From Listeria ivanovii subsp. ivanovii (GTDB taxonomy: Bacteria > Bacillota > Bacilli > Lactobacillales > Listeriaceae): a stretch of 64,000 bases of DNA. Location of the stretch: assembly GCF_900187025.1 (NCBI RefSeq), contig NZ_LT906478.1:294001-358000 (forward strand), in the 5' to 3' direction. Below the pieces are notes generated by a model. That model was not told the DNA's origin. It saw only the letters and a list, made by a program, of their open reading frames with translations, and searched no databases. Each line of letters begins with the position of its first letter. Within the stretch, counting starts at the first letter, position 1. Of this stretch, positions 1-64,000 are shown in pieces. The position numbers were made by a program, and so were the translations under genes.

Positions 1-1802
1 CAGTCGTCAACGAAAATGCCAATAAAGATGCAACGGTATTTAACACCCAACGAGATTTGACAGCAGGCGCCGTAGCCAAAAGTTATGCCCTAAAATATAT
101 GCTGCCAAAACACGTATCCAATGCTCATCTAAAAGGAGAAATTCATTTTCACGATTTAGATTACAGCCCGTATCACGCTATGACGAACTGTTGTTTAATT
201 GATATTGAAAGTATGTTATCAAAAGGATTTACAATTGGTAATGCCAATGTAGAAAGTCCGAAGTCTATCCAAACAGCAACCGCACAAATTGCTCAAATCA
301 TCGCAAACGTTGCCAGCTCACAGTATGGTGGTTGTTCCGTAGATAGGATTGATGAAGTATTATCTGTCTATGCTCGCTTGAATTTTGAAAAACATCAAAA
401 AGATGCAGCAGAATGGGTTGTTCTAGAAAAACAAGAAGGCTATGCAGAAGAAAAAACGCGCAAAGATATTTATGATGCAATGCAAAGCCTTGAATACGAA
501 ATCAACACGTTGTATACAAGTAACGGACAAACACCTTTTGTAACGCTAGGATTTGGTCTTGGAAAAGACTGGTTTGCTCGTGAAATCCAAAAGGCTATCC
601 TAAAAGTTCGGATTGGCGGTGTTGGGAAAGACAAACATACAGCGATTTTTCCAAAGCTAGTATTTTCGATTCGTCGTGGAACCAACCTGAATGCAGCTGA
701 TCCAAACTACGATATTAAACAATTAGCACTTGAATGTTCCTCTAAGCGGATGTATCCAGATGTACTGAATTATGATTCACTCGTTCGTTTAACAGGTGAT
801 TTTAAAGTTCCGATGGGTTGTCGTTCGTTCTTACCTGCTTGGACTAACGAAAACGGAGAACATGTAAATGCTGGAAGAAACAATCTTGGTGTAGTAACAC
901 TTAATATTCCACGAATTGCTATCCAAAGTGGTGGGGACAAAGACCGTTTTTGGGAAATTTTCCATGACCGGATGAAAACGGTCAAAGATGCGCTACTTTT
1001 CCGTTTAAACCGTGTGCGCCAAGCTCGTCCAGAAAATGCACCAATTTTATATAAATATGGCGCATTTGGCAAACGACTACAAGACGGAGAAGAGGTTGAT
1101 CAACTTTTCAATAAAGAACGTTCAACTATTTCGATTGGTTACATCGGGCTTTATGAAGCAGCAACTGTATTTTATGGTGGCGAATGGGAAGGCGATGCAG
1201 AAGCAAAAGACTTCACATTAGCTATCCTCAAAGAATTAAAAGCATATGCAGACAACTGGAAAGACGAGTATGGCTATTGGTTTAGTGTCTACTCTACTCC
1301 AAGTGAAAGTTTGACAGACCGTTTTAATCGTTTAGACAAAGAAAAATATGGTGTAATCAAAGACATCACCGACAAAGATTATTATCAAAACTCATTCCAT
1401 TATGATGTACGCAAAAAAATTACACCATTTGAAAAAATTGATTTTGAAAAAGATTATCCAGAATTTTGTTCAGGCGGATTTATTCATTACTGTGAGTATC
1501 CTAAAATGGTACACAATACGAAGGCACTTGAGGCTGTATGGGATTACTCTTATGACCGTGTAGCTTATCTTGGAACAAATACACCAATCGACAAATGCTA
1601 TGAATGTGACTTTGAAGGAGAATTTGTACCGACGGAAGAAGGATTTAAATGCCCTAGTTGTGGAAATACCGATCCAGAAAAAGCGGATGTCGTAAAACGT
1701 ACATGTGGCTATTTAGGTAATCCAATGAAGCGTCCAATGGTTCATGGACGTCATGTGGAAATTAGCAATCGAGTAAAACATATGGAGAACTTAGGTGAAT
1801 AA
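1..1802 (+). CDS. nrdD: Anaerobic ribonucleoside-triphosphate reductase, 5'-truncated by window edge
   Basis: Class III ribonucleotide reductase large subunit, which makes dNTPs from NTPs without oxygen. The reading frame is open from base 3 with no stop, so the gene begins outside the window and the TTG at 57 is not the start. The C-terminus carries two CxxC pairs (CYEC and CPSC) that bind the structural zinc, followed by the RTCGYLG glycyl-radical motif. It ends in an 8-base overlap with nrdG, its activase, which indicates translational coupling. About 600 residues are visible; family members are usually about 700-725. Identification is very firm. Confidence 0.97.
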   Translation, partial: VVNENANKDATVFNTQRDLTAGAVAKSYALKYMLPKHVSNAHLKGEIHFHDLDYSPYHAMTNCCLIDIESMLSKGFTIGNANVESPKSIQTATAQIAQIIANVASSQYGGCSVDRIDEVLSVYARLNFEKHQKDAAEWVVLEKQEGYAEEKTRKDIYDAMQSLEYEINTLYTSNGQTPFVTLGFGLGKDWFAREIQKAILKVRIGGVGKDKHTAIFPKLVFSIRRGTNLNAADPNYDIKQLALECSSKRMYPDVLNYDSLVRLTGDFKVPMGCRSFLPAWTNENGEHVNAGRNNLGVVTLNIPRIAIQSGGDKDRFWEIFHDRMKTVKDALLFRLNRVRQARPENAPILYKYGAFGKRLQDGEEVDQLFNKERSTISIGYIGLYEAATVFYGGEWEGDAEAKDFTLAILKELKAYADNWKDEYGYWFSVYSTPSESLTDRFNRLDKEKYGVIKDITDKDYYQNSFHYDVRKKITPFEKIDFEKDYPEFCSGGFIHYCEYPKMVHNTKALEAVWDYSYDRVAYLGTNTPIDKCYECDFEGEFVPTEEGFKCPSCGNTDPEKADVVKRTCGYLGNPMKRPMVHGRHVEISNRVKHMENLGE

Positions 1803-2346
1803 TCCAAAACCTGGCGAATGGAAGTCGACCGAATTATCCAGAGGCTATATCGCTGACTATAAAGCATTCAACTTTGTGGACGGGGAGGGTGTACGATGCA
1901 GTTTGTATGTATCGGGATGTCCTTTCCACTGCGAAGGTTGCTACAATAAAGCCGCACAATCTTTTAAATACGGCAAACCTTACACGAAAGAACTAGAAGA
2001 CGATATTCTGAAAGATATTGGGCATGAAAGTGTTCAAGGCTTAACGCTGCTTGGCGGGGAACCGTTCTTAAATACCGCCACATGTCTATCCGTTGTGAAG
2101 CGAATCCGGACGACATACGGGGATTCGAAAGATATTTGGTCATGGACAGGCTACACTTGGGAAGAAATGATGCAAGAAACCCCAGACAAACTAGAATTAT
2201 TGTCCTTAATAGATGTCTTGGTAGATGGTCGCTTTGAACAAAAACTATTCGATCCAAACTTAGCATTCCGCGGTTCTAGCAACCAACGAATTATTGATGT
2301 ACAAAAATCACTTAGCAAACAAGAAGTTATATTATATGAGCTATAA
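1795..2346 (+). CDS. nrdG: Anaerobic ribonucleotide reductase activating protein (radical SAM)
   Basis: Radical-SAM activase that puts the glycyl radical on NrdD. The 183-residue protein has the cluster-binding motif CPFHCEGC (C-x3-C-x2-C) near residue 42 and the LLGGEP glycine-rich SAM motif near residue 83. The GTG start at 1795 lies inside the end of nrdD with a GGAG about ten bases upstream, so the two are co-translated. The expected flavodoxin or formate partners are not in view. Length is typical of NrdG. Confidence 0.96.
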   Translation: MNNPKPGEWKSTELSRGYIADYKAFNFVDGEGVRCSLYVSGCPFHCEGCYNKAAQSFKYGKPYTKELEDDILKDIGHESVQGLTLLGGEPFLNTATCLSVVKRIRTTYGDSKDIWSWTGYTWEEMMQETPDKLELLSLIDVLVDGRFEQKLFDPNLAFRGSSNQRIIDVQKSLSKQEVILYEL

Positions 2347-2386
2347 CAAAAGACGCTTTCTAGGCTAACTAGAAAACGTCTTTTGT
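2346..2386. terminator. Bidirectional intrinsic terminator between nrdG and the Crp-like gene
   Basis: Inverted repeat ACAAAAGACG / CGTCTTTTGT around an inner TTTCTA/TAGAAA stem, ending in T-rich sequence on both strands. The flanking genes converge here, so it can serve both. Confidence 0.85.
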
Positions 2387-2388
2387 TA

Positions 2389-3063
2389 TCATTGAGTGAT
2401 AGTGGGTCTTTTTTTCACACAATTATACAATTCTTTATTATGAATAACCCAACAATTATCCACTTTCTCGATTTTACCTTGCTCTGTTAAAATCGCAAGT
2501 TGTTTATAAAAACTACTCTTGGAAAGACCACTATATGCAGCGATAATTTTTGTCCGTATTTCTTTAGGAAGTATCACGCTATTTGGTTCCATCATAGTTC
2601 CGTGGAATTTCGCAATATTAGCAAAAGAAAGCTCTAATTTACCAGCTGGAATACAATCACTAAGCAGACTTTTGAAAAAAGAATGCCTCGTTAGTTCCTT
2701 CATTATGAAAAATTGAAAACCGAAATTTTCAGGAAACATGGAAAGGAAATACTCTAAATCTTTAAAGGAATATTTATAAACCACGCATTCGGAAATAGTT
2801 TTGAAAGTTAATTTTTGCATATTTTCTTCTAATAAACTGTAATAATTAACAAATAAGCCTTTACCTAAAATAGTATAAATATTAGGTGAATCTGGACTTA
2901 ACGATGTGGAAACATATCCATCAATAATTAGATAAACATGTTCTTTGGTAAGCCCTTCTTCATCAATTAATTGTGTACGGTTAGGAATAGTAATTTTTTC
3001 AAAACTAATATTACCTTTTTGAGAGAGTTGGATGAATTCCTGATAATTAAATATCGTATTCAT
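2389..3063 (-). CDS. Crp/Fnr-family transcriptional regulator (PrfA-like paralogue)
   Basis: A 224-residue protein with an N-terminal cyclic-nucleotide-binding-like beta-barrel (about residues 20-115, including the HVYLIIDGYVS segment), a long connecting helix and a C-terminal helix-turn-helix around residues 165-195 (TKIIAAYSGLSKSSFYKQLA). Listeria encode many such Crp/Fnr/PrfA paralogues with unknown ligands. The typical cAMP-contact Arg/Ser pair is not evident and there are no Fnr iron-sulfur cysteines at the N-terminus, so the ligand is unknown. It stands alone on the minus strand downstream of the nitrilase. Family is secure, targets are unknown. Confidence 0.8.
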   Translation of the reverse strand: MNTIFNYQEFIQLSQKGNISFEKITIPNRTQLIDEEGLTKEHVYLIIDGYVSTSLSPDSPNIYTILGKGLFVNYYSLLEENMQKLTFKTISECVVYKYSFKDLEYFLSMFPENFGFQFFIMKELTRHSFFKSLLSDCIPAGKLELSFANIAKFHGTMMEPNSVILPKEIRTKIIAAYSGLSKSSFYKQLAILTEQGKIEKVDNCWVIHNKELYNCVKKRPTITQ

Positions 3064-3124
3064 TTCTGAGGGCTCCTTGCATTTTTATTTGTCTTACTAA
3101 GAATGTGTAACAAGTTTCCCTTCT

Positions 3125-3904
3125 CTAGTATAACTCAGGACGTCTATCTGTGAAAATAGGAATAATGCCTCTAGTTTCAGCGACAAGGCTTAAGTCGATT
3201 TCGGCATAGAGGTTTTCTTCTCCTTCGCCTGCTTGAGCAACCACATTTCCAAGTGGATCAATAACAAGTGAGTGACCGTTGAAATGATTTTGTGGATCGT
3301 CACCTACACGGTTTACAGCAACGATAAAAGCTTGGTTTTCAATAGCCCGTGCGATTAATAGCTGTTTCCATTGGGTAATTCGTTCTGCCGGCCACTGAGC
3401 AGAAATAAATAATACTTCTGATCCTTCAGAAGTATGTTTCCGTATCCATTCAGGAAAACGGATGTCATAACATATAAAACCAGCGCAAGAAACATCATTT
3501 AGTCTGAATAAATTGGTATCATTACCAGCTTCGATAAATAAATGCTCATTCATCAGTTGGAATAAGTGAACCTTCTTATAGGAAGATAATAAACCACCAT
3601 AACGATCAAATGCGTACATCGTATTTGAAAATTTACTTCCTTCTGAAATCGCTACTGAACCACCAATGATGGCAATTTGATGTTTTTCAGCTAGGTTTGT
3701 TAAAAACTCTTTTGTGCGCTCCCCATTTAAATCGGCAAGTCCAGATAATTCGCTTAAGGCATAGCCGGTATTCCACATTTCAGGTAAAATTGCAACATCT
3801 GCCCCATTTTTTGCTGCTTCGACAACAGCTTTTTCCATTCGCGCATAATTTGCATCTGGATATTTAAAAGCCACATCCGTTTGACATAATGCCAACTTCC
3901 ACAT
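3125..3904 (-). CDS. Carbon-nitrogen hydrolase (omega-amidase / MtnU-like)
   Basis: Nitrilase-superfamily amidase with the Glu-Lys-Cys triad: LPEMWNTG (Glu), SYKKVHLF (Lys) and GFICYDIRF (Cys). The start is taken at the ATG of MWKLALCQTD (3904) because a GGGAG lies nine bases upstream; a longer in-frame start would begin inside the preceding terminator. Members of this branch hydrolyse alpha-ketoglutaramate, the product of glutamine transaminases. Its position beside metQNI and the aminotransferase suggests methionine salvage as in the Bacillus mtnE/mtnU pair. That role is inferred; the family is clear. Confidence 0.85.
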   Translation of the reverse strand: MWKLALCQTDVAFKYPDANYARMEKAVVEAAKNGADVAILPEMWNTGYALSELSGLADLNGERTKEFLTNLAEKHQIAIIGGSVAISEGSKFSNTMYAFDRYGGLLSSYKKVHLFQLMNEHLFIEAGNDTNLFRLNDVSCAGFICYDIRFPEWIRKHTSEGSEVLFISAQWPAERITQWKQLLIARAIENQAFIVAVNRVGDDPQNHFNGHSLVIDPLGNVVAQAGEGEENLYAEIDLSLVAETRGIIPIFTDRRPELY

Positions 3905-3946
3905 GTTTGTTCGCTCCCTTTTCCCTTTTTCTTTTAAAAATAACAT

Positions 3947-3990
3947 AAGCTTGGTGAGCGGTCTATTTTTGACCACTTTTCACCAAGCTT
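3947..3990 (-). terminator. Terminator of the metQNI operon
   Basis: Eleven-base arms AAGCTTGGTGA / TCACCAAGCTT with an inner GGTC/GACC pair, followed on the minus strand by a T-rich tail. It lies between the permease stop and the nitrilase ribosome binding site. Confidence 0.75.
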
Positions 3991-4001
3991 TAAGTATGGA
4001 A

Positions 4002-4664
4002 TTAATCCTTTTTTAGACGTCTTGATAAGAAATTACCAAACGATTGTAGTGCTTGAACCATAATAATCAATATAATAATGGTTGTGTACATGACAGTAGG
4101 TTCGAAGCGTTGGAAGCCATATTGGTAGGCGATTGTTCCTAGTCCGCCAGCACCAACAAGTCCGGCCATTGCTGTTGCACCAATTAAACCAATCGTAGCG
4201 ATAGTTAGACCGAGTACGATACCAGACCGTGCTTCACGAATAACAACACTCCAGATGATCTTTGGTGTGGAGATTCCCATTGCTTGATATGCTTCGATAA
4301 CCCCTTTATCTACTTCAAGTAGGGCGGACTCCATTAAACGTGCAATATAAGGTGCTGTAAATACAACAAGTGGCATAATCACACCTTGAATCCCAATAGT
4401 AGTTCCAACAACGGCACGTGTTACTGGAATCATTAAGAATAATAGAATGATAAAAGGTAATGAACGTAAAATATTGATAACCCAGTTCAAAATACTATAG
4501 ACAACTAGATTTTCTGATTGTCCGCCTTTACGCGTTAAAATTAAAAATACGCCAAGAGGTAGACCAATAGCTAAGGCAATAACAAGCGTAATCCCTGTCA
4601 TTGTCAAAGTTTCTAAAAATCCCTGCCAGAGAATCGGTCCCCATTCTTCAAAAAATGAACTCAT
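4002..4664 (-). CDS. metI: Methionine ABC transporter permease
   Basis: Inner-membrane permease of the MetNIQ importer. The 220-residue protein has about five hydrophobic segments and the EAA-loop region around residues 120-160 (EAYQAMGISTPKIIW) that docks with the ATPase. It overlaps metN by four bases. The order metQ-metN-metI on the minus strand behind an S-box leader matches methionine importers of Bacilli. The substrate may also include methionine sulfoxide or D-methionine, which the sequence cannot resolve. Confidence 0.93.
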   Translation of the reverse strand: MSSFFEEWGPILWQGFLETLTMTGITLVIALAIGLPLGVFLILTRKGGQSENLVVYSILNWVINILRSLPFIILLFLMIPVTRAVVGTTIGIQGVIMPLVVFTAPYIARLMESALLEVDKGVIEAYQAMGISTPKIIWSVVIREARSGIVLGLTIATIGLIGATAMAGLVGAGGLGTIAYQYGFQRFEPTVMYTTIIILIIMVQALQSFGNFLSRRLKKD

Positions 4665-5677
4665 AGTAACTCGACCTCCTCAACAACAACACCAGATTCT
4701 TTTAAATAAGCAATTGCTTTACTGTATTCTATTTCGTCTCCTTTTAAATGGACAAGCAGTTTTCCGAGAGTTCCATTTTTCAAATGATCAATTCCCCCAG
4801 CTAAAATACTAGGCAAAACATCAAATTTGCGTGAAACGAGTGCAAGGGCTGGTTCATCTGCTTCGTCACCAATGAAATGGAGGGATACCAATTTTCCAGT
4901 TGCGATATATTTTTCGAGTAGATCTTGTGGAATATCAAAACTTGCTTCGGAACCAACAAAGCGTTTGGTAGTCGCGTGTTTGGCTTGGGTGAAAATATCT
5001 AAAACAGTGCCTTGTTCGACCAAATGCCCATTTTCCATAACGGCAACATGGTCACAAATGCGTTGAATCACATCAAGCTCGTGTGTAATTAAGAAAATCG
5101 TGATGCCTAGTTCAGCGTTAATTTTAAGTAATAGTTGTAAAATTGCTTCGGTCGTTTCCGGATCAAGTGCGCTTGTTGCTTCATCGCTAAGCAAAATTTC
5201 TGGCTCATGTGCAAGCGCGCGAGCAATCGCCACACGCTGTTTCTGACCGCCAGAAAGTTGGCTTGGATAGTTATTTCTTTTATCCTCTAAGCCAACAATC
5301 GATAAATATTTGTTCACACGTATCTCGATTTCCGTCTTTGGTACACCTTCCAGTTGGAGTGGTTTAGCGATATTATCATAGACGGTAGCCGTTTTAAGCA
5401 GATTGTATCCTTGGAAAATCATCCCAATTTTGCGACGAGCCACGCGCAGCTCTTTACTTGAAAGGGTAGACAGATTCTTGCCATCAATCAAAACTTGGCC
5501 CGCGTCTGGACGTTCAAGCAGATTGATGCAACGAACGAGTGTACTTTTGCCAGCGCCACTATAACCAACGACGCCAAAAATTTCTCCTTTTTTGACCTTG
5601 ATAGATACGTTTTTAACAGCTTCTACCGTTTTTCCATTAACGTTAAATGTCTTTGATACTTGATGTAGTTCAATCAA
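4661..5677 (-). CDS. metN: Methionine ABC transporter ATP-binding protein
   Basis: ATPase of the methionine importer, 338 residues. Walker A is GYSGAGKST near residue 38, the ABC signature LSGGQKQR is near residue 141, and Walker B is ILLSDEATSALD. The C-terminal 90 or so residues form a NIL (ferredoxin-like) regulatory domain that in MetN binds methionine and inhibits transport. The gene follows metQ by 14 bases and overlaps metI by four, so it is part of one S-box-controlled transcript. Confidence 0.95.
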   Translation of the reverse strand: MIELHQVSKTFNVNGKTVEAVKNVSIKVKKGEIFGVVGYSGAGKSTLVRCINLLERPDAGQVLIDGKNLSTLSSKELRVARRKIGMIFQGYNLLKTATVYDNIAKPLQLEGVPKTEIEIRVNKYLSIVGLEDKRNNYPSQLSGGQKQRVAIARALAHEPEILLSDEATSALDPETTEAILQLLLKINAELGITIFLITHELDVIQRICDHVAVMENGHLVEQGTVLDIFTQAKHATTKRFVGSEASFDIPQDLLEKYIATGKLVSLHFIGDEADEPALALVSRKFDVLPSILAGGIDHLKNGTLGKLLVHLKGDEIEYSKAIAYLKESGVVVEEVELL

Positions 5678-5691
5678 ATTAAAACAACTCC

Positions 5692-6513
5692 CTAGAATGC
5701 AGGTACTACAGACCCATTAAATTCTTTTTCAATAAATGCTTTTACATCATCAGAATGGTAATATTTTTCTAACGTTTTTACGACTTCATCATCTTTGTTT
5801 TCAGTACGGACAACAAATACATTTGGATATGGATTGTCTTTCGTTGGTTCGTGGTAAATTGCGTCTTTATTAATAGAAAGTCCAGCGCCCATTGCAAAGT
5901 TAGTATTGATAGCTGCGGCTGCCACTTCATCTAATTGTGCAGGGATTTGAGAAGCTTCTAGTTCAACAATTTCAAGATCTAATGGATTTTCGGCAATATC
6001 TTTTTTCGTTGCTTTTTCTTCCACGCCATCTTTTAGTTTAATGATACCAGCATCTTCAAACAATTTTAGACCTCGATATTCGTTACTAGGATCATTTGGA
6101 ACGGCAATTTTGTCGCCTTTTTTCAGCTCTTTTAAATCTTTAATGTCGTTGGAGTAAATCCCCATTGGGAAGGCAACTGTTTTAAAAGCGACATCTAGTT
6201 TGTAGCCTTTATCTTTCTTTTGTTGCTCTAAAAATGGAATCGTTTGGTAGTTGTTAGCATCCAAGTCACCATCATTTAAAGCTGTATTTGGTGTATTATA
6301 ATCATCAAATGTTTTGATTTTGATTTCTAGTCCATCTTTTTTTGCTAGTTTTTGAACTTCTTCAGCGATTTGTTGGTGTGGTCCAGCAGTAGTTCCAATC
6401 GTTATTTCTTTCGTGCTTAAGGCTTTATCATCGCTGCCTCCTCCGCATGCTGCTAATCCTAAAATAAGGCTTGATGCAAGTAAAATTCCTAACCCTTTTG
6501 TTAATTTTTTCAT
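5692..6513 (-). CDS. metQ: Methionine-binding lipoprotein
   Basis: Substrate-binding lipoprotein of the NlpA/MetQ family, 273 residues. The signal peptide ends in a lipobox (LAAC, Cys about residue 22) followed by GGGSDD, so it is anchored in the outer leaflet. The mature part has the family pattern around GTTAGPHQQIAEEV and LKELKKGDKIAVPNDPSN. It is the first gene after the SAM riboswitch and therefore most exposed to methionine/SAM control. Confidence 0.94.
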   Translation of the reverse strand: MKKLTKGLGILLASSLILGLAACGGGSDDKALSTKEITIGTTAGPHQQIAEEVQKLAKKDGLEIKIKTFDDYNTPNTALNDGDLDANNYQTIPFLEQQKKDKGYKLDVAFKTVAFPMGIYSNDIKDLKELKKGDKIAVPNDPSNEYRGLKLFEDAGIIKLKDGVEEKATKKDIAENPLDLEIVELEASQIPAQLDEVAAAAINTNFAMGAGLSINKDAIYHEPTKDNPYPNVFVVRTENKDDEVVKTLEKYYHSDDVKAFIEKEFNGSVVPAF

Positions 6514-6568
6514 CTTTTTTCCTCCCTAGTATGTTGATTATTTATCCAGATTTATTCATAAAAGCAAT

Positions 6569-6740
6569 AAAAAAACTTCTCTATTTAGAATAGAGAAGTG
6601 GAAAGTCGAACATATCCAGCTCCTCTTATCTACCAAAACGAAAAAACGTTTTGCTGGAATTAGCACCTTCACTTTACGCTTAAATAAAGTTAGGTTGCCG
6701 GGCTTCATCGGGCCAGTCCCTCTGCCGCTCTCGATAAGAG
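6569..6740 (-). promoter_or_regulatory. SAM-I (S-box) riboswitch with terminator
   Basis: Read on the minus strand, the aptamer opens with CTCTTATCGAGAG, contains the core GGCAGAGGGACTGGCCCGAT, GAAGCCCGGCAACC and AAGGTGCTAATTCC, and closes with a P1 strand complementary to its start (6622-6631). A strong hairpin (6575-6599, ACTTCTCTA/TAGAGAAGT) followed by T residues is the expression-platform terminator just before metQ. SAM binding should end transcription early. The assignment rests on conserved S-box motifs. Confidence 0.96.
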
Positions 6741-6769
6741 AAAATATTTAGAAAAACCTGTTAGTTAAA

Positions 6770-6798
6770 AATATACGCATTTTGCTGTGATTTGTCAA
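6770..6798 (-). promoter_or_regulatory. SigA promoter of metQNI
   Basis: On the minus strand a perfect -35 TTGACA (6793-6798) and -10 TATATT (6770-6775) are separated by 17 bases. Transcription would start about 30 bases before the riboswitch P1 stem. Confidence 0.85.
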
Positions 6799-6891
6799 TG
6801 GTTTTTTCTGTTTTAAAAAATCAGACTGGACAAATACTTCAGAAAACTTTACTATTTTAATCAATGAAACTTGTAAAGGACAGGTGCAAAA

Positions 6892-8073
6892 ATGAAAATT
6901 TCCAAACGCTTGCAAAATTTACCAGATCAGTTTTTTTCTAGTTTAGTGGAAAAAGTGGGCAAGAAAGTAGCGGCAGGTCATGATGTTATTAACTTAGGTC
7001 AAGGAAATCCTGATCAGCCAACACCTGCGCATATTGTAGAGGCACTTAAAACTGCTTCTGAAAAACCCGGAAATCATAAGTATTCTTTATTTCGCGGTAA
7101 ACATGAATTAAAAAAAGCGGCGGCAGATTTTTATGCACGTGAATATAATGTAACTCTTGATCCTGCAACCGAAGTAGCGATTTTATTTGGGACGAAAACA
7201 GGCTTAGTCGAGTTACCAATATGCGTCATGGATCCTGGTGATGTCATGCTTTTACCAGATCCAGGCTATCCTGATTACTTGTCTGGTGTCGTGTTAGGAG
7301 AAGTACAGTTTGAAACAATGCCACTCATTGCGGAAAATAACTTTTTGCCAGATTTCACTAAAATTCCTACAGATGTTGCCGAAAAAGCGGAATTAATGTA
7401 TTTAAACTATCCTAATAATCCAACTGGCGCGATTGCAACAGCTGATTTCTTTGAAGAAACAGTCGCCTTCGCTAAAGAAAATAATATAACCGTTGCTCAC
7501 GATTTTGCTTATGGTGGGATTGGTTTTGACGGTAAAAAGCCAATTAGTTTCCTGCAAACACCTGGCGCAAAAGAAGTTGGAATTGAATTATATACACTCT
7601 CAAAAACATACAACATGGCAGGATGGCGAGTTGGTTTTGCAGTTGGAAATAAAGACGTTATCGAAGCAATCAACCTTATTCAAGATCATATGTATGTAAG
7701 TTTATTCCCGGGAATTCAAGATGCAGCAATCGAAGCTCTAACAGGCGACCAAACATGCGTCAGCGAATTGAATAATCGTTATCAAAAAAGGCGAAATGCT
7801 TTTATTACTGCTTGCGAAAAAATTGGCTGGCAAGCAATTGCTCCAGCTGGTTCATTCTTTGCTTGGATGCCAGTTCCAGAAGCCTTCACTAGTAGTCGTT
7901 TTGCGGACTATTTATTAGAAGAAGTGAGCGTTGCAGTTGCAGATGGTAGTGGTTTTGGGGAATTTGGCGAGGGGTATGTTCGAGTGGGTCTATTAATGGA
8001 TGAAGCACGTTTAGAAGAGGCAGTTACCCGAATTTCCAAATTGCACCTTTTTGATAAAGTTCCACAAAGTTAA
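6892..8073 (+). CDS. PLP-dependent aminotransferase class I/II (MtnE-like)
   Basis: Fold-type I aminotransferase, 393 residues. The PLP-binding lysine lies in LSKTYNMAGWRVGF (about residue 239) and YPNNPTGA carries the conserved NPTG segment. The N-terminal INLGQGNPDQPTP segment is characteristic of the branch that includes Bacillus MtnE and YkrV, which transaminate ketomethylthiobutyrate to methionine. It is divergent from the S-box operon, and the nitrilase gene across that operon could remove the ketoglutaramate by-product. Substrate is inferred from context. Confidence 0.85.
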   Translation: MKISKRLQNLPDQFFSSLVEKVGKKVAAGHDVINLGQGNPDQPTPAHIVEALKTASEKPGNHKYSLFRGKHELKKAAADFYAREYNVTLDPATEVAILFGTKTGLVELPICVMDPGDVMLLPDPGYPDYLSGVVLGEVQFETMPLIAENNFLPDFTKIPTDVAEKAELMYLNYPNNPTGAIATADFFEETVAFAKENNITVAHDFAYGGIGFDGKKPISFLQTPGAKEVGIELYTLSKTYNMAGWRVGFAVGNKDVIEAINLIQDHMYVSLFPGIQDAAIEALTGDQTCVSELNNRYQKRRNAFITACEKIGWQAIAPAGSFFAWMPVPEAFTSSRFADYLLEEVSVAVADGSGFGEFGEGYVRVGLLMDEARLEEAVTRISKLHLFDKVPQS

Positions 8074-8128
8074 AAGTAGCAAAAAGAGAAAATAGCCTGT
8101 AATAATTCAGATAATTAACCGTATGTGT

Positions 8129-8134
8129 TATACT
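8129..8134 (+). promoter_or_regulatory. Possible -10 element upstream of walR
   Basis: TATACT lies about 145 bases before the walR start in the 207-base gap after the aminotransferase gene. No convincing -35 is seen, so this is tentative; the long leader has no other obvious signal. Confidence 0.35.
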
Positions 8135-8280
8135 TAGTTAAGTGGGTCTATTTCTTATTTGTGATGGTTCAAAAAAGACTCACTGAAATGAACATAATTA
8201 CTTTGAAAAATATGCATGAAACTAAACTATCTGTCCCGGTAAAAACCGGCAAAATCCATGAATGAGAGGACTGTAAACTA

Positions 8281-8994
8281 ATGGCAGAAAAGAAAATCCT
8301 TGTAGTAGATGATGAAAAACCAATTGCGGATATAGTTAAATTTAATCTAAATAAAGAAGGATTTGATGTATATTGCGCCTATGATGGCGATGAAGCATTA
8401 GAACTAGTTGAAGAAGTCCAACCAGATTTGATTTTACTAGATATTATGCTTCCTGGTCGCGATGGTATTGAGGTATGTCGTGAAGTTCGTAAAAAATATG
8501 ATATGCCAATTATTATGGTCACAGCAAAAGACTCGGAAATTGACAAAGTTATCGGTCTAGAACTTGGTGCAGATGATTATGTAACGAAGCCTTTCAGTAA
8601 TCGTGAATTAATTGCCCGAGTGAAAGCTAATTTACGTCGTCATAGTCAAGTGAGCTCCAGTGCGGCAGAGGAAGAAGAAAATAGTGAACTAGAAATTGGT
8701 TCGTTAATTATTCATCCTGACGCATATGTTGCTTCTAAACGTGGTGAAACAATTGAACTTACGCATCGTGAATTTGAATTGCTTCATTATTTAGCAAAGC
8801 ACATGGGCCAAGTAATGACGAGAGAACATTTACTCCAAACCGTTTGGGGCTATGATTACTTTGGTGATGTTCGTACTGTAGACGTTACCGTTCGTCGTTT
8901 ACGTGAAAAAATTGAAGACAATCCAAGCCATCCAGCGTGGTTAGTAACAAGACGCGGCGTGGGCTATTATTTACGTAACCCTGAACAAGAATAA
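8281..8994 (+). CDS. walR: Essential two-component response regulator WalR
   Basis: OmpR-family response regulator of cell-wall metabolism, 237 residues. The receiver domain has the acidic pair DDE, the phospho-acceptor Asp54 in LLDIMLPG, and the conserved Lys in VTKPF. The C-terminal winged helix spans about residues 135-232 ([27 protein letters not shown]). It heads the walRKHIJ-htrA locus, which is conserved in Bacilli. Unusually it is separated from walK by a 186-base gap with a terminator. Confidence 0.97.
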
Positions 8995-9006
8995 GCATGT
9001 ATTGAT

Positions 9007-9048
9007 AAGCGGTTATCGAAGTGTCAAAACTTTGGTGACCGCTTTTTT
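9007..9048 (+). terminator. Intrinsic terminator between walR and walK
   Basis: Fifteen-base arms (9007-9021 and 9030-9044) pair throughout if G-U pairs are allowed, with an 8-base loop and six T residues at 9043-9048. It should act as a terminator or attenuator inside the wal operon. Confidence 0.8.
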
Positions 9049-9132
9049 GGGTATATTCGATTAGTTGATGCTTTTTTAATAAATAAATCGACCTAATTAA
9101 TACTAAAAATCGTACGTCTCCCCCTGAACATA

Positions 9133-9141
9133 TGGTATACT
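9133..9141 (+). promoter_or_regulatory. Extended -10 promoter candidate for walK
   Basis: TGG followed by TATACT (9136-9141) is an extended -10 element about 40 bases before the walK start. The -35 is poor, as is allowed for extended -10 promoters. It would supply walK downstream of the walR terminator. Confidence 0.55.
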
Positions 9142-9180
9142 AATTTAAATATATTACCCCGAATAGGAGTAGAAAGACTT

Positions 9181-11013
9181 ATGCATAAAATGAGATTTTT
9201 TCAGTCCGTACAATTTAAGTTAGTTATTATGTATTTGCTTCTGATTATTGTGGCGATGCAAGTAATAGGGGCTTATTTTGTTCGTGAACTGGAAGGACAA
9301 CTGGAGAAGAATTTTCAAGATTCGATTACAAATAGTATCACATTACTCGATTATAACGCTCGAGAAGAAATTCTGAAAAGTAGCGATAATACCGTAAAGT
9401 TACAGAACGACATTCGCGAACTACTCGTTGACTATTCGCGTGCAAGTAGCAATATTATCGAAGTTAGAATAGTAGATGAAAAAGGGAAAATTCTCGGTAC
9501 ATCTAATTTAAATAACCAAGGAATCGTTGGGCAAAAAAGCAATGATCCACTTGTGAAACGTACGCTATCACTTGGCACAAGCTCAGAAGATAAAATCTAT
9601 AAAGACGAGTCTAATAAAAATAATCGTGTCTGGGTGAATGTTTCCTCAATCAAAAACAAAGGCGAAGTGATTGGGGCTATTTATCTTGTCGCGGATATTG
9701 AGAGTGTCTACAAACAAGTAGATGACATTACAAATATCTTTATTACCGGGACACTAATCGCGATGATTATTACAGCTGTTCTAGGCATTTTGCTTTCGCG
9801 AACTATCACAAAACCAATCATTGAAATGAAACGTCAAGCCTATGCAATGGCGCGCGGGAATTATAGTCGCAAAGTAAAAGTGTATGGTGTCGATGAAATA
9901 GGTGAATTGGCTGACTCCTTTAACACCTTAACCAAGCGAGTACAAGAAGTACAAGCAATGACAGAAGGCGAACGGCGCAAATTATCATCTGTGCTAGCTT
10001 ACATGACAGATGGAGTTATCGCTACAGACCGTCGTGGAAAAGTTATTCTAATCAACACGCCTGCGGAAAAAATGCTGCGTGTCAAACATGAAAGCGCGAA
10101 TGGACGCTCAATTATCGATGTTTTAGATATAGGTGATAAATTCCAATTTGAAGATTTAATGGAAGTCGATGGATCGCTCACAATGGACCGAAGCACTGCG
10201 GACAAGCCATACATTCTCCGCGCTAATTTCTCTGTTATCCAGCGCGAAACTGGATTTAATAATGGCGTTATTGCTGTTTTACATGATATTACTGATCAAG
10301 AAAAGGTCGACCAAGAACGCCGTGATTTCGTTTCTAACGTTTCCCATGAACTTAGAACGCCACTTACTAGTATGCACAGTTATTTAGAAGCATTAAGCGA
10401 TGGCGCATGGGAAGATAAAGAAATCGCTCCACGCTTCCTTGAAGTAACGCAAAATGAAACAGAACGAATGATTCGACTAGTAAACGATTTACTGAAACTG
10501 TCAAGAATGGATGGTGGCAGAGAACGTTTAGAGAAAAGTTTCGTGAATTTCACCGATTTCTTCAATCATATTATTGATCGTTTTGAAATGATGAAAAAAG
10601 AAACAATCATGTTCAAACGTCATATTCCAAAAGAGCCAGTTATTATTGAAATCGATGAAGACAAAGTAATGCAAGTGTTAGATAACATCATTTCAAATGC
10701 GAATAAATATTCACCAGACGGCGGTAGAATCTCCTTCTACTTGAAAAAATATGAAAATGAAATCGAAGTTAGTATCGCTGACGAAGGCCTTGGTGTGCCA
10801 GAAGAAGATTTAGCAACGATATTCGATCGCTTTTTCCGTGTAGATAAAGCTCGTTCACGGGAAATGGGAGGAACAGGGTTAGGGCTTGCCATTGCTCGAG
10901 AAGTTATCGAAGCACATGGTGGCCGAATTTGGGCAGAACGCAATAAAACTAAAGGTACCATTATTAAATTTACCCTGCCATACAGTGACTTACCGGAGGA
11001 TGATTGGGAATGA
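9181..11013 (+). CDS. walK: Sensor histidine kinase WalK
   Basis: Membrane kinase that phosphorylates WalR, 610 residues. Transmembrane helices are near residues 14-33 and 186-206 and bound an extracellular Cache-like domain. They are followed by HAMP (207-260), PAS (about 265-370), HisKA with His389 in VSHELRTPL, and an HATPase_c domain with NIISNANKYS and GTGLGL motifs. Domain order and length match WalK of Bacillus and Staphylococcus. It ends in a 4-base ATGA overlap with walH. Confidence 0.97.
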   Translation: MHKMRFFQSVQFKLVIMYLLLIIVAMQVIGAYFVRELEGQLEKNFQDSITNSITLLDYNAREEILKSSDNTVKLQNDIRELLVDYSRASSNIIEVRIVDEKGKILGTSNLNNQGIVGQKSNDPLVKRTLSLGTSSEDKIYKDESNKNNRVWVNVSSIKNKGEVIGAIYLVADIESVYKQVDDITNIFITGTLIAMIITAVLGILLSRTITKPIIEMKRQAYAMARGNYSRKVKVYGVDEIGELADSFNTLTKRVQEVQAMTEGERRKLSSVLAYMTDGVIATDRRGKVILINTPAEKMLRVKHESANGRSIIDVLDIGDKFQFEDLMEVDGSLTMDRSTADKPYILRANFSVIQRETGFNNGVIAVLHDITDQEKVDQERRDFVSNVSHELRTPLTSMHSYLEALSDGAWEDKEIAPRFLEVTQNETERMIRLVNDLLKLSRMDGGRERLEKSFVNFTDFFNHIIDRFEMMKKETIMFKRHIPKEPVIIEIDEDKVMQVLDNIISNANKYSPDGGRISFYLKKYENEIEVSIADEGLGVPEEDLATIFDRFFRVDKARSREMGGTGLGLAIAREVIEAHGGRIWAERNKTKGTIIKFTLPYSDLPEDDWE

Positions 11014-12326
11014 TGAAAAAAACAGGATTTCGTTCATTTGTATTAACCATTTTAGTCATACTCAGCGTAGTCCTAAGTTACTTGATTTGGAAAGGACAAC
11101 CTGATTATGAAGCGATTAATGTTAAAGAAATAGAAAAAACAACGATTGACAAAACCATGACTACTTCACAAGTTTTCCGACCATACAAACTGGCTGTTAA
11201 TGCAAATGGGAAAAATTACCAAAGCTTAAATGCGGATTTGCTTAACGAACTAATCGCACAAGGAAAATCATTTAGTTTCTCGGAAGTAGTACTTGCAAAC
11301 AAAAAGAACAATGAAGAATACGAGAAATTAATTCATAAAAACGGCACCATCGAAATCGTCTATCCAAACAATATTCCGTTTTCTATTTTCGCTCAAATTT
11401 TCCAAGTAGAAGGGGAGGGGTTAGAATCAGCTTTCTTCAATCGGATAATTTTTGATATTAATAATACAGATACAGGTTTACACTCCGTTTATTTTGCAAA
11501 CGACGACCAAGATAACATTTACCAAAGTTCACTTCAAAATAAAGATATTGATAAGATCGAAAAAATTGTCAAAGCGAGTGAAAGTAAACTAACAGAAAAC
11601 GACAAGCTGATTTTAAACAAGCATAATCTATTCCTTAGTTCAGATAAAACCAAGCTGAATCGAAAAAAATATATCATTGATTCACTGGAAATAAATCAGT
11701 TTACAGCAGCACTTTTCCAAGATTCTGGTACGATCAAAAGTGAAGGGAATACTTACACAGATGGATCGAGCGTTATTGAAATGGATACAGAAAATAAAGT
11801 ATTAGAGTATGTTAATCCATCTCAAGAAAGAACGAATCCAGAAGACTTAAGTAGTGTGAAGCGAGCGGGATTAATTCAAGATAGCTTTAATTTTATTAAC
11901 GATCATGCTGGGTGGACTGGCGATGGATCGTATTATTTCACTGGATATACCGGCGAAAGTGGGACGACCAATTTTAGTTTATTTGTAGATAATCTTCAAG
12001 TTTATAATGAAAATGGCATGGCAGATATTTCGGTCACAGAAGGAATTGAAGCAGTGTACAAGTATATGCGACCATTTTTCCGCTTGGATACGGACGTTCC
12101 TGGGGAGAAAAAAGAAGAAACATTACCATCTTCCTATGAAGTTTACGAAGAGCTATCCAATAATCCTAATGTGAGGGCTGAGGATATTCAAGATATCGTC
12201 CCTGGTTACCACATGACGAGAAGCGAATCTTCAGGTATGAATCGTATCGTTACTTTAGAACCGACTTGGTTATATAAATACCATAATAAATGGTTCATCT
12301 TCCAGTCAGACAAGGAGGGTGAATAA
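11010..12326 (+). CDS. walH: WalK regulatory protein WalH (YycH)
   Basis: Accessory membrane protein that modulates WalK. The start is placed at the ATG at 11010 because a GGAGGA lies nine bases upstream; an in-frame TTG six bases earlier is too close to it. One N-terminal transmembrane helix is followed by a large extracytoplasmic region ending in SDKEGE. In Bacillus, YycH with YycI holds WalK in check through transmembrane helix contacts. It is three bases from walI. Confidence 0.92.
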   Translation: MMKKTGFRSFVLTILVILSVVLSYLIWKGQPDYEAINVKEIEKTTIDKTMTTSQVFRPYKLAVNANGKNYQSLNADLLNELIAQGKSFSFSEVVLANKKNNEEYEKLIHKNGTIEIVYPNNIPFSIFAQIFQVEGEGLESAFFNRIIFDINNTDTGLHSVYFANDDQDNIYQSSLQNKDIDKIEKIVKASESKLTENDKLILNKHNLFLSSDKTKLNRKKYIIDSLEINQFTAALFQDSGTIKSEGNTYTDGSSVIEMDTENKVLEYVNPSQERTNPEDLSSVKRAGLIQDSFNFINDHAGWTGDGSYYFTGYTGESGTTNFSLFVDNLQVYNENGMADISVTEGIEAVYKYMRPFFRLDTDVPGEKKEETLPSSYEVYEELSNNPNVRAEDIQDIVPGYHMTRSESSGMNRIVTLEPTWLYKYHNKWFIFQSDKEGE

Positions 12327-12328
12327 TA

Positions 12329-13168
12329 ATGGATTGGCGAAAAACACAACTGATTTTTATTGTTACGCTACTCATTTTAAATGTATTTTTAGCAGTGATT
12401 CTCTTCAATAAACAATTATCAGATGATCCAGACACGCTCGGCAACGAGACGCTAGAAGAACGGTTGAAAGCAGATAATATAACGTATCCTGACCTTTCAA
12501 GCAAACCAACTAGTGGCGCCATTTTTACGACTGAACGCGCTGCATTTACTACGAAAGATGTTAGCGATTTAACCGGGCAAGCTATCACATTAAAAGACAA
12601 CAACAAAGAAATTTATTCGATTTTGCAAACACCAGTAAAAGCTGGGAAAAAAGGGAATAACGCCGAATTGAAAAAATTTATGGAAACAGAAATATATCGA
12701 GGCGAATCGTATAAGTTTTGGAACTACGATAAAAAAGCTAACACGTTAACATTTAATCAATTAATTAACAATAATATGGTGCTTTTTGATGAAGCGGGAC
12801 AAATCACGTTCTATTTAGATAATGATGACCAGGTAGTATCCTATGAACAAACTTGGATGGCTAAACAAGACGATTTAAAAGAAAAAACAAACTTGATGTC
12901 AGCAACAGATGCTTTAGAAGTAATTTATCAACACGGTGAATTAAAGCAAGATAGTGATGTGGTTTCTGCAACATTTGGCTATTACACTACTGTTCAACTA
13001 CCATCAGGCAATGTTTACTTCCCTGTTTGGTGTTTTGAAGTGGTACATGCAGACGCTACTAGTTATGTCTTAGTCAATGCAAAAGACGAGCAAGTAATTA
13101 ATCAATCAGAGAACCAAACCACAACAGCACCAGGAAGTGAATTATCCAGTCGTCAAAAAGTAAAATAA
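12329..13168 (+). CDS. walI: WalK regulatory protein WalI (YycI)
   Basis: Single-pass membrane protein, 279 residues, with a transmembrane helix at about residues 7-24 and an extracytoplasmic domain that shares its fold with the WalH C-terminal region. It forms a ternary complex with WalH and WalK in Bacillus subtilis. GAGG precedes the ATG. A strong terminator follows, which separates the kinase and its modulators from walJ. Confidence 0.92.
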   Translation: MDWRKTQLIFIVTLLILNVFLAVILFNKQLSDDPDTLGNETLEERLKADNITYPDLSSKPTSGAIFTTERAAFTTKDVSDLTGQAITLKDNNKEIYSILQTPVKAGKKGNNAELKKFMETEIYRGESYKFWNYDKKANTLTFNQLINNNMVLFDEAGQITFYLDNDDQVVSYEQTWMAKQDDLKEKTNLMSATDALEVIYQHGELKQDSDVVSATFGYYTTVQLPSGNVYFPVWCFEVVHADATSYVLVNAKDEQVINQSENQTTTAPGSELSSRQKVK

Positions 13169-13174
13169 AATAGT

Positions 13175-13212
13175 AATCAACCTAATCGCGAGTCAGATTA
13201 GGTTGATTTTTT
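13175..13212 (+). terminator. Intrinsic terminator after walI
   Basis: Perfect 13-base arms AATCAACCTAATC / GATTAGGTTGATT with an 8-base loop and six T residues. WalJ therefore probably has read-through or its own promoter. Confidence 0.9.
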
Positions 13213-13286
13213 CAAGTGACAGCACATGCAATTTTGTCGATTTAGCGTTACAATGAAAGGTATATAAGCCTTTAGGGGGATAAAAG

Positions 13287-14117
13287 ATGTTCGCAAATAA
13301 AATTCTAACTGAAAAAGACACGGAACAAATCCGATTTAGCATATTAGCTAGTGGAAGTTCAGGCAATGCTACACTTGTCGAAACAGGCGACCAAAAAATT
13401 CTCGTAGACTGCGGTTTAAGTGGGAAGAAAATGGAAGGATTGTTTGCTCAAGTTGGTAGAGAAATGAGCGACCTTGATGCGATTTTAATAACACATGAGC
13501 ATTCCGACCATATCAAAGGTTTGGGTGTACTTGCTCGTAAATATAAATTACCAATATATGCTAATGCAAAAACATGGAAAGCAATGGACAGTATGATTGG
13601 TGAAGTTTCGTCTGACCAAAAATTCCAATTTGACATGGAAACAGTAAAATCTTTTGGTAGTATGCAAGTAGAATCCTTTGGTGTATCACATGACGCGATT
13701 GAGCCGATGTTTTACATATTTCATAAAGGGAATAAAAAGTTCGTAATGATAACTGACACAGGATATGTAAGTGATCGCATGAAAGGGCATATTGCAGGAG
13801 CTGATGCCTATCTTTTTGAAAGCAATCATGATGTAGAAATGCTCCGAATGGGACGCTATCCTTGGAATGTTAAACGCAGAATTCTTGGAGATGAGGGCCA
13901 TGTGAGTAATGAGGATGCAGCAATCGCAATGAGTGAAGTTATTACTGATCAAACGAAACGAATTTATTTAGGACATCTTAGTAAAGACAACAATATGAAA
14001 GAACTTGCAAGAATGAGCGTAACTCAGACACTGCTGGCAGAAGGAATTGACGTAGGCGGAAAACTGGAGATTTTTGATACTGACCCAGAAACTGCTACTT
14101 CTATCTTCACCATTTAA
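13287..14117 (+). CDS. walJ: Metallo-beta-lactamase-fold exonuclease WalJ (YycJ)
   Basis: MBL-fold protein, 276 residues, with the metal motif THEHSDH near residue 72, SHDA, an Asp in ITDTGY, and the downstream GHLS. YycJ of Bacillus is a 5' exonuclease implicated in mismatch repair, and the family links cell-wall control with replication. A GGGGG-type ribosome binding site precedes the ATG. It is the usual fifth gene of the wal locus. Confidence 0.92.
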
Positions 14118-14118
14118 G

Positions 14119-14157
14119 TTTCACCAATTTGTTAAAGCTTTTTCATCTTTTTTTCAT
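14119..14157 (+). promoter_or_regulatory. Helically phased TTTCA repeats upstream of htrA
   Basis: Three TTTCA(C/T) elements have their C at 14122, 14144 and 14155, that is 22 and 11 bases apart. The last two share TTTTTCAT (14139-14146 and 14150-14157). Tandem sites in phase with the helix suit an OmpR-family regulator. In L. monocytogenes htrA is known to be LisRK-controlled, so LisR is a candidate. A possible -10 TACTAT follows at 14170. Confidence 0.45.
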
Positions 14158-14213
14158 ATTTGTGGGTTACTATGAAGTATATAAATGCGAAATTTGCAGA
14201 GAGGAAGGAAGAC

Positions 14214-15707
14214 ATGGACGAGAAAGAGAAAGATTTAAATGAAAACACAGAAAATGAAAGCACGCCAAAAAAAGAGGTCGAGGATACTTTACATACAGCT
14301 GAGAACCCGCAGCCAGTCCAAGAATCTCCTATCGTGGAAGGCGTGACACCAGAAGGAGAAAAGTTTGCTGGCGCGACAGAAGAAGTCGCTGAAGCAAGCT
14401 CTACGAATGCTTTTTTTGAAGAAGCAAGTAAGGAACCTACCAGACCAGCACCAGGACCAAGACGTGCTGGAAATGCTGGCGGGGGAGTACCGCCTAATCG
14501 TGTAACACCGAGCGGAAGTGGTAACGGGAATGGACAGCCACCTAAACGCGGAAAACATTTTGTAGGATATTTTTTAACAGCGCTTATCGGAGTTATTATT
14601 GGCGGATTAATTATTTTCTTTGTTGGTTGGAACAACGGTGACAACGCAGATACAGCGAATAATACAACCGAAAATAAATCTGGCAAAGTGGAAAAAGTAA
14701 CCGTTAATACGACTTCAGATGTGACCAAAGCAGTAGACAAAGTTCAAGATGCGGTAGTGAGTGTATTAAATTACCAATCATCTTCATCTCTTGATGGAAC
14801 AACTACATCTGAACAAGAAGCTTCATCTGGATCAGGCGTGATTTATAAAAAAGCTAATGGTAAAGCATACATCGTAACAAACAATCACGTAGTAGCTGAT
14901 GCCAATAAATTAGAAGTAACTTTCACAAACGGTAAAAAATCAGAAGCAAAATTACTTGGAACAGACGAATGGAACGATTTAGCTGTTCTTGAAATTGATG
15001 ATAAAAACGTGAGCACAGTTGCAGCATTTGGCGACTCTGATGCATTAAAATTAGGAGAACCAGCAATTGCCATTGGTAGTCCGCTTGGAACAGAATTTTC
15101 TGGTTCTGTAACACAAGGTATCATTTCCGGCTTAAATCGTGCCGTGCCAGTTGATACTAATGGTGATGGAACAGAGGACTGGGAAGCAGACGTTATCCAA
15201 ACAGACGCAGCAATCAACCCAGGTAATAGTGGTGGAGCTTTAATTAATATCGAAGGACAAGTAATTGGGATCAATTCCATGAAAATTTCGATGGAAAACG
15301 TAGAAGGCATCAGCTTTGCGATTCCAAGTAACACAGTAGAACCAATCATCGAACAATTAGAAACAAAAGGTGAAGTAGAACGTCCATCACTTGGCGTTTC
15401 CTTACGTGATGTGGATACTATTCCAGAAACACAACAAAAAAATGTCTTGAAATTACCAGACGGCGTTGATTATGGCGCAATGGTTCAACAAGTCGTATCT
15501 GGCTCTGCAGCAGATAAAGCAGGTCTAAAACAATATGACGTTATCGTGGAATTAAATGGCGAAAAAGTAACAAATTCCATGACATTACGCAAAATCTTAT
15601 ATGGTAATGATGTAAAAATTGGCGATAAAGTCAAAGTGAAATACTACCGTGATGGGAAAGAAAAAACATCAGATATTCAATTAGAAGCAGCAAAAACAAC
15701 GACATGA
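14214..15707 (+). CDS. htrA: Membrane-anchored serine protease HtrA/DegP
   Basis: Surface quality-control protease and chaperone, 497 residues from this start. The ATG at 14214 follows GAGGAAGGA at the right distance; in-frame starts further up lack a ribosome binding site. The order is an acidic, Pro/Gly-rich cytoplasmic segment, a transmembrane helix at about 118-139, a trypsin-like domain with His225 (NNHVV), Asp255 (NDLAVL) and Ser339 (GNSGGAL), then one PDZ domain. It lies next to the wal genes as in Bacillus, where it is yyxA. Confidence 0.97.
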   Translation: MDEKEKDLNENTENESTPKKEVEDTLHTAENPQPVQESPIVEGVTPEGEKFAGATEEVAEASSTNAFFEEASKEPTRPAPGPRRAGNAGGGVPPNRVTPSGSGNGNGQPPKRGKHFVGYFLTALIGVIIGGLIIFFVGWNNGDNADTANNTTENKSGKVEKVTVNTTSDVTKAVDKVQDAVVSVLNYQSSSSLDGTTTSEQEASSGSGVIYKKANGKAYIVTNNHVVADANKLEVTFTNGKKSEAKLLGTDEWNDLAVLEIDDKNVSTVAAFGDSDALKLGEPAIAIGSPLGTEFSGSVTQGIISGLNRAVPVDTNGDGTEDWEADVIQTDAAINPGNSGGALINIEGQVIGINSMKISMENVEGISFAIPSNTVEPIIEQLETKGEVERPSLGVSLRDVDTIPETQQKNVLKLPDGVDYGAMVQQVVSGSAADKAGLKQYDVIVELNGEKVTNSMTLRKILYGNDVKIGDKVKVKYYRDGKEKTSDIQLEAAKTTT

Positions 15708-15713
15708 TGAGTG

Positions 15714-15749
15714 AAAAGCCATTCTCTTGAAAAAGAGGGTGGCTTTTTT
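15714..15749 (+). terminator. Terminator of htrA
   Basis: Arms AAAAGCCATTCTCTT / AAGAGGGTGGCTTTT pair over 15 bases with wobble pairs, followed by TTTTTT. Confidence 0.92.
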
Positions 15750-15835
15750 GGTGTGGAAAAGCTGTGTATAGTGATTTTTTTCGGATATAGATATAGTAGA
15801 GAACGTAAATTCGGCTACTAAATATGGATGTGATT

Positions 15836-16276
15836 TGTGGATATGTGGATAAGTTCTGTGGATAACCTGTGTATAAGCAGTGAATATCTTGTGGAAAAGA
15901 ACAATTTTGATAATTTGATTAATAAATACAGATTTATTTTTGAAAAAAACGTATTTTTTGTGAAAATATGGGACAAAAAAGAAAAATGTGGATAGAAAGC
16001 CATTTATCCACAATCCGTCAAATAATGTGGCGGAAATGTGAAAGCAAAAATAACTTTACTAAAAAAAGAAATACGTGAGAGCTACTGTGGGAGAATTGTT
16101 TAGCACGATTTTCGGGAATAATAATGGGCTAAAATAGTACTAAAATACACTTGTGGATAACCTGTGGATAGTGAAAATAAGTGAGCATATATATTGTATG
16201 GAATATATGTTCGGACACAAAATAGCGAATAGGGCTGTGGATATGTGGATAATATTTGTGTATAACTTGTGTATAA
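15836..16276 (+). other. DnaA-box cluster in a gene-free 860-base region
   Basis: Twelve 9-mers match the DnaA box TTATCCACA or its complement TGTGGATAA with zero or one mismatch. Eleven read as TGTG(G/T)ATA(A/T/G), starting at 15836, 15844, 15857, 15868, 15987, 16152, 16163, 16236, 16244, 16257 and 16268; one is in the opposite orientation at 16004. The groups at 15836 and 16236 have identical internal spacings (8, 13, 11) and lie exactly 400 bases apart. No coding sequence is supported between htrA and bglA. It resembles the DnaA-titrating clusters found away from oriC in Bacillus. Confidence 0.85.
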
Positions 16277-16400
16277 GGGTGGGATAACTTGTGGAGTGGA
16301 AAAACGGAAATACTTCTTTTTTGTTTGGAGTATCGTTTTTCTTGCAGGATAAAAGGACTAATTAAGCGATAAAACAACAAATTTAGCTAGAAAATCAGCG

Positions 16401-16429
16401 TTGACAGAAAGCGTTTTATCTTGTATCAT
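16401..16429 (+). promoter_or_regulatory. SigA promoter with overlapping cre site for the bgl operon
   Basis: TTGACA (16401-16406), a 17-base spacer and TATCAT (16424-16429). The spacer holds GAAAGCGTTTTA, which matches the core of a CcpA cre site (16404-16420). Carbon catabolite repression by CcpA is therefore likely. Confidence 0.8.
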
Positions 16430-16442
16430 GTACTTAATTAAA

Positions 16443-16538
16443 GGAATGTCACTGATTCGATCAGGCATGACCCGGAATAAGACAATTACTTGTTGAGTGA
16501 AATCTTGCAAGCATTTGTCTAACTCCGGGTCATTTTTT
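16443..16538 (+). promoter_or_regulatory. RAT antiterminator and overlapping terminator before bglA
   Basis: A 30-base ribonucleic antiterminator (16443-16472) with the GGAATGTCACTG and GGCATGACC blocks of LicT/BglG targets overlaps the left arm of a terminator (ATGACCCGGA at 16467, TCCGGGTCAT at 16524, then TTTTTT). Binding of the antiterminator protein would prevent the terminator and switch the operon on. Confidence 0.9.
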
Positions 16539-16554
16539 GTATCAAAAAGTATAA

Positions 16555-17991
<1,437 letters not shown>

Positions 17992-18032
17992 TTTAACTTT
18001 CTTAGATGTAAACTATTGAAGAGGAAAAAAAG

Positions 18033-18878
18033 ATGATAATAAAAAAAGTATTTAATAATAATGTTGTTTTAGTCATTGAGAAGCAGGCAGAAGAAAAAAT
18101 CCTCATGGGGAAAGGCATTGGTTATCAAAAATTCCCTGGCGACCCAGTTGACTTAACTAATTTAGAAAAAACATTTGTATTAAATGACGATGCAACAGAA
18201 GGGAAATTGGCTGCTTTTTTTGATGAGGTACCGATAGAGATTATTAATTTAAGTGATTATTTAGTGAAGCAAGGAAAAGAGAAATTAGGCGCACATATTA
18301 CAGACAACTTACTAATCCCGCTAGCTGACCATATTAATTTTGCGATAACTCGTGCAAAAGAAGGCATCCAAATTGACTACCCTTTAAAATGGGAAATTCG
18401 CCATATGTATCCAGAAGAAGTGGCATTTTCTGAAGAAGCTATCAAGTGGATGCTAGAACATGAAGGCATTACATTACCAAGCGAAGAGGTAGTTCCGATT
18501 GCGATGCATTTTGTGAACGCTAGATTTGGTACTGCGGAAATAGAACAAGCATTTGAAATGACTACTTTAGTGGCCAAAATATTAGATATTATTAACTATC
18601 ATTACCTTATTCAAGTAGATGAAAACTCCTTAAATTATGCACGTTTGATTACCCACTTGCGCTACTTTATTTTACGTCAAATGAAAAAAGAATCTGACAT
18701 CGTTGAAGAGGCACTCCTTTATGACGTAGTGAAAAGTAAGTACCCTAAGGCTTTTGAATGTGCTTTGAAAGTGAAAAAATTACTAGAAGAAACGATGAAC
18801 TGGACTGTGAATCACGATGAAGTGCTTTATTTAACGCTCCATATTCATCGTGTAACTACCCGAGAAACAACTAAATAA
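18033..18878 (+). CDS. Transcriptional antiterminator of the BglG/LicT family
   Basis: RNA-binding antiterminator, 281 residues: a co-antiterminator domain at about 1-56 (FNNNVVLV, GKGIGYQK) and two PTS regulation domains. The PRD histidines are visible in LADHINFAI and IRHMYPEE (PRD1) and in AMHFVNARFG and LTLHIHRV (PRD2). Phosphorylation of these by HPr and the EII would set activity according to sugar supply. It lies between bglA and the PTS gene and each flank has a matching RAT site, so it most likely controls its own operon at two points. Confidence 0.94.
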   Translation: MIIKKVFNNNVVLVIEKQAEEKILMGKGIGYQKFPGDPVDLTNLEKTFVLNDDATEGKLAAFFDEVPIEIINLSDYLVKQGKEKLGAHITDNLLIPLADHINFAITRAKEGIQIDYPLKWEIRHMYPEEVAFSEEAIKWMLEHEGITLPSEEVVPIAMHFVNARFGTAEIEQAFEMTTLVAKILDIINYHYLIQVDENSLNYARLITHLRYFILRQMKKESDIVEEALLYDVVKSKYPKAFECALKVKKLLEETMNWTVNHDEVLYLTLHIHRVTTRETTK

Positions 18879-18887
18879 TTTATTACA

Positions 18888-18965
18888 GGATCGTTACTGT
18901 TTGGCAGGCGTGACCTAAATAAAAGCAGGCATTCTTTAGTGTCTATCTTTTGTTTAGGTTTTTTT
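18888..18965 (+). promoter_or_regulatory. Second RAT and terminator between antiterminator and EIIBCA genes
   Basis: RAT with GGATCGTTACTG and GGCAGGCGTGACCT (18888-18917) overlapping a terminator with arms ACCTAAA (18913) and TTTAGGT (18953) and a T tract. It is close to the classical LicT target and should make EIIBCA expression conditional even when upstream genes are transcribed. Confidence 0.9.
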
Positions 18966-18990
18966 ATTACAAAAGAAGTGGAGGAAAACA

Positions 18991-20865
18991 ATGAATAATC
19001 AAGAATTAGCAAAAGCGATACTCGCACTTGTCGGGGGAGAAAAAAATGTCAGCGAAGTCATGCACTGTTATACAAGATTAAGGTTTCACTTAAACAAAAT
19101 TGATTTAGCGGATAAAGATAAAATCGAGGAGTTACCAGGTGTCATTAGTGTCCAAATTCAAAGCGGACAATTCCAAGTAGTTATTGGCAACAAGGTTTCA
19201 AAAGTGTACAAGGAACTTATTAAACTTGGCAATTTTAAACAAGGAGAAAGTGCAGAAATAGAAAGCGATAAGAAAAAAGGGAACATTATTGGTCGTTTTT
19301 TTGAAGTTATTTCAACTATTTTCACGCCAATAATTCCGGCAATTGCCGGAGCGGGGATGCTAAAAGGGTTGCTCGGTCTTGTTACGGCATTTGGCTGGGT
19401 AGAACCGACAAGTGGCGTTATTACAATGCTGCAAATTGTATCTGACTGTGTGTTTTATTTCTTACCATTCTTCCTTGCTGTTTCTGCGGCTCGAATCTTT
19501 AAGACGAATGAGTTTATAGCAGTTGCTGTTGCAGGTGGGATGATGTATCCAATTATTATTGATGGCGCCAAAGCTATAGCAAATGGTGGGCCGACCGGAT
19601 CTGACCTATTTGGGCTCCCTGTACCGTTTATCAATTATAGCTCTACGGTTATTCCAATTATTTTAGCAGTTTGGATTTTAAGTTACGTTTATCGTTGGGT
19701 AGACAGATGGATGCCGTCTTCTTTAGGTATTGTATTTACTCCGACGATTGTATTAATGATTATTATTCCTGTACAATTAATTGTTATTGGACCACTAGGC
19801 TCCTATCTGGGTGTTTGGTTAGCAGAGGGGGTTACTTGGCTGTTCGCGCACGGTGGAATCTTAGCCGGTGGATTGCTCGGGGCAACTCGTCCGTTACTCG
19901 TTATGGTCGGCATGCATTATGGTTTAATGCCGATTGCAATTCAAAATATTGCTGTACTTGGTTATGACTACTTAATGCCAGTCTTCCTAATGGCTAATAT
20001 GGGTCAAGCAGCAGCTGCCCTTGCCGTATTCTTAAAAACAAAAAACAAAGATTTAAAAGCAATTGCAGCTCCTTCCACGATTGCCGGTTTCTTAGGAATT
20101 ACCGAACCAGCAATGTATGGGGTTAACTTGAAACTAAAGAAACCATTTATCGCAGGTTTAATTGGTTCTGGAATTGGTGGCGCCTTTGTTACAGGTTGTG
20201 GAGTTACTGGGAATGCGATTGTTTTACCAGGATTAGTTAGTTTGCCAGTATTTATGGGGCCGAAATTTATTTTTCTAATCATTGGAATGCTACTTACGAT
20301 TACGATCACCATTGCACTAACATTCTTCTTGAAATTTGATGATAAAGATACAACTGCAAAACCAGCAAAACAAACAGAAAGCAAAGCATCTTCCATTGAA
20401 CACGAAACCGTTCTAAGCCCAGCAATCGGAACAACGGTTGCTTTGAAAGAAGTACCAGATGCAACTTTTGCGGAAGAAATTATGGGAAAAGGAATCGCGA
20501 TTAATCCGTCTGTTGGTGAAATTTATGCGCCATTTTCGGGTGAAGTAGTAACCTTTTTCAAAACTGGTCATGCACTTGGAATGCGCTCGAAAGAAGGTGT
20601 GGAGCTGTTGATTCATGTCGGGATTGATACGGTGAATTTAAATGGCGCTCATTTCCATCCTAAAGTGAAACAAGGCGATCAAGTGCAGGCTGGAGATTTG
20701 TTACTCACGTTTGATATTGAGGAAATTAAAGCGGCAGGATATGAAATCATTACACCGGTCATTGTGACGAACACAGAAAATTACTTAGATGTTATTGGAG
20801 TGGATGAAAACCAACCGATAAAACCGGGCGATTGGTTGATTCAAATTATTAATAAAATAAGTTGA
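18991..20865 (+). CDS. PTS beta-glucoside-specific EIIBCA component
   Basis: Three-domain permease, 624 residues. EIIB at residues 1-80 has the phospho-Cys in VMHCYTRLRF (Cys26). EIIC at about 105-450 is a polytopic membrane domain with the GITEPAMYG signature. EIIA at about 475-615 has the phospho-His in LLIHVGIDTV. It imports and phosphorylates beta-glucosides for bglA and would also phosphorylate the antiterminator when sugar is absent. GGAGG precedes the ATG. Confidence 0.95.
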   Translation: MNNQELAKAILALVGGEKNVSEVMHCYTRLRFHLNKIDLADKDKIEELPGVISVQIQSGQFQVVIGNKVSKVYKELIKLGNFKQGESAEIESDKKKGNIIGRFFEVISTIFTPIIPAIAGAGMLKGLLGLVTAFGWVEPTSGVITMLQIVSDCVFYFLPFFLAVSAARIFKTNEFIAVAVAGGMMYPIIIDGAKAIANGGPTGSDLFGLPVPFINYSSTVIPIILAVWILSYVYRWVDRWMPSSLGIVFTPTIVLMIIIPVQLIVIGPLGSYLGVWLAEGVTWLFAHGGILAGGLLGATRPLLVMVGMHYGLMPIAIQNIAVLGYDYLMPVFLMANMGQAAAALAVFLKTKNKDLKAIAAPSTIAGFLGITEPAMYGVNLKLKKPFIAGLIGSGIGGAFVTGCGVTGNAIVLPGLVSLPVFMGPKFIFLIIGMLLTITITIALTFFLKFDDKDTTAKPAKQTESKASSIEHETVLSPAIGTTVALKEVPDATFAEEIMGKGIAINPSVGEIYAPFSGEVVTFFKTGHALGMRSKEGVELLIHVGIDTVNLNGAHFHPKVKQGDQVQAGDLLLTFDIEEIKAAGYEIITPVIVTNTENYLDVIGVDENQPIKPGDWLIQIINKIS

Positions 20866-20871
20866 TTTTTG

Positions 20872-20905
20872 AAAGCACTATTCGAAATGAACGGTGCTTT
20901 TTTTT
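20872..20905 (+). terminator. Terminator of the bgl operon
   Basis: Arms AAAGCAC / GTGCTTT with an outer extension and eight T residues. Confidence 0.85.
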
Positions 20906-20974
20906 GTTTTAAGTAGTGTTAGGCGCGTGATTTGTTGTATTATAAGAGTACTAATAAAGTTAAGGGTGGCGCAA

Positions 20975-21454
20975 ATGAACATTCAAGTTGTAACAGTAGG
21001 AAAACTAAAAGAAAAATATTTAGTGCAAGGAATTGCGGAATATTTAAAGCGTCTTAGCGCGTATGCGAAAGTAAATATTGTCGAAGTTGCGGACGAAAAA
21101 GCGCCAGAAGTATTGAGCGAGGCGGAAATGAAACAGGTGAAAGATAAGGAAGGCATGCGGATTTTGGCGAAGATTCCTGAAGATGCTTATGTAATTGCAC
21201 TGGCGATAGATGGCAAAATGAAGTCAAGCGAGGAATTTGCGGCGGATTTGGATAAGCTAGCGACATATGGCCGGAGTAAAGTGACGTTTGTGATTGGCGG
21301 GTCACTTGGGCTGAGTGACGCGGTATTGAAGCGGAGTGATGAGCGGATTTCGTTTGGACGATTGACTTTGCCACATCAGTTAATGAGATTGGTCTTGGTG
21401 GAGCAAATTTACCGGGCGTTTCGGATTGTGCGAGGGGAGCCTTATCATAAATGA
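20975..21454 (+). CDS. rlmH: 23S rRNA (pseudouridine1915-N3)-methyltransferase RlmH
   Basis: SPOUT-class methyltransferase, 159 residues from the ATG at 20975. The knot motifs [11 protein letters not shown] and [18 protein letters not shown] are intact, and the end GEPYHK matches RlmH of Staphylococcus (OrfX). The ATG follows AAGGGTGG; longer in-frame starts would run into the previous terminator. The terminal 18 bases resemble the SCC attachment site used in staphylococci. Its stop overlaps the start of a 56-codon gene. Confidence 0.96.
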
Positions 21455-21621
21455 GTCTACAATTAAAACTGATTATTGCAGCCGCAAAGCTAATCAAGGT
21501 GATAGCGATTTCACTAATTGTGGATTTTGCATTAATTCCTGCAATAGCCGGTCGTGGAGAAGAAAGATACGATTGTTGCAATGAAGGCGCTTATGGTGAG
21601 TGGGACGAGGGGAGCTACTAA
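21451..21621 (+). CDS. Small membrane protein translationally coupled to rlmH
   Basis: A 56-residue frame starts at the ATG in the ATGA overlap with the rlmH stop. It has an N-terminal hydrophobic helix (about residues 6-33, [18 protein letters not shown]) and a polar tail with CC and [13 protein letters not shown] do not recognise it. The four-base overlap and intact frame argue for real translation by re-initiation. Function unknown. Confidence 0.55.
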
Positions 21622-21626
21622 ACCGG

Positions 21627-21752
21627 ATGGCTCGGATGCATGAAGAGACTGAGTGTTTGGAGTTAGTAGGATTACCGTACGTGTTCGTCTTGTATCCGAT
21701 TCCGGAAGCTAATGAGGTTAATGAACGGATTTGGGGATTTGTAAATGAATGA
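21627..21752 (+). CDS. Possible 41-residue protein or gene remnant
   Basis: Frame from ATG 21627 to TGA 21752, five bases after the preceding small gene. The product includes ECLELVGLPYVFVLYPIPEA. A GGGGAG lies about 13 bases upstream, farther than usual. I do not recognise it. It may be a real small gene of this cluster or the residue of a larger one. Confidence 0.3.
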   Translation: MARMHEETECLELVGLPYVFVLYPIPEANEVNERIWGFVNE

Positions 21753-21815
21753 TTGGCAGAAGACAGTAGCAAACTTTTTCATACTAGTAAATCAGTTCTC
21801 GAAAGGAGAATACAA

Positions 21816-22466
21816 ATGTCTTTCTTAAAAAAATACGGTTTTTACTTTTTAATTCTTGGCGTACTGAGTGATTTCCTAACACCATACATACTTGGATTGT
21901 TTTATCCCGGATTAAACCAAATGACGATGATGATAAGCTTGTTTGGGGATGTGGCTAGTCCGGTTCGTGTAGCGTTTTTGGTTTGGTCGGTGGTTTCGGG
22001 GGTGCTACTTATGTTGGCTTTACCGGCGATTTATCAAGCGGTGGTTAAAACTTCGCGAAGCCTCGCAATTTGTCTGACTTTAGCAATTGGGTTGTTCGGA
22101 ATTGGTGATTGTATCTTTACGGGGTTATTTAGCATTGATACGGAGCGAGCGACTTGGACGTTTTCAACTTGGGTGCATAATATTGGTTCAGGACTGGGAT
22201 ATACGGGATTTTTACTTTCTCCACTACTCTTGATGTTGCTATACTGGAAAACAGGCGAGACAGCTTATTGTAAGCTCTATCTGGTGCTTTTAATCATTAG
22301 TTTGCTGACAGCCGTCGTTTATGGCTTGGCACAAGTTTCGGCAGTTAATGATTTACCCATTTTGAATAAAATTGGCTTTTGTCAGCGGGTTAGTTTCTTT
22401 TTTAATTATGTGCCGATTGTTGTTTTTGGGGTTGATCAGATTAGAAAAGGATATAAGAAACCTTAG
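21816..22466 (+). CDS. DUF998 integral membrane protein
   Basis: Membrane protein of 216 residues with about six hydrophobic helices and the pattern of the DUF998 family (LFYPGLNQMTMMIS, HNIGSGLGYTGF). The ATG at 21816 follows AAAGGAG, while an in-frame TTG at 21753 lacks a site. No enzymatic residues are evident. Function unknown; stress or envelope roles have been suggested for relatives but nothing here supports one. Confidence 0.75.
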   Translation: MSFLKKYGFYFLILGVLSDFLTPYILGLFYPGLNQMTMMISLFGDVASPVRVAFLVWSVVSGVLLMLALPAIYQAVVKTSRSLAICLTLAIGLFGIGDCIFTGLFSIDTERATWTFSTWVHNIGSGLGYTGFLLSPLLLMLLYWKTGETAYCKLYLVLLIISLLTAVVYGLAQVSAVNDLPILNKIGFCQRVSFFFNYVPIVVFGVDQIRKGYKKP

Positions 22467-22913
22467 ATTTTTTGATGTTTTAGGGGTTTTTTGTGGATTA
22501 TAGTTTGCATAATTCGATAAATTGGTCGAAATTTTCTTGTTTCGTTAATTTTTTTATGGAGCGGAGTTTATTTGAAATTTTTACTAGTTGACGCATTCTT
22601 CTTTTATTGTGAGTAGAAGGGCGAATTTGACACGATTTCCGCCCCAGTTGATTGGTTTTGTCTAAGGAACTACGGGGACGGCGCGCTATGCTATGGTTGT
22701 CGTAATAGGTGCTAGATAATTCCCCGCGCGTCAAATAACTACCGCATCACAGTAATCAAGCGTAGTTAGGTTTTGGCTACTAAAAAGATTAAATGAAGCG
22801 AGTCTCTAATTCAGGACTAATAATATCCGGAAGAGACCATATGTGTATCTAAATGGAGAAAATCTTTCGTCTCAAGCTTTTTTCGTTTGTTCACTTTGCA
22901 ACGAGGTCTAACT
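22467..22913. other. Gap without a supported gene
   Basis: A minus-strand frame (22498-22734) reads MTRGELSS to FIELCKL with a basic, Arg/Lys-rich middle and no ribosome binding site. It could be the tail of a lost gene, but nothing in it is recognisable. I see no hairpin or repeat of note in the rest. It marks the edge of the accessory island. Confidence 0.4.
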
Positions 22914-23456
22914 TTATTGTACAGTTACTGGAATATTATACTCATATACGCGTTTTTTATCTAAATTTGACTCAAAATAACAAAAATAAAGTTTATCATT
23001 ACGAGTTAGTTTCCAGTATGGTGGAATAGCAACTACAAAGATATACTTACCAACTTCACCTGGCTTTAATTCATACTTTTCTACACTCGAATTCTCTGGA
23101 GTACCACTTTTATTTTTGAGTTTAGAAAAGCCCAAACAATAGTTTACATGATATCTATTTGACATGAGAACCATATTATCTGAATCAACTTCTAAAACTT
23201 TTTTTGATGTGTTTTCAATGGTTAATTCAAGCTCATATAATTGGATATCTTTATTATCTTCTTGAAGACTTGTGCTGATATTAGAGATGGAATATTTCCC
23301 TCCTTTGCTTAGTGTAAAAGAGGGTTCTGTTTTCTTTTCAATCTTAAAATTTTCCCAAGGTTTATTGACTTCTTTGTATTGATATAAAGCAAGTACTACT
23401 ATAATAAAAACGCCAACTATTCCAATGAAATACCACCGATATTTTTTTAGTATCAT
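22914..23456 (-). CDS. Membrane-anchored accessory protein of an ABC exporter
   Basis: A 180-residue protein with one N-terminal transmembrane helix (about residues 9-26) and an extracellular beta-rich domain of the DUF4352/DUF5067 kind (LYELELTIENTSKKVLEVDSD, ELKPGEVGKYIF). It overlaps the ATPase gene by four bases and is last in a four-gene operon. Such proteins often sense or shield a secreted peptide, but the role here is not known. Confidence 0.6.
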   Translation of the reverse strand: MILKKYRWYFIGIVGVFIIVVLALYQYKEVNKPWENFKIEKKTEPSFTLSKGGKYSISNISTSLQEDNKDIQLYELELTIENTSKKVLEVDSDNMVLMSNRYHVNYCLGFSKLKNKSGTPENSSVEKYELKPGEVGKYIFVVAIPPYWKLTRNDKLYFCYFESNLDKKRVYEYNIPVTVQ

Positions 23457-24097
23457 ATCGTATGCACTTCCATGATACCGCCATTTTCAATAATATATAG
23501 ATTATCGCAAACTTCTTTTAAAAAGGCTTCATTATGGCTGGTCAGTAGTACTAGTTTACCTTGTGTTCGCCATTCAGCAATTAAATTTTTCAGCATGTTG
23601 ATTCCGTCTGTATCTAGTGCGTTTGTCGGCTCATCTAAAATAATAATAGTGGGATTTTCCATGAACAATTGAGCGATTCCTAAGCGTTGGCGCATGCCTA
23701 ATGAATAATCTTTCACTTTATTTTTATTATTGGGATTTAGTCCTACTTTGGCAATCGCTTCGTAAATCGTTTTATCAGTTATTTTATTTTGAATAGCGGC
23801 GAGTAATTTTAAATTTTCAAAGCCAGAGTAGTATTTGACGAATCCGGGATACTCGATGATAAAACCGGTATCTGATGCAAATTCAATTTTATCATGCATT
23901 TTTTTCCCATCAATAAATATTTCTCCTATTGTAGGCTTTAAAAACCCTAAAATCAGCTTAAATAAAACAGTTTTTCCTGATCCATTTACCCCTTGAAAAC
24001 CATAAACGTTATTTCCACCCATCGTAATAGTAACATCACGGATGACTTCGCGTTTCTTTAATGTTTTAGATACTGCCTTTAATTTAATTTCTCTCAT
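23453..24097 (-). CDS. ABC transporter ATP-binding protein, bacteriocin-immunity type
   Basis: ATPase of 214 residues: Walker A GVNGSGKT near residue 37, signature SLGMRQRLG near residue 130, Walker B IIILDEPTNALD, and the switch His in LTSHNE. The branch resembles BcrA/LanF-type ATPases that expel antimicrobial peptides. It is followed by the membrane-anchored accessory gene and preceded by two permease genes. No bacteriocin precursor is visible nearby, so self-protection is inferred only. Confidence 0.85.
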   Translation of the reverse strand: MREIKLKAVSKTLKKREVIRDVTITMGGNNVYGFQGVNGSGKTVLFKLILGFLKPTIGEIFIDGKKMHDKIEFASDTGFIIEYPGFVKYYSGFENLKLLAAIQNKITDKTIYEAIAKVGLNPNNKNKVKDYSLGMRQRLGIAQLFMENPTIIILDEPTNALDTDGINMLKNLIAEWRTQGKLVLLTSHNEAFLKEVCDNLYIIENGGIMEVHTI

Positions 24098-24100
24098 TTA

Positions 24101-24814
24101 TTAGTACCTCTCTAAAAAGTATTTTTTATGCATAAGAATGTAAATTATAGAACTTACAATGATGATCATTGCTCCGTAAATGAACACTAGACTAAGAGGG
24201 ATTTCACTCAGACGTTCATACATTGTGATGTTAATCCAAACAAATAAAGTGGGCTGAAAAACTGTTAGTAAGTACATTGAGATAACAACTAATAGTGTGA
24301 TAATGGAGCTTAGGAAAAGTAATAATGTATAAATAATAATCATAGTTATCGATATGGCTAGTAATTGATAAAATAAAAAATGTAAATCTTTCAGTCCAGC
24401 TGTACTTCCAGAAAAAAGCAAATCTATTAATGTGCAAACAAAGTATAGAAATATATGATACAGCCAACCAAAGATAAGTACACTTAACAAATTAGCGAAT
24501 ATTAATATCTTATTAGAGGAAACTCGGCCTAGTAGCATTTTATCGTAGACTTGCTTTATCTCATGGATGACATCTATGCTAATTAAAAAAGGAGCAATAC
24601 TAAAAAGAAACCAAGGAATTGGCAATTTTAGAAGAGGGTCATTTGGCACTTGCAAATGTGTACCTGCAAACATTTTTAAGTAGACATCTGAACCGTTACC
24701 ATAAAAAGATAGTTGGACTATAAAATAAATTGCTAAAAATAAAGTAAAGATTAATATACTTCGCTTGGTTTCGGTGAATATAACTAAGCTATTTCTTTTA
24801 AGAATTGAAATCAT
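24101..24814 (-). CDS. ABC-2 type permease
   Basis: Polytopic membrane protein, 237 residues, with about six helices and a conserved DVIHEIKQVYDKMLLGRVSS loop typical of ABC-2 exporters of the lantibiotic-immunity type. The start shares one base with the stop of the next upstream gene and the ATPase follows after three bases. AT-rich like its neighbours. Confidence 0.75.
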   Translation of the reverse strand: MISILKRNSLVIFTETKRSILIFTLFLAIYFIVQLSFYGNGSDVYLKMFAGTHLQVPNDPLLKLPIPWFLFSIAPFLISIDVIHEIKQVYDKMLLGRVSSNKILIFANLLSVLIFGWLYHIFLYFVCTLIDLLFSGSTAGLKDLHFLFYQLLAISITMIIIYTLLLFLSSIITLLVVISMYLLTVFQPTLFVWINITMYERLSEIPLSLVFIYGAMIIIVSSIIYILMHKKYFLERY

Positions 24815-25218
24815 CAGCGTTCCTCCGTAGTGGTAGATACTGTATCATATCGGTTACTCAAACATATTAGCAATACACCAATTATCCCTCCATACAATAA
24901 TATGCCATTTATAAGAATGAAATCTGGAATTATCCCGAATCCATCTGTAATCCAGTACTCGTGAAGTAGGATAGGTTCAGCGAGGTAACCTTCTAAGATT
25001 ACGCTAATCATGATTAAGATAAACGGTATATATACATTTCTAAAGAGTAGTGTAAGAAGTTCTTGAGAAAGAAGCAGACAGATTAAATTGACATACCAAA
25101 CTAAAGAAAAGAATAAAACGCTATAGATACTGAATGGTTTTTGATATAATTCCCCCATAATAAATCCTACTACCGTGATAACTAGAATCATTACTAATGC
25201 TATAGCTGAAAACAGCAT
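24814..25218 (-). CDS. Short ABC permease, possibly truncated at its N-terminus
   Basis: A 134-residue membrane protein with about four helices, first in the operon. ABC-2 permeases are usually near 240 residues, so this looks like the C-terminal half of one. Its ATG lies within an orphan coding tail of opposite orientation, suggesting a recombination junction near 25215. No clear ribosome binding site or promoter is visible upstream of it. Confidence 0.6.
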   Translation of the reverse strand: MLFSAIALVMILVITVVGFIMGELYQKPFSIYSVLFFSLVWYVNLICLLLSQELLTLLFRNVYIPFILIMISVILEGYLAEPILLHEYWITDGFGIIPDFILINGILLYGGIIGVLLICLSNRYDTVSTTTEER

Positions 25219-25395
25219 GAATTTAATTTTGTCATTTTAGCTGTAAAAAAAGATTTTCCAAAACCAGCTTCATTTTCTAATCTAGAAAGTATGTCATTAG
25301 AAGAATTCACTGAACACTTTCAAGAATGGTCGGTATGGCTTGAAAACGATAATATAAAATTCTTAAAAGTGTTTAATAAGACTTATTTTGAATGA
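25210..25395 (+). pseudogene. Orphan C-terminal coding tail
   Basis: An open frame without a start codon runs from a stop at 25207 to TGA 25393-25395. It reads like real protein (FSNLESMSLEEFTEHF, then EWSVWLENDNIKFLKVF). It is abruptly joined to the start of the opposite-strand permease. It is probably the surviving end of a gene related to the small acidic proteins that follow. Confidence 0.5.
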
Positions 25396-25434
25396 AAAAA
25401 ACATGCCATTCTAAACAGGAAGGAGCTGCTCAAA

Positions 25435-25863
25435 ATCGACAACAAGAACACCAACCTCGATTATGACAAATTATTTTTGGAGAAAGATCAATTAAAAGGA
25501 ACGATGTACTTAGAATTTAAGTACCATACTGCGAAAAAAGAGTTTTGGAATGAAGATTCGTACTACATTTATTTAGGTGATTTTGAAGTTTTTCTTGCAA
25601 CTTTCGAAAAAAGTAAAGCCGATTTCTGCATGTTTGGTGAGAATGATTTTAGTTTTGATGAGTTAAACCGATTGATAGAAAATCTAAAGAAAATCGATTT
25701 TGAAAAAATTTCAAATAATTTTGTAAAAGATATTTGTAATGAGAAACCATCGCTGGAAAAGGAACGGTTCACACTTTCTTTGTTTCATCTGGTTCGCAAA
25801 ATGGGAAAATGGTTAGAAAAAGCAATAGAATTAGGGGTTAGAGTGTTGGTACTAGGGGGTTAA
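25435..25863 (+). CDS. Immunity-like acidic protein with a non-standard start
   Basis: Frame encoding about 142 residues from 25435, or 128 from the TTG at 25477. The only good ribosome binding site, AGGAAGGAG, sits nine bases before an ATC codon at 25435 and no ATG, GTG or TTG occurs there in frame. Either ATC is used or a start ATG was lost by mutation. The protein begins with acidic, aromatic residues (FWNEDSYYIYLGDFEVFLA) like polymorphic-toxin immunity proteins. No named family recognised. Confidence 0.5.
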   Translation: MDNKNTNLDYDKLFLEKDQLKGTMYLEFKYHTAKKEFWNEDSYYIYLGDFEVFLATFEKSKADFCMFGENDFSFDELNRLIENLKKIDFEKISNNFVKDICNEKPSLEKERFTLSLFHLVRKMGKWLEKAIELGVRVLVLGG

Positions 25864-25909
25864 TAAGTATCTTGATGTATTTCTGTAAATATAAGTTTTG
25901 AGGTGGAAA

Positions 25910-26083
25910 ATGAATATAGTTATAAGTGTATGTTGTTTGATACTAGGAGTAGCGAGTTTTTTGATATGTTTTCAAATTGCTGAGAAAATGAAAAATCGGA
26001 AAGCAACTAATATAACCCAATATCTTGGAATTATTTTGTTTGTTATTGGAAATGCTGCGTTCTGGGTGATTGGATGGGCGTAA
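25910..26083 (+). CDS. Small two-helix membrane protein
   Basis: A 57-residue protein starting at the ATG at 25910 after GAGGTGG. Hydrophobic helices at about residues 2-21 and 37-56 flank a basic loop (EKMKNRKATN). It is one of several tiny membrane proteins in the island. Not recognised. Confidence 0.6.
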   Translation: MNIVISVCCLILGVASFLICFQIAEKMKNRKATNITQYLGIILFVIGNAAFWVIGWA

Positions 26084-26147
26084 TCATTAAAGAAGAAGCG
26101 AAAACAAAGAGAGTCATCCTTGTAAATAGATCTATCGACATAAAGAA

Positions 26148-26261
26148 ATGTTTCGCTTATTTATAAAAGATGATTTCGAGCCATATGCAAATAAAATATT
26201 TTTATTTAAAGAAAAGATGGAACTAAATTATCGGAAAGTTATAAATTTAGAACTCAAATAA
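26148..26261 (+). pseudogene. Short remnant frame between small genes
   Basis: A 37-codon frame from ATG 26148 reads FRLFIKDDFEPYANKIFLF and onward, and resembles the end of a soluble protein. A second frame just upstream (VILVNRSIDIKK) suggests a frameshifted larger gene. There is no ribosome binding site. Confidence 0.35.
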
Positions 26262-26279
26262 AACAAGGGGGATAAATAA

Positions 26280-26894
26280 ATGGCAAGTGTTTTATCGACA
26301 GGTTGTGTTTACAAAGATACCTCTTATATAGGTGTTATCAAACAGTATTTGGAATTGTTGAATGGCATTGCAAGTATAAAAATCGAAAATCTTGTTTGTT
26401 ATAACATAGAAAATGATTTATCTAGAACTAGGACTTTGGAAGAAGTGGAAAAAGAGCAGTGTTTTTCAAATGTGACTCAAATTAATTGCAAACTGATAGA
26501 AAACGAATGGCTTTTTGCGGTACGATTCTACGAGGAAAAAGGCTATCAAGGTGTTTTATTTGATGTATCAAGTGATTATGTATTTGAGACGTGCTCATTG
26601 GATCAAATGGAAAATAAATTAATCAATATCTTGATAGCTATTCATCCAAGTTGCCCATATTATTTTGGTTTTATCGATACAGAAGCAGAAGTGGATATGT
26701 TTAATAATCCTACAAATATAAATCCCGTTGTCAGTCCATATGCAACACTCGTACTACCACATAATGAAAATTTCCATGTGTATTTAAATTCGTGGAAAAT
26801 TGATGGAATAACTAGTCGAGAAAAAAAGGAGTATGTCGTGAGCAAGACATCAGCTACTGTAGACGAATTATTAAATCCTGTTTTTACTGAGTAG
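26280..26894 (+). CDS. Immunity-like cytoplasmic protein
   Basis: A 204-residue soluble protein with ATG at 26281 region preceded by AAGGGGG. It has alternating beta/alpha content with WLFAVRFYEEKGYQGVLFDV and VSPYATLVLPHNENFHVYL, no catalytic motif and no signal peptide. Such isolated acidic proteins in arrays are typical of immunity genes to LXG or WXG-secreted toxins. No exact family recognised; the role is inferred from its setting. Confidence 0.6.
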   Translation: MASVLSTGCVYKDTSYIGVIKQYLELLNGIASIKIENLVCYNIENDLSRTRTLEEVEKEQCFSNVTQINCKLIENEWLFAVRFYEEKGYQGVLFDVSSDYVFETCSLDQMENKLINILIAIHPSCPYYFGFIDTEAEVDMFNNPTNINPVVSPYATLVLPHNENFHVYLNSWKIDGITSREKKEYVVSKTSATVDELLNPVFTE

Positions 26895-26914
26895 CAAACC
26901 ACAATGCTTTTTGA

Positions 26915-26983
26915 AAGAAGCTAGAAGCCAAGCCAATTACAATCAAAGATGAAGCTAATCATATAGAAGGAGACAAAACTTAA
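26915..26983 (+). pseudogene. Orphan 22-residue coding tail
   Basis: A frame following a stop at 26912 reads KKLEAKPITIKDEANHIEG and ends at TAA 26981-26983, directly before the next start. It overlaps that gene's ribosome binding site, as the true end of a toxin or immunity gene would. Low-confidence remnant. Confidence 0.3.
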
Positions 26984-27205
26984 ATGAATTCAAGTCAAAA
27001 AGAGATTTTACTAAGTGAGCATCCAAAATATATTAGCGAGATAGAAAAAAATGGTGTAGACAACTTAAACCCAGAAAGTATAGATGGAATATTAGATATC
27101 CTTTTGACTTCTTTTGTAAATTATGGCTTGGAGGATAACGATGAGCCAAATAACTATGGTTTAGAAATAGAGCATTTGATTGATTTAGTTAATGATGCTG
27201 AGTAG
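26984..27205 (+). CDS. Small acidic protein
   Basis: A 73-residue, strongly acidic protein (NYGLEDNDEPNNYGLE) with ATG at 26984 after AGAAGGAG. Helical, with no membrane segment. It is the kind of small acidic protein that binds toxins, but no family is recognised. Confidence 0.55.
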   Translation: MNSSQKEILLSEHPKYISEIEKNGVDNLNPESIDGILDILLTSFVNYGLEDNDEPNNYGLEIEHLIDLVNDAE

Positions 27206-27263
27206 GAGATAACCAGGCTTACTACTAAAAAATTTTTCTAAGCGGTATAAAGGGAGAGCTTTT

Positions 27264-27443
27264 ATGTTGGAATTTTTAAAAATCTTGATAGCGCTTGAGT
27301 TTTTATTGATTAACACGTTATGTTTAGTAATTATTAATAAATATAAAGCAAAGAAGCAAGATAAATTATTAAGATTTATGCCATACTTATTTACTTGTGT
27401 AGCCATAGTCGTTTTAGCAACATTTGTATTCTTCACAGGTTGA
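27264..27443 (+). CDS. Small two-helix membrane protein
   Basis: 59 residues from ATG 27264, which follows AGGGAGAG. Hydrophobic helices at about residues 3-24 and 41-58 are separated by a basic loop (NKYKAKKQDKLLR). The TGA lies four bases before the ribosome binding site of the next gene. Not recognised. Confidence 0.6.
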   Translation: MLEFLKILIALEFLLINTLCLVIINKYKAKKQDKLLRFMPYLFTCVAIVVLATFVFFTG

Positions 27444-27459
27444 AAAAGGAGGAATGAGC

Positions 27460-27648
27460 GTGCAGTCATTTTTATGGAGTATTCTAGCTATATACACAAT
27501 CATATTGGTAGTAGTACTAATCTTTCTACGGTTTAAAATGTATGCTAATAATAACATAAAGGTTCTATACACTATATGCACACTATATTTTTTATGTTTA
27601 ATACTTTTTGTAGTTACTTTAATAAAGGATTTTTTGTATATTCCGTAA
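27460..27648 (+). CDS. Small two-helix membrane protein, GTG start
   Basis: 62 residues. AGGAGG at 27447-27452 is only one base from an ATG at 27454 but seven bases from the GTG at 27460, so the GTG is preferred. Helices at about residues 3-23 and 36-56. The layout matches the preceding gene (two helices around a short basic loop), so the two may be distant duplicates. Confidence 0.6.
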   Translation: MQSFLWSILAIYTIILVVVLIFLRFKMYANNNIKVLYTICTLYFLCLILFVVTLIKDFLYIP

Positions 27649-27706
27649 ATATAAAAAAGGGGAATTTAGCGATGAGGAATTCTGATGGAATTTATAGGAG
27701 GCTACA

Positions 27707-27871
27707 ATGGATGAGATTTTGAACTTGATAATGGATTTAGAGTTTATTGGGATAATCATCATGTGCATAATTATCATTGAATTTAAACGAGATAATTTTT
27801 TTGAAAAGTTTATTCAAGTCTTGCTAATAATATGCTTATTCGCTGTTACTGGTTTAACGATATACTTTTAG
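27707..27871 (+). CDS. Small two-helix membrane protein
   Basis: 54 residues from ATG 27707 after ATAGGAGG. Helices at about residues 10-25 and 34-53 with loop EFKRDNFFEK. The stop TAG lies inside the ribosome binding site of the next gene. Not recognised. Confidence 0.55.
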   Translation: MDEILNLIMDLEFIGIIIMCIIIIEFKRDNFFEKFIQVLLIICLFAVTGLTIYF

Positions 27872-27890
27872 GAGGGAGAAAAAACTGTAA

Positions 27891-28064
27891 ATGTTATATG
27901 GCGTAATCGCAGTATATTTAATGTTCTTACTTATACTGATTGTTGGTTATAGCAAAAGAAACGAGAAAAACGGGCAGAGTTGGCTTAGTTCTATTGCTAT
28001 TGTTATTTTTCTAATATCACTGATTCTTTATGTAATAATGCTAGTTCCAAGATTGGGTGTTTAG
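27891..28064 (+). CDS. Small two-helix membrane protein
   Basis: 57 residues from ATG 27891, preceded by GGAGGG at 14 bases. Helices at about residues 2-19 and 33-52, loop SKRNEKNGQS. It continues the run of tightly packed tiny membrane genes. Confidence 0.5.
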   Translation: MLYGVIAVYLMFLLILIVGYSKRNEKNGQSWLSSIAIVIFLISLILYVIMLVPRLGV

Positions 28065-28106
28065 CAAAAAGGTAATCATAAAATTCGATAGATCTGGAGG
28101 GATTTA

Positions 28107-28685
28107 ATGAATAATCACATATTTAAAGATGGGAATGTAAAGCATATAAAAAAACTTTATAGAAATATTCAAGATAAGGTTAATAATAAATCTGAAATAC
28201 CTGAACAAGTATTTTACCATCTAATTAAAGTATATGTATTTGATTTGACGGATTTTTTGGAAGAGAATTTACAGTATTTACTCGAATTAACTGAAAAGGC
28301 TGGGACGAATGAAATACAAATGCTTCCAAACTATAATAACAAATATTATAAAAAATACATTCAGTTTAATCTTAAACAGGATGAGGTGAATTTTCAAGAG
28401 CTATGGGACGAAGACGAACTATTCTATTTTTTAGAAGAAGGTTGCATGTTTGATATAAATGCAAATTGGATAGCTAAATTTAATTTGGAAGAATATTTAT
28501 TAGTTTTAGGTGTATTCAATGAAAAATTTGTTCTAAGCGATTTTCCAAAACCTCCTTATACCAAGGAACTTTTTCTAGAAGAATATATAATGATTCCAGT
28601 AGATGATCTAGATAAGAAAACTAAAAAATCAATCGAACATTATAATCAAAAATTTGTAAAAGCTTTTTCTGAAAATTACTTTTGA
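28107..28685 (+). CDS. Immunity-like cytoplasmic protein
   Basis: A 192-residue acidic soluble protein, ATG 28107 after TGGAGGG. It is mostly helical, with clusters LWDEDELFYFLEEG and PVDDLDKKTKKS and no catalytic motif. It resembles orphan immunity proteins of polymorphic toxin islands in character only. Function unknown. Confidence 0.6.
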   Translation: MNNHIFKDGNVKHIKKLYRNIQDKVNNKSEIPEQVFYHLIKVYVFDLTDFLEENLQYLLELTEKAGTNEIQMLPNYNNKYYKKYIQFNLKQDEVNFQELWDEDELFYFLEEGCMFDINANWIAKFNLEEYLLVLGVFNEKFVLSDFPKPPYTKELFLEEYIMIPVDDLDKKTKKSIEHYNQKFVKAFSENYF

Positions 28686-28701
28686 AAGTGAGAATCCAAC
28701 A

Positions 28702-28863
28702 ATGTTACTAATACTTTACATATGTTTAGCAACTATTTGTATTATTACTTGCCTTATATTGGAATCTAGAAATAAATTTTTATTTTGGTTGGTACTCGGG
28801 ATCGGAATTTTTTTTGGAATAAAAATCGGTAATATATTTTTAGAAACATTCGGTTTTAATTAA
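28702..28863 (+). CDS. Small membrane protein
   Basis: 53 residues from ATG 28702, almost entirely hydrophobic in two helices around ESRNKF. The ribosome binding site is weak (AAGTGAG). It fits the pattern of its neighbours; the call is modest. Confidence 0.4.
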   Translation: MLLILYICLATICIITCLILESRNKFLFWLVLGIGIFFGIKIGNIFLETFGFN

Positions 28864-28896
28864 AATGGATTGGAAAAATGAGTAAAGGAGCACACC

Positions 28897-29082
28897 ATGG
28901 AAACTATCATAGAAACTGCCAAGTTCATTGGTCTCGTAATCATTGCCTATTTTTTACTTAGTGTGATTTTAGCTTTTTTATGGGGAGTATTTCAAAATAT
29001 TTTCCATCAAGAGAGCTTTAGAGAACAGTTTTTAGGAGCCTTTCTGACAATTTTTATTGAAATTCTCTGGTCACCAAATTGA
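28897..29082 (+). CDS. Small membrane protein
   Basis: 61 residues, ATG 28897 after AAAGGAG. One long hydrophobic helix at about residues 11-32 and a second hydrophobic C-terminal segment. It is last in the island and is followed by a terminator. Not recognised. Confidence 0.6.
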   Translation: METIIETAKFIGLVIIAYFLLSVILAFLWGVFQNIFHQESFREQFLGAFLTIFIEILWSPN

Positions 29083-29111
29083 TTTTAGCAAAGTCGAAAA
29101 ATAATAACACC

Positions 29112-29143
29112 ACACTCATAATCTAATTTATGGGTGTTTTTTT
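29112..29143 (+). terminator. Terminator closing the small-gene island
   Basis: Arms ACACTCATAA / TTATGGGTGT (ten pairs, one wobble) with a six-base loop and a T tract. Confidence 0.85.
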
Positions 29144-29175
29144 ATCGACAAATACATTAATTTGAAAAATCGACA

Positions 29176-29316
29176 TATAATAATGCAATCGGTGTGAAAT
29201 CTACACACAAGGATAGCTTCAAGCTCTGTTATACTTTCGAAGTCGAGTCGGGTCACGCGGGTAATCAGGTCGCAGGGGCAGGCTTAATAATCAAAAGTAG
29301 AAGGAGCACGAATTAA
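29176..29316 (+). promoter_or_regulatory. Promoter -10 and unusual GC-rich leader of the LPXTG gene
   Basis: A perfect TATAAT at 29176-29181 with weak -35 would give a leader of about 128 bases. It opens with a GTGTG/CACAC hairpin (29191-29207) and contains AGCTTCAAGCT and a 43-base stretch (29241-29283) with 29 G or C, in a region otherwise strongly AT-rich. It looks like a structured RNA, but I cannot match it to a known riboswitch. Confidence 0.45.
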
Positions 29317-30924
29317 ATGAGAATAAATAAAATTGTAGCATTACTACTTGGCACAGCTTTGGTTGTTCAAGCACCTTTTCAAGTTTTTGCAGCAACGACG
29401 GATACGGAGAAACAAGACCAAACAGAAACTTCTAAGCCATCCACATACATGAATAATAAGATTTTCGCAGCAACAAGCGATTTGGAACTTACTGTTGGAG
29501 AAAATACTTCAAAAACATTGCACCTTCAAGATCAAGCTTTACCTAATAATGAGTGGGGGAGCTATATTTCAGATGTGAAAGTTACATTGACAAACCTTGA
29601 TGGTGTTGATTATAGCATCGAATATGGACCAATGAGCGAAGATGGAACACATTATCAATATGCAGATGTGATGCTTTCAGGAACACCAACGAAAGCGGGG
29701 ACTGGGAGCTTTACTATCGACTATTCTGATGGTGCTGGCAATAACGGAACACACACCTATACCGTGAATATTCAATCAATGGCAACTGTACAATACGTTG
29801 ATGAAAATGGCGTAAAGATTTCAGAAGACACTATGCAACAAGGGGATTTAAACACAGCTTACACAACAGAAGCAAAAACAATCGATGGCTACACATTAGA
29901 TGAAACAAAACTTCCTAGCAATCAAAACGGACAATTTGGCGAAACAAACCAAACTGTAACTTACACCTATACAAAAAATCAAAATGAAGTAAACAAAGGA
30001 AGAGTTGGTATTTCGTTCTATTCGGTAGATGGTAAAAAGCAAGAACTATATACATCACTCAATTTATCATACGCATACCCAGATGGTGTACCAACAGACA
30101 CTGTAACATTTGGTGATTTAGCGAAAGATGCTAAATATAATGATTTAAGAAATAACACATTAGATTCTGAAATGTCCTGGAATGATGTATTAGAAAATAT
30201 GGTAGCATACTTGAACGGAGATATTGATGCAGCTCAATTTGAAGCAGCAGTTGGAGCTACTACCGAACAATTTGACTTAGATGGAATTGCCGCAAATTTT
30301 GAAGGATATGAATTTGACGAAGCAACTTACCAAGAGAATCTAGCGAAAATGGTCACTTTTGAACAAGATGGTGATAATGTCAATTTACAAGTTCCCTTTA
30401 AGAAAATAGCAGAAGTCCACGCAGGTGCGGACGTGACGGTGAAATATGTGGATGCAGATGGAAATGAATTAGCAACGGAAACTACTTTAAGCGGAAATGT
30501 CGATGCGGATTATACATCAAAAGCAAAAATGATTGAAGGTTGGACTTTAAAAGAAACGCCTGCCAACGCAACAGGGGCTTTCAGCGATGAAGCTCAAACC
30601 GTAACCTATGTTTATGATAAAAATGCGGATAACGATGTCACACCAACACCTGTAGATCCAGATGGGAAAGACGATAATAGTGCTTCAGCTGATAATAACA
30701 ATAATAATCCAAGTATGAAAGATAACGAAACAGACTTACACGTCGCTGAAAAAACAACTGCTGTAAAATCGCAAGTAAAAGATTCAACTAAAATAGTGAC
30801 AGCGAAAAACTCCTTACCTAAAACAGGGGATAACGCTTTAGAAAATAGTCTTTTAGTGGGCTTAGGTGTTTTACTATTAGCTGGTCTTTTCATATTTATG
30901 CGTAAAACTAGAAAAGTAAAATAA
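29317..30924 (+). CDS. LPXTG cell-wall surface protein with MucBP repeats
   Basis: Sortase-A-type surface protein, 535 residues. Signal peptide to about residue 25 (cleavage near FAATT), a beta-rich N-terminal domain to about 150, two MucBP-like repeats (ATVQYVDENG near 152 and VTVKYVDADG near 373, each ending in VTYxYxK), a polar Asn/Asp-rich spacer, then LPKTG at 500-504, a hydrophobic helix and the basic tail RKTRKVK. Between the repeats is a helical insert (150 or so residues) I do not recognise. MucBP modules suggest mucin or glycan binding; the ligand is unknown. Confidence 0.9.
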   Translation: MRINKIVALLLGTALVVQAPFQVFAATTDTEKQDQTETSKPSTYMNNKIFAATSDLELTVGENTSKTLHLQDQALPNNEWGSYISDVKVTLTNLDGVDYSIEYGPMSEDGTHYQYADVMLSGTPTKAGTGSFTIDYSDGAGNNGTHTYTVNIQSMATVQYVDENGVKISEDTMQQGDLNTAYTTEAKTIDGYTLDETKLPSNQNGQFGETNQTVTYTYTKNQNEVNKGRVGISFYSVDGKKQELYTSLNLSYAYPDGVPTDTVTFGDLAKDAKYNDLRNNTLDSEMSWNDVLENMVAYLNGDIDAAQFEAAVGATTEQFDLDGIAANFEGYEFDEATYQENLAKMVTFEQDGDNVNLQVPFKKIAEVHAGADVTVKYVDADGNELATETTLSGNVDADYTSKAKMIEGWTLKETPANATGAFSDEAQTVTYVYDKNADNDVTPTPVDPDGKDDNSASADNNNNNPSMKDNETDLHVAEKTTAVKSQVKDSTKIVTAKNSLPKTGDNALENSLLVGLGVLLLAGLFIFMRKTRKVK

Positions 30925-30934
30925 AATTCGTATA

Positions 30935-30983
30935 AAAAAAGAGACTTGATTTGCGTATCATACACAAATCAAGTCTCTTTTTT
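30935..30983. terminator. Bidirectional terminator
   Basis: Very long arms AAAAAAGAGACTTGATTTG / CAAATCAAGTCTCTTTTTT between convergent genes; A and T tracts make it work on both strands. Confidence 0.95.
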
Positions 30984-30986
30984 CAC

Positions 30987-32510
30987 TTATTGTTGTAGTT
31001 CGCGTTCCATTTGTAGGCGTTGAACTTTCATTGTTGCTGTTCTTGGAATCTCGTCATATTTCATCACGATTGGTTCATTCATATGTGGCAAATCGGAAAC
31101 CGCATTCCACCAAGCATCCCAGTTCATTTCTTTGTCATCATGAACAGCGATAATTGGCTGAGGACTACCATTTTTGCCACGGATAATGACAACTTCATCT
31201 AAGAAAGTTAGTGTATCAAGTAATTTATCTTCAATCGCAAGCGTGCTATCAATCGTTTCCACTAAATCCACTTGACGGTCTTGCAGGAATAGGCGACCGA
31301 GTTCATCTTTCATACCATAATCACCACTGTCCCACCAAGGACCGTAAACATTTTCTTCAAAACGAGCTTCTTCTTTATAATACGTCAGTGCACGTCCTTT
31401 CGAAAGCATTTGGATATTGCCGCTAACGCCCGCAGGAACAGGGTTACCTTCTTGGTCAACAATGCGAACTTCTGTAAGTCCAGGCATACCAATTCCCATA
31501 TCACGCGCATTTAATGTTTTAATTGATTTCAACGTATGCGCACGTAAAATCATTGGACCACATTCGCTTTGACCATAAATTTGTAAAAAAATCGGTTTTT
31601 TATAAGAAGAGGTACGAAGGAAAGTAGCCATTGTTTCTTTATTAATCGCATCAAATGTAGAATGATAAAATCTGATGCTTTCAAATACATCTGGTTTTTC
31701 ACGCGCAAGAGATGCCCATTGGACAAAGTGATTTGGATGAGTTTCAAGGACATATGGTTTATATTCGCGCAATATTTGAGTGATGTTTTCTTTGGATGGA
31801 TTGGCAATCGGAAGTAGCGGGAAGCCAAGCGACATCAAGGAAGAGATACCAATATTAAAACGGGAATGTACAGGCGAAATATGGAAAGCAACAAGATCTC
31901 GAGGTTTGATGAAATTCAAAATACGGCGTTGATACTTGGTTCTCCAGCCCATCGAGTTCGCAGAGTGAGCAATTAATTTTGGCACACCAGTAGTTCCGGA
32001 TGTATGCGTCATATAAGCAATCATATCTTTCGGTAGTTCTTCTTGCGGACAAGTATAGTCACCAAGTGGAGCTTTAAATAATTGTTCAGCATTGATCAAT
32101 CGTTCGTCCGGTAAATTATTTAATTGATGACTTTTATCAGAAGTTTCTCCGTCGAAAAGTAACCATGGCTCATCAAGTCTGTTAACAAAAATATCAATAG
32201 TAGACGCTGGAAGATGCGAGGAAACCATAATTGGTACTGCTCCAAGGTAAGAAATCGCCACAGCTAAAACGTAAGAATCAAATTTAGCTGATTTATAAAC
32301 AATCACTTTTTCAGCCCTCTGGACACCAAATTTGTGCAAGTGTGCAGCTTTTTGAATAATGGCTTCTTCACATTTTTTGTAAGTCGTATGTAGGCCTAAT
32401 TCTGGAAAAGTGACTAGCTCTTCATCAAAATGAATCGGCATTTCCGGATACCGCTCAGAAGCGTTTTTAAAATTGGTGTAAAGGTTTAATGGTTCGTATT
32501 TATTAATCAT
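30987..32510 (-). CDS. AMP-forming acyl-CoA synthetase / ligase
   Basis: ANL-superfamily adenylating enzyme of 507 residues. Core motifs are THTSGTTGVPK (P-loop, about residue 178), YGQSECGP (A5) and DSGDYG (A7). The start at 32510 follows AAAGGAG at 11 bases; a longer frame upstream begins in a region without such a site. The C-terminal lysine segment RTATMKVQR fits the A10 catalytic loop. It is divergent from the fumarate reductase gene. Substrate cannot be told from sequence. Confidence 0.85.
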   Translation of the reverse strand: MINKYEPLNLYTNFKNASERYPEMPIHFDEELVTFPELGLHTTYKKCEEAIIQKAAHLHKFGVQRAEKVIVYKSAKFDSYVLAVAISYLGAVPIMVSSHLPASTIDIFVNRLDEPWLLFDGETSDKSHQLNNLPDERLINAEQLFKAPLGDYTCPQEELPKDMIAYMTHTSGTTGVPKLIAHSANSMGWRTKYQRRILNFIKPRDLVAFHISPVHSRFNIGISSLMSLGFPLLPIANPSKENITQILREYKPYVLETHPNHFVQWASLAREKPDVFESIRFYHSTFDAINKETMATFLRTSSYKKPIFLQIYGQSECGPMILRAHTLKSIKTLNARDMGIGMPGLTEVRIVDQEGNPVPAGVSGNIQMLSKGRALTYYKEEARFEENVYGPWWDSGDYGMKDELGRLFLQDRQVDLVETIDSTLAIEDKLLDTLTFLDEVVIIRGKNGSPQPIIAVHDDKEMNWDAWWNAVSDLPHMNEPIVMKYDEIPRTATMKVQRLQMERELQQ

Positions 32511-32679
32511 ATATGGCGAGGCTCCTTTAATATTTGATGTTGTTATTATAGCACTTTGTTGAATTAATGGGGAGTAATTACCGAGAAGATTCGCCATTTT
32601 TAAAAGAAGTCTGTAAATTCCTCCTTTTCTTACTTTAACAAATCTGTCTGATGCCCTATAAAGATGTCTCTATTAATGC

Positions 32680-32702
32680 TATAATATGTTAATATAATCA
32701 CA
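32680..32702 (+). promoter_or_regulatory. -10 element and Crp/Fnr-type half-palindrome upstream of frdA
   Basis: TATAAT (32680-32685) is followed at 32687-32702 by TGTTA-N6-TCACA, one mismatch from the Crp/Fnr/ArcR consensus TGTGA-N6-TCACA. Its position over the transcription start would suit repression. The window holds two Crp/Fnr-like regulators that are possible partners, though nothing links them directly. Confidence 0.4.
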
Positions 32703-32750
32703 AACTATTGGGGAAGGGAAAATTTTTACCAAAAAAGTGGAGGTACAGAA

Positions 32751-34274
32751 ATGAAAAAAAGGTTATCAATAACACTCATCATGCTACTATCACTTGCATT
32801 AGTCATCGCAGGCTGTGGAAGTAACAACACAAGTAAAAGCGACAAGACTGAAACAAAAGACAAAGAGAAAACAGAAGTAACATCAGGGGCATCGAAAACG
32901 AGCTATACAGATCCATCAGAATTAAAAGATGAATACGATATTGTCATAGTTGGTGCAGCAGGAGCAGGGTTATCCGCAGCACTAGAAGCAAAAGCTAAAG
33001 GGATGAATCCAGTAATTCTTGAAAAAATGCCACAAGCAGGCGGAAACACTTTGAAAGCCTCTTCTGGTATGAATGCATCTGAAACTAAATTCCAAAAAGA
33101 ACAAGGAATTAATGATAATAACGATAAATTTTACGAAGAAACATTAGCAGGTGGTCACGGAACGAATGATAAAGAAATGCTTCGTTTCTTCGTAGATAAT
33201 TCCGCAAGTGCGATTGACTGGTTAGATTCAATGGATATTAAATTAAACAACTTAACTATCACAGGTGGAATGAGCGAAAAGCGTACACACCGCCCAGAAG
33301 ATGGTTCTGCAGTAGGTAAATACCTAGTCGACGGTTTATTAAAAAATGTCCAAGAAGAAAAAATTCCAGTGTTCGTTAATGCAGATGTAAAAGAAATCAC
33401 ACAAAAAGACGGAAAAGTAACTGGAGTAAAAGTACGTCTTAATAATAAAGAAGACAAAAACATCAGCTCAGATGCTGTAGTTGTAACAACTGGTGGCTAC
33501 GGGGCAAACAAAGAATTAATAGAAAAAGAACGTCCTGACTTAAAAGGATATGTCACAACCAACCAAGCAGGAAGTACTGGCGACGGTATTAAAATGATCG
33601 AAAAACTTGGTGGGACAACCGTAGATATGGATCAAATTCAAGTCCATCCAACAGTGCAACAAGAGAAATCTTATCTGATTGGTGAAGCCGTACGTGGTGA
33701 GGGAGCCATTTTAGTTTCACAAGAAGGAAAACGTTTTGGGAATGAATTAGATACACGCGATAATGTGACGGCGTCCATCAACAAATTACCTGAAAAATCC
33801 GCATACCTTATTTTCGATTCTGGTGTAAAAGATCGGGTAAAAGCTATCGCACAATATGACGAAATGGGCTTTGTTGAAAAAGGAGCAACAATGGATGAAC
33901 TAGCTAGCAAAATCGACGTACCAAAAGAAGAACTTACAAAAACGTTAGATACTTGGAACGCTAGCGTGAAAAACAAAAAAGATGAAGCATTTGGCAGAAC
34001 AACAGGAATGGACAACGACTTATCCAAAGCGCCATACTATGCAATCAAAATCGGACCAGGAATTCACTATACAATGGGTGGCGTAAAAATTAATACTAAT
34101 ACAGAAGTTCTAGATAAAGATGGTAAACCAATTACAGGATTATTCGCTGCCGGGGAAGTAACAGGGGGCTTGCACGGAGAAAATCGTATCGGTGGTAACT
34201 CCGTAGCTGAAATCATTATCTTTGGTCGTCAAGCTGGCGATAAATCAGCTGAATTTGTAAAAGAACAACAATAA
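32751..34274 (+). CDS. frdA: Exported flavocytochrome-c-type fumarate reductase lipoprotein
   Basis: FAD-dependent reductase of 507 residues with a lipoprotein signal (lipobox VIAGC, Cys about 22). The FAD Rossmann motif is VGAAGAGLSA near residue 70; active-site segments TGGMSEKRTHRPEDGS and GEVTGGLHGENRIGGNS are typical of flavocytochrome-c fumarate reductases. No haem-binding CxxCH is present. In L. monocytogenes the counterpart is reported to receive electrons from the flavin-based extracellular electron-transfer chain. A Ser/Thr/Ala segment, TSGAS, just after the signal may be a flavinylation site, which is unproven. Confidence 0.9.
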   Translation: MKKRLSITLIMLLSLALVIAGCGSNNTSKSDKTETKDKEKTEVTSGASKTSYTDPSELKDEYDIVIVGAAGAGLSAALEAKAKGMNPVILEKMPQAGGNTLKASSGMNASETKFQKEQGINDNNDKFYEETLAGGHGTNDKEMLRFFVDNSASAIDWLDSMDIKLNNLTITGGMSEKRTHRPEDGSAVGKYLVDGLLKNVQEEKIPVFVNADVKEITQKDGKVTGVKVRLNNKEDKNISSDAVVVTTGGYGANKELIEKERPDLKGYVTTNQAGSTGDGIKMIEKLGGTTVDMDQIQVHPTVQQEKSYLIGEAVRGEGAILVSQEGKRFGNELDTRDNVTASINKLPEKSAYLIFDSGVKDRVKAIAQYDEMGFVEKGATMDELASKIDVPKEELTKTLDTWNASVKNKKDEAFGRTTGMDNDLSKAPYYAIKIGPGIHYTMGGVKINTNTEVLDKDGKPITGLFAAGEVTGGLHGENRIGGNSVAEIIIFGRQAGDKSAEFVKEQQ

Positions 34275-34299
34275 TTTTCGAGCAATAGTTTGTGATTAG

Positions 34300-34345
34300 A
34301 AAAGCTTGCGGAGCCGCTTTTAATAAGCGTTTTCGCAAGCTTTTT
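34300..34345 (+). terminator. Terminator of frdA
   Basis: Arms AAAAGCTTGCG / CGCAAGCTTTT with an inner AGCGNNTTTT fold and a T tract. Confidence 0.85.
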
Positions 34346-34429
34346 AGTTGATAGAATTTGTTTGGGGTAAAGGGTTTGTAGTATGATGAGTAAGTGAGAA
34401 GTGATTAAAGGGAAAAAGGAGGAATAAGT

Positions 34430-35446
34430 ATGTTAAAAATGGGTTTTATTGGTAATGGGAAAAGCACCAACAGATACCATCTACCATTTATTCTAGAACG
34501 CGAAAATATCCAAGTGAAAACAATTTACAATCGAAATCCGAAAACCGCTACGTGGGATAAAATGGAAGGCGTGCATTACACAACAAATTTAGAGGAGCTT
34601 TTAACAGACGGAGAAATTCAGCTTATTACGATTTCGACAACGCAAAGCTCTCATTTTGAATATGCTAAAATGGTGTTAGAAAATGGTAAAAACGTATTAG
34701 TCGAAAAACCATTTATGATGACGTATGCAGAAGCGAAAGAAATTTTTGAACTGGCAAAAGAACGTGGTCTAATTGTTCAATGCTATCAAAATCGCCGCTT
34801 TGACTCTGACTTTTTAACGGCTCAAAAAGTGATTGAAAGCGGAAAACTTGGCGAACTTTTGGAAGTGGAAATGCATTATGACTATTTCCGGCCAGAAATT
34901 CCTGAATCTGTTCATGAATTCAAGTTTTATGATAGTTATTTGTATGGGCATGGTTGCCACACGATTGATCAAGTGCTTTCTTACTTCGGGAAGCCAGATG
35001 ATATTCATTACGATGTGCGCCAATTATTAGGTGCAGGCCGCATGAATGACTATTTTGACCTTGATTTTTACTATGGAATCTCCAAAGTCTCTGTAAAATC
35101 AAGTTATTTCCGGATTAAAGCCCGTCCAAGCTTTGTTTTATATGGTAAAAAAGGGATGTTCACGAAAGAAACAAAAGACCGCCAAGAAGAACATCTAAAA
35201 CTATTTTATATGCCGAGTCATGAAGATTTTGGAATTGATTTACCAGAGCATTACGGCACATTAACTTATGTGGATGATGCGGGGGTGTGGCATGAGGAAA
35301 AAGTCATTTCTGAAGTGGGCGATTATGGTCGTGTGTACGATGATCTCTATGAAGCCATTATCAATGGAAAACCGAAGAAAGTAACTGACGAAGAAACGCT
35401 ACTGCAAATGGAAATTTTGGAAAAAGGCGTGGAAGGTTGTAAATAA
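34430..35446 (+). CDS. Gfo/Idh/MocA-family oxidoreductase (YhhX-like)
   Basis: NAD(P)-dependent sugar-type dehydrogenase, 338 residues. The N-terminal Rossmann fold starts MGFIGNGKST, and the conserved VLVEKPF lies near residue 90 with the catalytic Lys. The C-terminal domain has HGCHTIDQVL, with the active-site His. GGAGG precedes the ATG. It stands alone with its own terminator. Substrate unknown. Confidence 0.9.
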   Translation: MLKMGFIGNGKSTNRYHLPFILERENIQVKTIYNRNPKTATWDKMEGVHYTTNLEELLTDGEIQLITISTTQSSHFEYAKMVLENGKNVLVEKPFMMTYAEAKEIFELAKERGLIVQCYQNRRFDSDFLTAQKVIESGKLGELLEVEMHYDYFRPEIPESVHEFKFYDSYLYGHGCHTIDQVLSYFGKPDDIHYDVRQLLGAGRMNDYFDLDFYYGISKVSVKSSYFRIKARPSFVLYGKKGMFTKETKDRQEEHLKLFYMPSHEDFGIDLPEHYGTLTYVDDAGVWHEEKVISEVGDYGRVYDDLYEAIINGKPKKVTDEETLLQMEILEKGVEGCK

Positions 35447-35452
35447 GGAAAG

Positions 35453-35484
35453 ATACCGCGGGAGAGATTTTGCGGTATTTTTTT
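35453..35484 (+). terminator. Terminator
   Basis: Arms ATACCGC / GCGGTAT followed by seven T residues. Confidence 0.85.
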
Positions 35485-35565
35485 GATTCTTTTTGAACGT
35501 TTTAGCTCAATTTAAAGTCCTAAAGAAGCCGTAAAATGAACTTTTTGCATAATTGGCGCATTATA

Positions 35566-35621
35566 TTGAATGAAGTCGTTCAACGTGATATAGTGTAATC
35601 AAATGAGGGAAGCGCTTACTT
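35566..35621 (+). promoter_or_regulatory. Promoter and cre site of the fructose-type PTS operon
   Basis: TTGAAT (35566-35571), 17-base spacer, TATAGT (35589-35594). A cre-like GGAAGCGCTTACTT (35608-35621) lies just downstream of the start point, where bound CcpA would block elongation. Confidence 0.7.
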
Positions 35622-35642
35622 TATTGAGAGAGGATGTATAAT

Positions 35643-36089
35643 ATGGATATATCAAATTTGATAAATGAAAATCGCATTATTTTTGATAATCGTATTCAAA
35701 CCAAGCAACTATTATTTGAAAAAGTTGCAGAAGTGTTAGAGCAAGAAGGAGCTATTACAAATCATAAAAAATTTGTACGTGATTTGTATAAACGAGAAGA
35801 TGAAACTTCGACAGGTATTGAGTCTGGGTTTGGTATTCCTCATACAAAAAGCAAGTATGTGAAAGAACCGTTGATTGTTTTTGTTCATTCTGGCATTATA
35901 GCTGATTATTTTGGACTAGATAATGCACCAATTGAATGCAGTTTTATTATTGGGGTTCCAAAGAAAGCTGCCGACACGCATTTGGATATTTTAAGTAACC
36001 TTTCAAGAAAGTTAATGAATGATAAATTCATTGAAAAGTTAAAAAAATCAAAAAGTAAAGAAGGAATTATGACAATTTTATCAGAATAA
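35643..36089 (+). CDS. PTS fructose-type EIIA
   Basis: EIIA of the mannitol/fructose class, 148 residues from ATG 35643; AGAGAGG is nine bases upstream, whereas the ATG at 35634 is too close. The phospho-His lies in GFGIPHTKSK near residue 63. It transfers phosphate from HPr to the EIIB domain encoded 13 bases downstream. Confidence 0.93.
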   Translation: MDISNLINENRIIFDNRIQTKQLLFEKVAEVLEQEGAITNHKKFVRDLYKREDETSTGIESGFGIPHTKSKYVKEPLIVFVHSGIIADYFGLDNAPIECSFIIGVPKKAADTHLDILSNLSRKLMNDKFIEKLKKSKSKEGIMTILSE

Positions 36090-36102
36090 GGAGGCGTTTT
36101 AC

Positions 36103-37497
36103 ATGAAAATAGTTGGTGTTACAGCTTGTCCCACTGGTATTGCGCATACGTATATGTCTGCTGAAAAGTTAACTATGACAGCAGAGGCTCTTGGCTATGA
36201 AGTGAAGATAGAGACGCAAGGAGCAAAAGTTGAAAATGTCTTAACAAAAGATGATATCGAATCGGCGGACTATGTTATTTTAGCAGTCGATAAAGAAATT
36301 GATACATCTAGGTTTGCTGGAAAGAAGGTAAAAAAAGTATCTACATCAAGGGCAATTAAAGAAGCTGATGTTGTGATTGAGGAAACTATTGCTGGAAAAG
36401 GACTAATAAATTATGCGAAGGAAAACACTTTAAGTAATTCTGAACAACCACCCAAAGCAAGTCTGTATAATCATTTTATGAATGGTGTTAACTACATGTT
36501 GCCTTTTGTTATTGCGGGTGGGATTTTGATTGCGATCAGTTTTGCGTTTGGAATTGATGCTTCTAATCCTGACTCTGATTCCTATAATGCCCTTGCCGCA
36601 GCGTTCTCTAAAATTGGTGGAGATACTGCATTTGGACTGATGGTTCCAGCACTTGCTGCCGGGATAGCAGTTTCCGTTGCTGGACGAGCCGGTTTTGCAC
36701 CGGGGCTTGTCGCCGGAACACTTGCAACAGTTGGTGGTTCTGGTTTCCTTGGGGGGATGATTGGCGGTATTTTGGCAGGTTACGTAGCTCACTTCTTTGC
36801 TAATAAAGTGAATGTCACTAAATCACTTGCTTCGATTTATCAGTTGATTGTTGTACCGCTTCTAGGAATTACGATAGTTGGTTTGGCGATGGTTTTCGTT
36901 ATTGATACACCGATAGCTTGGGTGTTAGATGCACTTACTGGTTGGTTAAATGGCCTTGGTGAAACGTCTGGTGTGGTATTTGGGCTCTTGATTGGCGTGA
37001 TGATGGCGGCAGATATGGGCGGACCAATTAACAAATCGATTTCTACCTTTTCTATCGGTCTGATGTCGGCGGGGGTTACCGCTCCAATTGCCGCATGTAT
37101 GGCAGCTGGAATGGTACCACCGCTTGGATTAGCATTAGCCACTTTAATTTTCAAAAATAAATTTACAAAAGAAGAAAAAGCAGCTGGAAATTCATGTTGG
37201 GTACTAGGGGCATCTTATATTACAGAAGGAGCGATTCCGTTCGCAGTGGCTGATCCACTCCGAGTAATTCCTAGTTTGATGCTTGGTTCGGCTACAGCAG
37301 CAGCGATTTCGATGGGAGCAGGAGTTACTTCTATGGCTCCACACGGCGGAATTTGGGTAATGTTCATTCCGAATGTAATTAATCATTTATTTATCTACTT
37401 AATAGCAATTGCAGCAGGTACTGTCGTGACAGCAATCTCAGTAGGGTTATTAAAAACACCGCTAAATAAGCGGAAAAATAAACAGGAGATGATATAA
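36103..37497 (+). CDS. PTS fructose-type EIIBC
   Basis: 464 residues: an EIIB domain (1-100) with the phospho-Cys in VTACPTGIAHTYM (Cys8) and a polytopic EIIC domain (about 125-455) with GGPINKSISTF and YITEGAIPFAVADP. Both are fructose-family signatures. The stop shares a base with the start of the aldolase gene. The sugar could be fructose or a related ketose. Confidence 0.93.
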   Translation: MKIVGVTACPTGIAHTYMSAEKLTMTAEALGYEVKIETQGAKVENVLTKDDIESADYVILAVDKEIDTSRFAGKKVKKVSTSRAIKEADVVIEETIAGKGLINYAKENTLSNSEQPPKASLYNHFMNGVNYMLPFVIAGGILIAISFAFGIDASNPDSDSYNALAAAFSKIGGDTAFGLMVPALAAGIAVSVAGRAGFAPGLVAGTLATVGGSGFLGGMIGGILAGYVAHFFANKVNVTKSLASIYQLIVVPLLGITIVGLAMVFVIDTPIAWVLDALTGWLNGLGETSGVVFGLLIGVMMAADMGGPINKSISTFSIGLMSAGVTAPIAACMAAGMVPPLGLALATLIFKNKFTKEEKAAGNSCWVLGASYITEGAIPFAVADPLRVIPSLMLGSATAAAISMGAGVTSMAPHGGIWVMFIPNVINHLFIYLIAIAAGTVVTAISVGLLKTPLNKRKNKQEMI

Positions 37498-38357
37498 TGT
37501 TATATACAATGAAAGATCTTTTAGAAGTAGGAAAAGAACATCAATTTGCGGTACCGGCATTTAATATCTGTAGTTTTGATATGTTAAAAGCGGTGATGGA
37601 ACAAGTAGAGGAAAGTAATGCACCAGTTATTATCGAAATCCATCCAGATGAAATTGCTTATCTTGGGGATAATTTTGTCGCAACCGTTCGCGAATATGCA
37701 CTTAGAAGTAAAGTTCCGGTAGTTATTCATATGGATCACGGTGGAACCATTCAAGATGTCATGCGAGCAATTAGAAATGGCTACACTTCCGTTATGATTG
37801 ATGCGTCTCGAGCTAGTTATGAAGATAATATTGCGTTAACAAAAGAAGTGGTCTCTCTTGCGCATAAAGTAGGCGTTTCTGTGGAAGCGGAACTTGGGAC
37901 AATTGGTAATAATGGGTCTGCTGAAGGTGGGGCGGACACAATTGTTTATACTGACCCAGATCAAGCAGAAGATTTTGTGAGCAGAACAGGCATTGACACT
38001 CTAGCAGTTGCGATTGGAACGGCACATGGACTCTATCCTAAAGATAAAAAGCCGGAACTCAACATGCCGCTTTTAAAAGAATTAAATAAACGGTTGGATA
38101 TTCCTTTTGTGCTTCACGGGGGGTCAGGGAATCCGGATAAAGAAGTAAGCGAATCCGTCCAGTATGGTGTTAGGAAAGTAAATCTTAGCTCGGATCTGAA
38201 AAGTGTCTTCTTTGAGGAAATTCGTCAGGTGCTTACTAAAAATCCTGAAATGTATGAACCAAACCAAGTGTATCCGTCAGCAAACGAAAAAGTAAAAGAA
38301 GTAGTGAGACATAAATTAAACATTTTAAATACAGTCGGACAAGCAGATAAATACTAA
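37497..38357 (+). CDS. Class II ketose-bisphosphate aldolase (GatY/KbaY type)
   Basis: Zinc aldolase of 286 residues. Metal and active-site residues are seen in HMDHGG (about residue 80), AIGTAHGLY, and LHGGSGNPD. GatY/KbaY-type enzymes cleave tagatose-1,6-bisphosphate; the FBP enzymes differ little. There is no 1-phosphofructokinase or tagatose-6-phosphate kinase in the operon, so the substrate might be a monophosphate or the kinase is elsewhere. Confidence 0.9.
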   Translation: MLYTMKDLLEVGKEHQFAVPAFNICSFDMLKAVMEQVEESNAPVIIEIHPDEIAYLGDNFVATVREYALRSKVPVVIHMDHGGTIQDVMRAIRNGYTSVMIDASRASYEDNIALTKEVVSLAHKVGVSVEAELGTIGNNGSAEGGADTIVYTDPDQAEDFVSRTGIDTLAVAIGTAHGLYPKDKKPELNMPLLKELNKRLDIPFVLHGGSGNPDKEVSESVQYGVRKVNLSSDLKSVFFEEIRQVLTKNPEMYEPNQVYPSANEKVKEVVRHKLNILNTVGQADKY

Positions 38358-38413
38358 TTGCAAGGGCGAAAGGGCTAATTGGAGCACTTTTGCCCTTTGA
38401 GGAGTGAAGTAGC

Positions 38414-39184
38414 ATGTTAAGTACAGCGAAAGAGCGCCAACTGAAAATAGTTAACCGTTTAAAAGTAGAACAATTTATGCGGATTATTGATTTGGTGGAA
38501 CTAGTTAATTATAGTGAAGCAACAGTGAAGCGCGATTTAGTAGAGCTTGAGAAAGAAGGGCTCGTGAGGCGAACTAGAGGCGGGGCAATGATTATTGATA
38601 ACAAAAAAATTGATTTGCCTTACTTGATGAAAATGAACGAGCGAAGTAATGAAACAAACAAAATAAGGATTGCTGATATTGCCAAATCACTTATTCGTGA
38701 TGATATGGTAATTTTCTTAGACTCTAGCTCGACATCGCTGTATTTAATTGATGCTTTAAGTAAATTTGAAGGATTGCAGATTATTACTAATGGTGTAATG
38801 ACTGCCTCGATGTTATCTGAGTTTACTAGCGCACGAGTTAGTATTTTAGGCGGCTCGATTTTAACAAAACGTTACACGGTCAATGGAGCAAAAGCATATA
38901 ATGATGCACTTACGTATAATGCGGATATTGCTTTTGTTTCATGTCGCGGGGTAGATTATGATACCGGAGCAACTGAAACCCATGAAGGAGAAGCCTTAAT
39001 TAAGCAAGCTTTCAGGCGTCAGTCTAGCGAGCTCGTTTTACTAGTTACCGAAGAAAAAGTCGGGCATAAATTTATGCATCAAAGCCTAGCGTGTCATGAC
39101 ATAGATTATTTAATTACAGACTTTAAACTAGATGCTGAAGTCGAAAAACAGTTTAAAGCACATCAAATTACTTGTTTATATTAA
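38414..39184 (+). CDS. DeoR-family transcriptional regulator
   Basis: Sugar-phosphate-responsive repressor, 256 residues: N-terminal winged helix (YSEATVKRDLVELEKEGLVRRTRGG) and a C-terminal DeoRC sensor domain with FLDSSSTS and ITNG. It is last of the fructose-type PTS cluster and probably regulates it. GGAG lies ten bases before the ATG. Confidence 0.92.
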   Translation: MLSTAKERQLKIVNRLKVEQFMRIIDLVELVNYSEATVKRDLVELEKEGLVRRTRGGAMIIDNKKIDLPYLMKMNERSNETNKIRIADIAKSLIRDDMVIFLDSSSTSLYLIDALSKFEGLQIITNGVMTASMLSEFTSARVSILGGSILTKRYTVNGAKAYNDALTYNADIAFVSCRGVDYDTGATETHEGEALIKQAFRRQSSELVLLVTEEKVGHKFMHQSLACHDIDYLITDFKLDAEVEKQFKAHQITCLY

Positions 39185-39185
39185 G

Positions 39186-39228
39186 AAATGTCTAGAAATC
39201 TGTTTTCAGAAGATTTCTAGACATTTTT
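39186..39228. terminator. Bidirectional terminator
   Basis: Arms AAATGTCTAGAAATCT / AGATTTCTAGACATTT, 16 pairs, between convergent genes. Confidence 0.93.
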
Positions 39229-39240
39229 ATTCATTTGTTT

Positions 39241-39858
39241 TTAAGGCTTAAAATTAACGGTTATTTCATTATCTTGAACGAGAATAGCTTCTTTATTACT
39301 AATTGGAACTAATTTTAAGGATTCCTCATTTTCATTTACTATTTTTTGCGTTATTTTTTTAAAAGGTACACTGTTAAAATGAGGAACTGTGTAGAAATTG
39401 ACTAAATTCAAAGCATCATAATTTGTTAAGTTGGGCGCTTTGTCTATGCTGTCCATCGTTTTTATAAATTCGATATTTGCCCCAGTGATGACGGCCCCAG
39501 CGGATTCACCAAGATAGAGTTTTCCAGCTTCAACTTCCACTGTTATTAACTTATCCGCACCAGTTCTTTTTAACTCTTGCAATAAGAAAAAAGTATTTCC
39601 ACCAGTGACATAAATAATATCATTATGAGCTATTTTTTTGGCAATCACCTCAAAACTTGCAGTAGAAACATCTAATTCATCAATTATTAAACCTAAATTT
39701 TCAAGGGCTTTTTTACCAGCTTCTACATAAAACACAACATCTTCAACAAGACTAGCTGTAGGGATAAAAGTAACCGTTTTACCTGCTAAGTCCTTTTCAA
39801 AATCACTAAATATCGTGGCAACATCGGCAAAAGAAGAGGATAGAAAAAGTTTTTTCAT
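39241..39858 (-). CDS. Peptidase E-like serine peptidase (S51)
   Basis: 205-residue protein with the S51 nucleophile motif GESAGA (Ser119) preceded by YVTGGNTFFLL. These are features of alpha-aspartyl dipeptidase E and of cyanophycinase relatives. The spread of the remaining triad residues (DALNLVNFYTVPHF) is as expected. Transcribed divergently from a DeoR/WYL-like regulator with a shared palindrome in its promoter. Physiological substrate unknown. Confidence 0.85.
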   Translation of the reverse strand: MKKLFLSSSFADVATIFSDFEKDLAGKTVTFIPTASLVEDVVFYVEAGKKALENLGLIIDELDVSTASFEVIAKKIAHNDIIYVTGGNTFFLLQELKRTGADKLITVEVEAGKLYLGESAGAVITGANIEFIKTMDSIDKAPNLTNYDALNLVNFYTVPHFNSVPFKKITQKIVNENEESLKLVPISNKEAILVQDNEITVNFKP

Positions 39859-39887
39859 TGTTTTTGGCTCCTTTATTAAGATTTCTA

Positions 39888-39930
39888 ATTATAGTATAAT
39901 GATAAAAGGTATCAAATAGTGACACCTTTT
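39888..39930. promoter_or_regulatory. pepE-like promoter with overlapping 27-base palindrome
   Basis: On the minus strand TTGATA (39910-39915), a 16-base spacer and TATAAT (39888-39893). An inverted repeat AAAAGGTATCA / TGACACCTTTT (39904-39930, one mismatch) covers the -35 and lies 24 bases before the divergent regulator. It is the obvious operator for that regulator. Confidence 0.75.
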
Positions 39931-39953
39931 ATTGCGAAGGAGAAAAGATTTCT

Positions 39954-40901
39954 ATGAAAAAATCAGAAAGACTAAATGATATGATGTTATTTTTAAACGA
40001 TAAAAATTCCTTTCAATTGAGTGACATAATGTCTAAGTATCATGTTTCGCGAAGTACAGCCATTAGAGACATTAAGTCTTTGGAAGAAATCGGTATGCCA
40101 ATTTATTCAGAGCTTGGGAGAAATGGTCATTATAGCATGCTTCGTAATCGATTGTTATCTCCAATTTTTTTCAATGAAGATGAGGTTTTTGCGTTATATT
40201 TTTCAATGTTAACTTTAAAAGCCTATGAAACAACTCCTTTTCATTTAAGTGTAGAGAAATTAAAAAAGAAATTCGAAAACTGTTTAGCGACCCAAAAAAC
40301 AGAGATGCTTCATAAAATAGAAGAAGTATTTAGCTTAGGCTACGTGGAACATAATAACGAATGTGAATTTCTAGATGTGATCTTGCAGTTTGCAATGGAA
40401 GAAAAAGTATGTGAGCTGAAATATAATAAGCAAGGAACGGAGAAAGTGTATATTGTTCAATTCTATAATATTTCGTCCGCATATGGACAATGGTATGGGA
40501 CATGTTTTAACTTTGAAACAGAACAAATACAAGTATTTCGTTGTGATAAAATCTTAGCAATGGAAGAAAGTATTAAATTTGAGCCAAAAGTCTTAGCTAA
40601 TCTCAAAAAGGATAATAAGCAACTTTATAAACAAGCAAATGCCACCAATTTTGAAGTAGAAATAACTCAAAAAGGGATAGATTTATTTTATAAAGAGCAT
40701 TATCCTTCTATGAGTCTTCATTCTGAGCAAGGTAGAAATCTTATTCGCGGTTTTTACAATAAAGGAGAAGAACGATTTATCATCAATTATTTGTTGGTTT
40801 ACGGTGATAATATTATCGCAATTCGCCCAAATGTTTTGAAAGATATGCTAGTAGATAGATTAGCTTATCTGAAAAATCATATGCTGCATTTGATACAATA
40901 G
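39954..40901 (+). CDS. HTH_11/WYL-type transcriptional regulator
   Basis: 315-residue regulator. An N-terminal winged helix (YHVSRSTAIRDIKSLEEIGM) is followed by a WYL-like C-terminal part (VCELKYNKQGTEKVYIVQFYNIS, then YGQWYGTCF) and a tail of about 80 residues. Ligand and targets are unknown; it most likely controls pepE and itself through the palindrome between them. Confidence 0.8.
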   Translation: MKKSERLNDMMLFLNDKNSFQLSDIMSKYHVSRSTAIRDIKSLEEIGMPIYSELGRNGHYSMLRNRLLSPIFFNEDEVFALYFSMLTLKAYETTPFHLSVEKLKKKFENCLATQKTEMLHKIEEVFSLGYVEHNNECEFLDVILQFAMEEKVCELKYNKQGTEKVYIVQFYNISSAYGQWYGTCFNFETEQIQVFRCDKILAMEESIKFEPKVLANLKKDNKQLYKQANATNFEVEITQKGIDLFYKEHYPSMSLHSEQGRNLIRGFYNKGEERFIINYLLVYGDNIIAIRPNVLKDMLVDRLAYLKNHMLHLIQ

Positions 40902-40925
40902 TACCGAACAAAAGGAGGCATTTGC

Positions 40926-41435
40926 ATGGAAAAGTGGGATTTATATGATAATCAGCGTCAATTAATCGGAAAAACGCATATTCGTGGTGAAAAAATGCAG
41001 CTAGGCGAGCTTCATTTAGTTGTTCATGTGTGTATTTTTAACGAGGAAAATCAATTATTAATTCAAAAGCGCCAAAAAGAGAAAGAATCTTGGCCGGGAT
41101 ATTGGGATTTATCCGCTGCAGGTTCAGCACTAAAAGGCGAAACGAGTCAACAAGCAGCCGAACGAGAAGTCCAAGAAGAATTGGGAATCAAACTAGATTT
41201 AAGCAACGAGCGCGCTAAATTTAGTTTCCATTTTGACTACGGTTTCGATGATTACTGGTTCATTACAAAAAACATCCAACCAAGTGACTTAATACTACAG
41301 CAAGAAGAAGTAGCGGATGCTCGTTTTGTGACGAAAGAAGAACTCGAAAATTTAAGCGCCACTGGTGAAATGATTCCGTATTTCTTTTTAGACAAGCTTT
41401 TTGACCTAAAAAATGCTACAAGTAGCCACTTTTAA
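40926..41435 (+). CDS. Nudix hydrolase
   Basis: 169 residues with a perfect Nudix box, G-x5-E-x7-REVQEELGI, near residues 62-84. The N-terminus (EKWDLYDNQRQLIGKTHIRG) resembles the IDI-like Nudix proteins that act on isopentenyl diphosphate or thiamine-type substrates. GGAGG precedes the ATG. It follows the regulator by 24 bases and may be co-transcribed with it. Confidence 0.9.
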   Translation: MEKWDLYDNQRQLIGKTHIRGEKMQLGELHLVVHVCIFNEENQLLIQKRQKEKESWPGYWDLSAAGSALKGETSQQAAEREVQEELGIKLDLSNERAKFSFHFDYGFDDYWFITKNIQPSDLILQQEEVADARFVTKEELENLSATGEMIPYFFLDKLFDLKNATSSHF

Positions 41436-41532
41436 TAAATATAGTTAAAATTCCACTTAACAAATCACGTGCTTACACTTATAATAGTACAGAGACAAGA
41501 GAAAAACTCCAATTTAGAAAGAGAGTGGTAAT

Positions 41533-42252
41533 ATGGGCCGTAAATGGGCAAATATTAAAGAGAAAAAAGCATCAAAAGATAAAACGAATAGTCGTATCTA
41601 TGCAAAATTTGGAATTGAAATATATGTAGCGGCTAAATCAGGCGACCCAGATCCACATTCCAACCAAAAATTACGCTTTGTTATTGAACGTGCAAAAACA
41701 TACAATGTGCCAAAACATATTATTGATCGTGCTATCGAAAAAGCAAAAGGGACTGGCGACGAAACTTACTCCGAACTTCGCTATGAAGGTTTTGGCCCAA
41801 GTGGTTCGATGATTATTGTTGATGCGCTAACAAATAATGTAAACCGAACTGCATCAGATGTGCGTGCAGCTTATAGTAAAAATGGTGGTAACATGGGTGT
41901 AAGTGGTTCCGTTGCTTACATGTTTGATAATACCGCGATTTTTGGTGTAGAAGGTAAGGATGCCGACGAATTGCTTGAACTTCTAATGGAAGCAGATATT
42001 GATGTTCGTGATATTTCAGATGAAGATGGACAAGCCATTATTTATGCGGAACCAGAAGATTTCCACAAAGTTCAAGAAGGATTAAAAGCGGCGGGAATTG
42101 AAGAATTTACCATAGCTGAAATCGAAATGATCCCACAAAATGACATTCAATTAGCAGGAGAAGATTTAGAAAAATTTGAGAAACTAATCGATGCTTTAGA
42201 GGACCTAGAAGACGTGCAAAAAGTATATCATAACGTCGAATTAGAAGATTAA
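41533..42252 (+). CDS. YebC/TACO1-family translation or transcription regulator
   Basis: 239 residues beginning [20 protein letters not shown] and containing [19 protein letters not shown], signatures of the YebC/PmpR family. YebC2-type proteins have been linked to relief of ribosome stalling at polyproline; others act as DNA-binding regulators. This one is of the shorter YeeN type. A probable promoter lies at 41480. Which role applies cannot be read from the sequence. Confidence 0.92.
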
Positions 42253-42277
42253 AACAACAATCGGAGGAACAAGCAAA

Positions 42278-42610
42278 ATGCCAAAATTACCAAATTGCCC
42301 AGAATGTAACTCAGAATATGCATACGAAGACCGCGGACTCCTAATCTGCCCAGAATGCGGACATGAGTGGAGTGCAGTAGCAGAAGCGCAAGAAGAGAAA
42401 GTATTCAAAGATTCTAACGGTAACATCCTTACAGATGGCGATTCCGTTACTGTCATCAAAGACTTAAAAGTAAAAGGCGCATCTAACCCAATTAAAATGG
42501 GGACCAAAGTAAAAAATATCCGCCTAGTTGACGGCGACCATGATATTGATTGTAAGATTGATGGTTTTGGTCCAATGAAACTGAAATCAGAATTTGTGAA
42601 GAAGATATAG
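42278..42610 (+). CDS. phnA: PhnA-like zinc-ribbon protein
   Basis: 110 residues with a zinc ribbon ([22 protein letters not shown]) and an SH3-like C-terminal domain ([22 protein letters not shown]). Members are called PhnA after the E. coli gene, but the link to phosphonate use is doubtful. GGAGG precedes the ATG. Confidence 0.92.
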
Positions 42611-42613
42611 CAG

Positions 42614-42653
42614 AAAAACAGCGATTCTCAATAATTTGGGAGTCGCTGTTTTT
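42614..42653. terminator. Bidirectional terminator after phnA
   Basis: Arms AAAAACAGCGATTCTC / TGGGAGTCGCTGTTTTT between convergent genes. Confidence 0.9.
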
Positions 42654-42654
42654 A

Positions 42655-43368
42655 TTAATTCTGCACAAAAACCGTTTCAAACACAAACGACTCATACGTA
42701 TGCCGCGTAATCGAATATTCAAAAACACGGCCATCTTCCAAATGAGCGAGTTTTTCAATTTCCATCATAAAGGTAGGTTCTTCCAACTCGAGCAACTTGC
42801 TATCCTCTTGATTCGATTTATCACCTCGAACCCAAACATGCGCGCTCTGCATTTTTAATTTCAAATCTTCCCGAATGTAGTTATAAATCGATTCTTCCAA
42901 ATGGCGTGGCTCTAGACCAGGAATAATCGCCAGTGGCATATACGTATGTTCAATCGAATATGCTTTATGACCAACTTCCCTCATCCGAATTATTCGATAA
43001 ATATAGTCATCTTGCATTTCTAGTTTTTCAGCAACTTCCTTTGAAGGCTTTTCAATCGAGAATAAAATAACTTTCGACTTAATATTATCTTTTCCAAAGG
43101 TATTTACAAGCCCAGCCATCGGTCCGAGAGCTAATTCGCCGCCGTTTGTCGAGTGAGATTTCACAAAAGTACCAGCTCCGCGCCGCCTAATGATCATCCC
43201 TTCCTGAACAAGCATATCCAGTGCTTTTTTGACAGTAAGCTTACTGCAGCCATAATCACGCGCCAATGTATCTCCACCGGGCAGTTTTTCGTTAATTGTA
43301 TATATATTTTGGTTGATTTTATCACGGATATCTATGTATATTTCCATGTATTTAGCCATTCCCGACAT
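42655..43368 (-). CDS. GntR/HutC-family repressor (UTRA domain)
   Basis: 237 residues from the ATG at 43368, which has AAAGGAG eight bases upstream. The winged helix spans about residues 8-72 (LARDYGCSKLTVKKALDMLVQEGMI). A UTRA ligand-binding domain follows (about 90-230). It faces the second beta-glucosidase operon and two 20-base palindromes lie between them, so a phospho-sugar-relieved repressor of that operon is likely. Confidence 0.9.
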   Translation of the reverse strand: MSGMAKYMEIYIDIRDKINQNIYTINEKLPGGDTLARDYGCSKLTVKKALDMLVQEGMIIRRRGAGTFVKSHSTNGGELALGPMAGLVNTFGKDNIKSKVILFSIEKPSKEVAEKLEMQDDYIYRIIRMREVGHKAYSIEHTYMPLAIIPGLEPRHLEESIYNYIREDLKLKMQSAHVWVRGDKSNQEDSKLLELEEPTFMMEIEKLAHLEDGRVFEYSITRHTYESFVFETVFVQN

Positions 43369-43410
43369 TTTATTGGCTCCTTTTCTCATGTAATAAAGAT
43401 AGTATATCAT

Positions 43411-43496
43411 ATACTTTTGATAAAAGGTATCCCTATGTCTAAAGGTATATATCTTTTATAAAAAGTATTGTTTTTTAAATAAATGTATGCTATATT
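43411..43496 (+). promoter_or_regulatory. Two palindromic operators and promoter of the second beta-glucosidase operon
   Basis: O1 43411-43430 and O2 43449-43468 share ATAC/TNTTTT-N-ATAAAA-NGTAT. They are 38 bases apart. The promoter TTGTTT (43468-43473), 17 bases, TATATT (43491-43496) starts on the last base of O2. The arrangement fits GntR repression of both directions. Confidence 0.75.
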
Positions 43497-43524
43497 TATT
43501 TTGACAAAAGGGAGGCCATAAAAC

Positions 43525-44961
43525 ATGAAAGAATTATTAACATTTCCAAAAGACTTCTGGTGGGGCTCCGCATGGTCTGCAGAACAAGCAGAAGGCCGCG
43601 GCGACACTGGGAAGGCAAAAACCGTTTGGGAGCATTGGTTTGAAACAGAACCGAATCGTTTTTACGAAGGTATAGGCTCAGAAGTTACAACCGATCATTT
43701 TAATCGTTACAAAGAAGATGTGCAGTGGATGAAGAAAACAGGGCATAATTCGTTCCGTATTTCGATTTCATGGGCGCGGATGTTTCCAAGCGATGGCATT
43801 GGAGAAGTAAACACAAAGGCAGTTGCATTTTATCGTGATTTACTTACTGAAATGAATGAAAACGGTATCAAACCATTTGCGAACTTATATCATTTCGATA
43901 TGCCAGTTGCACTTCAAGATGCGGGTGGTTGGGAATCAAGAGAAGTCGTTGATGCCTATGTTCATTTTGCGGATACTTGTTTTAAAGAATTTGGCGATTT
44001 AGTTTATCACTGGTTTACGTTCAATGAGCCACTTGGACCAATTCTTGGCGGTTATTTAGAAGATTTCCATTATCCGAATCAAATTGACTTCAAACGCGGG
44101 GCACAAGCTGGTTTTAATACTATTTTGGCCCATGCGCTAACGATTAAAGCATTCAAAAAATTAAATTTAACTTCGAAAATTGGCGTGATTTTAAATCTCA
44201 GTCCGACTTATCCGCGTAGCCAAAATCCATATGACCTAGAAGCTGCAGAAATCTGTGATGCTTTTTATACGAGAAGTTTCCTAGATCCAATGGTCAAAGG
44301 AACTTTCCCAGCGAAATTAGTTGAAATCATGCGCGAATATGACCAAATGCCGGAATATACTGAAGCTGATTTGGTTACCATTAAAGAAAATACGGCGCAA
44401 ATTCTTGGTTTGAATTATTATGAACCGCGACGTGTCAAAGCCCGTCTTACTGCTATCAATGAGAAAAGCCCATTTCTACCGGATTGGTTTTTTGAACCAC
44501 ATAATATGCCTGGCAAACGAATGAACATTTACCGTGGTTGGGAAATTTATGAGCGTGGTATTTATGATTTATGTATAGATATTCGTGATAATTACGGTAA
44601 TATCGAATCCTTTATTTCCGAAAATGGGATGGGTGTTGCAAATGAAGAACGTTTCTTAAATGCAGAAGGTCAAATTGAAGATGATTACCGCATTGAGTTT
44701 GTCAAAGACCACCTAGCATACGTGCATCAAGCTATCCAAGAAGGTTGTGATATTAAGGGTTATCACTTATGGACATTTATTGATTGCTGGTCATGGATTA
44801 ATGCGTATAAAAATCGTTACGGATTAGTTTCGCTAGATGTGAAAACTGGCAAGCGGACGATGAAAAAAAGTGGCGAGTTTTATAAAAAAATGAGTGATGC
44901 TAATGGCTTTGAGTATGAAACAAGCAAGATTGTTGGGACGAAAAAGGGAGGAAATAACTGA
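43525..44961 (+). CDS. 6-phospho-beta-glucosidase, GH1
   Basis: 478 residues with acid/base Glu in FTFNEPLGP near residue 170 and nucleophile in ISENGMG near residue 370. GGGAGG precedes the ATG. Followed directly by EIIC and EIIB of the lactose/cellobiose class, so it cleaves phosphorylated beta-glucosides or cellobiose imported by those. Compared with the GH1 gene at 16.6 kb it has the normal NEP motif. Confidence 0.94.
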   Translation: MKELLTFPKDFWWGSAWSAEQAEGRGDTGKAKTVWEHWFETEPNRFYEGIGSEVTTDHFNRYKEDVQWMKKTGHNSFRISISWARMFPSDGIGEVNTKAVAFYRDLLTEMNENGIKPFANLYHFDMPVALQDAGGWESREVVDAYVHFADTCFKEFGDLVYHWFTFNEPLGPILGGYLEDFHYPNQIDFKRGAQAGFNTILAHALTIKAFKKLNLTSKIGVILNLSPTYPRSQNPYDLEAAEICDAFYTRSFLDPMVKGTFPAKLVEIMREYDQMPEYTEADLVTIKENTAQILGLNYYEPRRVKARLTAINEKSPFLPDWFFEPHNMPGKRMNIYRGWEIYERGIYDLCIDIRDNYGNIESFISENGMGVANEERFLNAEGQIEDDYRIEFVKDHLAYVHQAIQEGCDIKGYHLWTFIDCWSWINAYKNRYGLVSLDVKTGKRTMKKSGEFYKKMSDANGFEYETSKIVGTKKGGNN

Positions 44962-46295
44962 TGGCAGAATCGAAAAAGAAGTCGATTGTTAATGGCTTTA
45001 TTAATGTAGCACAAAAGCTCGGTGGACAGATTCATTTGCGTTCCTTGCGTGATGCTTTTGCGAGTATTATGCCGTTTATGATTTTGGCTGGTTTTGTAAC
45101 GTTAATCAATTATGTTATTTTAGAACCAACTGGCTTTATGGGCAAGATTGTTAATCCTGACACACTCAGAACATGGCAAGAAATCGGTATCTCGATTGGG
45201 AACGGAACGCTAAGTGTTATTACGTTACTTGTAACCGTCGCAATTTCGTACCACTTATGTTTAAACCGCGGTTATAAAAATGTGATTGCACCAATTTTAG
45301 TTGCCTTATCTTCTTTCATTGTGGTGACACCGATTGCGACAACCTTTCTTCCAGAAGGAGCAACTAAATCCATCGAAGTTCCAAATGTTATCCCTGTTAG
45401 TTATACTGGTGCAGCTGGCATGTTCGTCGGAATTATCGTTGGCTTGATTGCAACGGATTTATTCATTAAATTATCGAAAAACAAACGGATGCAAATCAAT
45501 TTAACCGGAAATATTCCCCCGGCTGTTATTAAGTCATTTAATGTATTAATTCCCATTATGATTACGGTCATCATTTTCTCGGTTGTATCATTCGCGGTCA
45601 ACCAAATTTTCAGCATGGACTTCAATACTTTAGTAACGACGATTATTACGAAACCACTTAGTTACGTAACAACAAGTCTGCCAGGATTCTTGCTTATTAC
45701 TTCTATCGCCAATTTGTTCTTTGGTTTAGGTATTCACCAAGCCGTTATTTCTGGACCGTTACTAGATCCGTTTTTACTACAAAATATGCAAGAAAACATG
45801 GTAGCTTATGCGAATCACCAAGAAATCCCCCATATTATTAACATGGCATTTAAAGACACTTTTGCTGTGATGGGTGGGTCAGGAAACACGATTGGCTTAC
45901 TAATTGCCATTTTCATCTTTGGGAAACGAAAAGACTATAAAGATATTTCCAAACTATCCGCGGCGCCTTCTCTTTTCAACATCAGTGAACCAATTATCTT
46001 TGGGCTACCAATCGTTTTCAATCCGTTACTAATTATTCCATTTGTACTTGCACCAATTTTCTCACTAACAACAGCGTATTATGCGACCGCAGCTGGTTGG
46101 ATTAATCATGTCGTTGTGCAAACTCCGTGGACGACACCACCAATTATTTCTGGATTTTTAGCAACAGGTGGAGACTGGCGAGCGTCTGTTTTACAAGTAA
46201 TTATTATTGTAGTAACCGTCTTTATCTATCTACCGTTCTTACGTATGGACGAAAAAGTTGCTTTCGCGACAGCACAAAAAGCGGAAGAAAAATAA
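44961..46295 (+). CDS. PTS lactose/cellobiose-family EIIC
   Basis: Polytopic membrane permease, 444 residues, with the family segments LRDAFASIMPFMIL, GGSGNTIGL and ISEPIIFGLP. Its start overlaps the glucosidase stop by one base. The EIIB gene follows after 17 bases. No EIIA of this class is present in the operon. Confidence 0.93.
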   Translation: MAESKKKSIVNGFINVAQKLGGQIHLRSLRDAFASIMPFMILAGFVTLINYVILEPTGFMGKIVNPDTLRTWQEIGISIGNGTLSVITLLVTVAISYHLCLNRGYKNVIAPILVALSSFIVVTPIATTFLPEGATKSIEVPNVIPVSYTGAAGMFVGIIVGLIATDLFIKLSKNKRMQINLTGNIPPAVIKSFNVLIPIMITVIIFSVVSFAVNQIFSMDFNTLVTTIITKPLSYVTTSLPGFLLITSIANLFFGLGIHQAVISGPLLDPFLLQNMQENMVAYANHQEIPHIINMAFKDTFAVMGGSGNTIGLLIAIFIFGKRKDYKDISKLSAAPSLFNISEPIIFGLPIVFNPLLIIPFVLAPIFSLTTAYYATAAGWINHVVVQTPWTTPPIISGFLATGGDWRASVLQVIIIVVTVFIYLPFLRMDEKVAFATAQKAEEK

Positions 46296-46312
46296 GAGAG
46301 GAAGTTTAACTC

Positions 46313-46615
46313 ATGAAAAATATTTTATTAGTTTGTAACGCTGGTATGTCAACAAGTTTCTTAGTAGAAAAAATGAAAGCAGCCGGAACAGAACAAGGAA
46401 TGGAAGCGAATATTTGGGCTGTATCTGACGCTGAATTAAATGAAAACTGGGAAAAAGCAGATGTCATTTTACTTGGACCTCAAGTGGGTTATTTAAAAGG
46501 AAACACTGAAAAAGTAGTTGGTGGAAAAATTCCTGTCGAAGTAATCAATATGCTTGATTATGGACGGGTGAACGGGGCAGCTGTTCTTGACCGTGCAATG
46601 GAGTTAATTGGTTAA
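46313..46615 (+). CDS. PTS lactose/cellobiose-family EIIB
   Basis: 100-residue phosphocarrier with the phospho-Cys in LLVCNAGMSTS (Cys8) followed by the ILLGPQVGYL segment. GAGAGGAAG precedes the ATG. Terminator follows. Confidence 0.95.
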   Translation: MKNILLVCNAGMSTSFLVEKMKAAGTEQGMEANIWAVSDAELNENWEKADVILLGPQVGYLKGNTEKVVGGKIPVEVINMLDYGRVNGAAVLDRAMELIG

Positions 46616-46623
46616 GAAATTGC

Positions 46624-46658
46624 AAAAGGAGTGTGACGATATGTCGCACTCCTTTTTT
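46624..46658 (+). terminator. Terminator of the second beta-glucosidase operon
   Basis: Arms AAAAGGAGTGTGAC / GTCGCACTCCTTTT with T tract. Confidence 0.9.
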
Positions 46659-46704
46659 ATCGAGCTAGAAAGTGTTATAATGTGTGAAAAGGAGCGGAAT
46701 TACG

Positions 46705-46899
46705 ATGAAATATGTAAAATCACAAATGAAAGAGCTTGTAAAAGATAGCGTGGACCTGCAAGAACGCCTTCAAAAGCTAATGAAAGAAATGGATTTAGAA
46801 AAAAGTTTCGCTTTAAAAGCACTTTATCATTCAGAAGTAGCTGACGGCGGGCATTACCAAACAGCTTATCAAGATTTGGATTATAAATATAAAGATTAA
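46705..46899 (+). CDS. Small helical protein of unknown function
   Basis: 64 residues from ATG 46705, preceded by AAAGGAG and a TATAAT-like element at 46676. Coiled-coil-like N-terminus (KELVKDSVDLQERLQKLMKEM) and a polar tail. Not recognised; has its own terminator. Confidence 0.6.
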   Translation: MKYVKSQMKELVKDSVDLQERLQKLMKEMDLEKSFALKALYHSEVADGGHYQTAYQDLDYKYKD

Positions 46900-46905
46900 C
46901 TAACT

Positions 46906-46940
46906 ATGGCTCTGCTAAACGAATTAGCAGAGCCATTTTT
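46906..46940. terminator. Bidirectional terminator
   Basis: Perfect arms ATGGCTCTGCTAA / TTAGCAGAGCCAT between convergent genes with a T tract. Confidence 0.93.
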
Positions 46941-47859
46941 ATAAATATTTTCCTTGGATTTCGTTTAAGTAAGCAACAAAATTATCATAAAAGTCATCGT
47001 GATTTTGAATGGTTACATGTGTCCCTAACTGCAAAATAAAGCGATATCCTGCCTCATGATTAGGTAGCGTTACTTTTACAAAAAAATGTTCTTCGTCGTG
47101 TCTTGAAATTTCAACTAAATCAAAACGCTCGATGATTTGTTCGCGAGCCACTTTATCCACTATAAGCGAAACCTCATGCATTAGAAAAAGTGGCGGACGA
47201 GCAACTATTCCAAAGGGCTTTACAACAAAGGCTCTCGCTTCAAAAGTTTCTGCCAGCACTTCGAGTTCTACCATTCGCGATAACTTAAAAGTCCGAAAGT
47301 CGCTACGCTCCAGACTGTAACCCTGTAAATACCATGAACGATTCCTAAAAAGGAGGTGATAGGGTTCGGTTTTTCGGATAGTTTGTTTACCATTCCGGTC
47401 GATATAACAGAGCTCAACTAGTTGGTGTTTTTTAATCGCTAAGTAAAGTTTTTCAACTTGGGAATTTAACTCACTTTTTGTCGTTAAATTGGAGAAATCT
47501 ACTGAAATAGAGCTTGCAGGTGATTCGCTTGTTGGGTCGAGCATATTTTTCATTTTTTGTAATGTTTTCTTTGTATTAGTGGAAGATAATAGCTGCTCCA
47601 TCCCGTCCAAACTGGTAATAATTGCTTGCAAATCTTCTGTTGTAAGGAGCTTCTTGTCCACTTTGTAGGTAGGCATAATCCCGATACCACCTTTTGTTCC
47701 AGCAATCGTATAAATTGGAATATTTGCCATTGATAACGTATCCATATCACGGAAAATCGTTCGCTTAGAAACATCGAACATTTCCGCCATTTCAGAAGCA
47801 CTAACAAGTTCTCTTTGCAAAAGTAGCATAATAATCCCAATGAGCCGCTCAATTTTCAT
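46939..47859 (-). CDS. YobV-like HTH/WYL transcriptional regulator
   Basis: 306 residues: N-terminal HTH_11 (FDVSKRTIFRDMDTLSMANI) and a WYL domain (about 140-215, CYIDRNGKQTIRKTEPYHLLF, WYLQGY) plus a C-terminal WCX extension. Such proteins bind nucleic-acid-derived or small ligands. It is divergent from a GyrI-like gene with a 30-base palindrome between. Confidence 0.87.
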   Translation of the reverse strand: MKIERLIGIIMLLLQRELVSASEMAEMFDVSKRTIFRDMDTLSMANIPIYTIAGTKGGIGIMPTYKVDKKLLTTEDLQAIITSLDGMEQLLSSTNTKKTLQKMKNMLDPTSESPASSISVDFSNLTTKSELNSQVEKLYLAIKKHQLVELCYIDRNGKQTIRKTEPYHLLFRNRSWYLQGYSLERSDFRTFKLSRMVELEVLAETFEARAFVVKPFGIVARPPLFLMHEVSLIVDKVAREQIIERFDLVEISRHDEEHFFVKVTLPNHEAGYRFILQLGTHVTIQNHDDFYDNFVAYLNEIQGKYL

Positions 47860-47876
47860 TTTTTCTCCTTTATTTT

Positions 47877-47906
47877 CGAATGATGACAGACTGTTGTCAT
47901 CATTCG
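47877..47906. promoter_or_regulatory. Perfect 30-base palindromic operator
   Basis: Arms CGAATGATGACA / TGTCATCATTCG around GACTGT, 17 bases from the start of the WYL regulator and 53 bases before the GyrI-like gene. It is the likely binding site of that regulator. Confidence 0.8.
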
Positions 47907-47959
47907 CATGTTATAGTTACATCATATCAAAATTAAGTAACTTTTTGGAGGGAAATATT

Positions 47960-48376
47960 ATGGCATTTGAAATTGTTGAATTAAACGAAGAAACATTTAC
48001 AGGAACGAAGACAGAAATCCCTGAATTTGATCCGCAAAAAGGGTTTGGACCAATGAGTGAAATCAAAGAATCCGCCTTCACAAAATTTGCAAAAAATGAA
48101 AAAGACTACGTAGGCATTAACGCAAGTCTCGATGGCTTACAATATTATGTTGTTGCAAGCGTGGATGGCAACGGTGATACAACTTTTGACATCCCAGCAG
48201 GTAAATACGCTAAATTCGTAACCGTTAAAACAGACCGCCCAGCACTAGACGGCTTCATTGGTGCAGCTTACGGCGAAGTTAGCCAAAGCAGTGACGTAGG
48301 TATTGCGGGATCATTCAATTTGGAAGACCTTAGAGAAGCTGAGTTTACGCTTTATATTCCTGTTGTAGCAAAATAA
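47960..48376 (+). CDS. GyrI-like / effector-binding domain protein
   Basis: 138 residues from ATG 47960, preceded by GGAGGG. The fold is the AraC-effector/GyrI type: two SHS2-like repeats, seen in GFGPMSEIKES and YVVASVDGNGDTTFDIPAGKYAKF. Relatives bind hydrophobic or toxic small molecules. It is paired with the YobV-like regulator as a likely target. Confidence 0.75.
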   Translation: MAFEIVELNEETFTGTKTEIPEFDPQKGFGPMSEIKESAFTKFAKNEKDYVGINASLDGLQYYVVASVDGNGDTTFDIPAGKYAKFVTVKTDRPALDGFIGAAYGEVSQSSDVGIAGSFNLEDLREAEFTLYIPVVAK

Positions 48377-48380
48377 AGGA

Positions 48381-48425
48381 AAACACCCCTGCGCCAAATT
48401 AGATTTTGGTGTAGGGGTGTTTTTT
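48381..48425. terminator. Bidirectional terminator
   Basis: Arms AAACACCCCTGCGCCAAA / TTTGGTGTAGGGGTGTTT between convergent genes. Confidence 0.92.
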
Positions 48426-48831
48426 ATGCTTTTCTTTGGATAATTTCTAAACAAAACATATAGAAAAAACTAATCACAAAATAGCCAATAGCAAGGCTTG
48501 AAAGTGATATTTGTAAATGGTGTTGTGTACTCACAATAATCATGAAAATTGGTAATATTATGGCTAAGGCGATAACAAAATAAAAAGAAAAGGTGTTCCT
48601 ATTTTTAAAATAGCGCTCATCTTTTTCTGTCTTCTCTTTTTTATATTGCTTCTCAATTGTTTCTTTGAACATGAAAATGGAGGAGATAGTTCCAATTATA
48701 ATTGCAGAAAATAATAAGATGGGATTATTTTCTGCGAGAGGTTGCTCTCCTCGTGTAATTGGTAATAACAAAAAAGCATATGCTATTATAAAGGTTGAAC
48801 TTATTATTCTCATAAAATGATACTTTTTCAT
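48424..48831 (-). CDS. Membrane protein paired with an XRE regulator
   Basis: 135-residue protein with four hydrophobic helices in two pairs, separated by a charged stretch (EKQYKKEKTEKDERYFKNRN). It resembles the DUF2178-like proteins that commonly follow small XRE regulators. It is three bases after the regulator stop, so both are co-transcribed. Function unknown. Confidence 0.75.
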   Translation of the reverse strand: MKKYHFMRIISSTFIIAYAFLLLPITRGEQPLAENNPILLFSAIIIGTISSIFMFKETIEKQYKKEKTEKDERYFKNRNTFSFYFVIALAIILPIFMIIVSTQHHLQISLSSLAIGYFVISFFYMFCLEIIQRKA

Positions 48832-48834
48832 CTT

Positions 48835-49038
48835 CTATGCCTCCTCTAGCTGAAATATCTCTTCTACTGCTAACTCAAAATACTTAGCTATCTTCAAACT
48901 AAGCTCTAAACTTGGATTATATTTCCCTTTCTCAATCGCGTGAATGGTTTGCCTTGAAACCTCTAATATCGAAGCTAAATCATTTTGCGCAATCCCTTTT
49001 TCTTCGCGTAACGTTTTAACCCGATTTGTCACTTTCAA
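48835..49038 (-). CDS. XRE-family small transcriptional regulator
   Basis: 67 residues comprising little more than an HTH_3 domain (GIAQNDLASILEVSRQTIHAIEKGKYNPSLEL). Two GTAAAG-N4-CTTTAC palindromes cover its own promoter, so autorepression is likely. Confidence 0.9.
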   Translation of the reverse strand: MKVTNRVKTLREEKGIAQNDLASILEVSRQTIHAIEKGKYNPSLELSLKIAKYFELAVEEIFQLEEA

Positions 49039-49052
49039 ATGATCACCACCTA

Positions 49053-49112
49053 GTAAAGATATCTTTACTATTATTTTAAATTAAAAATGAAGAAATGTAA
49101 AGTAGGCTTTAC
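49053..49112 (-). promoter_or_regulatory. Promoter and twin operators of the XRE gene
   Basis: Minus-strand TTTACA (49096-49101), 17-base spacer, TAAAAT (49073-49078). GTAAAG-N4-CTTTAC occurs at 49053-49068 and 49097-49112, centres 44 bases apart: one over the -35, one over the start region. The former is embedded in a perfect 20-base palindrome. Confidence 0.8.
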
Positions 49113-49233
49113 GTTTTCGCATCACAATTTTTCAAGTAGTTGTTAATAGTTAGTTTTTTCATCCATTTATCACACATACTCACAACCTAATTTGCTATGA
49201 CTTTTTATGGTTAAGTGAGTGACAAAAATTAAA

Positions 49234-49262
49234 TTGACTAGCCAAAATTATTGCCTTAAGAT
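49234..49262 (+). promoter_or_regulatory. Promoter of the iol operon
   Basis: TTGACT (49234-49239), 17 bases, TAAGAT (49257-49262), about 58 bases before iolA. No inositol-specific repressor site was recognised. Confidence 0.6.
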
Positions 49263-49319
49263 GAGTGTATAAGCGACTTGTAGTTAAGTTGTGAGTAATG
49301 GAAGTGGAGGGATAGATAG

Positions 49320-50786
49320 ATGACAAAAGTACGGAAATTGAAGAACTATGTGAATGGCGAATGGGTAACGAGTAAGACGGATAAATATGAAGATGTCATT
49401 AATCCGGCAACTGGTGAAGTGTTATGCCAAGTACCGATTTCTACACGCGCGGAACTAGACGAAGTAGCGGAGATTTCCGAAAAAGCCTTTGAAAAATGGA
49501 GTCAAATTGCCGTACCGAGACGAGCGCGGATTCTATTTTCATTCCAGCAGTTGCTCATTCAACATAAAGAAGAATTGGCCAGATTGATTACTTTAGAAAA
49601 CGGAAAAAACTTATCAGAAGCGCGCGGTGAAGTACAGCGAGGGATTGAAAATGTGGAATTTGCAGCTGGAGCACCGACACTGATGATGGGAGATTCACTG
49701 GCATCGATTGCAACCGATGTAGAAGCCGCAAATTATCGCTATCCAGTTGGAGTTGTTGGTGGAATTGCGCCATTTAACTTCCCAATGATGGTCCCTTGTT
49801 GGATGTTTCCGATGGCTATTGCACTTGGAAATACGTTCATTTTGAAGCCTTCCGAACGAACCCCGCTACTAATGGAAAAATTGGTTGCACTTTTTTCCGA
49901 AGCTGGACTTCCAAATGGAGTTTTTAATGTCGTATATGGTGCGCATGATGTGGTTAATGGTATTTTAGAAAACGATAAAATTAAAGCGGTTTCTTTTGTC
50001 GGATCAAAACCAGTCGGCGAATACGTTTATAAAACAGGGAGCGCGAATTTAAAACGAGTGCAAGCGCTAACTGGCGCGAAAAACCATACGATTGTCTTAA
50101 ATGATGCTGATTTGGAAGATACCGTTGCGAACGTAATCTCGGCGGCATTTGGTTCAGCTGGGGAGCGTTGCATGGCGTGTGCCGTTCTGACAGTAGAAGA
50201 GGGCATTGCAGACAAATTTTTGGAAGCGCTTCGAAATGCTGCATGCAATGTGAAAACTGGAAATGGACTAGACGATGGTGTGTTCCTCGGTCCTGTAATT
50301 CGCGAAGAAAACCAAAAAAGAACACTCGATTACATTGAAAAAGGCGTTGCAGAAGGTGCGAAACTAACGGTAGACGGTCGTGAAACTGGGCTTTCAGAAG
50401 GATATTTTGTTGGACCGACTATTTTGGAAGAAGTAACAACAGATATGACAGTTTGGAAAGAAGAAATATTCGCACCAGTGTTGTCTGTTATCCGTGTGAA
50501 AAACTTACAAGAAGCTGTTCGCGTCGCTAATCAATCTGAATTTGCCAATGGTGCCTGTATTTTTACTAATAATGCCAAAGCAATTCGTTATTTTAGAGAA
50601 AAAATCGATGCCGGAATGCTTGGTGTGAATTTAGGCGTACCAGCGCCAATGGCATTTTTCCCGTTCTCAGGTTGGAAATCATCGTTTTATGGGACACTTC
50701 ATGCAAACGGCAAAGATAGCGTAGATTTTTACACACATAAAAAAGTAGTGACCGCGAGATATTCGTTAAAAGGTTACGAAGAATAG
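49320..50786 (+). CDS. iolA: Methylmalonate-semialdehyde dehydrogenase (CoA-acylating)
   Basis: Aldehyde dehydrogenase of 488 residues that makes acetyl-CoA from malonate semialdehyde in the inositol pathway. The catalytic Cys is in [12 protein letters not shown] near residue 284, the Glu in LTGAKNH region differs from typical ALDHs as in MMSDH, and the motif [13 protein letters not shown] is family-specific. GGAGGG precedes the ATG. It leads iolABCD. Confidence 0.95.
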
Positions 50787-50798
50787 GAGGATGTAGAA

Positions 50799-51611
50799 AT
50801 GACACAACTACTACGAAAACCAATGAATAAGGTGTTAGCACCCGGCGTGAAGCTGATTCATGATATAAATGAACCACTGAAATATGTGGGATTTCGGATG
50901 ATTGAACTAGAACAAGACGCGATTTATGAAGAACAACTTGCTGAATTAGAATGCTGCGCGGTCATCCTTACTGGAAAAGTAACAATTAACGAAGGCGGAA
51001 ACATCTTTGCCCAAGTTGGCACACGAAATAGTGTTTTTGAGAAAATTCCAACTGATAGTGTCTATATTTCAGGCGGTAAAAGCTTTTCTATTAGAGGAAT
51101 CTCCGAGAAAGCATGTGTGGCACTTTGTTATTCGCCGGCCACTCAAAAATTACCAACAACTCTCATCCAAGCGAGTGATAATTCCATTGAGCATCGCGGT
51201 AAATACCAAAATAAACGACTCGTACACAATATTCTTCCTGATACGAGCCAAATTGCGACTAGTTTGCTTGTTGTTGAAGTCTATACTGACAGCGGAAATT
51301 TTTCGAGCTATCCTCCGCACAAACACGATCAAGACAATTTGCCCGCGGAATCACTTTTGGAAGAAAGCTATTATCATGAAATCAATCCACAACAAGGCTT
51401 TGTGTTTCAACGAGTTTATACGGATGACCGTATGCTTGATGAAACAATGGCAGTGGAACATCGGAACGCAGTCATTGTCCCAGAAGGCTATCATCCAGTA
51501 GGAGTTCCAGATGGTTATGATTCCTACTATTTAAACGTAATGGCTGGACCGAAGCGAATCTGGAAATTTCACAATGACCCGGATCACGAATGGATTTTAG
51601 ACAGAGATTAA
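50799..51611 (+). CDS. iolB: 5-deoxy-glucuronate isomerase
   Basis: Cupin isomerase of 270 residues. Metal-binding residues are seen in YPPHKHDQD near residue 168 and EEVYYH-like ESYYHEINP, with VEHRNAVIVPEGYHP towards the end. GGAGG precedes the ATG; 12 bases after iolA. Converts 5-deoxy-glucuronate to 2-deoxy-5-keto-gluconate. Confidence 0.95.
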   Translation: MTQLLRKPMNKVLAPGVKLIHDINEPLKYVGFRMIELEQDAIYEEQLAELECCAVILTGKVTINEGGNIFAQVGTRNSVFEKIPTDSVYISGGKSFSIRGISEKACVALCYSPATQKLPTTLIQASDNSIEHRGKYQNKRLVHNILPDTSQIATSLLVVEVYTDSGNFSSYPPHKHDQDNLPAESLLEESYYHEINPQQGFVFQRVYTDDRMLDETMAVEHRNAVIVPEGYHPVGVPDGYDSYYLNVMAGPKRIWKFHNDPDHEWILDRD

Positions 51612-51626
51612 AAGGAGGATGTTAGC

Positions 51627-52604
51627 ATGGACTTAAACAAACATAGCGAACGGAAATTAGACTTAATCACAGTAGGGCGTGCTTGTATCGATTTAAATGC
51701 CGTAGAATACAATCGACCAATGGAAGAAACGATGACATTTTCAAAATATGTAGGTGGTTCTCCGGCGAATATTGCAATTGGAACGGCAAAACTTGGACTA
51801 AAAGTAGGTTTTATCGGTAAAATTTCTGATGACCAACACGGACGTTTTATCGAAAAATATATGCATGACTTGACGATTAATACTGATGGTATGGTAAAAG
51901 ACACAGAAGGACGCAAAGTTGGTCTAGCTTTTACGGAAATCAAAAGCCCGGACGAGTGCAGTATTTTAATGTATCGCGAGAATGTGGCAGATCTTTATTT
52001 AGACCCAGCTGAAGTTTCTGAGGACTATATTAAAGATGCGCGTTTACTGCTTGTTTCTGGAACTGCCTTGGCGCAAAGTCCATCACGAGAAGCTGTCTTA
52101 AAAGCAGTAAGTCTAGCACGGAAAAATGAAGTCGTAGTAGCTTTTGAACTGGATTATCGACCATACACATGGAACAACGAAGCGGAAACAGCGGTATATT
52201 ATTCGCTCGTCGCTGAGCAGTCTGACATCATCATCGGAACGCGCGACGAATTCGATCGGATGGAAAACCAAGCTGGTGGTAACAATCAAATAACGAAAAC
52301 CAATTTATTCCAACATCAAGCAGAAATTGTCGTGATCAAGCATGGGGTAGACGGATCTTTCGCCTATACAAAAGCAGGAGAAACTTTCCAAACAAAAGCG
52401 TATAAAACAAAAGTGCTAAAAACATTTGGCGCGGGTGATTCCTACGCATCCGCATTCTTATATGGCTTATTTAATGGCGAAAGTATCGAAACGGCGCTTA
52501 AATACGGAAGTGCGGCTGCTTCCATTGTGGTTAGCAAGCATAGTTCATCCGATGCAATGCCAACGAGTAATGAAATTAAAGCGCTCATTGCGCAAGCGGA
52601 CTAG
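51627..52604 (+). CDS. iolC: 5-dehydro-2-deoxygluconokinase
   Basis: PfkB-family sugar kinase of 325 residues. N-terminal motif VGGSPANIAIGTAKLGL and C-terminal GAGDSYASAFLYG with the catalytic Asp. Phosphorylates 2-deoxy-5-keto-gluconate; the IolJ aldolase that follows in the pathway is not in the operon. AGGAGG precedes the ATG. Confidence 0.95.
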   Translation: MDLNKHSERKLDLITVGRACIDLNAVEYNRPMEETMTFSKYVGGSPANIAIGTAKLGLKVGFIGKISDDQHGRFIEKYMHDLTINTDGMVKDTEGRKVGLAFTEIKSPDECSILMYRENVADLYLDPAEVSEDYIKDARLLLVSGTALAQSPSREAVLKAVSLARKNEVVVAFELDYRPYTWNNEAETAVYYSLVAEQSDIIIGTRDEFDRMENQAGGNNQITKTNLFQHQAEIVVIKHGVDGSFAYTKAGETFQTKAYKTKVLKTFGAGDSYASAFLYGLFNGESIETALKYGSAAASIVVSKHSSSDAMPTSNEIKALIAQAD

Positions 52605-52616
52605 GAGGGGAATCGC

Positions 52617-54533
52617 GTGACTGAAAAAACAATTCGACTAACTACCGCACAAGCTTTGGTGAAATTTTTAAATCAGCAGTTTATTGAGGTAGACGGGGAA
52701 TCAGCACCATTTGTGGATGGGATTTTCACATTATTTGGACATGGGAATGTAGTTGGAATTGGGCAAGCCTTGGAAGAAAACCCAGGTCATTTAAAAGTGT
52801 ATCAAGGAAAAAATGAGCAAGGTATGGCGCACGCGGCAATCGGTTATGCAAAACAAAACAATCGGCAGCGAATCTTCGCGTGTTCCACGTCAGCTGGGCC
52901 TGGTTCTGCTAACTTAATTACAGCTGCTGGAACCGCACTTGCAAACAATTTACCTGTATTATTTTTGCCAGCTGACACATTTGCAACTAGACAGCCTGAC
53001 CCAGTGTTGCAACAGCTAGAACATGAGTCGAGCTTAGCAATAACAACGAACGATGGATTCCAAGCAGTCTCCAGATACTTTGACCGCGTGCAACGACCAG
53101 AACAGCTGATGAGTGCCTTGATTCGCGCTTTCGAAGTAATGACGAACCCAGCAAGCGCAGGCCCAGCAACAATTTGTATCGCACAAGACACAGAAGGAGA
53201 AGCATTCGATTATCCAGAGGAATTTTTCCAAAAAAGAGTGCATTATTTAAACCGGCAAACTCCAACAGAGCGCGAACTAACTGAAGCGGCGAAACGCATT
53301 CAAGCTAGCAAGACCCCAGTCATCATCGTTGGCGGTGGCGCTCGCTATTCCGGAGCACGAACAGAACTAACTACGCTATCCGAGCAGTGCAACATTCCAC
53401 TCGTCGAAACGCATGCCGGGAAATCAACTGTCGAATTCGGATTTCCAAATAATCTAGGTGGCACCGGAATCTTAGGAACGCTAGCCGCTAATAAAGCAAT
53501 CCATGATGCTGATCTAGTCATTGGCGTTGGTACACGCTACACCGATTTCACAACTAGCTCTAAAACGGCATTTGACCCGGCAACCAAATTCCTAAATATC
53601 AATGTCAGCCGAATGCAAACATACAAACTAGATGCTTTCCAGGTTGTTGGGGATGTCAAAGCTACTTTACAAAAACTAACACCACTTTTAGTAGGCTACA
53701 AAACCGAATTTGGCGACACGATTACCACTTATAAAAACGAATGGCTCACTGAAAGAAAGAGACTCGGAAATACTCAATTTACCAGAGATAATTTTAGCCC
53801 AGAAATCAAAAATCAATTTAACCAAGCCACATTAAATGAATATGCAGACAGCTTAAAGACTGAATTTACACAAACTGAAGCGCTTATTACAATCAATGAC
53901 ACAGTGGCAGCTAATAGCATCGTCGTTTGTTCAGCAGGTTCACTACCAGGCGACTTACAACGACTCTGGAATCCAGCCGTGCCAAACACTTACCATCTAG
54001 AATACGGCTATTCCTGTATGGGTTACGAAATAAACGGAGCGCTCGGTGCAAAAATGGCCGCAGCAGACAAGCAAGAAGTATACGCTATTGTCGGCGATGG
54101 CAGCTTTTGCATGTCCCACTCCGAACTATTGACTTCTTTACAATATGGCGAAAAAATCAACATCATGCTATTCGACAATTCCGGGTTCGGTTGCATCAAT
54201 AACCTCCAAATGGCAAATGGTAGCGATAGTTTTTTCTGTGAATTCCGTGATAGCAGTAACCAAATCATGCAAGTCGATTACGCTAAAATTGCAGAAGGCT
54301 ACGGTGCAAAAGTATACCGCGCCAACACAAAAACGGATTTAATTGCCGCACTTAAAGATGCCAAAACACAAACAAGAACTACTTTAATAGAAATGAAAGT
54401 ACTACCGAAAACAATGTCAGAAGGCTATCTTAACTGGTGGAATGTGGGAGTTTCCGAAGTTTCAAACAAAGAAAGCATTCAACAAGCATATAAATCAAAA
54501 CAAGAAAAACTTAAAAATGCACGATTATATTGA
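52617..54533 (+). CDS. iolD: 3D-(3,5/4)-trihydroxycyclohexane-1,2-dione hydrolase
   Basis: Thiamine-diphosphate enzyme of 638 residues that opens the inositol ring. The ThDP/Mg motif starts VGDGSFCMSHSEL and ends in NSGFGCINNLQ; the N-terminal catalytic Glu is in YQGKNEQGMAHAA. GTG start after AGGAGGGG. Last gene of the operon; iolE and iolG are absent here. Confidence 0.95.
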   Translation: MTEKTIRLTTAQALVKFLNQQFIEVDGESAPFVDGIFTLFGHGNVVGIGQALEENPGHLKVYQGKNEQGMAHAAIGYAKQNNRQRIFACSTSAGPGSANLITAAGTALANNLPVLFLPADTFATRQPDPVLQQLEHESSLAITTNDGFQAVSRYFDRVQRPEQLMSALIRAFEVMTNPASAGPATICIAQDTEGEAFDYPEEFFQKRVHYLNRQTPTERELTEAAKRIQASKTPVIIVGGGARYSGARTELTTLSEQCNIPLVETHAGKSTVEFGFPNNLGGTGILGTLAANKAIHDADLVIGVGTRYTDFTTSSKTAFDPATKFLNINVSRMQTYKLDAFQVVGDVKATLQKLTPLLVGYKTEFGDTITTYKNEWLTERKRLGNTQFTRDNFSPEIKNQFNQATLNEYADSLKTEFTQTEALITINDTVAANSIVVCSAGSLPGDLQRLWNPAVPNTYHLEYGYSCMGYEINGALGAKMAAADKQEVYAIVGDGSFCMSHSELLTSLQYGEKINIMLFDNSGFGCINNLQMANGSDSFFCEFRDSSNQIMQVDYAKIAEGYGAKVYRANTKTDLIAALKDAKTQTRTTLIEMKVLPKTMSEGYLNWWNVGVSEVSNKESIQQAYKSKQEKLKNARLY

Positions 54534-54541
54534 GTCAAACA

Positions 54542-54572
54542 AAAACAAGTCCAAACGAAGGACTTGTTTTTT
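54542..54572. terminator. Bidirectional terminator after iolD
   Basis: Arms AAAACAAGTCC / GGACTTGTTTT with T tract; overlaps the stop of the converging ltrA gene. Confidence 0.88.
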
Positions 54573-55686
54573 ATATATTTGCCAACCGGAAAGTATGACT
54601 TTGGAGACTAAGATCAAGTACCGCACAAATCCAAATACAAAAAAAGCTAATAAATAATGGAACCTCAATCGATACATTAATAAAAAAGAGTCCGATTAAA
54701 AGTAGCAATAAAGATGCATTTTTCCATAAATAAAATGTCACTTCGGCTTTTTTATGTGCTGCAAAAACAAGCTGCTTGGAAATGAAAAAGGTTCCAACAG
54801 CCCCAAAAAGCATCAATAATAGAATTTCTCTTTGCAAAATATTATCAAACAGTAGATGCAAATTCGCCGCAAGCAACATAATCGAAATAATAATTAAGAA
54901 ATGCCCATAAATAAAGCATTGCCCATGTGTCGGTTTATCAAAGTCAATAAGTTTATCATGGCAACGGAAATAGGAGGCCCAAAATGTCCAAATAATGATA
55001 AAGCCAAAGAAAGCATACATAACTGTGTAAGGATCAAGAGTATGACCAAATAAAATAGAGGTAATAGCAAAAAAACTTTCTCCAAAGGTGATGATGACAA
55101 ATAAACCAAAACGTTCCGCTAAATGGTAAAAGTCAACAGGAACTTTACGTAAAGTATTTATATAAAATGGGGGAATAACCATATCCACCACGATGCCCAA
55201 ATATACAAAGAAGTAGCGCAATGTTCCATCAAAAAAGAACGAAGCTCCTGTTGTCAAAAAACCTAACAGAAAAATATTTCCGAGCAACAAAGCTACTTTT
55301 CGCGGCGCATTTACTAAACTTCTGCTCATAGTAAAATATTGAATGATAATAATAAAGCGAATTCCTAAATAGCCAATTAAAAAGGTGTAATAAGCATCAG
55401 AAAATGCTGAATGAAAGCTAGCTGTTAGTAAAATAGCAAAAAACATTTGTGGAATCATATAGAGTTCTAAATTTTTCTTTTCTCCACCAAAACGGTTTAC
55501 AAACATAGTCTGACCAACCCAACACCAAAACATCGGAATAACCATTAAAAGATATTCCACAAAATAAATAGCTGTTTTATCCGGGTGACAATCAACACTT
55601 AATAATAAATGTGTTGTAGAAGACACCGCGGTTACAAAAACTAAGTCAAAAAATAATTCTAACCAAGTAACTTTTTTGTGTTTCAT
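54571..55686 (-). CDS. ltrA: Low temperature requirement protein A, copy 1
   Basis: Integral membrane protein of 371 residues with about ten helices. The LtrA signatures TWLELFFDLVFVTA at the N-terminus and LAERFGLFVIITFGES are present. In L. monocytogenes ltrA was named from a cold-growth mutant. A second copy lies 1.3 kb away. Molecular function is not known. Confidence 0.92.
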   Translation of the reverse strand: MKHKKVTWLELFFDLVFVTAVSSTTHLLLSVDCHPDKTAIYFVEYLLMVIPMFWCWVGQTMFVNRFGGEKKNLELYMIPQMFFAILLTASFHSAFSDAYYTFLIGYLGIRFIIIIQYFTMSRSLVNAPRKVALLLGNIFLLGFLTTGASFFFDGTLRYFFVYLGIVVDMVIPPFYINTLRKVPVDFYHLAERFGLFVIITFGESFFAITSILFGHTLDPYTVMYAFFGFIIIWTFWASYFRCHDKLIDFDKPTHGQCFIYGHFLIIISIMLLAANLHLLFDNILQREILLLMLFGAVGTFFISKQLVFAAHKKAEVTFYLWKNASLLLLLIGLFFINVSIEVPLFISFFCIWICAVLDLSLQSHTFRLANI

Positions 55687-55865
55687 TATTTCACCTCAAA
55701 TATTTTTTTCAAAATTATATCACGCCAAATTAGAACTGAAATATACATTTGTTTACTTTTGACAATAGATGAGAAAGAAAAGTATAATTGTAGAATAACT
55801 TAGTTGAATTGCACAGCTAGAAAAAAAATAGTGAGAATAAGACATTTTTATAGGAGGAAAAGAAT

Positions 55866-56237
55866 ATGGAAGTTTTTGCAGAATATTTGGCTGGGATCGA
55901 TAACCCTGACCACCGCGAGCGCACAAAAGAAGTTTTAACATGGGTTGCTGAAACCTTTCCAAACTTAAAGCCGGAAATCAAATGGAATACACCAATGTTT
56001 TCAAATAATGGCACATTCATTATCGGCATTTCTGTTGCAAAACAGCATATGAGCATTTCCCCAGAAGTAGCCGGAATTGAGCGCTTTGAAGAAGACCTAA
56101 AACAAGCAGGATACAGCCATACAAAAGGCCTATTCCGCATCACTTGGGCTAAACCAGTCGATTTTAGTTTGCTAGAAAAAATTATTCAGTTCAACATTCA
56201 AGATAAAGCAAATTACACAAGTTTTTGGCGTGTTTAA
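55866..56237 (+). CDS. DUF1801 / YdhG-like protein
   Basis: 123 residues with the SHS2-like DUF1801 pattern: [41 protein letters not shown] and a lysine-Asp rich end. AGGAGG precedes the ATG. Iron-chaperone or frataxin-like roles have been proposed for relatives but are not evident here. Confidence 0.82.
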
Positions 56238-56331
56238 GCAAGATTTAGTTACTTTCGTCGCGTAGCAAACACAGATATTTTGTGACATAATAAATAAGCA
56301 AATAAGTATTTTATTAAAAGAGTGGTGTAAA

Positions 56332-56697
56332 ATGCGAATTTTTTGTGGGATTATGTCCATCCAAGCAGGCTTCATCGGCGGACTGGCTGAAATACTAAGT
56401 CCAGAGAGCAAGAAAAACAATCTATTCATGATACCAGACGACTTAGCAGCTTCATCCGGATACTTAATGTCATTCGCAATGATAGTAGCCGGAATCCTAA
56501 TCATCTGCGCCTATCGAAACGACTTTCTAATATTCATGGCCCTGGTATTATGGCTATTCGGACTAATTTTCGGACTGATTTTCACGCCGAGCTATTCCGG
56601 AATCTACTTCCGCCCAGTCGTCTGTCTGATAAGCTTTTTGATGGGACTGTTTATTTTTACGGATTATACGAGACATAGGGATAGTGAGGAGAGGTGA
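56332..56697 (+). CDS. Small membrane protein of unknown function
   Basis: 121 residues with about four hydrophobic helices. GTGGTG and weak AAGAGTG precede the ATG. Codon usage is richer in C than that of neighbours. Not recognised. Confidence 0.65.
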   Translation: MRIFCGIMSIQAGFIGGLAEILSPESKKNNLFMIPDDLAASSGYLMSFAMIVAGILIICAYRNDFLIFMALVLWLFGLIFGLIFTPSYSGIYFRPVVCLISFLMGLFIFTDYTRHRDSEER

Positions 56698-57005
56698 GCG
56701 AGGGCTTGCTTCTTTTTTTGTAATATAACATCTCGAAAAGTGGGGAAAAACACTAGACTATCGCTATTTTCTCCAATCTTACTTTTCTAATTATTCCAAA
56801 ATAAATAAAAACTGACTTTCGCCGCTCATTCTTCCGTGATATAATTATAAATGTGAATTCATTCACTTGAAATGTTCCAATCGTCAATTTTTCTTATAAA
56901 CATGCAAATCCTAGTTCTAAATTTCCTAGAAAACAATTGAGATGGACTGATTGGAAATAGCACTTTTTCTTTATTTTCGCTTTGTGTAATTGTTAGCTTT
57001 CAATC
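56698..57005. other. Gap without a supported gene
   Basis: Three hundred AT-rich bases downstream of both the small membrane gene and the second ltrA copy. I see no convincing hairpin, promoter or coding frame. Confidence 0.4.
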
Positions 57006-58130
57006 CTAATTTATTCGCCTTTTAACCCCACTCCCAACCCCAACCCACACCCAAAAATCCACAACCCCACAAACCAAAACACTCCCCAAACCAACAAACA
57101 CCGGCAAATCCCCAATCAAATTCACCAAAAACAACCCAACCAAAAGTCCAAGCAAACAAACATCCTTCCAAACATAAAACCGCACATCTGCCTTCTTATG
57201 TGCCGCGAAAACAAGCTGCTTCGAAACGAAAAACACCGCCACCGACCCAAACAACATCAGAAGCAGCACATCCTTCTCCAAATGCCCTTCAAACAACAAA
57301 TGCAGATTCGCCGCGAGCAGCATAACCGAAACAATAATAAAGAAATGCCCATAAATCAAAAACTGACCGTGTGTCTCCTTATGATGATCGACAACCTTCT
57401 CAAAACTATAAAAATACGAAGCCCAAAGCGTACTAATAATCAAAAACCCAAGCCCCACATAACCAATCGTATACCAATCCAGCGTATGTCCCACCAAAAT
57501 CGTCGTAATCGCGACAATACTCTCACCAAACGTAATAATCACAAACAACCCAAACCGCTCCGCCAAATGTGAGAAATCAACCGGAACTTTTCGCAGAGTA
57601 GCCGATAAGAACAGCGGTAAAATAATATCAACCGAAATTCCCAAATACATAACAAAATACCGCCAAAAGCCATCAAAAAACATCGAAGTCGCCGTTGTAA
57701 TCACACCAAGCAAAAACACGCCCCCAAGCATTAACGCCACTTTCCGCGCATCCCCCGACAACTTCCGACTAATAACAAAATACTGAATCACCGTAATCAG
57801 CCGAATTCCCAAATAACCAATCAAAAAAGTATAATACGTATTCGAAAAAGTTAAATCAAAACTTGCGGTCATTAAAATCAAGAAAAACATTTGTGGTAAC
57901 ATATAAAGTTCTGGCCATTTGATTTTTTCGCCAAAGCGGTTGAAAAACATCGTCTGACCAACCCAAGCCCAAAACATCGGCGTAACCATAAGTAAATATT
58001 CGCCAAAATAAACCGCCGTTTTATCCGGATGATTGTCGACACTTAATAATAGGTGGGTAGTAGAAGCCACCGCGGTAACAAATATCAAATCAAAAAACAA
58101 TTCTAGCCAAGAAACTTTTCGTTCTTTCAT
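57006..58130 (-). CDS. Low temperature requirement protein A, copy 2
   Basis: 374-residue paralogue of the ltrA product at 54.6 kb, sharing SWLELFFDLIFVTA, PVDFSHLAERFGLFVI and HLLFEGHLEKDVLLLMLFG. GGTGGAGAG precedes the ATG. The coding strand is very G/T-rich in its 3' half, unlike copy 1, and the C-terminal 20 residues are low-complexity (WVWVGVGSGV). Confidence 0.92.
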   Translation of the reverse strand: MKERKVSWLELFFDLIFVTAVASTTHLLLSVDNHPDKTAVYFGEYLLMVTPMFWAWVGQTMFFNRFGEKIKWPELYMLPQMFFLILMTASFDLTFSNTYYTFLIGYLGIRLITVIQYFVISRKLSGDARKVALMLGGVFLLGVITTATSMFFDGFWRYFVMYLGISVDIILPLFLSATLRKVPVDFSHLAERFGLFVIITFGESIVAITTILVGHTLDWYTIGYVGLGFLIISTLWASYFYSFEKVVDHHKETHGQFLIYGHFFIIVSVMLLAANLHLLFEGHLEKDVLLLMLFGSVAVFFVSKQLVFAAHKKADVRFYVWKDVCLLGLLVGLFLVNLIGDLPVFVGLGSVLVCGVVDFWVWVGVGSGVKRRIN

Positions 58131-58259
58131 CTCTCCACCTCATTTGTTTCTCTTTACCCAAAATGAAAAATAGAAATCCTCTGAACTTTTGACAGCGGCT
58201 TCCGTCGATAAGTATAATGGAATGACATACACAAATTTTATTGCTAGGGGGGAATGAAA

Positions 58260-58922
58260 ATGGTAAAAACTTGGGATGAATTTCTGAAGCAAGAAGCTAT
58301 CAAACCATATTTTATTGATTTAATGAAGGAAGTCGCGAATGCTAGAGCAAAAGGGAACGTCTATCCATCAGAAGAAGACATGTTCTCCTGTTTCCGCTTA
58401 TGTCCATATGATAAAGTTAAAGTCGTCATTCTTGGCCAAGATCCATACCACGGACCAGGACAAGCGCACGGACTTAGCTTCTCCGTCCAAAAAGGCGTGC
58501 GGATTCCACCAAGCCTCAGAAACATCTACAAAGAATTAAAAACCGACCTAGATATCGAACCAGCTGACCACGGGCATCTTGCTAAATGGGCCGAACAAGG
58601 CGTGCTGCTGATGAACACTAGTTGGAGCGTGGAAGAAGGTAAAGCAGGGAGCCACAAAAAATTAGGCTGGACGACATTTACCGACCATGTACTTGAAGAA
58701 TTAAACAACTATGAAAAGCCATTAGTATTTATTCTATGGGGAAATCATGCTATTAAAGCCGCAAGTGGAATCACTAATCCAAACCATTTACTAATTGAAG
58801 GCGTTCACCCATCTCCACTCGCAGCAAGTCGCGGATTTTTCGGAAGTAAACCGTTTTCAAAAACAAATGATTTCCTAGAAAAGGCTGGAAGAACCCCGAT
58901 TAATTGGGATTTAACTGAATAA
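58260..58922 (+). CDS. ung: Uracil-DNA glycosylase
   Basis: Family 1 UDG, 220 residues. The catalytic water-activating motif GQDPYHGPGQAHG lies near residue 60 and the HPSPLA loop near residue 185. The ATG at 58260 is chosen since six G residues end seven bases before it; an ATG two codons earlier is too close. Base excision repair of uracil in DNA. Confidence 0.96.
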   Translation: MVKTWDEFLKQEAIKPYFIDLMKEVANARAKGNVYPSEEDMFSCFRLCPYDKVKVVILGQDPYHGPGQAHGLSFSVQKGVRIPPSLRNIYKELKTDLDIEPADHGHLAKWAEQGVLLMNTSWSVEEGKAGSHKKLGWTTFTDHVLEELNNYEKPLVFILWGNHAIKAASGITNPNHLLIEGVHPSPLAASRGFFGSKPFSKTNDFLEKAGRTPINWDLTE

Positions 58923-59069
58923 AAAATAACTACTTACTTCTTTTTGATGAAAAAATGAAAAAATTTAAATATTTCTCATCGAAAGCTTTTTACATAAGGT
59001 TTCATTCGTGTTATGGTTATTACAGGAGAAAGTAAAAATTTAAAAAAGTTCCTAAAGAAGGTGACTGGA

Positions 59070-59369
59070 TTGAAGCATAATTTTACAGAAGATGACTTTG
59101 TATATGGAGATTCATGGGGACTCGTGCACCGGGGGGTTTTAGAAGATAAAGAAATCGAACGAATGAAAACGCTTCGAGACAAAGTAGTAGGGAAAAAAGG
59201 TGTAGCAGCAACGACACTGAAGCCAATTGGTAGTGTCAAGATAGACGGAGAAGTCTATGAAGCTCGTTTAAAAACAGGTTATTTGGAAGTTGGGAAACCC
59301 ATAGTCGCAGTAGCTATCGATTTTGGATATGTGCTCGTCAATGAAGATATACAAGAGGAGGAAAAATGA
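59070..59369 (+). CDS. NfeD-like OB-fold protein upstream of floA
   Basis: Short protein (about 100 residues from the TTG at 59070, or 118 from ATG 59013) with a C-terminal OB-fold like NfeD ([27 protein letters not shown]-like AIDFGYVLV). It lacks the transmembrane segments of full-length NfeD. The TTG has GAAGGTG at a fair distance; the ATG has none. Four-base overlap with floA supports partnership with the flotillin. Confidence 0.6.
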
Positions 59370-60310
59370 CAATGATTGGACCAATTATTATCGCAGTACT
59401 AATTATCATCTTTTTAATCGTATTTTTCACTTTAGTACCAGTGGGATTATGGATTAGTGCTTTATCTGCACGTGTACCAGTGGGACTAGGAACTTTAATC
59501 GGAATGAGATTACGCCGTGTTGTACCATCTCGTGTTGTAAAACCGTTAATCAAAGCAGTAAAAGCAGGTCTTGATTTAGAAGTAAACCAATTAGAAAGTC
59601 ACTATTTAGCTGGTGGGGATGTGGATAACACAGTTGATGCGTTAATCGCCGCACACCGCGCAAATATTGAATTAGACTTTAGCCGTGCTGCAGCAATTGA
59701 TCTTGCTGGACGTGACGTGCTTGAAGCTGTACAAACTTCTGTAACACCAAAAGTTATTCGTACACCTGAATTTACTGGTGTGGCGCAAAACGGGGTTGAA
59801 GTAAAAGTTATTACGCAAATTACCGTACAATCCAACATTGAACGTATTGTTGGGGGTGCTGGGGAAGATACAGTTATCGCTCGTGTCGGTGAAGCCGTAG
59901 TATCTACAGTCGGTGAAACGAAAGAGCATACAGATGTACTTGAAAATCCAAACAGTATCTCGAAAAAAGTCCAAGAACAAGGACTGGGAGACGGAACTGC
60001 TTATACCATTTTATCGATTGATATTGCCGAAATGCGTATCGGAGACAATATTAAAGCAAAACTAGACATCGAAAAAGCCAACGCGGACATGGAAGTTGCT
60101 CAAGCAGCTGCATCGAAACGTAAAGCAGAAGCGATTGCCCTAGAACAAGAAAATAGAGCGGCCGTAGTAGCCGCAGAAGCAGAAGTACCACGCGCGCTTT
60201 CTCGTGCTTTAGAAGAAGGAAATCTTGGCGTAATGGATTTTTACAAAATGGAAAATGTGCAATCAGATACAGCGATGCGTGAATCAATTGCACATGAAGA
60301 TGAAAAATAA
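59366..60310 (+). CDS. floA: Flotillin-like protein FloA
   Basis: SPFH-domain membrane scaffold of 314 residues. An N-terminal hydrophobic hairpin (residues 4-30) is followed by the PHB/SPFH domain ([35 protein letters not shown]) and a coiled coil rich in Ala/Glu ([25 protein letters not shown] pattern, about 230-280). Forms functional membrane microdomains in Bacillus. AGGAGG precedes the ATG. Ribosome binding site and overlap couple it to the NfeD-like gene. Confidence 0.94.
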
Positions 60311-60345
60311 ACCTCGATCTTTTTACAAGAAAGAAGGTGTTGTAA

Positions 60346-60768
60346 GTGGATTGGAATAAATTCATAGAGGGTGGTTGGGAAGGCATTGTTGTTATCTTGG
60401 GGATACTCGGCTTTGTCGGTAGTATTTTTAACCATTCAAGGGCCGAGGCTAAAGAAAAAGCCAAGAAAGCTGCCCCTAAACCAAAACACGTCCATACACA
60501 AACTACTAGAAAGCCCACCAAAAGAAATGTAACACAAGGGACTTTTACGCAAAGTAAACAAAACAAAGAGCTCGCAGAACAACAAGCGGCACTGCAACAT
60601 TCGCTTAAAGAAGTGGAGCGAGAAGCAAACCGCAAGAAAAAAGCAAAATCTATCCATAGCGTGTCTTCTACTCATAAACGTTCACGCCGATTACGCGGAC
60701 GTTTACAAGAAGCTATTATTACCAAAGAAATTTTGGATAAACCGGTCTCGCTACGAAAAGACCGTTAA
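60346..60768 (+). CDS. Membrane-anchored basic protein downstream of floA (YqfB-like)
   Basis: 140 residues, GTG start after AAGAAGGTG. One hydrophobic helix (about residues 12-28) and a long basic, Gln/Lys-rich tail (HTQTTRKPTKRNVTQG, HKRSRRLRGR). It occupies the position of yqfB in the Bacillus yqeZ-floA-yqfB group. The tail may be cytoplasmic and bind acidic partners; function unknown. Confidence 0.7.
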   Translation: MDWNKFIEGGWEGIVVILGILGFVGSIFNHSRAEAKEKAKKAAPKPKHVHTQTTRKPTKRNVTQGTFTQSKQNKELAEQQAALQHSLKEVEREANRKKKAKSIHSVSSTHKRSRRLRGRLQEAIITKEILDKPVSLRKDR

Positions 60769-60810
60769 AAAACCAGTGATTCTCTAAACTTGGAGAATCA
60801 CTGGTTTTTT
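60767..60810. terminator. Bidirectional terminator
   Basis: Eighteen-base arms AAAAAACCAGTGATTCTC / GAGAATCACTGGTTTTTT between convergent operons. Confidence 0.95.
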
Positions 60811-60815
60811 GGATA

Positions 60816-61658
60816 TCATTCTTTAAATATTTCTGTAAAAGGTATTTTTTCAGTATAAGAATTAAAACGATAACCTTTTTCTTTAAGCTGTTTAATAATT
60901 GTCGGTAATGCTTGAAGGGTGTTTTTCCGTTCATGGAATAAGATAACTAAAGGTTCGTTACTTTGCTCTAAATTTTTCGCTTGTGTCATTACTGATTGGA
61001 TAACACTATTTGAATCGTCTTTATAACGCCAATCATTACTATCTATATTCCAATCAAGCAGCTTAAAGCCTTTTTGTTTCACATTTTGATACTCACCAGC
61101 TGTCAAATAAGTACTACCATAAGGTGCGCGGACTAGGTTTGTTGTGATACCTGTTTTATTTTTTATATCATTTTTTAAACGTTCCATTTCAGGAATAAAA
61201 GTAGGATTAGTTTTTCTGTAAAGTAGATTAGCATCATGCGAATAACTGTGTAAACCAACGCTATGTTTGGATTTTACAAGTTTAGAAGCTGTTTCTGGTT
61301 TCAGTTGATTTAAACAATTACCTACAAAAAAGAATGTTGCGGGAACTTTTTCTTTCTCCAAAACAGAGATAAATTCGTTTAAATAGGTAGTTGGACCGTC
61401 ATCAAAAGTTAGGAATACGGTTTTTCCATCAATTTTTACGGGAGCTTCGACTTTATTCGGTTTTAGTTTATCTGTTATTTTTTTAGTAACCTGCTTTTGG
61501 ACTTGCTGTTCTTTTTCAGGGGCTCTACTAGAAACACTAACTTCTTCGTTGAAAATAAAACTTTTTACTACAAGGACTAGACTTATAAGGCAAATAGGAA
61601 TTAGACAAATTAATAAAAATAGTAATAGGTTTCGTTTGTTTGATTTTTTTCTGTGCAT
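60816..61658 (-). CDS. Membrane-anchored polysaccharide (peptidoglycan) deacetylase
   Basis: NodB-homology deacetylase of 280 residues. One N-terminal transmembrane helix (10-33), a Lys/Gln linker, then motif 1 TFDDGP (84-89), motif 2 HSYSH (137-141) and motif 3 RAPYGS, followed by LLDWNIDSNDW and ILFHE. Third gene of a sigma/anti-sigma operon in the manner of sigV-rsiV-pdaV. De-N-acetylation of peptidoglycan blocks lysozyme; that role is inferred. Confidence 0.9.
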   Translation of the reverse strand: MHRKKSNKRNLLLFLLICLIPICLISLVLVVKSFIFNEEVSVSSRAPEKEQQVQKQVTKKITDKLKPNKVEAPVKIDGKTVFLTFDDGPTTYLNEFISVLEKEKVPATFFFVGNCLNQLKPETASKLVKSKHSVGLHSYSHDANLLYRKTNPTFIPEMERLKNDIKNKTGITTNLVRAPYGSTYLTAGEYQNVKQKGFKLLDWNIDSNDWRYKDDSNSVIQSVMTQAKNLEQSNEPLVILFHERKNTLQALPTIIKQLKEKGYRFNSYTEKIPFTEIFKE

Positions 61659-61671
61659 AGGTGACGCTCCT

Positions 61672-62523
61672 TTATTTTATGAATTTATTATCTTTGAGGC
61701 AACTTTCAATGTTACTAGTAGGAATTACGAACTCAATATTGCCCATATAACCTGGAGCAATTTCATATTTGTTAAACGAAATAACAAGTTGATGTTGAGC
61801 GTTAATATAAAAGCGTTTTTCTAGATTTTGAGCAGAAAAAGATGGTTTCCATTCATTAATATCCCAGTAAATTTTTTCGGGATTTCTAGACATTTGTTCT
61901 TTTACTTGGAAGAAAATATTATCTTTAATGAGCTTTACGTAACTGTCGTCTTTAAAGAGGTCATGTAGTTGCAAGATTTTTTGGTTTTCTTTATCTAAGT
62001 TGAGATAATTATATTCTGTGTAGCTGCTGGCCCTGATTTTTTCTGTTGTAAGTCGGATAGTAAGAAGTTGGTTTGTATTCGTTATTTCTTTAAAGCCACT
62101 TGAAATTTGAATATGTTCATTACCGCTTGCTAGTTCTGCTTTGTATTCCTTCAAAAGTTTTTCACCTGTATCGTCATAAGCTTTATTAATATCTTGCTCT
62201 AATTTCTTTTCTTCAAGTCCTTGTATTTTAGGTAGTTTTAAGGAGATTTCTGTTTTTGCCGTTTTTTCTGTATGTTCTGTTCCTACAAAAACTTGGACAA
62301 TATTTTTCAGAAGAGGGACTTGCATCATTGCCTGAGCGACTGCTGAATTAGTAGAAATGCTGATAATAAAGATAGCAAATCCAATAGCTACGGTTGTTAA
62401 AATACTTCGTTTAAAAGTAAAGAATTTTTTTTGTGGCTTTTTATGCAATGACTTTTGAATAATCGCATCTAATTCATCAGGAATTGGTATATTTTTATAA
62501 TTCTGTCGTAATTTATTCATCAT
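61672..62523 (-). CDS. RsiV-like anti-sigma factor
   Basis: 283 residues with a short cytoplasmic N-terminus, a transmembrane helix at about 43-62 and a large extracytoplasmic DUF4163/DUF3298-type domain (IQISSGFKEITNTNQLLTI, EIAPGYMGNIEFVIPTSNI). The N-terminal IPDELDAIIQKSL matches RsiV-type sigma-binding segments. RsiV of Bacillus binds lysozyme and is then cleaved. It overlaps the sigma gene by 11 bases. Confidence 0.82.
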   Translation of the reverse strand: MMNKLRQNYKNIPIPDELDAIIQKSLHKKPQKKFFTFKRSILTTVAIGFAIFIISISTNSAVAQAMMQVPLLKNIVQVFVGTEHTEKTAKTEISLKLPKIQGLEEKKLEQDINKAYDDTGEKLLKEYKAELASGNEHIQISSGFKEITNTNQLLTIRLTTEKIRASSYTEYNYLNLDKENQKILQLHDLFKDDSYVKLIKDNIFFQVKEQMSRNPEKIYWDINEWKPSFSAQNLEKRFYINAQHQLVISFNKYEIAPGYMGNIEFVIPTSNIESCLKDNKFIK

Positions 62524-63016
62524 TATTCAACTCCTCTTTGTTCAGGTTTTGTCGAAGTAGTTTGATTGCCTTATAAAGCCTTGTTTTGGTAGTACTTAGG
62601 TTTCGATTGATGATATAGGAAATTTCTTCTAGGCTCAAGTCTTCAAAGTAGCGCAAGATGATTACCGTTTTATATTTAATTGGCAATTTTTCTAATTGAA
62701 TTTTTAAATCAATATTTTCATATTTATCTTCTACTAGCCCGTTTAAATGGACTAATTTATCTTGATTCATAACAATTATCTTCTTATTTTTTCGAAGATA
62801 ATCAATCGATGTGCGCACAACGATTTTGTAAAACCAACTTTTCAAGGAATCTTTATTTTTAACAGTGTGTAAACTGATAAGTGCTTTTTGAATAGAGTCT
62901 TGTATAATATCGAGTGCATCCGCTTCTGACTTCACATAGCTAAATGCTAATCGATAGAAATCTGCTTTATTCTCCGTAATACAATCTACGAAATAATCTT
63001 GCATGTCTTCATTCAT
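62513..63016 (-). CDS. ECF sigma factor, SigV-like
   Basis: 167-residue ECF sigma: region 2 (YRLAFSYVKSEADALDIIQDSI, SWFYKIVVRTSIDYLRK) and region 4 (LPIKYKTVIILRYFEDLSLEEISYII, TTKTRLYKAIKLLRQ). GAGGAG precedes the ATG. An AAAC-N17-CGTC promoter lies just upstream, matching ECF autoregulation. Membership of the SigV branch is inferred from the RsiV-like partner. Confidence 0.9.
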   Translation of the reverse strand: MNEDMQDYFVDCITENKADFYRLAFSYVKSEADALDIIQDSIQKALISLHTVKNKDSLKSWFYKIVVRTSIDYLRKNKKIIVMNQDKLVHLNGLVEDKYENIDLKIQLEKLPIKYKTVIILRYFEDLSLEEISYIINRNLSTTKTRLYKAIKLLRQNLNKEELNNDE

Positions 63017-63048
63017 TTCAGGGTACTCCTCTCACTATCCATATAATA

Positions 63049-63074
63049 GACGAATAACATTAGTTAAAAGTTTG
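63049..63074 (-). promoter_or_regulatory. ECF-type promoter of the sigV-like operon
   Basis: On the minus strand CAAAC (63070-63074) and CGTC (63049-63052) are separated by 17 bases, close to the SigV consensus TGAAAC-N16/17-CGTC. It would give an autoregulated transcript starting about 30 bases before the gene. Confidence 0.65.
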
Positions 63075-63147
63075 TTTTTTTTTCAAAAAATTATTTAGTT
63101 CCTGTTATTATCATATAGGATTTAAGAAATTTAAAATACTACCAAAA

Positions 63148-63189
63148 AAGACTACTAACTCTACAAATAACTGGAGAATTAGTAGTCTT
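63148..63189 (-). terminator. Terminator of the downstream Crp-like gene
   Basis: Arms AAGACTACTAA / TTAGTAGTCTT with six T residues on the minus strand (A tract at 63144). Confidence 0.85.
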
Positions 63190-63227
63190 ATTTTTAATAA
63201 TTAGATTTATATTTGTTTAAAGCACTA

Positions 63228-63863
63228 TTAAATTGTAGTAGCAGTAACAAACACTTTTTCTTTTTTTTGTTTCACTTGATCTGTTTCTTCTAGAATTTCT
63301 AATTTATTATATAAGTTTTTTCGAGACATTGCGCCGTACTGAGCCATTTTTGTTTTATTTAAAAAGTTTGGGACTTCGTAATAATCTCTCGTTGCTTCTT
63401 CTTCTGTTTTTGTTTTCTTACATAGTCGTTGCAAAGTGTAAACAATTCGTTCGTCAGCTGGTAAATCATGTTTCATTAATTCAAAACATAGAGCCGCTGA
63501 GTTAGAAAGGACAGACGTTAATAGCCATTCCATATAAGATGCTTTATTAGCGGCAAAATTTAAAAAGTATTCCCGGTCGACAAAGACAATTTTTGCTGTT
63601 TGATCACACACCAGTTTTAGTTGCATGTCGACATTCATATCAAATGGAGATAAAAAGACAATATCGCCACTAGTGAAAAATTGTAAGATTTGTGTATTTT
63701 GATTTTCTAGGTGTAGGGTTCCTTTTTCAAGAATTAAGAAGTGTTTCAATAAATGACGATTTTCTAAAGTTTGACCTTCTGATAATGTATCGTAGGTGAC
63801 CCAGTCTTTATCAGCTTTACTAACTTCTAAATCTTCTAAAATAACTTCTAATTGTTTGTCCAT
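63228..63863 (-). CDS. Crp/Fnr-family transcriptional regulator
   Basis: 211-residue regulator with a beta-barrel effector domain (about 20-110, ILEKGTLHLENQ) and a C-terminal helix-turn-helix (NKTKMAQYGAMSRKNLYNKLEILEE). It lacks iron-sulfur cysteines. Second such gene in the window; target and ligand unknown. The start ATG has GAGGATAT upstream. Confidence 0.82.
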   Translation of the reverse strand: MDKQLEVILEDLEVSKADKDWVTYDTLSEGQTLENRHLLKHFLILEKGTLHLENQNTQILQFFTSGDIVFLSPFDMNVDMQLKLVCDQTAKIVFVDREYFLNFAANKASYMEWLLTSVLSNSAALCFELMKHDLPADERIVYTLQRLCKKTKTEEEATRDYYEVPNFLNKTKMAQYGAMSRKNLYNKLEILEETDQVKQKKEKVFVTATTI

Positions 63864-64000
63864 AATATCCTCACCTATCCTTATATATAGAATAACATCC
63901 TAGTATGAGAGTTAATCTGTATACATATAAGGCTTAGATGAAAGTTTGCAAAGAGATTATTAAAATTAGATGAGAAAGCTTATTTTTGACGTCGTTCTGG
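63864..64000. other. Right edge, no gene resolved
   Basis: AT-rich leader of the Crp-like gene and the beginning of whatever lies beyond. No complete frame or recognisable signal apart from the ribosome binding site of the Crp-like gene. Confidence 0.4.

Follow-up and report, generated by a model that had tools for sequence, protein, structure and literature searches.

A doubled DnaA-box module in Listeria and its likely kinship with the Bacillus subtilis yyzF–yydA region

Among the described systems that control DnaA through box arrays, DARS of Escherichia coli works with Fis and IHF. The E. coli datA locus works with IHF (PMC13220808). According to the accessible text of that 2026 review, Bacillus subtilis has neither datA nor DARS and also lacks DiaA, Hda, Dam, SeqA and IHF, and the existence of regulators of the DnaA ATP/ADP balance in this species is unknown. 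B. subtilis cells without six DnaA-box clusters initiate replication early, and restoring one cluster gives partial relief (PMC5295017; early initiation is also described in PMC13220808). The effect is strong only when all six are removed, and no B. subtilis cluster with a significant part in controlling initiation has been identified, as the available part of the former review puts it (PMC5295017); an approximately ten-fold excess of DnaA does not cause over-initiation (PMC13220808). Because the evidence in these reviews is mixed, we weigh the role of such clusters as modest and additive. The cluster described here bears on how Bacilli limit initiation. The closest published relative is region 8 of B. 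subtilis, located upstream of yydA and downstream of yyzF, which in the accessible text of PMC4447404 has seven boxes and is a strong DnaA site (Kd for ATP-DnaA, 0.16 µM); yyzF-yydABCD is listed among the directly DnaA-regulated sets in the part of PMC8203912 available to us.

Two box units in gene-free DNA

Between positions 15752 and 16298 of the window (the whole 64,000-nt stretch of DNA analysed), 14 DnaA boxes differ from TTATCCACA by no more than one base, and five of them are exact. Other 547-bp segments hold at most two (n = 625, 100-base steps), and dinucleotide shuffling of the intergenic DNA (15703–16572), repeated 1000 times, gave a mean of 0.47 and a maximum of 4; the number of boxes in this non-oriC stretch exceeds chance. 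The original prediction had placed twelve boxes within 15836–16276, and the boxes it named lie where it put them: the interval has 13 sites that deviate from TTATCCACA at one position at most, or 12 without TTTTCCACA at 15890.

The boxes form two units on the minus strand, each of about 147 bp and offset by exactly 400 bp. Unit A (15752–15898) has boxes at 15752, 15763, 15836, 15844, 15857, 15868 and 15890, and unit B (16152–16298) at 16152, 16163, 16236, 16244, 16257, 16268 and 16290, so that box starts within a unit lie at 0, 11, 84, 92, 105, 116 and 138. The first box of unit A is TTTTCCACA. The box at 15763 is weak, with two mismatches here and one in many other species, and the seventh box of unit B is degenerate (three mismatches). 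The 8/13/11 spacings and the 400-bp offset of the two predicted modules are correct, but the modules reach further than proposed, with starts at 15752 and 16152, and what had been taken for a third, partial module at 16152/16163 is the front of unit B. A pair of boxes facing each other, at 15987 (minus strand) and 16004 (plus strand, exact), occupies 15987–16012 between the units. The 73-bp spacer of each unit holds a 29-bp imperfect palindrome, which we call the dyad. Units A and B are identical at 56/62 box positions, 20/29 dyad positions and 25/56 other positions, and at 13/50 and 19/50 positions in their flanks. At 10.5 bp per turn, box starts fall at 0, 1.05, 8.0, 10.0, 11.05 and 13.1 helical turns; most are near-whole turns apart and therefore lie on one face of the helix, the exception being the box at 92 (8.76 turns).

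To the left lies a gene for an htrA-like serine protease (14193–15707, plus strand). The cluster region itself has only mechanical open reading frames on the minus strand, in agreement with the claim that it is gene-free. To the right, outside the module, a bgl operon (16573–20865, plus strand) encoding a GH1 enzyme, an antiterminator with CAT_RBD and PRD domains and a PTS EIIBCA separates the cluster from rlmH (20975–21454, plus strand), its right neighbor in most species. The bgl leader (16418–16554) may form a LicT/BglG-type antiterminator structure and contains an inverted repeat with 26-bp arms (16467–16492 and 16508–16533); a match of this leader to the Rfam bglG leader family (RF03530) scored well under threshold. 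A known RNA in the cluster region was also considered and rejected: Rfam otherwise gave two miRNA matches, which we take as chance.

The cluster is far from dnaA, as predicted, lying ~310 kb, or one tenth of the chromosome length, away from box clusters at the contig ends of the window's genome (G000), which we take as oriC. At least three exact TTATMCACA boxes within 1 kb occur in G000 only at these ends, in the window cluster and between ywlC (threonylcarbamoyl-AMP synthase) and prmC. The ywlC-prmC cluster (locus L061, 4512–4829; 2587.5–2587.8 kb of G000) overlaps the 3' end of prmC. Its region is matched in 25/25 Listeria genomes (in G001, G007, G013 and G023 by short pieces only), with 5–10 boxes per 450 bp at each genome's main match, and it corresponds to the ywlC DnaA region described for B. 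subtilis.

The original prediction had also entertained a second, origin-like element. Two groups of boxes with AT-rich DNA between them do resemble a bipartite origin, and the cluster shares with oriC the same boxes in AT-rich intergenic DNA; unlike oriC, it has no adjoining dnaA or dnaN, no above-chance run of DnaA-trios and no turn of the GC skew, whose sign is unchanged across it. Its longest trio run, 4, is reached or exceeded in 44/200 shuffles, whereas the oriC part of G000 has a run of 5, TAGTAATAGTAATAG, near a box, a length that 1/200 shuffles reach. In the accessible text of PMC11019786, B. subtilis clusters are inhibitory and are not alternative origins. With trio runs at chance level and no skew turn we discarded a second origin, which we regard as exceedingly improbable.

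Conservation in Listeria and upstream of rlmH in Bacilli

The conservation in sister species on which the original prediction hinged was found: the cluster region is matched in 25/25 Listeria genomes, and the 8-13 box triple occurs in both units in 21/25 and in at least one unit in 25/25. Many of them also have the 11 and 73 steps, with differences of a base or two; G021 keeps only seven boxes. With ungapped anchoring, identity between Listeria genomes is 93–97% for the boxes at 84, 92 and 105, 52–69% for the four outer boxes, 53–70% for the dyad and 43–59% for the remainder of the unit; because the anchoring is ungapped, spacers of 72–75 bp are misaligned and the value for the dyad is understated.

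In 17/25 Listeria genomes the cluster is flanked by htrA and rlmH, with no more than 1.5 kb from one gene to the other (for G020, the first 3 kb of the locus were covered). The 4.3-kb bgl operon separates the cluster from rlmH in 5/25 (G000, G003, G018, G022 and G024). From the htrA end to the cluster the distance is ~2.1 kb in G007 and over 4 kb in G021, and in G011 htrA is not found within 4 kb to the left, where a GH1-like gene (38% identity) is located. Both sides of the cluster thus gain genes, the bgl operon on the rlmH side and other DNA on the htrA side in a few Listeria. Near their ends, five records that bear Listeria phage names share sequence with part of the region; among them is OR846725.1, an unverified, unannotated wastewater contig. 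Host DNA or a break in the contig is the probable explanation.

Beyond Listeria, rlmH is present in 118/118 genomes of the order and 145/151 of the class. We collected 158 rlmH loci, some from Listeria and a few from genomes counted twice, together with their upstream DNA, whose length ranged from 0.5 to 13 kb and was mostly 1.5 or 3 kb. At 89 of them this DNA has at least four boxes within a span of 450 bp, as compared to 0/158 for the reversed consensus. Thirty-five loci have no box in the stretch covered; two belong to Listeria genomes in which the bgl operon intervenes, and the others come from both GC-rich and AT-rich genomes. Since GC content is under 0.45 in 16 of the 35, loss of the array is not confined to GC-rich genomes. 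A further 80 named loci were fetched, one of which was too short; among the remaining 79, at least four boxes in 450 bp are found at 66 (control, 0/79), including Bacillus mojavensis, B. pumilus, Planococcus, Sporosarcina, Anoxybacillus, Priestia and Exiguobacterium, and no array of this size is found at 13, Halobacillus, Oceanobacillus, Ornithinibacillus and Brevibacillus among them. The steps 11-73-8-13 are kept at L041, from another genus of Listeria's family, and members of other families share the unit geometry. Two loci inferred to belong to Staphylococcaceae, L131 and L160, have nine and five boxes within a 450-bp span ahead of rlmH. In staphylococci, rlmH is the target of SCC elements, and these two arrays presumably sit just upstream of the would-be SCCmec target gene.

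We take yydA of B. subtilis to be rlmH; the yyzF-rlmH gene order in relatives agrees with this. A small gene sits between the box groups in many relatives, and that of L041 matches YyzF (PF14116, E = 1.9e-15; TIGR04129, E = 7.4e-18). The YyzF family is found in 94/151 class genomes (92 above the cut-off), and the PF14116 profile matches 0/25 Listeria genomes. The rlmH neighborhood of the Listeria locus matches that of the published yyzF-yydA cluster, given yydA as rlmH. The original prediction had suggested that the locus might correspond to the DnaA-box clusters of B. subtilis; the neighborhood and the published region 8 argue that it is, more exactly, the Listeria ortholog of the yyzF-yydA DnaA region. 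The open-licence literature that we searched yielded nothing on the module in Listeria, and a genus that lacks yyzF yet keeps, and has doubled, the module appears to be new. A report of yydA in a riboswitch screen (PMC4448311, accessible text) concerns the yydA-yydB gap and was set aside.

An alternative is that the boxes serve mainly as a DnaA-responsive promoter or operator for the downstream gene, rlmH or here bgl, coupling its transcription to replication. In many relatives the final boxes lie ~10–60 bp upstream of the rlmH start codon, and the listing of B. subtilis yyzF-yydABCD as directly DnaA-regulated (PMC8203912) fits such a role. However, the geometry is kept where the 4.3-kb operon intervenes, in the window and in G003, G018, G022 and G024, as well as in L263 and L233, which have up to ~500 bp of extra DNA before rlmH; this argues against a simple promoter role. 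In addition, hundreds of bp separate unit A from the start codon that follows. We consider a mainly regulatory role a real if minority possibility.

A 29-bp dyad between the boxes

Dyad A (15796–15824, GTAGAGAACGTAAATTCGGCTACTAAATA) has no mismatch to the dyad pattern that we composed from Listeria units and some relatives already in view; dyad B (16196–16224, GTATGGAATATATGTTCGGACACAAAATA) lies exactly 400 bp away. In G000 the pattern matches with at most two mismatches only in units A and B; three mismatches give 16 further matches, as compared to 9 for the reversed pattern. Among 155 rlmH loci (the 158 minus three bgl-separated ones) the dyad is present at 32 (at most three mismatches; 10 are Listeria) and each of three controls at 0, a count that is not an independent test because some of these loci were known when the pattern was drawn up. 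Of the 79 newly fetched named loci the unchanged pattern matched 36 with at most three mismatches and 46 with at most four, and the reversed pattern 0 and 1, respectively. With the dyad at 0, boxes recur at –45 (plus strand), +27, +40, +48 and +61, in 34, 24, 19, 36 and 27 of the 46 named dyad loci, respectively. In B. mojavensis, B. halotolerans and B. pumilus the dyad lies 95 bp before rlmH. The composite of dyad and box at +48 occurs in 42/398 class genomes, at 52 places of which several with three mismatches are probably chance (reversed, 4/398 genomes); most sampled class genomes are therefore without the module in such a form.

Seven of the class genomes carry two copies with at most two mismatches: G000 and six of one family, which we infer to be Bacillus-like. 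A separate count in 12 genomes gave 19 dyad matches at up to two mismatches (reversed pattern, 4). Seven of the 19 are away from rlmH, and two of the six of these that were examined have box arrays; the other four (L319–L322) have none and are taken as chance. The two second arrays, in G193 and G179, have boxes at the offsets seen at rlmH (+40 and +48 in G193; +27, +40, +48 and +61 in G179) and lie near a gene for a LicT/SacT-type antiterminator. Their position fits the published B. subtilis ywcI-sacT/vpr cluster (region 3 in the accessible text of PMC4447404), likewise with an antiterminator neighbor, an assignment that rests on that neighboring gene; unlike the first arrays, they are not beside rlmH. 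LicT-type antiterminator genes lie near DnaA modules at unrelated loci, the second Bacillus-like module (L317, L318) and the bgl operon of the window (18033–18878), which may be coincidence.

We considered whether the dyad is a mere leftover of the 3' end of yyzF, meaningless on its own. Its left arm encodes the YyzF C-terminus in yyzF-bearing genomes, and it was not found at Staphylococcus-like, Exiguobacterium and several other array-bearing loci, as a leftover would allow. However, the right arm in Bacillus-like genomes lies beyond the yyzF stop codon and is conserved, Listeria, which has no yyzF, carries the dyad in both units throughout the genus, and the dyad recurs with the same box offsets at the second, antiterminator-adjoining locus. 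We therefore judge a leftover unlikely. The dyad probably either binds a second factor or, as a structural element, organizes the DnaA complex. Covariation of the arms is suggestive: two outer positions exceed simple shuffles in a pooled set uncorrected for relatedness, although one of the two is not seen when Listeria is left out and there is little variation at many pairs. A hairpin reading of the dyad was set aside: folding is better than in shuffles for unit A (z = –2.4) and not for unit B (z = –0.1).

The core of the LexA (SOS) operator is GAAC-N4-GTTC. Both dyads are one mismatch away from it and a perfect core occurs in some relatives (G101, and unit B of G009); we rejected a LexA site, one-mismatch matches to the core being below chance in the window (10, as compared to a mean of 21.5).

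Fixed box geometry around a conserved non-box dyad would also suit a nucleotide-switching element of the datA/DARS type, in which the dyad binds a partner replacing IHF or Fis. The confinement of the dyad to the two units in G000 (at most two mismatches) and its reuse at a second array in Bacillus-like genomes agree with this idea; it is set against the 2026 review, which in its accessible part calls regulators of the ATP/ADP balance in B. subtilis unknown (PMC13220808). We hold it to be very unlikely. A bolder and likewise improbable reading is that dyad and boxes constitute a two-component switch of many Bacilli, with DnaA on one face around a partner-bound palindrome, equivalent to datA/DARS. 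Such a switch would be portable, in tandem in Listeria and at rlmH plus a second locus in Bacillus-like genomes, and Listeria would have retained it while lacking the small gene with which it overlaps in other bacteria. In the open-licence literature searched nothing was found on the dyad; the conserved dyad of 29 bp, with its constant spacing to the boxes and its recurrence at a second Bacillus-like array, is apparently new.

A putative DnaA sink and its known relatives

We favor, with good though not full confidence, the reading that the cluster is orthologous to the B. subtilis yyzF-yydA DnaA region and titrates DnaA to delay initiation. Judged from box arrangement and kinship, its likely role is that of a DnaA sink that restrains initiation. 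Each unit would be bound cooperatively, with DnaA on one helical face except at the box at 92; once this early-replicating region is copied, the cluster would sequester free DnaA and contribute to a delay of the next initiation. Where rlmH lies directly downstream, bound DnaA may also tune its transcription. In the window strain this link would be severed by the bgl operon, with the cluster still intact.

Spacing that is fixed across families and accompanied by a dyad suggests that the arrangement of the sites is important and that there may be one additional binding factor. Modules with or without yyzF, with or without an adjoining rlmH, and in single or double form are natural experiments on these points.

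In its proposed role, the cluster resembles datA and DARS1/2 of E. coli, arrays of DnaA boxes in non-coding DNA outside oriC through which initiation is adjusted. With the B. subtilis yyzF-yydA region, compared here by way of close relatives of B. subtilis, it shares the rlmH/yydA neighborhood and dense DnaA boxes. It differs in having two units and ~14 boxes rather than one unit, in lacking yyzF and, in the window, in the bgl operon that intervenes before rlmH. The Listeria locus is a known kind of DnaA-box cluster in a new form.
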